DNA of 21,760 nt, taken from positions 1-21,760 of IMG/VR virus record IMGVR_UViG_3300045935_000128, one strand, 5' to 3'. This document shows, piece by piece, positions 1 to 21,760 of the stretch. Each line of letters starts with the position of its first letter. Position 1 is the first letter of the stretch. The notes under the pieces were generated by a model. That model ran no database searches and had not been told where the DNA came from. It saw nothing but the letters and a program-made list of their open reading frames with translations. Both the position numbers and the translations under genes were made by a program. Source of the stretch: a virus.

Positions 1-159
1 CGCCCACACGAAGAAACGGTGTGGGGGTGCTGCGTCCTCGGCCGTCCATCGCTCCAATCGCGCCTCCCGAATCCCATCGGCATAGATCAACTCAGCACCT
101 TGGCGCATCTCCACGGTCGCCTTGCCGTGCGTGACCTCGTACTTGTAGACGCTCGCCAT
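1..159 (-). CDS. Unknown small protein, C-terminus cut by window edge
   Basis: An ORF reads from an ATG at 159-157 to the window edge without a stop, giving 53 residues that begin MASVYKYEV and reach HRFFVWA. Its ATG overlaps the TGA of the upstream membrane-protein gene as ATGA, the same junction used by its neighbours, which supports it being translated. The sequence is mixed alpha/beta in character with no motif I recognise. It belongs to the leftward recombination group that starts with recT. Function unknown; the remainder lies outside the window. Confidence 0.6.
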   Translation of the reverse strand, partial: MASVYKYEVTHGKATVEMRQGAELIYADGIREARLERWTAEDAAPPHRFFVWA

Positions 160-350
160 CAGACCCACCTCGCCCAGCGCCAGCAGCAGGCAACGAGCAG
201 GACGGCTCCGGTGAGGAACATCGCCGGGTCGAGCTGGATGGCACCGGCAATCGCGCCGAAGAGGGCGATTCCGGCCAACAGCTCCCAAAACAGGTCGCTG
301 GCGAAGAGGGCGGCACCGATGACGGCGGTGAAGAGAAGGCCCCAGATCAT
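159..350 (-). CDS. Small membrane protein, two predicted helices
   Basis: A 63-residue protein that is almost wholly hydrophobic. One likely membrane segment covers about residues 3-18 (WGLLFTAVIGAALF), a second about 21-38 (LFWELLAGIALFGAIAGAI), and a third weaker one near 44-58 (AMFLTGAVLLVACCW), ending in Trp/Arg residues. Its ATG overlaps the stop of the nuclease gene as ATGA, and its own stop overlaps the start of the next ORF in the same way, so it is translationally coupled in the recombination group. It could be a holin-like or other small phage membrane protein, but its place beside recT rather than the lysis genes gives no clear role. Function unknown. Confidence 0.65.
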   Translation of the reverse strand: MIWGLLFTAVIGAALFASDLFWELLAGIALFGAIAGAIQLDPAMFLTGAVLLVACCWRWARWV

Positions 351-1570
351 CAGCGCTTCACCTTACGTTCCTCTTCGGCAGCTTTGACGGATCGCTTCAT
401 TGCTTGCTCCAGTTTGCGGTCCTCTTGTTGGCGGACGGGGGCGCGATCGGAGCCTTCTGGCGTGAAGAACCGCGCTTCGGGCGTGCCGCTGCTATTTGTC
501 TTTAGGCCGTAGACGACCCTGCCCTTCGAGTGCTTGGCGGGCTGGGGGCCGTGCTCCTCGATGAAGGGGCGCAGCGCTTCCTTGCGAGATTTGCGCACCG
601 CTTCGGCGACCTCGAGCTCGGCAATGGCCTCTCGGGCCTCCTCGGCGTTGGCGACGGTGATCTGCTCCCTTGCACCGCGGCTGAGGGGGCATCGGCCAGA
701 GGCAGGGCAGTAGCTGCAGTGCCGGCCGGGCCTTGGAGTCCACGGAGCGACATCGGGGATCTTCAGCTTCTTGGGCGCACCGGAGGCCAGCGCGCGATCG
801 AATTCGAGGGTGAGCAACGCTAGTTGACTCTCGATTTCAGGGAGGGCGCTGCGCTCGATGGTGGCGGCGCGGGCGGCGCTGCGGTAGACGTAGAACTCGC
901 GCAGGGTCACGCGGTCGATATCGCGGTAGGTCTTCATAATCAGCCAGCCGTAAAAACGCTGTTGGAAGAAGCCGTGGTAGGAGAGCGCATCGGCTGAGTC
1001 CTCGCGCCTGGGCGGCAGCCCCCAGCCGGTCTTGAAGTCCGGCACGATTGCGCCTTTTTCGTCGCCGGGATCGGCAACCAGGACGTCGAGCTGGCCGCTC
1101 AGCACCCGCTCGCGCAACTCGCCCTCATCGTCGCGGTAGGTCAGGGTTGCGTTCAGCCGCTTCTCGATATCCACGATATGGGTGACCGTGAACTCGTTGT
1201 CCTTGGCGAACTTGACGACGGCCATGCGCAGGTTCGGGATCTCGCGCAGCGGCACCCGCACCCGTTCCTCTGGCGGTATGTCGCGTTGCTCAAGCTTCTC
1301 TTCAAGGATCGCGAGGGCCACACCGACCGGGATCCCTTTGGAGTTCTGAGCCTTCATCTCCTCCAAGCAGGCCGCCGCTGTGCGGTGGAAGATGATCCCC
1401 CGAGCCTGGGGTGTGGTCGACCAGCCCTGGGAATACTGCAGCCCGAAGAAAGCGCTCAGCGCGCAGTCATCGAAGGCGGCGAGGGTACTCTGGCGCAGCA
1501 TCGGCCAGCGCTCGATCACCTCGTCAAGCGAGAGCGGCTTGCGGGGGATCGGCAGCAGGCGGCTGGTCAC
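350..1570 (-). CDS. PD-(D/E)XK nuclease with Cas4/AddB-type Fe-S signature
   Basis: 406 residues, GTG start, overlapping the preceding stop as GTGA. In order the sequence shows an N-terminal Cys (C36, in FDDCALSAFF), a G-x3-H motif (G58, H62), the nuclease core (E136; G159-Q-L-D162; D178-x-K180 in VPDFKTG), a QxxxY motif (Q203, Y207), and C285-x2-C288-x5-C294. One distant N-terminal Cys plus a C-x2-C-x5-C cluster is the pattern that holds a 4Fe-4S cluster in AddB and Cas4 nucleases. From about residue 305 the tail is charged, probably helical and basic. Next to a RecT-type annealing protein, its likely role is to resect DNA ends so that RecT can load, as lambda Exo does for Beta. The family call is strong; the pairing with RecT is inferred from position. 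Confidence 0.87.
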   Translation of the reverse strand: MTSRLLPIPRKPLSLDEVIERWPMLRQSTLAAFDDCALSAFFGLQYSQGWSTTPQARGIIFHRTAAACLEEMKAQNSKGIPVGVALAILEEKLEQRDIPPEERVRVPLREIPNLRMAVVKFAKDNEFTVTHIVDIEKRLNATLTYRDDEGELRERVLSGQLDVLVADPGDEKGAIVPDFKTGWGLPPRREDSADALSYHGFFQQRFYGWLIMKTYRDIDRVTLREFYVYRSAARAATIERSALPEIESQLALLTLEFDRALASGAPKKLKIPDVAPWTPRPGRHCSYCPASGRCPLSRGAREQITVANAEEAREAIAELEVAEAVRKSRKEALRPFIEEHGPQPAKHSKGRVVYGLKTNSSGTPEARFFTPEGSDRAPVRQQEDRKLEQAMKRSVKAAEEERKVKR

Positions 1571-1776
1571 TTCGCCTCCCGAATGCTCTTGAGATCCATA
1601 GCCGACTGCTCGGCGATCGAGGACTTGGCACCGTCGAGGTGAGCGTTCAGCAGCCCGGTCGCCCTGAGCAAGTTCTGCTCGGGGTCGCCGGTGTTTGGCA
1701 CGTTCTCGCCGTGCGAGTAGCCCCAGATCGGCCTTCCCTCGTCGTCGAGGTAGATGGCAGCGACTTCGATGCGCAC
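1567..1776 (-). CDS. Small unknown protein between recT and the nuclease
   Basis: 69 residues with a GTG start three bases after the recT stop and a TGA that overlaps the GTG of the nuclease gene. The N-terminal half reads like a short beta hairpin (RIEVAAIYLDDEGRPIWGYSHGE), and the C-terminal half is helical (NLLRATGLLNAHLDGAKSSIAEQSAMDLKSIREAK). The tight spacing on both sides makes it a probable member of the recombination group. I do not recognise the family. A small nuclease or annealing-protein partner is possible but rests only on position. Confidence 0.6.
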   Translation of the reverse strand: MRIEVAAIYLDDEGRPIWGYSHGENVPNTGDPEQNLLRATGLLNAHLDGAKSSIAEQSAMDLKSIREAK

Positions 1777-1779
1777 CGC

Positions 1780-3045
1780 TCAGCCCTCGTCGGGGCTGGC
1801 GTCCTGTAGCGAGCGGACCTCCAAGTTTTCGGTCGGGCTGTGGGTCACTTCCCGGTCACCGGCGAGCTTGAAGATCATCGTGCCAGCGTCGTTGTCGAAG
1901 ATCGCGTCCTCGACCAGCACCCAGTCACTCTCGCCAATCGCCACCTCGGTCATTAGCTCTACTGGCGGCTTCACGTCGCGAGCGAGGACAACTTGCACGG
2001 CCTCCTCGACGGACTCGGCTTCGCGGGCCTCGCGCTCGGCCTGCTTGTCGCGCAAGGCCTTGTACTCGGTTTCGATCTCGGAGAGGACGGCACGGGCTTT
2101 CTCGTTGTCGCAGTCACTCCCCAGCCGCATCCGCACCTTGGCGGGCGTCCATGAAAAGGGCGATAGTTCGTTGATCGCTCGCAGGGCCTCCCATAGCTCG
2201 CCAGCAAGCTTCTCGCCAATGCCCTCTAGGCCCATAATGATTTTCTCGATGCCCTCCATTGGATCGTCGTCGAGGTCGCCCGGCTCTGCGCTCGACATAA
2301 AGCTCTCGGCCTCCCCAGCAGCGCCGCCGACCATCTGCGGGTCATCAACGCGCAGCTCGTCGAAGGGCACGACGCCGGTGACGCCGAAGCCGATCCGCAG
2401 CACGTAGGAGACAGCCGACTTGACGATCATCGTCGAGATGTAGGACCAGGCACCCGCGAACTGCTTGGACGGTTGGCCGTCCTTGACCTTGTCTTCGGTC
2501 TTGACGTGCTCGTGAGCGGGCGCGTAGTAGTAGAGGGGCGGGCTGCCGTCCCTGAAGAAGAGCTTGGCCCATGCACCGAGCACAGGGCCGCGCCAGCGCG
2601 ACTCATGGCCCTTCTCCTGGCCGGGCTGCAGGGAGGCCATGCGATGCAGCACCTTCGCCTCCCAGCCATCGTCCTCGACCTCGAAGGTGTCGTTGGCGCA
2701 GACGACGCCGAAGCGGACGCCGAGGAAGCGGTCCTTCTGGCGCCGGGCGTGTTTGAGCAGCCCGTCGCGACCGACGGCGGGCCGGTAGCAGTCAACCCAC
2801 TGATCGCCTTCCTTGCGCCGCCCCTTGATCAGCCATATCTCGCCGTGGATCGGGGAGAGGTCGAGCTGAGCGGCGATCGCGAGGAAGGGGACGAGCGCGG
2901 TGTCCTCGGCGCTGACGTTGAGGAACTGCGCAATCGCCTCGCGTTCTTTCTTGCTGTAGTGCGCTTCGGCGGCCTCAAGCGGATGCGCGCCTACCTCGAC
3001 AAGGGCGGTGCTGGATGACTGCGGCTGATCGGTTCCCTCGGGCAT
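1780..3045 (-). CDS. recT: RecT/Bet-family single-strand annealing recombinase
   Basis: 421 residues, ATG start with AGGAGG four bases upstream (3050-3055). Residues about 45-230 carry the RecT/Bet pattern: FLAIAAQLDLSPIHGEIW (about 54-71), the GRDGLLKHAR block (92-101), a GAWAKLFFRDG strand (157-167), and the late block W200-SYISTMIVKSAVSYVLR-I. Such proteins anneal complementary single strands and promote phage recombination. After residue 240 there is an extension of about 180 residues: an acidic linker, a helix-hairpin-helix-like stretch (LEGIGEKLAGEL, 273-284), a charged coiled-coil-like segment (about 313-355) and a strand-rich tail. It is the first gene of the leftward recombination group, downstream of tandem hairpins and a repeated motif. 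The family call is strong; the role of the C-terminal part is unknown. Confidence 0.9.
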   Translation of the reverse strand: MPEGTDQPQSSSTALVEVGAHPLEAAEAHYSKKEREAIAQFLNVSAEDTALVPFLAIAAQLDLSPIHGEIWLIKGRRKEGDQWVDCYRPAVGRDGLLKHARRQKDRFLGVRFGVVCANDTFEVEDDGWEAKVLHRMASLQPGQEKGHESRWRGPVLGAWAKLFFRDGSPPLYYYAPAHEHVKTEDKVKDGQPSKQFAGAWSYISTMIVKSAVSYVLRIGFGVTGVVPFDELRVDDPQMVGGAAGEAESFMSSAEPGDLDDDPMEGIEKIIMGLEGIGEKLAGELWEALRAINELSPFSWTPAKVRMRLGSDCDNEKARAVLSEIETEYKALRDKQAEREAREAESVEEAVQVVLARDVKPPVELMTEVAIGESDWVLVEDAIFDNDAGTMIFKLAGDREVTHSPTENLEVRSLQDASPDEG

Positions 3046-3059
3046 CGTGCCTCCTGTCT

Positions 3060-3072
3060 GATCGGGTGATGG
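3060..3072 (-). promoter_or_regulatory. Copy A of the CACCCGATC motif upstream of recT
   Basis: On the minus strand this reads CCATCACCCGATC. It lies just upstream of the recT ribosome-binding site and six bases downstream of a -10-like TAATGT (3084-3079, no convincing -35). The same 13 bases stand just upstream of the ribosome-binding site of the oppositely transcribed cassette (4836-4848). Position and repetition suggest an operator or stoperator-like site; no binding protein is visible here. Confidence 0.45.
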
Positions 3073-3098
3073 TGAAGGACATTACCACCCCGGAAAGA

Positions 3099-3125
3099 CA
3101 AGGGGCGCCACTAGGGCGCCCCTTG
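3099..3125 (-). terminator. Strong hairpin, probable terminator of the lysis transcript
   Basis: CAAGGGGCGCC (3099-3109) and GGCGCCCCTTG (3115-3125) form a perfect 11-bp stem around a five-base loop. Read on the minus strand, the stem is followed by TCTTTCC, a weak U-rich tail, so it could end leftward transcription from the holin gene. It lies between the holin and recT. The tail is too poor in U to be sure of factor-independent termination. Confidence 0.55.
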
Positions 3126-3134
3126 GGCTTCGAT

Positions 3135-3145
3135 TACACCCGATC
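3135..3145 (+). promoter_or_regulatory. Copy B of the CACCCGATC motif
   Basis: TACACCCGATC on the plus strand, inside the holin-recT gap between the two hairpins. The identical 11-mer recurs at 4753-4763 upstream of the endolysin gene. No promoter element is obvious beside this copy. Confidence 0.35.
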
Positions 3146-3160
3146 GTGCTCTCGATGCCA

Positions 3161-3207
3161 GCGCCTTGCAGACTACCGGAGTTCCGGGTTTACGCCCTGC
3201 AAGGCGC
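3161..3207. repeat. Large nested hairpin just after the holin stop
   Basis: GCGCCTTGCAG (3161-3171) pairs perfectly with CTGCAAGGCGC (3197-3207). Within the loop CCGGA (3176-3180) pairs with TCCGG (3183-3187). The structure begins a few bases after the holin stop codon on the minus strand. It could be part of a tandem terminator, protect the 3' end of the transcript, or be a processed RNA. Together with the 3099-3125 hairpin it fills most of the 166-base gap. Confidence 0.5.
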
Positions 3208-3211
3208 GGAA

Positions 3212-3568
3212 TTAGCGCCCCGGTGGCGGTGCCTGCGAGCCAGCAGTGCCCAGTGGCGGTGACTGCGGGGCCTGCGGCGCCTGCGGCAATCGAGTGACGA
3301 CGGCGCTGGCGATCAGGTCGATGGTGTCGCTGCTGATCCCGGTCGCCTTGGCAAGCTCGTATTTGCCGCGGTTGTGCAGCCACTTAAAGAGCAGCGCGGC
3401 GATGCCGCCCACGATGGTCAGGAAGTAGGCCGCTGCTTCGGCTGGGGCGAGGTCGTAGTTGAACCACGACTTTGCCTTGGCGGCGACGAAGCCGCCAAAG
3501 AGCAGTGCCAGCGGGCCGAGCAGGAATGCCACCCACCGGCCGATGTTGGAGTTCTCGTCAGGTGCCAC
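3212..3568 (-). CDS. Probable holin, two membrane segments
   Basis: 118 residues, GTG start preceded by AAAGGA seven bases upstream. Two membrane helices are evident, about residues 11-30 (RWVAFLLGPLALLFGGFVAA) and 43-63 (AEAAAYFLTIVGGIAALLFKW), followed by a basic segment and a Pro/Gln/Ala-rich tail (about 92-118). Two membrane segments, a polar C-terminus, and a position directly after two cell-wall hydrolase genes fit a phage holin that opens the membrane for the endolysin. The gap to the upstream gene is 14 bases. Another small membrane protein of the lysis group cannot be excluded. Confidence 0.68.
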   Translation of the reverse strand: MAPDENSNIGRWVAFLLGPLALLFGGFVAAKAKSWFNYDLAPAEAAAYFLTIVGGIAALLFKWLHNRGKYELAKATGISSDTIDLIASAVVTRLPQAPQAPQSPPLGTAGSQAPPPGR

Positions 3569-3582
3569 GAATCGTCCTTTCC

Positions 3583-4002
3583 CTAGTTTGCGACCTCGTG
3601 AGCTTCAAGCTTCGCGAGCGATTGGCGGCCTTTCTTTATGTCGTCGAGCACCTCGAAGACGAGACCGCCGGCCGTCCCCCAGTCCGATTTCCCCACGGCT
3701 TCGATGACCGCCGTAGCCGATGCGTTCTCGCGCAGCGCCTTGACGATCCTCTCGTAGCCGTGGCCTTTGAACTTCAGGGTCTTCACCATCGCGCTGATGC
3801 CGATTTGCGGGGTCGGGTAGTTCTGCACGTCGGCCGAGTTGAAGCGCGTCGAGCCCGGCATGTGCAGGGTCGTGTTCAGCGGGTTGTTTTTGACCGTCCC
3901 GCCCTCGGCCTGCATCCACGCCATGAAGGCACGGCGGCTGTGCAAGGTCGCCGGAGCATCCAAGCCCTTGAGAACGCCTCGAGCGAAGTCGCCGCGGTTC
4001 AT
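3583..4002 (-). CDS. Lysozyme-like peptidoglycan hydrolase or lysis-associated protein
   Basis: 139 residues; the ATG directly follows the TAG of the endolysin gene. The core FMAWMQAEGGTVKNNPLNTT (about 26-45), followed by NSADVQNYPTPQIGISAMVKTL (about 55-76), is a pattern I associate with lysozyme-like domains in actinophage tail and lysis proteins: W-x3-E-G-G, then NPLNTT, then VQNY with G-I-x-A-x-x-x-T-L. E33 would be the candidate catalytic acid. It has no signal peptide, so export would depend on the holin or on virion delivery. It sits between the M15-type endolysin and the holin, suggesting two lysins with different bond specificity. The fold call is moderate; catalysis is inferred. 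Confidence 0.6.
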   Translation of the reverse strand: MNRGDFARGVLKGLDAPATLHSRRAFMAWMQAEGGTVKNNPLNTTLHMPGSTRFNSADVQNYPTPQIGISAMVKTLKFKGHGYERIVKALRENASATAVIEAVGKSDWGTAGGLVFEVLDDIKKGRQSLAKLEAHEVAN

Positions 4003-4740
4003 CTAGTTCCCGGCGACCGAATGGTGGTTCGGGTCATTCGGGAGCCGGTTGATCAGCGGGCAATCGATCTTTGCCGACGCCTCGTTGAAGGTCTCCGGCG
4101 AGGTGAAGTCTCCGGCACCCTCAGGGAAGGGACAGGATCCATCGCAGTTATGCCGAGAGGAGACCCCAGCGCAGGTTCCCGAGCAAGAGGGCGCTCCGCA
4201 CATCGCCTCGCAGAGTTCAACCGAGTGGGCCGATGTGCGGATTCCAGAGATCAGTTCGCCGGTCCAGCCGTTGTTGCGGAGTTCCTGCATCCAGTTCTTT
4301 GTGACCGTCTTCCCGGAACGGGTCTTCGACGGAGCGAGTCCGACGAACCACGCGGGGACGGCTTGGCCGTCGAAGGTGGGGGCACCCGCCGGAGGAGCGT
4401 GCGGGTGCTCCTTCAGCCAGTGGTGCTTCTTCCGGCGCTTCTCGGCGAGTGGCCGGCGCTCCTTCGCTCGCTTCTCCATCGCCTCGGTTCGGACGTGCTC
4501 GCCGATGAGGATCTCGAAGTCGCGCTGCGAGATATGGCCGCGGCCGATCTTCAGCAGCTCATCGGGCGAGAAGCCCTTCAGCCAAGCGACCATGTTCGCG
4601 GCGTCGAAGGTGCGGTTCCCCGGCACTCCGTCGATCTTGATCTTGCGCCAGGCGAACTTGAAATGCGTTAGTTCATGGTCGAGGCCGCGTTGGAGCTTTT
4701 CGACGCGCGGCCCTCGGCTGCGCTTGGTGATCGGGTCCAC
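4003..4740 (-). CDS. Endolysin: peptidoglycan-binding domain plus Cys-rich M15-type peptidase
   Basis: 245 residues, GTG start with no Shine-Dalgarno sequence but TAGGCT eight bases upstream. Residues about 9-58 match a peptidoglycan-binding fold (GPRVEKLQRGL, then KIDGVPGNRTFDA). A very basic linker follows (about 88-112). The C-terminal domain from about 130 has the order expected of an M15-type zinc peptidase: SGIRTS (165-170), H197, D211 in EGAGDF, then H239-H240 near the end. It carries seven cysteines (177, 181, 186, 190, 199, 203, 227), with the CGAPSC-x2-TCAGVSS block I associate with D-Ala-D-Ala carboxypeptidase-like proteins of Actinobacteria. Expected substrate is the peptide stem of peptidoglycan. 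It leads the lysis group. Zinc ligands are assigned by pattern only. Confidence 0.72.
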   Translation of the reverse strand: MDPITKRSRGPRVEKLQRGLDHELTHFKFAWRKIKIDGVPGNRTFDAANMVAWLKGFSPDELLKIGRGHISQRDFEILIGEHVRTEAMEKRAKERRPLAEKRRKKHHWLKEHPHAPPAGAPTFDGQAVPAWFVGLAPSKTRSGKTVTKNWMQELRNNGWTGELISGIRTSAHSVELCEAMCGAPSCSGTCAGVSSRHNCDGSCPFPEGAGDFTSPETFNEASAKIDCPLINRLPNDPNHHSVAGN

Positions 4741-4748
4741 GATGGGGA

Positions 4749-4754
4749 AGCCTA
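4749..4754 (-). promoter_or_regulatory. Possible -10 of a near-leaderless endolysin transcript
   Basis: TAGGCT on the minus strand lies eight bases before the endolysin GTG, which has no Shine-Dalgarno sequence. It matches the TANNNT -10 pattern, and the spacing fits an mRNA starting at or near the start codon. No clear -35 is present. Motif copy C (4753-4763) overlaps it by two bases, so a protein bound there could block this promoter. Confidence 0.35.
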
Positions 4755-4763
4755 CACCCGATC
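4753..4763 (+). promoter_or_regulatory. Copy C of the CACCCGATC motif
   Basis: TACACCCGATC, identical to copy B at 3135-3145, in the divergent gap between the endolysin and the plus-strand cassette. Partial copies lie nearby: GGACCCGATC on the minus strand at the endolysin start (4729-4738) and AGCCCGATC on the minus strand at 4791-4799. It overlaps the proposed endolysin -10. Confidence 0.4.
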
Positions 4764-4825
4764 CCAGAGCAATGCCGCAAGTTCAAGCCAGATCGGGCTA
4801 AGTGAAGTTGCTTCAGTGTCTCTGC

Positions 4826-4831
4826 TATGGT
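4826..4831 (+). promoter_or_regulatory. Candidate -10 for the plus-strand cassette
   Basis: TATGGT on the plus strand fits TANNNT and would put the transcript start around 4837-4840, inside motif copy E and upstream of a perfect ribosome-binding site. No good -35 hexamer is found about 17 bases upstream. Without a promoter here the cassette would have no visible source of rightward transcription, since all genes to its left in the window are on the other strand. Confidence 0.35.
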
Positions 4832-4835
4832 TTGC

Positions 4836-4848
4836 CCATCACCCGATC
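4836..4848 (+). promoter_or_regulatory. Copy E of the CACCCGATC motif before the plus-strand cassette
   Basis: CCATCACCCGATC, the same 13 bases as copy A upstream of recT, again in the direction of transcription and again just before the ribosome-binding site. It starts four bases after the candidate -10. The shared placement in two unrelated leaders suggests common control. Confidence 0.45.
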
Positions 4849-4856
4849 TAAGGAGG
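4849..4856 (+). promoter_or_regulatory. Perfect ribosome-binding site that sets the cassette start
   Basis: TAAGGAGG, a full match to the anti-Shine-Dalgarno sequence, ends five bases before the ATG at 4862. It settles the start there rather than at an in-frame GTG at 4802, which has no such site and would lie upstream of the candidate promoter. It is among the strongest sites in the window, suggesting high expression. Confidence 0.8.
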
Positions 4857-4861
4857 AAACA

Positions 4862-5173
4862 ATGCCCAACGCAGCGACCCAGCACCATCCACTCCGAACC
4901 GCCGCAGCCGCGCTGCGAGAGGAGGTTCGCTCGGGCGACTCTGCCCCAGAGCCGACCGAGCATCGCCGTTGCGAGGTTCCGCCGCGAAAGCAGAAAGCTG
5001 GTGCCCTCGCCATTCTTGGCTATCTAGCCGCCGTTTTCGTTCCTGTGCTCGGCATCGTCGTGACGATCCCTCTGCTGGTCAGAGGTGAATCCCGCCACGC
5101 AGGCGGAGTCCTCTTGACCGTGGTCGTCTCCTTCGTGATCCGGATGGCGATCCTCTCGAACGGTGGCTACTAA
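4862..5173 (+). CDS. Small two-helix membrane protein, first gene of the opposite-strand cassette
   Basis: 103 residues from the ATG behind TAAGGAGG. The first half is polar and probably flexible (MPNAATQHHPLRT to about residue 45, rich in Arg, Pro and Glu). Two membrane segments follow, about 47-72 (AGALAILGYLAAVFVPVLGIVVTIPL) and 80-97 (AGGVLLTVVVSFVIRMAI), joined by a short basic loop. The TAA overlaps the next ATG as TAATG. A cytoplasmic tail with two helices in a strand-reversed cassette would fit a superinfection-exclusion or other lysogenic-conversion membrane protein, but also an accessory holin or antiholin, since the lysis genes are adjacent. Family not recognised. Confidence 0.75.
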   Translation: MPNAATQHHPLRTAAAALREEVRSGDSAPEPTEHRRCEVPPRKQKAGALAILGYLAAVFVPVLGIVVTIPLLVRGESRHAGGVLLTVVVSFVIRMAILSNGGY

Positions 5174-5394
5174 TGACCAGAGAGCGAGGAACGATGAACA
5201 GCCCGGACGCCGTAGTCCCCGAGGACTGGGTCGACGTCGGCCTCAAGGCAGCGTGGCCCAATCACGAGCAGATGATCGGCTCAGAGACGGCGCGGGAGCA
5301 GATGCGCCGGGGGCTGGAGGCCGTGGTGCCACTGGCCGAGACGAGGACGACGCGTAGCCTTCTGGCGGCGCGGGCGAAGACGGAGGGGCGATGA
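5173..5394 (+). CDS. Small soluble protein of the opposite-strand cassette
   Basis: 73 residues if started at the ATG in TAATG; an in-frame ATG at 5194 with GAGGA just upstream would give 66. The body (VPEDWVDVGLKAAWPNHEQMIGSETAREQMRRGLEAVVPL) is helical and ends in a basic segment. It resembles a loose class of small helical actinophage proteins with an ARxxLEAVxPL-type helix, none with a function known to me. Its stop overlaps the next start as ATGA. No membrane segment or signal peptide. Function unknown. Confidence 0.65.
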   Translation: MTRERGTMNSPDAVVPEDWVDVGLKAAWPNHEQMIGSETAREQMRRGLEAVVPLAETRTTRSLLAARAKTEGR

Positions 5395-5555
5395 GCGCGC
5401 CAGCGACCGCTATCTACCTGACGAGGATCGAGATCACGGGAACCTTGGCGGCGGTAGAAGCCGTCGCTCAATCCGCCCCGGTTCGGCCTCCAGCTCCGTT
5501 GGTATCTGCCGCCGCAAAGCTCAAAGCTGGCCTGAAAGAGGGTGGTGCCCGATGA
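5391..5555 (+). CDS. 54-residue unknown protein of the opposite-strand cassette
   Basis: ATG at 5391 with GGAGG four bases upstream (5382-5386); the ATG overlaps the previous stop as ATGA, and its own TGA overlaps the next ATG the same way. The protein begins MSAPATAIYLTRIEITG, has an Ala/Pro-rich middle, and ends KLKAGLKEGGAR. It is predicted to be small and soluble and resembles nothing I know. The strong ribosome-binding site and coupling on both sides argue that it is translated despite its size. Confidence 0.65.
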   Translation: MSAPATAIYLTRIEITGTLAAVEAVAQSAPVRPPAPLVSAAAKLKAGLKEGGAR

Positions 5556-5950
5556 CCAAGCAACTGCGACGCATCCTGGCTCTTGGCGTTGTGCTGCTGG
5601 TTGGGTTTGCTGTTCCGGCGCAAGGGCAGGCCGTTATTCAGGTGCCGCCGCCCCTCGATCAAGCCGTTTTGACCGCGACAAAAGAGGTCAAGACTTGGCG
5701 ATCAAAGCCACTAAACCCAGATATCTCGATATTCCCTCGCATCTCTGTTGACTGGTACTGGGTGCTTCCCCATCGACCTAGTTTCATACGCTTTTGCCGA
5801 GCTTATTTTGTGGGGCATGGAATCGCTATTCGCGTGACCGTTGAAGATTGCCTGACAGGGCAGCCAGAACGCTACGTTGTCCGATATGTGAGCCTGGTTC
5901 AGAGAGGCGTCAAGATCAGGATTCTTCTGGGGCCGCGGCCCGAAGGCTAA
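5552..5950 (+). CDS. Exported or surface-anchored small protein, last gene of the cassette
   Basis: 132 residues. The N-terminus is a textbook signal peptide: basic KQLRR, hydrophobic ILALGVVLLVGFAV, then PAQGQA, with likely cleavage near residues 25-27. The mature part of about 105 residues looks beta-rich (DWYWVLPHRPSFIRFCRAYFV; RYVVRYVSLVQRGVKIRILLG) and has two cysteines that could form a disulphide. GAGGG lies a few bases upstream of the ATG. From about 5700 the coding sequence is clearly less G+C-rich than its neighbours, a sign of recent transfer. Its TAA overlaps the TAG of the convergent fibre gene (CTAA, 5947-5950). An exported protein in such a cassette may alter the host surface or block receptors; this is a guess from context. 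Confidence 0.72.
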   Translation: MTKQLRRILALGVVLLVGFAVPAQGQAVIQVPPPLDQAVLTATKEVKTWRSKPLNPDISIFPRISVDWYWVLPHRPSFIRFCRAYFVGHGIAIRVTVEDCLTGQPERYVVRYVSLVQRGVKIRILLGPRPEG

Positions 5951-7257
5951 CTGGCGACCAACTCGTAGATAAAGGCGGTATGGGGGCTGATGATTTTGCC
6001 GCCCGTTCCGGCTTGTCTTCGGCCTACGAGTTTGATCGTGTGAAGCGCAGCGGTCAGGGACAAGATATGAATTTGCGTGATCAATGTGCGCCCCCCTTCT
6101 ATCCCCGCCTTGAACGTAGCGAATCTGACTTGATTAGAACCGTCAAGGTTTAGGCCGCCGTTGATAACACATGCAGCGCTGCCAGCTTCGACATCAAAGA
6201 CCGCTGTAACCTTGAGCTTGCTGGCCACGGGCGGCGTGATTTCTAGTTTGGCCCCGACTATGTCAGCGAAGGTTTCCGATGCAATGGTCAAAGATTCAGT
6301 GGCTTCTACCAGGCCGCAAGTAAGTTTTGCCTTCCGCGAAGTGACTGCCCCGTCAGCAATCTTCGCTTCTTCAACTGCCAAGGCCGCCAGCTTGGCTGCG
6401 GTGACGGCGAGGTTGGCTAGCTTGCCTGTACCGACGGCGAGCGGCCCGAGCTTTTCTTCGATGACTGCTCCTTCAGCAATCTTCGCGGCACTGACGGCTT
6501 CGTTCGCGATCTTGGCCGCGGTGACGGCAAGGTTTTTGATCTTGCCGGTTGCGACACCTTCATTCGCAAGCTTGGCTTCGGTGGCTGCGAGGTTGGCCAT
6601 CTTGCCGGTGGTCACCGCTTCTTCGGCGAGCCTTTCGGCGGTGACGGCGAGCAGGGCCAGCTCAGCGGTCCCAACGCCTTCGGCCATGATCTCGTTGGCC
6701 CCAACCGAGTCTTTCTTGAGGCCCGCGATCAGCCCACCGTTGGCTGCGCGGGTCCAAGTGATATCGCTGGGCGTTTCACTGGAGAGCGCGGTGGACTCGA
6801 TCATTGGGCCAGTGACCGAGCCGTGCGTCTGCCGCAGAGCTTCGATTTCGGTTCCCGACCAGTCGATTTCGCCGATCTTCTCGAAGACGACAACACCAGA
6901 CCCCGAGGGCGCTTCTTCGCCTTTGGTGATCCGCAGATCGAAGGCGTAGTCGGTGTGGTCGGTAAGCGGTTTGGGCGTGTTGTCGACTTCGTTGTCTTTG
7001 GCGACGGCCCAGATCGTGAAGGTGCCTTTGGCTCCGCCGGGATGGTCGCGCGTGATCGTTTTTTCGACCCAGCGCCAGCGGCCTTGGATGGCGATGGCGG
7101 CCAGGCCCAGCTCGGGGTCGGGAACGATCTGGATCGTGTCGGCGTCTTTGACGCTCAGGCGGAGGTCGGTGCGGGCGGCGCTCAAAAAGTCTTGCGCGCG
7201 ATTCATGAAATAACTACCCAAAATCTCCTGGCGTTTGAATTCGTGTTGAAGCGCCAT
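5947..7257 (-). CDS. Tail fibre with decapeptide repeats and C-terminal tip domain
   Basis: 436 residues. The N-terminal domain (about 1-115) should attach to the baseplate. A linker follows, then 12-13 in-register ten-residue repeats (about 181-310) of the form (L/E/G)AVTxxK(I/L)AN, a pattern common in phage fibres and likely a trimeric beta-structured shaft. The tip domain (about 313-436) begins LTCGLVEATESL and is beta-rich, ending FIYELVAS. It is the last gene of the baseplate row, after the XkdU-like gene, where fibres usually lie. The tip coding region is lower in G+C than the shaft. No Shine-Dalgarno sequence is seen before the ATG, but TAGAGT lies eight bases upstream. An internal ATG at 7206 is a less likely start. 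Receptor binding is inferred. Confidence 0.8.
   Translation of the reverse strand: MALQHEFKRQEILGSYFMNRAQDFLSAARTDLRLSVKDADTIQIVPDPELGLAAIAIQGRWRWVEKTITRDHPGGAKGTFTIWAVAKDNEVDNTPKPLTDHTDYAFDLRITKGEEAPSGSGVVVFEKIGEIDWSGTEIEALRQTHGSVTGPMIESTALSSETPSDITWTRAANGGLIAGLKKDSVGANEIMAEGVGTAELALLAVTAERLAEEAVTTGKMANLAATEAKLANEGVATGKIKNLAVTAAKIANEAVSAAKIAEGAVIEEKLGPLAVGTGKLANLAVTAAKLAALAVEEAKIADGAVTSRKAKLTCGLVEATESLTIASETFADIVGAKLEITPPVASKLKVTAVFDVEAGSAACVINGGLNLDGSNQVRFATFKAGIEGGRTLITQIHILSLTAALHTIKLVGRRQAGTGGKIISPHTAFIYELVAS
6328..6717 (-). repeat. 30-bp in-frame repeats encoding the fibre shaft
   Basis: Thirteen consecutive ten-codon units, fixed in register, with a Lys (or Glu/Arg) at position 9 and Leu/Ile/Met at position 10 in most units; the first and last are degenerate. 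At DNA level the variants of GTGACGGCGAG recur about every 60 bases on the plus strand. Such repeats can change number by recombination and so alter fibre length. Confidence 0.8.
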
Positions 7258-7265
7258 GTCTCAGC

Positions 7266-7271
7266 ACTCTA
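7266..7271 (-). promoter_or_regulatory. Possible -10 of a near-leaderless fibre transcript
   Basis: TAGAGT on the minus strand lies eight bases before the fibre ATG, which has no Shine-Dalgarno sequence. The gap to the upstream gene is 37 bases, longer than most junctions in the tail row. It fits the TANNNT pattern; no -35 is clear. Confidence 0.28.
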
Positions 7272-7294
7272 GTTGCCCGCGCGAATGCAACCCG

Positions 7295-7831
7295 CTAGGC
7301 GTCGAGCGGCTCCTCATCGAGTTTGGAGACGTCCAGCAGGAAGCCTTCGGTCGAGCCGTAGACCAGCTCCCAAGCCGCCGGGATTTCTTCGAGCAGCACC
7401 CGTTCGCCGAAGAGGAAGGCTTCGGAGCCGGGCGGGTACGGGACGGTGACGTTGATGATGTTCGGCGCTTCCTCGACGTAGGACCAGCCCGAGCCGATCT
7501 GCTCGGTGACTCGTTTGACCCAGGAGAGGCCTGAGGGGTCTTCGATCGCACGGCGTATACGCGCCAGCACCGAGGCCCAGCGTTCGGGTTCGGTCAGGCC
7601 GGCGGGTTTGCGGGGGAGGTGCAGCGAAGCCTCCCAGACTTCGAGCAGCAGCGGCACTTCGAGCGAGGGGATAGCGGCGTCGCGGACTTCCTGAGCCTTG
7701 GCGAGCATCCGTTCGCTCTCGCGCGACCAGATATTCGCCGCCGCCTTGTAGAGCGGCTCGTTTTGAGCCCAGCCTGGTAGTTCGTTTAGCAGGGTTCTTC
7801 CCAGAGGCGTCATTGCGGCGAGGGAGGGCAT
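7295..7831 (-). CDS. XkdU-like baseplate/tail protein (gpI-like)
   Basis: 178 residues from the ATG that overlaps the preceding stop as ATGA; an upstream in-frame ATG at 7867 would run into the neighbouring small gene and is less likely. The N-terminus (MPSLAAMTPLGRTLLNELPGW) and the helix LYKAAANIWSRESERMLAKAQEVRDAAIPSLEVPLLLEVWEASLHLP, followed by TEPERWASVLARIR, match the DUF2313/XkdU-type proteins that follow baseplate J in PBSX-like tails. The C-terminal part is a strand-rich domain (NIINVTVPYPPGSEAFLFGERV). These proteins help join fibres to the wedge, like gpI of phage P2. The position directly before the fibre gene agrees. Confidence 0.78.
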   Translation of the reverse strand: MPSLAAMTPLGRTLLNELPGWAQNEPLYKAAANIWSRESERMLAKAQEVRDAAIPSLEVPLLLEVWEASLHLPRKPAGLTEPERWASVLARIRRAIEDPSGLSWVKRVTEQIGSGWSYVEEAPNIINVTVPYPPGSEAFLFGERVLLEEIPAAWELVYGSTEGFLLDVSKLDEEPLDA

Positions 7832-8013
7832 CAGTGCGGCATCTTCCCGTGCTTGGGGCAATCCCACAACACGAACGGCCGTAGCGCCGGGCCAACCCGA
7901 TGGCAGTTGCAGGCAGGCAACTCGAAGATGCCCGAGGGCGCTGGTTCGGGCATGGCGACGACCGGCGGGGGGAGTCCTTCGATAGGCGACGGGCTAGCGC
8001 CAAGAGCACTCAT
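7831..8013 (-). CDS. 60-residue Cys/His protein between baseplate J and XkdU
   Basis: ATG overlaps the baseplate J stop as ATGA, and its own stop overlaps the XkdU-like start as ATGA, so it is coupled on both sides. The first half is Pro-rich (SPIEGLPPPVVAMPEPAPSG). The second half holds C34-x-C36-H37 and C52-x2-H55 with a final H60 (ACNCHRVG, then WDCPKHGKMPH), which could bind one zinc ion. No family is recognised. Its fixed place inside the baseplate row suggests a structural, assembly or regulatory part of that complex. Zinc binding is inferred from spacing only. Confidence 0.65.
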   Translation of the reverse strand: MSALGASPSPIEGLPPPVVAMPEPAPSGIFELPACNCHRVGPALRPFVLWDCPKHGKMPH

Positions 8014-9533
8014 ACTGCCCCTTCGGTCAGGGTGACTTCGTCGAGTTCGCCGACCTGCGGCGGTTCGTCGCTCAAAGCCACGTTGGCTTCAGCGCCGTTG
8101 AGTTTCAGGTTGGTGGCTACGTCGTGAACGCCGTCGAAGGAGGCAATACGAGCAATCACCTTCTGGCGCACGATCTCGTTGCCGGGTTCGCAGGTCTCAA
8201 TATAGGCGCTGATCGCTGCGGTGATCGAGTCGCGCATAGCGACCGTGCCAGAAGCGCCGTCGAGGGAGTGGCCCGGCGTAAACTCGATTTTGGCGGTGAC
8301 GTCGACTTTGATCGCTTCGGCGGTGGCGACGGTGACTTCGTGGCCGATCGGCGCCTGCCCTTCGCCTTGGCCGGGAACAGGGTCGAGGTAGCCCTGCACG
8401 TCTTCGATCACGGCTTTGCCGACCGGGTCGCCGGTGTCGGTGAGAAGGACGACCAGCACGGTGTTCGGCCCGTTCCACGTCGGCACGACGACGACCTTGC
8501 CGACACCCGGCCGTTCCCCTGCCCAAACTTTGTAGGCGCGGATGTTGCCTGCCCCGATGCCGTCGAAGCGCTCGAGCAGGCGTTTCAGCAGGCGTTCGTC
8601 TGTCTCGGGATCGGTGCCGCCGTCGATTGGCTCTTCGTTGGTGATCGAGGTCGCATCGGTTTCGCTGAGCTGGATCGTCACCTCGCCTGCGTTGGCGTTG
8701 AAGGCGACACCGGGTTCGACGGCCTCGACCGGGAGAGTCAGGCGTTCGCCGGTGCTGTCTTCGGCGGGTGGATGCACAGAAGTGTCGGGTGCCGGGGAGG
8801 CGTCGTCTTTGTAGGCAGTGGGGCCGACCTCGGCGAGGAAGGAGAAGGGGCCGCCTTCGACCGTGCCGTGGAAGACGCGGTAGGCGCTGGCACCCGCGAC
8901 TGCTTTCCAGGTCAGGTTGACCACCCCGTCGCCACCGGCCGCCAGCACCACTTTCAGCGCGGCGGTCGGCGTCGACTCGCCCTCGCTGTTGACGGTGGTC
9001 ACCACGTAGTAGTGGTTGCCGTCGGCGAGGCCGCCTCCTTCGGATTCCGTCGTCGATTTCAGTTCGGTTGGGGATCCAAGCGGTTTGGCGACCGTGCCGC
9101 CTTCGGTGACCTCGTATTCCTTGGCCTGTTCGTCCTCGGTCGCCAGCTCTGCGCCGACGTGAGCGCCAGCGATGATTTCGGTCCCGGCGGGGGCGAAGAA
9201 GGTCACCTCGCCGTCGGCCTGGGTGGCTTCGAGCCGTTCGACTTCAAAGCCAGCGGCAATCGCATCAAGGTACGGGCCCCAGCTCCACACCGCCATCGTC
9301 GCGGCGACGAAGTCCGAGCCCATCAGGTCATAGACCTTGGCCACCTCGCGCACGCCGGGCCGCGCCCAGGTGAAGAAGTGACCGGGGGGGCGGGTGTCGA
9401 TCCACTCGTCGGTCTGGTCGGGCGTGATCCCTTCGTTGGCCCATGCCGACCAGCGCGCCCAGATCGCCTCTTCGGTCTCCTCGCTATATAGCGGGAGCAT
9501 GTCGAGCAGGTCGCCAAAGCCGAAGTCGGCCAC
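8010..9533 (-). CDS. Baseplate J-like wedge protein with inserted FN3-like domain
   Basis: 507 residues, GTG start directly after the upstream TAA. The N-terminal part (about 40-140: DTRPPGHFFTWARPGVREVAKVYDLM, then a strand region with AGTEIIAGAHVGAEL) and the part from about 263 (RLTLPVEAVEPGVAFNANAGEVTIQL, TNEEPIDGGTDPETDERLLKRLLERF, the GVGKVVVVPTWNGPNTVLVVLL region) match the baseplate J/XkdT family, which forms the wedges that join hub and fibres. Between them, about 148-258, lies an extra domain with fibronectin type III character (GLADGNHYYVVTTVNSEGEST, then VNLTWKAVAGASAYRVFHGT). Such inserts on virion surfaces often bind carbohydrate or add contacts. The C-terminus is mixed alpha/beta (DSITAAISAYIETCEPGNEIVRQKVIARI). 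Confidence 0.87.
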   Translation of the reverse strand: MADFGFGDLLDMLPLYSEETEEAIWARWSAWANEGITPDQTDEWIDTRPPGHFFTWARPGVREVAKVYDLMGSDFVAATMAVWSWGPYLDAIAAGFEVERLEATQADGEVTFFAPAGTEIIAGAHVGAELATEDEQAKEYEVTEGGTVAKPLGSPTELKSTTESEGGGLADGNHYYVVTTVNSEGESTPTAALKVVLAAGGDGVVNLTWKAVAGASAYRVFHGTVEGGPFSFLAEVGPTAYKDDASPAPDTSVHPPAEDSTGERLTLPVEAVEPGVAFNANAGEVTIQLSETDATSITNEEPIDGGTDPETDERLLKRLLERFDGIGAGNIRAYKVWAGERPGVGKVVVVPTWNGPNTVLVVLLTDTGDPVGKAVIEDVQGYLDPVPGQGEGQAPIGHEVTVATAEAIKVDVTAKIEFTPGHSLDGASGTVAMRDSITAAISAYIETCEPGNEIVRQKVIARIASFDGVHDVATNLKLNGAEANVALSDEPPQVGELDEVTLTEGAV

Positions 9534-10082
9534 TTAGATTCCTCCCGTTGCGTCGAAGTTGCCGACGACGACGGCTTCGGCCTCGTCGGTGATGATCGTC
9601 AGGTCGGTGATCTCGATCACGCCCGAGCGCGGGTCGTGTTCGGCCTCGTAGTCGTCGATGTCCTCGATGCGGTCGTGGACGAGGACGCAGTCGCGCAGGC
9701 GTTCCTCCAGCGTCGACATCGACTCTGAGGGGTCGACGGTGCCGAGGAAGTCGTTGGGGCGCTCGAAGCCCACCGAATCGTCATACAGCGGGCAGCCGCC
9801 GCGGCCGGTCTGCAGGGAGGCGTAGATCCACTCGCGCAGCGCGGCCTTGCCGCTGACCCAGGGAACCGCGCCGTCGCCGAGCCGCACGAAGCGTCCGGTC
9901 GCGTAGTCGAAGGGCGCGGTGCGGCCAAAGGGGATCGCCGGTGGGGTGGTCGCTGTCGCGCTCAGCGGGTCATCAAGCGCGGAGGCTTCAGCGGCGTCGA
10001 GCGCTTCGTCGGCGCTGATGATTTCCGCCCGGTCGGCGGGGACTAGCTGGAGGTCGGGGCTGTCGGTGAAGTCTTCGGCCAT
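9534..10082 (-). CDS. XkdS/gp25-like baseplate wedge protein
   Basis: 182 residues from ATG 10082 (MAEDFTDSPDLQLVP). The reading frame stays open upstream to 10262, but that stretch lies inside the methyltransferase coding region and reads as Arg/Pro-rich filler. The core (PFDYATGRFVRLGDGAVPWVSGKAALREWIYASLQTGRGGCPLYDDSVGF) fits the XkdS/DUF2634 family, relatives of T4 gp25, and is followed by an acidic strand-rich end (IEITDLTIITDEAEAVVVG). It directly precedes baseplate J, as in PBSX. There is no Shine-Dalgarno sequence, but TAGACT lies seven bases before the ATG. Confidence 0.82.
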   Translation of the reverse strand: MAEDFTDSPDLQLVPADRAEIISADEALDAAEASALDDPLSATATTPPAIPFGRTAPFDYATGRFVRLGDGAVPWVSGKAALREWIYASLQTGRGGCPLYDDSVGFERPNDFLGTVDPSESMSTLEERLRDCVLVHDRIEDIDDYEAEHDPRSGVIEITDLTIITDEAEAVVVGNFDATGGI

Positions 10083-10089
10083 CGCGTTC

Positions 10090-10095
10090 AGTCTA
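10090..10095 (-). promoter_or_regulatory. Possible -10 of a leaderless XkdS-like transcript
   Basis: TAGACT on the minus strand ends seven bases before the XkdS-like ATG. The gap after the methyltransferase gene is 43 bases, and no Shine-Dalgarno sequence is present. The same hexamer occurs six bases before the ATG at 21726. No -35 is evident. Confidence 0.32.
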
Positions 10096-10125
10096 TGCGG
10101 GGGTATGCGCTTAGGTGGCCCGATT

Positions 10126-10788
10126 TCATATGGCAAGCACCTCTTGCGCCAATCGCTCAACGGCGATCTCGCAGTAGCGCTCCTCGATCTCAACCCCGAT
10201 GGCACGGCGGCCGGAATCCTTGGCGGCGCGCAGCACAGGGCCGCTGCCCATGAACGGATCAACTACGACGGCGTTGGCGGGGATCTTGGAGAGGAGGTCA
10301 TACATCAGGCCCACCGGCTTCTCAGTCGGGTGAAGGCGGCTGCCATCACCAGCGCGACCAACGGTGCCGGCTATGGCTAGATGGCGCAGAACGGAAGTGG
10401 TCCGCGTGCCCTCGAACCCGGAGCCGAGAACGTAAATCTCCTCGGTGTTTGGCTTCCACGGCAGCGAGAGGTCGCCCATTCCGACGTGCTCGCCCTTCTC
10501 CCAAATCAGCACCATCCGCGTTGAGGCGGGCCGTGGTACCGACCACCGGCCGAATACAAGCGCAGGCCGACCGGCCCATTGGATCAGGACTTCATCGCGA
10601 ACTCGGGTATCGAGGTCACCGTCGATAGAGCTGACACCGAATGCCCCCCCCCTCGAGCTTTGGAAACCCATCCCATAGGGCGGGTCGGTGACCATGAACT
10701 CGGCGCTGAGCTGGGGCAAGACCTCGCGGCAGTCGCCGTGGTAGATCGTGATCCGCCCGTCATCGAAGTAGGGTTTAGGCAGGGTCAT
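10126..10788 (-). CDS. DNA amino-methyltransferase (N6-adenine or N4-cytosine), no endonuclease partner
   Basis: 220 residues. Motifs run HGDCREVLPQL (17-27), D35-P-P-Y38 (catalytic motif IV), HPTEKP (153-158), and D177-PFMGSG-183 (S-adenosylmethionine binding, usually followed by T but here by P). Motif IV before motif I marks a beta-class amino-methyltransferase. The middle (about 40-150) is the likely target-recognition part and is short. It would transfer methyl groups to DNA, possibly protecting phage DNA from restriction or marking regulatory sites. It lies inside the baseplate row with gaps of 43 and 21 bases on its sides, unlike the overlaps elsewhere, so it looks like an insertion. 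No restriction enzyme gene is seen. Base specificity cannot be read from the sequence. Confidence 0.88.
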   Translation of the reverse strand: MTLPKPYFDDGRITIYHGDCREVLPQLSAEFMVTDPPYGMGFQSSRGGAFGVSSIDGDLDTRVRDEVLIQWAGRPALVFGRWSVPRPASTRMVLIWEKGEHVGMGDLSLPWKPNTEEIYVLGSGFEGTRTTSVLRHLAIAGTVGRAGDGSRLHPTEKPVGLMYDLLSKIPANAVVVDPFMGSGPVLRAAKDSGRRAIGVEIEERYCEIAVERLAQEVLAI

Positions 10789-10809
10789 CTAGTGGAATAC
10801 CCCATCAGT

Positions 10810-11100
10810 CTATTTCTCGTCTTCATCAGCAGGAACGATCAGTCCGTGGGCAACGCGGTCGCCTTTGGGGTCGGCAGAGACGACCACGGTGTGGCCGACT
10901 TTCGCGTGCAAGCGGATTGAGCGGGTCACGTCGAAGCCGGGTTCGCCGTCGACCAACTGGTTGTCGGACCCGAACGCCTCAAGCGTCAGCGGTTTGAGAC
11001 TGACGACGCTGAAGCGCTCGATTGGCGGTGAGTGACGTTCGGCCACGCTGCGGGCGACCTTACGCATCTCGTCGGCGAAGGCACGGAACTCGCCGCTCAC
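10810..11100 (-). CDS. XkdR-like small baseplate protein (DUF2577-like)
   Basis: 96 residues; the ATG overlaps the upstream stop as ATGA. An N-terminal helix (SGEFRAFADEMRKVARSVAERH) is followed by strands (FSVVSLKPLTLEAFGSDNQLVDG; TRSIRLHAKVGHTVVVSADPKGDRVAHGLIV). The pattern and its place between the gpD-like and XkdS-like genes match XkdR/DUF2577 of PBSX-like tails. These are thought to be small OB-like pieces of the baseplate hub. The call is mainly by order and predicted fold. Confidence 0.6.
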   Translation of the reverse strand: MSGEFRAFADEMRKVARSVAERHSPPIERFSVVSLKPLTLEAFGSDNQLVDGEPGFDVTRSIRLHAKVGHTVVVSADPKGDRVAHGLIVPADEDEK

Positions 11101-11486
11101 GCGATCACCTCGACCGAGCAGTCAATCGTCTCGCTGGCCAACGGGCCAAGGTGCAGGAAGGCGCGGCGGGAGAGGGAGAGGGCGTCGGGTATGGCCGCCC
11201 GCGCGAGCACGTAGACATAGACGCCTCGCGTTTCGGTCGCCAGGTGCCGTTTGACGACGACGGTGTCCCCGATCAGGTCGGTCAGTTCGCCTTCGGGCGG
11301 GACCAGCGCTATTGCCCCGGTCTCAGCGCAGGCGGTGGTGTCGTGCCAGCCGATCTGAGCGCTGGCCGACGCCTCGCGCAGCACCGCGCCGGCCAGGAGT
11401 TCTTGGGCGACGGGGAAGGCACGGCGGGCGATCATCAGCTCAGGGATCATCTGCGCCTGCACCGGATCATCGAAGGCGATCGTCAT
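11097..11486 (-). CDS. Unknown small baseplate-row protein
   Basis: 129 residues, with starts and stops overlapping both neighbours by four bases, so clearly part of the row. It has an N-terminal helix region (QAQMIPELMIARRAFPVAQELLAGAVL) and a strand-rich middle (ALVPPEGELTDLIGDTVVVKRHLATETRGVYVYVLA), ending SRRAFLHLGPLASETIDCSVEVIA. I see no enzyme motif. Its position between the gpD-like hub and the XkdR-like protein suggests a hub or spike component or a chaperone for them. Family not recognised. Confidence 0.72.
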   Translation of the reverse strand: MTIAFDDPVQAQMIPELMIARRAFPVAQELLAGAVLREASASAQIGWHDTTACAETGAIALVPPEGELTDLIGDTVVVKRHLATETRGVYVYVLARAAIPDALSLSRRAFLHLGPLASETIDCSVEVIA

Positions 11487-12787
11487 TTTCCACTCCCTTT
11501 GCGCGCATCGCGTTCCTGACGCTTCTTGTCGCGGTCCTCTTCGTCGAGCCGCCTGGCCTCGTCTAGGAAGACATCATCTTGATTCACGCTCACGGTCGTC
11601 GTGTAGCCCTCGGGGGTGAGCGAGTGCTGTGCCGAGGTGACGAAGCAGATCCCCTTGTCGCGGCCGTGCTTGGCCAAGGTGGTTTTGCCGTGCCAGCCCG
11701 GCTCGCCGATCACCCAGCGCAAGGTCGAGCCCTTCTCGAGGAAGGGAATGCCGGGGAGTTCGAGCGTGGCCGTCCGGGTGACTTTCAGTTCCGCCGCGAG
11801 GTCACGCTTGGCTTGGGTGCGCAGGTCGTCCTTGGAATCGACGCGCCCGTAGTCCTTCTCCTTGACCACCCGCCCGAAGCGGCGAACCGCCTTCTCGCGG
11901 GCGACCGTGACTTTGAGCTTGCCGTCTTTGCCACTTTTGCCCCGCAGCCGCCCCCTGGCTTCGATCACGGTGGCCGGGTGGTCCTGCTTGGAGGCACCGG
12001 CAGTAGAGGCTTCGCGCTCGATGCCGTGGATGACGTACATCGTCCCCGGCCGCTGCAGCGCCTCCACGTCGAGGCGGCCGCCCCGCATCCGCACGATGAA
12101 CTTGCGGCCAGTGCGTTTCGACTCTTCTGCATAGGCGCGGCGGATGACCTCCAAGCCCGAGGCTTTCTTCATCTTCTTGATCTCGAAGCGCTCGGGGCCC
12201 TGCGCGAGCTTGCCGATGCGGATGCGCTCTGACTTGCCGACGAACCGGGCCACTTCGTCGGCGGTCCAGCCTTTGTGTCGAGGGCCGCGTTTGGTCTGCT
12301 TGAATTCCCAGTCGCGCTCGTTCTTCTTCAGCGGGAAGAGTTCGTCGCCGAGTTCGACGCTGACTTCGCCGCTGAGCAGCGTGACCGGCGGGTCGCCCTG
12401 CACCCAGAGGGTCCACAGCTCCTTCCATTTGCCCGCCCACTTGACTTCGAGCCGAATCCCATCGCCTTTGTTGATCGGTGCGGATCCGGGCTTCAACCGC
12501 CACGGTCGGCGCAGGGTGAGGCTGCCCGAGAGCGTGTCTCCTTCGTCTGACCAGTTGAGCGAGGTCGACTTGCGGTTGATCATGGTGATGCGTTCGGGGC
12601 CGCTCAAGGCCGGGCGGATCAACTTGATGCGGAAGTCATAGAGGCCGGCGCGCAGGTCGGCCGCCTTCTTGCCGTAGAAGCGGGCGAGGTCGGGCTGGCG
12701 AAGCTGGCCGCGCTTGGAGTTGGCGCGCTGCTTGGCTCCGTTGGAGGCTTGCAGCGCCACTCCGGCGATGAGCAGGGCGAGTCCCAT
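11483..12787 (-). CDS. XkdQ/gpD-like baseplate hub protein
   Basis: 434 residues; the ATG overlaps the stop of the LysM gene as ATGA. After a short hydrophobic start, residues about 50-175 form a strand-rich region (YDFRIKLIRPALSGPERITMINRKSTSLNWSD; GSLTLRRPW; VTLLSGEVSVELGDELFPLKKN). It then shows the helix-strand pattern of late-control D/XkdQ proteins (TADEVARFVGKSERIRIGKL; EVIRRAYAEESKRTGRKFIVRMRGGRLDVEAL), a basic middle, and ELPGIPFLEKGSTLRWVIGEPGW near 360. These proteins form the hub that joins the tube to the spike. The C-terminus is highly charged (ARRLDEEDRDKKRQERDARKGSGK). Order and pattern agree with PBSX xkdQ. Confidence 0.78.
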   Translation of the reverse strand: MGLALLIAGVALQASNGAKQRANSKRGQLRQPDLARFYGKKAADLRAGLYDFRIKLIRPALSGPERITMINRKSTSLNWSDEGDTLSGSLTLRRPWRLKPGSAPINKGDGIRLEVKWAGKWKELWTLWVQGDPPVTLLSGEVSVELGDELFPLKKNERDWEFKQTKRGPRHKGWTADEVARFVGKSERIRIGKLAQGPERFEIKKMKKASGLEVIRRAYAEESKRTGRKFIVRMRGGRLDVEALQRPGTMYVIHGIEREASTAGASKQDHPATVIEARGRLRGKSGKDGKLKVTVAREKAVRRFGRVVKEKDYGRVDSKDDLRTQAKRDLAAELKVTRTATLELPGIPFLEKGSTLRWVIGEPGWHGKTTLAKHGRDKGICFVTSAQHSLTPEGYTTTVSVNQDDVFLDEARRLDEEDRDKKRQERDARKGSGK

Positions 12788-13584
12788 CAGGCCGGTTCGT
12801 TCTGGGCGACGGCGCCGACTTGGTCGCGGCCAGGGAAGGCGGTGCCGCCGCCGCTTTCCTCATCGGGGATCTTGACTCGGTCGCCGACTTTGAAGCGCTT
12901 GGAGTCGACAAGCGGATCGTTGGAGCCCCAGTTGGTCATTCCGTTCTCCTGGGCGATGTTGCGCCAGTAGCCCTCGTTGCCGAGCAGCTCGCGGGCAAGC
13001 GAGCGCCAGGTGTCGTTGGCGTCGAGGGCATGGGTGGTCGGGCGCTTGGAGCCGAAGCGGTGTTTGCGCTGGCCGACCGTCAGCGGGTTGTACTCGGAGA
13101 AGTCGATCGTGTAGTAGCGGGCATCGGGCTCGCCGCGGCGGATCGCCCGCGAGATCCGCCTGATGTTGGCGTAGCCGGAGAACTCGGCGAAGTCGGCGGA
13201 GGGCCTGTTGACGATCAGCAGGTCGAAGATCGCGCGGCGGCGGCCGGTGCGCAGCAGTTCGCGTTGCAGCTTCTCGGGCGAGACGTCGGGCATCGCCAGC
13301 CAGCGAGGGCTCCACGTCAGGCTCATCGTTTCGCCGGTGAACTTGGCCTGTGGGCGGGCGTTGCCAGGGGCGGGGCTGGAGTGCTCGCCGCCGCCGACGG
13401 TCGGGAAGTCTTCCCACGGGTATTCCTCGTCGACCGCGAATTCCTCGCCGATCATTACCGGCAGCGTCAGCGGCGTGCGCAGGACGTGGGCCGGGGTGAG
13501 GTCGTGAACGGCCCTGAGGCGCGCGTGCAGGCCCGGACGCGGCAAGTTGTCGCCTCGGTCGCCTTGTCCCTGCGCCCTAGCCAC
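12787..13584 (-). CDS. XkdP-like baseplate protein with C-terminal LysM domain
   Basis: 265 residues from a GTG that overlaps the tape-measure stop, with GGAGAG about eight bases upstream. The first 45 residues look unstructured, so a later start is possible. The middle (about 85-165: GETMSLTWSPRWLAMPDVSPEKLQREL, then AIFDLLIVNRPSADFAEFSGYANIRRISRAIRRGEPDARYYTIDF) is alpha/beta. Residues about 183-240 form a LysM-type peptidoglycan- or chitin-binding fold (ALDANDTWRSLARELLGNEGYWRNIAQENGM, ending FKVGDRVKIP). PBSX xkdP and the T4 gp53 role match: a LysM-bearing baseplate part between the tape measure and the hub. Confidence 0.8.
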   Translation of the reverse strand: MARAQGQGDRGDNLPRPGLHARLRAVHDLTPAHVLRTPLTLPVMIGEEFAVDEEYPWEDFPTVGGGEHSSPAPGNARPQAKFTGETMSLTWSPRWLAMPDVSPEKLQRELLRTGRRRAIFDLLIVNRPSADFAEFSGYANIRRISRAIRRGEPDARYYTIDFSEYNPLTVGQRKHRFGSKRPTTHALDANDTWRSLARELLGNEGYWRNIAQENGMTNWGSNDPLVDSKRFKVGDRVKIPDEESGGGTAFPGRDQVGAVAQNEPA

Positions 13585-16500
13585 CGATCAGCTCTCCGTC
13601 GCGGACATCGTCTGATTCCTGCAATGCCTTGGTCAGCTCGCGGGCGGCATGGCGGCCGATCTCTTTGCCAACCCGCTCGGTGTCCTGTGCGCCGTGGACC
13701 GTCACATGCCCCATGTTGACGTTGACTTCGACTGGGTGGTGACCACCGGCGGTGCGACCGGCTCGGCTGCGTTTAGGCGTCGGGGTAATCGTCACATCCT
13801 CTGGGCCGGACTCGCCAACACCGATGAGGGTCGGCCCACTGACGCGACCGGAGCCGCCACCGGCGAACCAACCGGCGAAGCCTCTAGACGCGCCGCCGCG
13901 CTTGCGACCGCCGGTGGCGTAGCCGGTGCTGCTCGGCCCGACGATATGGCCATATCGATCGAACATATAGTTGATCGCCGCGGCAGCGTTGGCGACTGGG
14001 TTGAGGATGCCGCCGCGCAGGCCCGGCTCCCGATACTGGGCGAAGGTTTCGGGGATGGTCTGAAGCAAGCCCTGCGAGGGGTGACCTGCGGCGGCGTTTG
14101 AGTCCGTGTTGTTGATGGCTTTCGGGTCGCCGTCGGACTCCTGCATGGCGCGGCCCCGCAGCGCCTCAAGGTTGGCAGCGGAGTAGTGCCCGGTGATTCG
14201 TAGAGCGCGCGTCAACCATGCGTTTAGGCCGCCAGCGGTGTTGGCGGCGCGGCCCCGACCTCCGCCTCCACCGATCAGCTTGTTGAGGTTGCGGCTCATC
14301 CCGGCCGCTGTCAGATCGCTGCTGCGGTTAGCCAGCGCGCCAGGGACGCCGCCTAGACCTGAGTGACGGCCACGCAGATGTATTGCCTGCTGACGGCCCC
14401 CCGCGACACCTCGTAGCCCGCCACCGTTCTTGCCCCCCACCATCCGAGCGCCCTGCGGGAAGAAGCCGATGTGGACGTGGTCGGAGTGGCCACCGATCGC
14501 GCCGGGCACTTTGTGGCCCTGGTCGTAGTAGTAGCCCATCGGGTCGTAGAAAAGCTCGTTGATCGACCCGTGGAAGTCGCGCCAGGCGGTGAGGAAGTAG
14601 CGGCGCATTTGCGCCGCGCTCCCGGTGATATCGAAGGCGAGTCCTTGGTAGTGGAGACTGTCCGAGACGTGGCCTGAACTCGGGATGCCGCCGTGGCCGG
14701 GACCGCCGCTGACGCCCATGCCCATCCGTTCGGCGAGGTTGGCAGCAGGGCCGATGCCTCGCCCGCCAGTGGCGAAGCGCCGGCCACCGACGGCGTAGTC
14801 AGCGGCGGCCGAGGGCATCTGCCAATGGGCGCGGTTGTTCATCGCCACCATGCCGCCGAGGGTCTTCCCGGCACGGCCGAGGATGCTGTTGACTTGGCGC
14901 TCGGTGTGGCTTGGGACTACCAACTCGTTGCCCGCGCCCCACTGATTGTTCCCAAGGTAGACGTTGTCGCGTTCGGAGCCGTTGGCGGGGACCGGTAGGC
15001 GACCGCCCCTCGCGTTGCCCATGCCGGGAATTTGGCTCGTAGTTGGCGGAGCTGGCGTCCCGTGGCGGTGTGCTTCAAACGCTTCTTTGCTCTTGGCTCT
15101 CGACGGGTGACCGACCTCGGCTTCGCGAACCAACCCTTTGGAGTCGTGGGGCGAGAAGCCCATCTGGCGCAGGATTGAGAAGGCGCGCTGCTCGAGCGCG
15201 GTGAAGTTTTTGTTGGCTTCCTCGTAGGCGCGCTGGGTGGCGGTGCCGATCAGGTCGGCGACCTTGCCCCACGACTTCGCTGAGACATCGACGATGTTGC
15301 CGTTGATGACGCGGATTTCGGCCCCGGCCTTGCGCAGGCGGTTTTCCATCTGCTCGGCCATTTCGTTGTAGGCGTGTTTGAGCTTGGGGTTGGCCTTCGC
15401 CACTTCGGCCGCCCAGTCGAGGCCCATCTGCGAGAACTCTTTGCGGGTGCGGCCGTGCATCCGCGAGACGCGGCGTTCGATCGTGCCAAGGGTGCGCTCG
15501 TAGTTTTTGCTCGGGTCGGCACCGTGGCGAGCGCGAATATCGAAGGCGCCGGTGATATCGCCAAGCGCCGAGGTCGACGCCGAGCTGACCCGTTCGTCGC
15601 GTAGCGCTTTGAGTTGCCTGCCGAGGGCTTCAGCCTCTTTGCGCGCGGAATCGCTGACTTCGGTCGTGTTCGGCTGGCCGAGGTCGACGCCGAGGACGCT
15701 TCCCGCTCCGAAGGGCTTTTGAAGGAAGCCCTTAGCGCCGCCGGGAGCCTGCGGAGTGAGCAGGCGATGGCGCTTGGCGCGCGTCGCTTCGATCTGCGCC
15801 TGTAGGCCACCCGCACCGCCGCCGTAGCGTTCGGCGTAGTAGGCGCTGACAAGCGCTGCGTGCCGGTTCGCTTCGTCGGCCTTTTCGGCTGGCGTTTTCG
15901 GCATTTCGACCAGCCCGAGCGTGGCGCTGGACACGCCGGCCTGAATCCGATCATGGAGGTTGCCTTGGTAGCTAGCGGCACCGAGGCCACCGGCCAGCAG
16001 GGCGTAGGGTCCGAACCGTCCAGCGAATCCCCGGCCGAACATCGCGCCGCGCTCGGCGGCACCGCTAGCTCCAAACCCGGCAACCGTCGAGGCGATCCGC
16101 CCGCGACCGAAGCCACGGGCGAGACCATAGGTCTCGTGGTCGAACATGCGTGCTGTCGCCGAGACGCCGCCGGCCGCTGCGCCGCCTCCGAGAATTATCG
16201 GCGCACCGGCGGTGGTGCCAGTGGTGCCCGCCGGTCCGGCAATGCGTCCGCCAAGGCCGCGAGTGGCGCTGCGGATACCGGCGCCGCCAGCGAGCAGGAA
16301 CGGTAGCCCCCCCGGCGTTAGCAGGCCCGCATTTCCGGCGAGGCTGACGAGGGAGGAAAGCTGGTCGAGCATCGGTCCTAGGTCGCGTCCGATGGTCCAA
16401 ATGAGGTGCGCGATTTTGCCGACGGCGCTGGCCAGCTTCTCAGTCGATTCGACCGAGTCATGGAAGAATTCTTGGACCTGGCGCGGGTTGCGCTCCACCC

Positions 16501-17914
16501 ATTTGTCCCAGACTTCGAGTTGCTCGGTGAGGTCGCCGACGAGCGACTGCCCTTCACCCGCTCCGGCGCTGCCGAGATCCTTGAGCAATTCAAAGGTGGC
16601 GCCGGTCAGTTTGCCCCAAGTCTTGAGTTGACCTACCCAACCCGCCATATCGTCGCGGACGCCCTTGATGTCTTTGCTCGAGGTGTGCCAGCCGCCAGTC
16701 CATTTCTCAAGGAAGACCAGTCCTTCGTGGAAGAAGGGGCGAGCGGCGCGCGAGAGGTTCATCAGCGTGCCGGTGATGTTTTCGGCGATGCCCTCGGTCG
16801 GCCCCAGCGCCGCCTTCGACTCGCGGCCCATCGCCTCGTAGAATTTGCGCGATTCGGGCGAGGCGAGGAAGTCGCCGAGTTTGTTGGCCTGCGGCTGGGC
16901 TTCGTTGAAGAATTCATTGGAGAGACGGGAGAACTGCGGAGTGAGCTGGCGGCCGAGGTTGAGGCCGCGGGTGCCGATCCCGGTGAAGCCGCGCTGCGCC
17001 GGGCGCGTGCTCGACTGGAAATCTTCGACCAGCCCTTCCTTGGCCTTCAGGAATCGAGCCGTGCCGACCGGCGCTTTCTCCAGTTCCATGTTGTAAAGGC
17101 GGTACTTCTGGCGAGCCGCTTCGGAGTTGACCCCGGACTTAACGACCTCTTCGCGGTAGCTTTTCAGCGCTTTGGAGGCGGCTTTAATGCCGATCACCGA
17201 GGACACAGCCACTGGTGCGATCTCTCCCAGCGCAGCCGCGCCAACCCCGGCAGCACCGAGGCCAAGGGTGCCCGCGCCCAGCGCCGCCGCCCCAAGCGAC
17301 CCGCCGACGGCCGTGGTGGCGCCAACCAGCGGCGGGGCCGCGGCGAGTGCGCCGGCAACCAGTGGGTAGGGGATCGCCCCGGCGAAGGGGACACGTAGCC
17401 CTCCACGACCTCCGATGCTCGAACCGCCACCGCCAGAGGGGATTGCGCCAGCGGCAAATGAGGACTGCGAGATGCCGATCCGCGGAGTGGCCACCTCGCG
17501 GCCCAGCGCGTTGATCCGTTTGTGCAGGAGTTCGGTCTGGGCCAGGGCCTCTTCGAACCCTTTGAGATTGATTTTCGGGGTAGCTTTCTCGCGCGAGAGG
17601 CTGTCGAGGTTCTCGCGCAGCAGCGCCACCGAGGAGTCCATGCGCCGGATCGAGCCGACCACCTGAAACTCCGCCTCGCGCGCGTTGCGGCCAATCGAGT
17701 TGAAGGATCGTCGGGCCTGGGAGTCGAGGCGGGCTAGCGAGCGTTCGTAGGCGACGACTTCGGCGACGTTTTTCTCGCTGAAGATCGAGTCGACAGTTTT
17801 GCCCAGTTTGGTGAGGACGAGATCAAGCTGCTCCCCCTCTCGGCGCAGGCGGCGCATGGCCGCCGTGGCCGGACGGTCATTGAGATCGAAGCCGCCGTGA
17901 ACCTCACCGGCCAT
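13577..17914 (-). CDS. Tape measure protein with M15-type peptidase and lytic transglycosylase domains
   Basis: 1445 residues; AGGAGG lies six bases before the ATG. The N-terminal 150 residues are charged and coiled-coil-like. Gly/Ala-rich hydrophobic stretches near 175-250 and again in the middle could cross a membrane. Near 1070-1150 the pattern S-x-H1088-x2-G-x-A-x-D1095, then H1146-V-H1148, fits an M15-type zinc peptidase. Near 1250-1325 is a transglycosylase fold: catalytic E1259 in RAMQES, GLLQ (1282-1285) and AINYMFDRYG. The C-terminal region has GVGESGPEDVTI. The protein sets tail length and is threaded through the tube; with its enzymes it can open the wall on entry. At about 0.15 nm per residue the tail would be at most about 215 nm. 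Catalysis is inferred from motifs. Confidence 0.9.
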   Translation of the reverse strand: MAGEVHGGFDLNDRPATAAMRRLRREGEQLDLVLTKLGKTVDSIFSEKNVAEVVAYERSLARLDSQARRSFNSIGRNAREAEFQVVGSIRRMDSSVALLRENLDSLSREKATPKINLKGFEEALAQTELLHKRINALGREVATPRIGISQSSFAAGAIPSGGGGSSIGGRGGLRVPFAGAIPYPLVAGALAAAPPLVGATTAVGGSLGAAALGAGTLGLGAAGVGAAALGEIAPVAVSSVIGIKAASKALKSYREEVVKSGVNSEAARQKYRLYNMELEKAPVGTARFLKAKEGLVEDFQSSTRPAQRGFTGIGTRGLNLGRQLTPQFSRLSNEFFNEAQPQANKLGDFLASPESRKFYEAMGRESKAALGPTEGIAENITGTLMNLSRAARPFFHEGLVFLEKWTGGWHTSSKDIKGVRDDMAGWVGQLKTWGKLTGATFELLKDLGSAGAGEGQSLVGDLTEQLEVWDKWVERNPRQVQEFFHDSVESTEKLASAVGKIAHLIWTIGRDLGPMLDQLSSLVSLAGNAGLLTPGGLPFLLAGGAGIRSATRGLGGRIAGPAGTTGTTAGAPIILGGGAAAGGVSATARMFDHETYGLARGFGRGRIASTVAGFGASGAAERGAMFGRGFAGRFGPYALLAGGLGAASYQGNLHDRIQAGVSSATLGLVEMPKTPAEKADEANRHAALVSAYYAERYGGGAGGLQAQIEATRAKRHRLLTPQAPGGAKGFLQKPFGAGSVLGVDLGQPNTTEVSDSARKEAEALGRQLKALRDERVSSASTSALGDITGAFDIRARHGADPSKNYERTLGTIERRVSRMHGRTRKEFSQMGLDWAAEVAKANPKLKHAYNEMAEQMENRLRKAGAEIRVINGNIVDVSAKSWGKVADLIGTATQRAYEEANKNFTALEQRAFSILRQMGFSPHDSKGLVREAEVGHPSRAKSKEAFEAHRHGTPAPPTTSQIPGMGNARGGRLPVPANGSERDNVYLGNNQWGAGNELVVPSHTERQVNSILGRAGKTLGGMVAMNNRAHWQMPSAAADYAVGGRRFATGGRGIGPAANLAERMGMGVSGGPGHGGIPSSGHVSDSLHYQGLAFDITGSAAQMRRYFLTAWRDFHGSINELFYDPMGYYYDQGHKVPGAIGGHSDHVHIGFFPQGARMVGGKNGGGLRGVAGGRQQAIHLRGRHSGLGGVPGALANRSSDLTAAGMSRNLNKLIGGGGGRGRAANTAGGLNAWLTRALRITGHYSAANLEALRGRAMQESDGDPKAINNTDSNAAAGHPSQGLLQTIPETFAQYREPGLRGGILNPVANAAAAINYMFDRYGHIVGPSSTGYATGGRKRGGASRGFAGWFAGGGSGRVSGPTLIGVGESGPEDVTITPTPKRSRAGRTAGGHHPVEVNVNMGHVTVHGAQDTERVGKEIGRHAARELTKALQESDDVRDGELIGG

Positions 17915-18172
17915 CTACGCCTCCTGCAACGAACGCCACAGTTCGCCTCTCCAGATCGCTGATACAAGCTGCCGACTCACGCCAAAGAGGCGTCCAACCT
18001 CCGCCTGCGGTTGACCGCTTCTGCGCAGAGAGAGGATCGCTCTCGCTTCCGGCTCAGAGATCTTGGCGCTTCCATGCTGCTCTCCTTGCCAAGTTCTATA
18101 GCGATGGCGCCCCTTGGCCATCATGTCGGCGTCGAAGCGGGGGCGGAGATCAGTTGGAGAAAAGGCGCTCAC
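17915..18172 (-). CDS. Helix-turn-helix remnant of an HNH homing endonuclease
   Basis: 85 residues, GTG start overlapping the stop of the frameshift reading frame as GTGA; its TAG directly precedes the tape-measure ATG. The string DADMMAKGRHRYRTWQGEQHGSAK, followed by a helix-turn-helix (ILSLRRSGQPQAEVGRLFGVSRQLVSAIWRGELW), is what follows the nuclease domain in many phage HNH homing endonucleases. No HNH catalytic part (no His-Asn-His pattern) is present here or upstream. It may be a decayed endonuclease or a small DNA-binding protein kept for another use. Its end contributes the ribosome-binding site of the tape-measure gene, which may keep it in place. Confidence 0.65.
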   Translation of the reverse strand: MSAFSPTDLRPRFDADMMAKGRHRYRTWQGEQHGSAKISEPEARAILSLRRSGQPQAEVGRLFGVSRQLVSAIWRGELWRSLQEA

Positions 18173-19067
18173 TCACGATCTCCTAGCGCTCCGAGAATTG
18201 ACTCCAGGAGATCGTGAGTGGTTGCTTCTATCTCGGCGGCGTGGATGGCGAATGCCTTTTCTACGGCCTCTGCCCGAGACGGCCACGGTGGCTCGTCGAA
18301 GCCCGCCCATGCCTTCGAGGGCGGCACTCCGCGGTGCTTCCATTGGGCAAATATCAACCACGTCGCGCCTTTTCTCCGAACTAGTTTTTTACCGCGTTGA
18401 CCATTTCCCGCTCGGCCATGCCGACCCGGTCGCGGGTCATCCCCGCCATGCGGTCGATCTGCTCGGTGAGCTGCTCGGCGACGCCGGGCTGCAACTTGAA
18501 CATGCGCTCGAAGGCGATGGGGGGAGCTACTGCGTCCCCGATAAAGCCGGGGTCGGTCGGCGTCGTCTCCTTGCCGTTCTCGTCCACCATCTTGTCGGTG
18601 GCCTCGGCGATCTTGGCCGCGTTGAGCTTGGCCCGATCAACCGTGGCGAAGGGACCGACGCCGCTGGTGTGATCGTTTTCGAGCGCTTCGATCCGGCTGC
18701 CATCGAGCTGGTGCATGTGGAACGTCAGCTTCTTGAGGCCCGCCGGCGTGTCAACCATCGCCTCCACTTTGAACGGCTGTGGAGAGGGGTTGCTGAGCAT
18801 GATGTCCAGCGCGCCTTTCTCCTTGGCTCCGGCCCCAGCGGCGTCCTCGTCGGTATGACCCTCGTCGAGCGGTCCACCGGCGGCCTCCTTCAGCCCCTCG
18901 GGTGCGCCTGCGGGTAGGTGGTCGCCCGGCTTGGCCCGATCGTCGTCAACGCCTTCGCTGTGGTCAGGCGTGGGCGGGGTGGGGATGTGGCTGGCTACCT
19001 CGCCCGGTGCCGGCTTGGTCGCCGAGCTGCCGAGCCCTGCTTCCGGGCGGTCTGTCTTCTCGCTCAT
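18169..19067 (-). CDS. Frameshifted long form of the tail assembly chaperone
   Basis: A -1 shift at A AAA AAC (18390-18384), just before the TAG of the short form, joins its 228 residues to 71 more for a 299-residue product. The added frame begins L-V-R-R-K-G-A-T-W-L-I-F and stays open through WKHRGVPPSKAWAGFDEPPWPSRAEAVEKAFAIHAAEIE to a TGA at 18171-18169. Dual chaperones made by -1 shifting upstream of the tape-measure gene are known from lambda G/G-T, P2 E/E' and many other tails; the long form binds the tape measure. No separate start with a ribosome-binding site exists for the added part. Yield cannot be judged from sequence. Confidence 0.8.
18381..19067 (-). CDS. Tail assembly chaperone, short form (XkdN-like position)
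   Basis: 228 residues, ATG with AGGAG seven bases upstream. The first 85 residues are Pro/Gly/Asp-rich and probably disordered. The folded part (about 86-228) is alpha/beta (ALDIMLSNPSPQPFKVEAMVD, LKKLTFHMHQLDGSRIEAL, FERMFKLQPGVAEQLTEQIDRMAGM) and ends with two helices and NAVKN-stop. The position between tube and tape measure and the slippery heptamer at the stop identify it as the tail assembly chaperone, which keeps the tape measure soluble while the tube forms. The start of this ORF lies inside the preceding gene (104-base overlap). Sequence similarity to XkdN is not obvious to me; the call rests on position and the shift site. Confidence 0.78.
   Translation of the reverse strand: MSEKTDRPEAGLGSSATKPAPGEVASHIPTPPTPDHSEGVDDDRAKPGDHLPAGAPEGLKEAAGGPLDEGHTDEDAAGAGAKEKGALDIMLSNPSPQPFKVEAMVDTPAGLKKLTFHMHQLDGSRIEALENDHTSGVGPFATVDRAKLNAAKIAEATDKMVDENGKETTPTDPGFIGDAVAPPIAFERMFKLQPGVAEQLTEQIDRMAGMTRDRVGMAEREMVNAVKN
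18384..18390 (-). other. Slippery heptamer for programmed -1 frameshift
   Basis: Zero-frame codons GTA AAA AAC TAG contain A AAA AAC, one of the classic X XXY YYZ sites, with both tRNAs able to re-pair after slipping one base back. It sits against the stop codon, where a pause would help. I see no strong hairpin or pseudoknot just downstream and no clear upstream Shine-Dalgarno-like booster. Confidence 0.85.
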
Positions 19068-19347
19068 CGGTGTCTCCTTTGGACGTCGATGCCTCGGGAT
19101 CGGGCAGCTTGCGCTCGACGGTCAGCTCTGACTCGCCGGGAACAGCGGCCCCCGTCTCCGGGGTGATTTGGATATGGATTGAGTCCCCGTAGAGGCGGAC
19201 GATCTGCTGGACGAAGTTCTCGGGCAGGAGGTGCTTGGCGGCGACCTGCGCCATCAGCTCGTGCAGCTCCTTGGATCCCCAGCCGGGCTTGGAGCGCAGC
19301 CGGTCGCCTAGATCCAACCAAGCTCGCTCATAATCAACGTGGGCCAC
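18964..19347 (-). CDS. Unknown protein between tail tube and assembly chaperone
   Basis: 127 residues from a GTG 12 bases after the tube stop. The N-terminal part is a convincing protein (HVDYERAWLDLGDRLRSKPGWGSKELHELMAQVAAKHLLPENFVQQIVRLYGDSIHIQITPET). From about residue 92 it is Arg/Gly/Pro-rich, as expected where the frame overlaps the start of the chaperone gene by 104 bases. There is no Shine-Dalgarno sequence before the GTG. PBSX has no counterpart at this point. It may be a small tail protein or an assembly helper; family not recognised. Confidence 0.62.
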   Translation of the reverse strand: MAHVDYERAWLDLGDRLRSKPGWGSKELHELMAQVAAKHLLPENFVQQIVRLYGDSIHIQITPETGAAVPGESELTVERKLPDPEASTSKGDTDEREDRPPGSRARQLGDQAGTGRGSQPHPHPAHA

Positions 19348-19359
19348 GGGCCGCGCCGC

Positions 19360-19881
19360 CTAGCCCTGGTAGGTGACGATTCCGCCTTCGGCATATTCGA
19401 AGCTGTCGATCGGAGCGTCTGACTCGAAGCTGAAGGCGATATCGCGCTGCAGGTACTGATCCTGCTGGGAGAAGCCGCCCGAGTAACTGAAGATCTGGCA
19501 GTCGCGCAGCGCCCAGCGGGTCTTAGCGCCGCCGGGGGTGCCGATGTCGGCGATCTGGGTGATGATGTTGAAGGTAGGGAACTCGGCTGCGGTCTCCGCG
19601 TCGTTGCGGCGCCGAGCGTCCTGCCAGGACCATTGGTAGCGGCGCCAGCGATCATCGACATCATCAATCCGCATCGTGCCTCGGCGTGCCTCGGCGCCGG
19701 GCTTGAGACCGTCCTGCCAAGTGCCAGGGATCGGCACGGCGATCTGTTCGGTCTCAACCGTCCATTCGATCGAGGTGATCTCGCCGAGCATCTTGCCCTC
19801 TGACCAGACGGTGCCAGCGCGGCCCGAGCGGCGGTTGCGCGCCTTCAGTGAACCTGTGGGTCCGGGGAATCCACCCATCAT
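19360..19881 (-). CDS. Tail tube protein (XkdM-like)
   Basis: 173 residues from the ATG overlapping the sheath stop as ATGA, with a GGAAAGG stretch about four bases upstream; a second ATG follows at once, and a longer ATG at 19908 would lie inside the sheath gene. The sequence begins MMGGFPGPTGSLKARNRR and is strand-rich (GTVWSEGKMLGEITSIEWTVETEQIAVPIPG; TRWALRDCQIFSYSGGFSQQDQYLQRDIAFSFESDAPI), matching XkdM/DUF2001 tube proteins. Stacked rings of it form the inner tube driven through the host envelope when the sheath contracts. Confidence 0.85.
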   Translation of the reverse strand: MMGGFPGPTGSLKARNRRSGRAGTVWSEGKMLGEITSIEWTVETEQIAVPIPGTWQDGLKPGAEARRGTMRIDDVDDRWRRYQWSWQDARRRNDAETAAEFPTFNIITQIADIGTPGGAKTRWALRDCQIFSYSGGFSQQDQYLQRDIAFSFESDAPIDSFEYAEGGIVTYQG

Positions 19882-21353
19882 CGAACCTTTCCGGTACCAA
19901 GCAACCATTTGGTTGTGCGGGCGAAGACCCAGCCGAACTCGAAGACGATCGCCGGTTTGCCGCCGTTGTCGGTGAGCCGGAAGAAGGGCTTTTCATCGGG
20001 CGTTTTGCCGGGCAGGATCAGGTTGCGTTCGATCAGCCCGTCGATTTCTGCCTGACCCTTGTCGCGGACGGCGGCTTCGGCCTCCTCGGTGACGGTGGTG
20101 GGGCCGACGATGTTGCGGTCGCCCCACTCCTTCATCCGGCGGATGTAGAGATCGGCGACGCGGACGATGCGCGGATCGCTGAACAGTTCCAGCGGCAGCG
20201 CCGGGTTGGTGTCATCGACGTAGGTGGTGACGCCGTTGGCGACGACCAGTTCGGCCTCTGGGATCGTCGTGCGGCGGAAGACGGTGAGGCCGTTTTCGGT
20301 AGCCATGTGCTGCTCGTCGGGGGCGATCAGCGAGGTGCCGATCTGCTTCAGCCCGGCAATCGGGACGTTCAGCAGCGACTTGGCTTCGCCGAGGCCGGCG
20401 AGGGCACCGGCGATTCGCGGCGCGAGCTTGGATGTCGAGATGTCCTTGTCGAGGAAGGAGTCGTGGAAGTCGCCGCCGCCGATCGCGATGACGTGCGGGT
20501 CTTCGATTTCGCGGGCGCGTTCGATCCCGTCGGTGAGATCCTCGCCTTCGGGGCCGCCGAAGATCGAGAACACCGGCCGCATCTCTTTGGCCTGGCTCTG
20601 GGTCCAGGCGTAGAGACTGGCGACGATCGCCGAGTCGGTGAGGTCGAAGGGGACAAAAACCGAGAAGTCCTCGAACTCGAGGGCTTCTGTGGCGGCGATC
20701 CACTCTTTCGAGGTGAGGCTTTCGCCGTTGTTGCCACCAGCGAGGGAGGTGCCTGCGGTGGCGGCCAGCGCTACGCCGGTTTCGACCGATTCGGCGACCG
20801 GGATCAGCGACGAGTTGGCGGTCAGCTTTTCGGCCAGCGCTTTAATGTCGGTTTTGGCGTAGCTGAAGCTCTCCTTGCGCACGCCGTCGAACATCACCGT
20901 GAAGCGGGCCTTAGCTTCGTCGGTGGGATCGGCGGCGACCGCGACCGAGATCCGGTCGCCTCGCGTGCCCAGATGCGCGGCGGTCAGTTTGAGGGCGCTT
21001 TTGCCGCCTTCTTTCGTGTTTTTCAGCGTGACGGTTGAGGCTTTGGCGGCTGCAGTTGCCATCCGGTAGGACTTGACCGCACCGGCTGCGGCGTTGCTTT
21101 CGATGCCGGTGCCGACAAAGGCCCCGAGCACGGCGTCGCGACCGGCCGTATCGGAGTCGCCGAAGATGGATTCCCACTCACCGAAGGTTTCTGACTTCAC
21201 GATTTTCTCGGAGCCGAGCGGCCCCCAATCGCAGGTGATTGGGATGGCGACCGTCTGGGCGACTGAGGCAGCGGGACGAACCGTGCGCTGCCCGAGCAGC
21301 GTGATGTAGGTGCCCTCGTTCTCCGGCAGGGTGATCGTGGCCGCGCCGCCCAT
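19878..21353 (-). CDS. Contractile tail sheath protein (XkdK-like)
   Basis: 491 residues; the ATG overlaps the preceding stop as TAATG. The N-terminus (PENEGTYITLLGQRTVRPAASVAQTVAIPITCDWGPLGSEKIVKS), the middle (SVFVPFDLTDSAIVASLYAWTQSQAKEMRPVFSIFGGPEGED, then DPHVIAIGGGDFHDS and LAPRIAGALAGL), and the end (NGVTTYVDDTNPALPLELFSDPRIVRVADLYIRRM, FEFGWVFARTTKWLLGTG) follow the XkdK-type phage sheath. Six-fold rings of sheath contract to push the tube through the host surface. Its presence defines the phage as a myovirus-type. The 491-residue length is normal for the family. Confidence 0.92.
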   Translation of the reverse strand: MGGAATITLPENEGTYITLLGQRTVRPAASVAQTVAIPITCDWGPLGSEKIVKSETFGEWESIFGDSDTAGRDAVLGAFVGTGIESNAAAGAVKSYRMATAAAKASTVTLKNTKEGGKSALKLTAAHLGTRGDRISVAVAADPTDEAKARFTVMFDGVRKESFSYAKTDIKALAEKLTANSSLIPVAESVETGVALAATAGTSLAGGNNGESLTSKEWIAATEALEFEDFSVFVPFDLTDSAIVASLYAWTQSQAKEMRPVFSIFGGPEGEDLTDGIERAREIEDPHVIAIGGGDFHDSFLDKDISTSKLAPRIAGALAGLGEAKSLLNVPIAGLKQIGTSLIAPDEQHMATENGLTVFRRTTIPEAELVVANGVTTYVDDTNPALPLELFSDPRIVRVADLYIRRMKEWGDRNIVGPTTVTEEAEAAVRDKGQAEIDGLIERNLILPGKTPDEKPFFRLTDNGGKPAIVFEFGWVFARTTKWLLGTGKVR

Positions 21354-21664
21354 TAGGCGACCTCCGCCTCATGGGTCTCGAAGCGCTCGCCGAGCTTGAC
21401 GGCTTCTGCTTTCGTGAAGGTCTTGCGCTCGTTGCCGTGCAGGGCACCGATCATGTGGTTGCGCGAGAACCCGGTCAAGGTGCGGGCGTTGGCCAGCACT
21501 TCATCGCGTGAGAAACGGGGCAGCGCTTCGGCATCGCGGATCGCCTCTTCGACGGCCCCGCTATTTTTCAGGCTCTCGGGATCGTTGATCCCAAGTTCGG
21601 CCGCCTTCGCGTTCAGATCCTCGCGAGTCGGTTTGCTGTCGGTGCTCTGTACAGGCTCGCCCAT
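21353..21664 (-). CDS. Small unknown protein upstream of the sheath
   Basis: 103 residues; TAA overlaps the sheath ATG. The first half is like a SAP/Rho-N-type helix pair (TREDLNAKAAELGINDPESLKNSGAVEEAIRDAEAL), and the second half has NHMIGALHGNERKTFTKAEAVKLGERFETHEAEVA. SAP-type helices often bind nucleic acid, so it may be a head-tail joining or DNA-linked protein. It has no good Shine-Dalgarno sequence, but TATCCT (21679-21674) lies nine bases before the ATG. It is the first leftward gene before a divergent start. Confidence 0.7.
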   Translation of the reverse strand: MGEPVQSTDSKPTREDLNAKAAELGINDPESLKNSGAVEEAIRDAEALPRFSRDEVLANARTLTGFSRNHMIGALHGNERKTFTKAEAVKLGERFETHEAEVA

Positions 21665-21706
21665 TCCGCTCGCAGGATAGGCGCTCTCCAGAATCGTTAC
21701 CGCAAC

Positions 21707-21725
21707 GTGGCGTTAGACTCGCCAC
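21707..21725. repeat. Inverted repeat over the divergent start region
   Basis: GTGGCG (21707-21712) and CGCCAC (21720-21725) are perfect inverted repeats around TTAGACT, directly before the ATG at 21726. It covers the candidate -10 of the rightward gene and could be an operator, or a hairpin that would hide the start. It is not the CACCCGATC motif. Confidence 0.4.
21714..21719 (+). promoter_or_regulatory. Possible -10 of a leaderless rightward gene
   Basis: TAGACT with six bases to the ATG at 21726 fits a -10 for an mRNA that starts at its start codon. The gene has no Shine-Dalgarno sequence. No -35 is evident, and the hexamer lies in the loop of an inverted repeat. Confidence 0.32.
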
Positions 21726-21760
21726 ATGAGAAAGCGCGAGGCAGAGCCGGGGCCGTACTG
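21726..21760 (+). CDS. Start of a divergent gene, cut by window edge
   Basis: ATG followed by eleven codons (MRKREAEPGPY) with no stop before the window ends. It faces away from the tail row, has no Shine-Dalgarno sequence, and is preceded by TAGACT at leaderless spacing inside an inverted repeat. Too short to identify; a short spurious frame cannot be ruled out. Confidence 0.35.
   Translation, partial: MRKREAEPGPY

Follow-up and report, generated by a model that had tools for sequence, protein, structure and literature searches.

Phages lambda and P2 slip on the heptamers G_GGA_AAG and T_TTT_TTG, respectively, and their frameshifted tail assembly chaperones, namely gpG/gpGT and gpE/gpE+E', were reportedly described by Xu and colleagues in 2004. 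In both phages a short chaperone and a minority -1 fusion are encoded upstream of the tape measure gene (PMC5009743). For lambda, the gpG:gpGT ratio is ~30:1, the part common to the two proteins binding the tape measure and the T part binding the tail tube protein (PMC5009743); tandem slippage on X_XXY_YYZ heptamers is reviewed in the same source. The heptamer A_AAA_AAC is used by the archaeal virus HCTV-2 (PMC5009743), adjoins the chaperone stop codon in Acinetobacter phage vB_AbaS_Loki (gp12/gp13; PMC5313236) and lies in the chaperone gene before the tape measure gene in the siphovirus phiCbK of Caulobacter (gp93/gp94; PMC3556154). The frameshift device itself is thus widely known from many phages.

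Here, we analysed an entire IMG/VR record of 21,760 bases (IMGVR_UViG_3300045935_000128; G+C 65%), hereafter the window, which carries a contractile-tail operon. Its chaperone gene has A_AAA_AAC next to the stop codon, as in Loki, and shares with phiCbK the presence of this heptamer in the chaperone gene before the tape measure gene. Unlike the window phage, both are siphoviruses, and the frameshift is a prediction in Loki too (PMC5313236). With lambda and P2 it shares a short chaperone and a predicted minority -1 fusion upstream of the tape measure, whereas the heptamer sequence differs and no sequence similarity was seen. The same sheath-tube-chaperone-tape measure order is found in PBSX-like phages with XkdN-type chaperones (PF08890, Phage_TAC_5), such as phiCD418, Brevibacillus phage Osiris and Geobacillus phage phiOH2, and these also have A_AAA_AAC directly before the stop codon and a -1 extension of similar length that ends before the tape measure gene. 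The window differs from them in having no PF08890 score, a longer N-terminus rich in Pro, Asp and Glu, a high-GC genome, a slightly longer extension (71 versus 53-70 aa) and the stub of an HNH endonuclease gene before the tape measure gene.

In all likelihood, judging from the sequence, a G/GT-type programmed -1 ribosomal frameshift makes a long tail assembly chaperone in this contractile-tail phage. The window is a well-supported but ordinary further example of the device. From it, a phage group that is uncultured and matches no known chaperone family gains a firm gene model; tail assembly would otherwise follow the lambda model.

The tail operon and the 3' end of the chaperone gene

The operon lies on the - strand, in the order sheath, tube, a 127-codon ORF, chaperone, then tape measure and baseplate genes. 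Its features around the chaperone are listed below, L002 being IMGVR_UViG_3300036818_000088, the single close relative found in IMG/VR.

19878-21353, - strand: tail sheath protein (XkdK-like); PF04984 E 2e-7, PHROG 279 E 1e-44
19360-19908, - strand: tail tube protein (XkdM-like); PF09393 E 2.5e-10, PHROG 365
18381-19067, - strand: tail assembly chaperone, short form, 228 aa, ending NAVKN*; called from the ORF and its sequence, 71% identity to L002 positions 3315-4001, and its tube/tape measure position
18384-18390, - strand: predicted slippery heptamer A_AAA_AAC; called from sequence and X_XXY_YYZ phase, adjoining TAG 18383-18381
18169-18384, - strand: putative -1 frame extension, 71 codons plus TGA; 83-84% identical in L002, with a codon-position substitution bias
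17915-18172, - strand: 85-codon ORF, most likely the C-terminal stub (HTH part) of an HNH homing endonuclease; called from tblastn matches in phages
13577-17914, - strand: tape measure protein, 1445 aa, SLT lysozyme-like domain; PHROG 167 E 8e-30, PF01464

The chaperone and its extension are hence flanked by the tube (PF09393) and tape measure (PHROG 167) genes, with the 127-codon ORF (19347-18967, - strand) separating tube and chaperone. This ORF overlaps the chaperone gene by ~100 bases in another frame; its L002 equivalent has 128 codons and the same layout, the overlapping part being not clearly conserved. Elsewhere in the window, a DNA methylase gene (PF01555; 10788-10126, - strand) lies among the baseplate genes and overlaps the start of the sheath-initiator ORF if a TTG start is used, while genes for a RecT-like protein and a PD-(D/E)XK nuclease (3045-350, - strand), which lie downstream of the tail genes, may form a recombination pair encoded by the phage.

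The chaperone gene starts at ATG 19067, preceded by AAAGGAG. The preliminary description, made from the sequence alone, had read its 3' end as GTA AAA AAC TAG, with the heptamer A AAA AAC, and this is right to the base (- strand: ...GCG GTA AAA AAC TAG); its coordinates and translation are likewise exact, as are the 71 codons over which the -1 frame stays open past the heptamer (18384-18169, - strand). This frame begins with CTA 18384 and reads LVRRKGATWLIF...LGDRE up to the stop codon TGA 18171-18169, and the predicted fusion, ...NAVKN-LVRRKGATWLIF...LGDRE, would comprise 299 aa. Neither the chaperone (at E<=1) nor the extension matched Pfam or PHROG, and no match to either was obtained by tblastn against phages. 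The AlphaFold model of the chaperone was poor (pLDDT 43), while that of the extension consists of two helices (pLDDT 75, pTM 0.37) and gave no Foldseek match better than E 3.8.

A heptamer followed by an open frame could be a coincidence, with no product made past the TAG: long open frames are common in high-GC DNA, and the -1 frame of the window is also open for 84 codons upstream. The rarity of the heptamer in the window genes speaks against this reading. Over the 6474 in-frame positions of the 21 probable genes, the X_XXY_YYZ pattern occurs ten times, Y being A or T in two of these, and only the chaperone heptamer, which occupies the last two sense codons of its gene, has A or T as both X and Y.

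The extension was also expected to end just before the next gene. It does so, the TGA overlapping GTG 18172 of the 85-codon ORF, but this next gene is not the tape measure gene, which starts at 17914. The intervening ORF resembles HNH endonucleases of phages (tblastn, identity up to 42.6%, E 9e-6), and it matches only the C-terminal half of gp169 of Gordonia phage CherryTomatoes, the catalytic HNH part being absent. No such stub exists in L002, where the ATG of the tape measure gene directly follows the extension stop. We read the 85-codon ORF as, most likely, the degraded remnant of a homing endonuclease, inserted precisely where the extension ends and the tape measure gene begins.

Conservation of the -1 frame in a close relative

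IMG/VR scans with window-derived queries returned the L002 contig only, or nothing. Scans of GTDB likewise returned nothing, or a 17-residue match opposite a Psychrobacter gene reading as excinuclease, which we set aside as due to chance.

Over the 64 ungapped codons that could be compared between the window and L002 extensions, DNA identity is 80% and protein identity in the -1 frame 87.5%. The 38 substitutions are distributed 7/2/29 over codon positions 1/2/3 of this frame, a third-position excess with a binomial p of 7e-8 (29/38), and they leave 24 silent codon changes against 8 that are not; the remaining five frames are conserved worse. Judged on this comparison, the -1 frame truly codes for protein and is under purifying selection. 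The third-position bias and the high protein identity, found in the -1 frame only, count against a chance origin of the open frame, as does the recurrence of the arrangement across the XkdN-type family (see below), and we regard such a coincidence as exceedingly improbable.

The L002 chaperone gene ends CGA AAT TTC TAA and hence has a different heptamer, A_AAT_TTC, directly before its stop codon, at the same place as A_AAA_AAC in the window. The L002 -1 frame opens only 16 codons upstream of this site, and the open stretch contains neither an ATG, GTG or TTG before extension codon 63 nor a second heptamer. In L002, a -1 shift at the heptamer is the only ordinary entry to the conserved frame.

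These observations bear on the possibility that the extension is a separate small gene, translated from its own ribosome-binding site or coupled to termination of the chaperone, for example from TTG 18357. This TTG is codon 10 of the window extension and is preceded by the purine-rich GGAGAAAAGG; it is, however, not conserved, the corresponding codon being CTG in L002, and we take the extension to have no start of its own. Moreover, the conserved block (..TW) begins ahead of the TTG codon, the -1 frame of XkdN-type phages starts LI.. straight from A_AAA_AAC, and both parts form a single ORF in Streptococcus phage EJ-1. A separate gene thus appears quite improbable.

A second way of reaching the -1 frame would be transcriptional slippage, in which RNA polymerase slips on the A run and a minority of transcripts is frame-shifted. 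The site does contain six A residues, and poly-A runs can serve either mechanism (PMC3711429), but known slippage runs are longer (An with n > 7 are counted in PMC3711429). Furthermore, the L002 sequence at the same place, AAATTTC, has no homopolymer longer than three, which makes transcriptional slippage unlikely, and we consider it very improbable, even more so than a separate gene. Ribosomal frameshifting at the heptamer is thereby favoured, and the frameshift in the window is very likely real. Its preliminary description had named homologues without the heptamer or the open frame as what would count against it, and the idea survived this comparison: L002 keeps the frame, with another heptamer at the same place, and among 27 XkdN-type genes with the same position in contractile-tail operons, 26 have A_AAA_AAC with a -1 extension and one has an in-frame fusion.

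A_AAA_AAC and the stop codon in XkdN-type genes

The best phage match of the window sheath is that of Clostridioides phage phiCD418, in which sheath, XkdM, XkdN and tape measure genes follow each other with an unannotated gap, and in which XkdN ends ATA AAA AAC TAA. We assembled a sample of 27 XkdN-type genes (~18 groups at 60% identity), the 3' ends of which were read mechanically; four XkdN-type loci came from using an XkdN pair as IMG/VR query. The alignment of the XkdN family was too diverse to serve as a scan query.

A_AAA_AAC occurs within 6 codons of the stop codon in 26 of the 27 genes. It adjoins the stop codon in 23 of them, is placed one codon before it in two (N159 and Javan336) and six codons before it in BalMu-1; past the heptamer, the -1 frame is open for 53-70 codons in all 26. 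The stop codon that follows the heptamer can be TAA, TAG or TGA, each being present in the sample. The position of the heptamer against the stop codon, which had been put forward as a reason for measuring the site, is nothing unusual; it is the rule among XkdN-type genes (and is found in Loki; PMC5313236). The 27th gene, from Streptococcus phage EJ-1 (L035, 826-1422), carries chaperone and extension in one 198-codon ORF owing to an additional upstream A that its near twin in Javan336 lacks; this base could reflect a fusion that arose naturally or an error of sequencing. None of the records examined for these loci (L013-L039) annotates a joined gene, the extension either having no annotation or being shown as a small ORF of unrelated kind. 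PBSX/XkdN-type tails thus have, in this sample of 27 genes, a nearly invariant A_AAA_AAC-stop element; we found no description of this device for XkdN in the open literature and claim no priority.

Is the window chaperone itself an XkdN? The gene order sheath (XkdK), tube (XkdM), chaperone, tape measure places it at the XkdN position of PBSX-type contractile phages. It lies below the Pfam cut-off for PF08890, with no match at E<=1, and no PF08890 match was found in the 76-kb L002 contig either. Aligned with XkdN by hhalign, the chaperone gave a single-comparison P of 7e-4, reached by none of 200 column shuffles, and the extension a P of 8e-4, also reached by 0/200 column shuffles; the reversed extension scores nearly as high, indicating that composition matters in the extension match. 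An XkdN-family HMM (HMMER) ranked the chaperone ORFs of L002 and the window first of 844 ORFs, but with E-values of 0.4-1.1. Since the window extension was not picked up by an HMM built from XkdN extensions, we do not claim homology of the two extensions. For the chaperone, these comparisons weakly support homology with XkdN, of which we consider it a functional equivalent and possibly a distant relative.

Predicted frameshift mechanism

Most ribosomes would terminate at the TAG and release the 228-residue form, while a minority would move back by one base on the heptamer A_AAA_AAC, where the tRNA for Lys can re-pair completely and that for Asn at two positions out of three. The slipped ribosomes would bypass the TAG and read 71 further codons, giving the 299-residue fusion. 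If the two forms act as gpG and gpGT do in lambda, the tape measure protein would be coated by the part common to both, and tail tube subunits would be brought in by the extension. While the site, the open -1 frame and the selection on it, the exchanged heptamer in L002 and the recurrence of the design in XkdN-type phages are read from the sequences, the slippage itself, how often it happens and what each form does are inferred.

No RNA stimulator is evident in the window, either upstream or downstream of the site, in line with the earlier remark that an obvious downstream structure is lacking (z = +0.2 and +1.2 against shuffles). In L002, the 95 nt of downstream RNA fold more stably than their shuffles (z -2.5), but the main hairpin lies at a distance from the site and is not shared with the window. 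A_AAA_AAG is a far more slippery heptamer in E. coli than A_AAA_AAC (PMC5009743). Frameshifting was lower, in both bacterial and HIV tests, when a stop codon followed the heptamer, and raising the release factor abolished frameshifting with a stop at this place in the bacterial tests (PMC4373837). The frameshifting rate in the window may hence be low. As the stop codon comes right after the heptamer, release factor can compete with slippage; this competition may help set the ratio of the two forms and would presumably suit a low output.

A broader proposal, which we advance tentatively and hold to be more doubtful than probable, is that the signal includes the stop codon right behind A_AAA_AAC, both in contractile tails of the XkdN type and in related ones. 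The ribosome would pause with the stop in its A site, and release-factor competition, not RNA structure, would set the short:long ratio; the heptamer could then be exchanged, as for A_AAT_TTC, while adjacency is kept.

For a search of the product encoded by the window, trypsin would reduce the fusion junction to NLVR, and AWAGFDEPPWPSR is an alternative peptide to seek.
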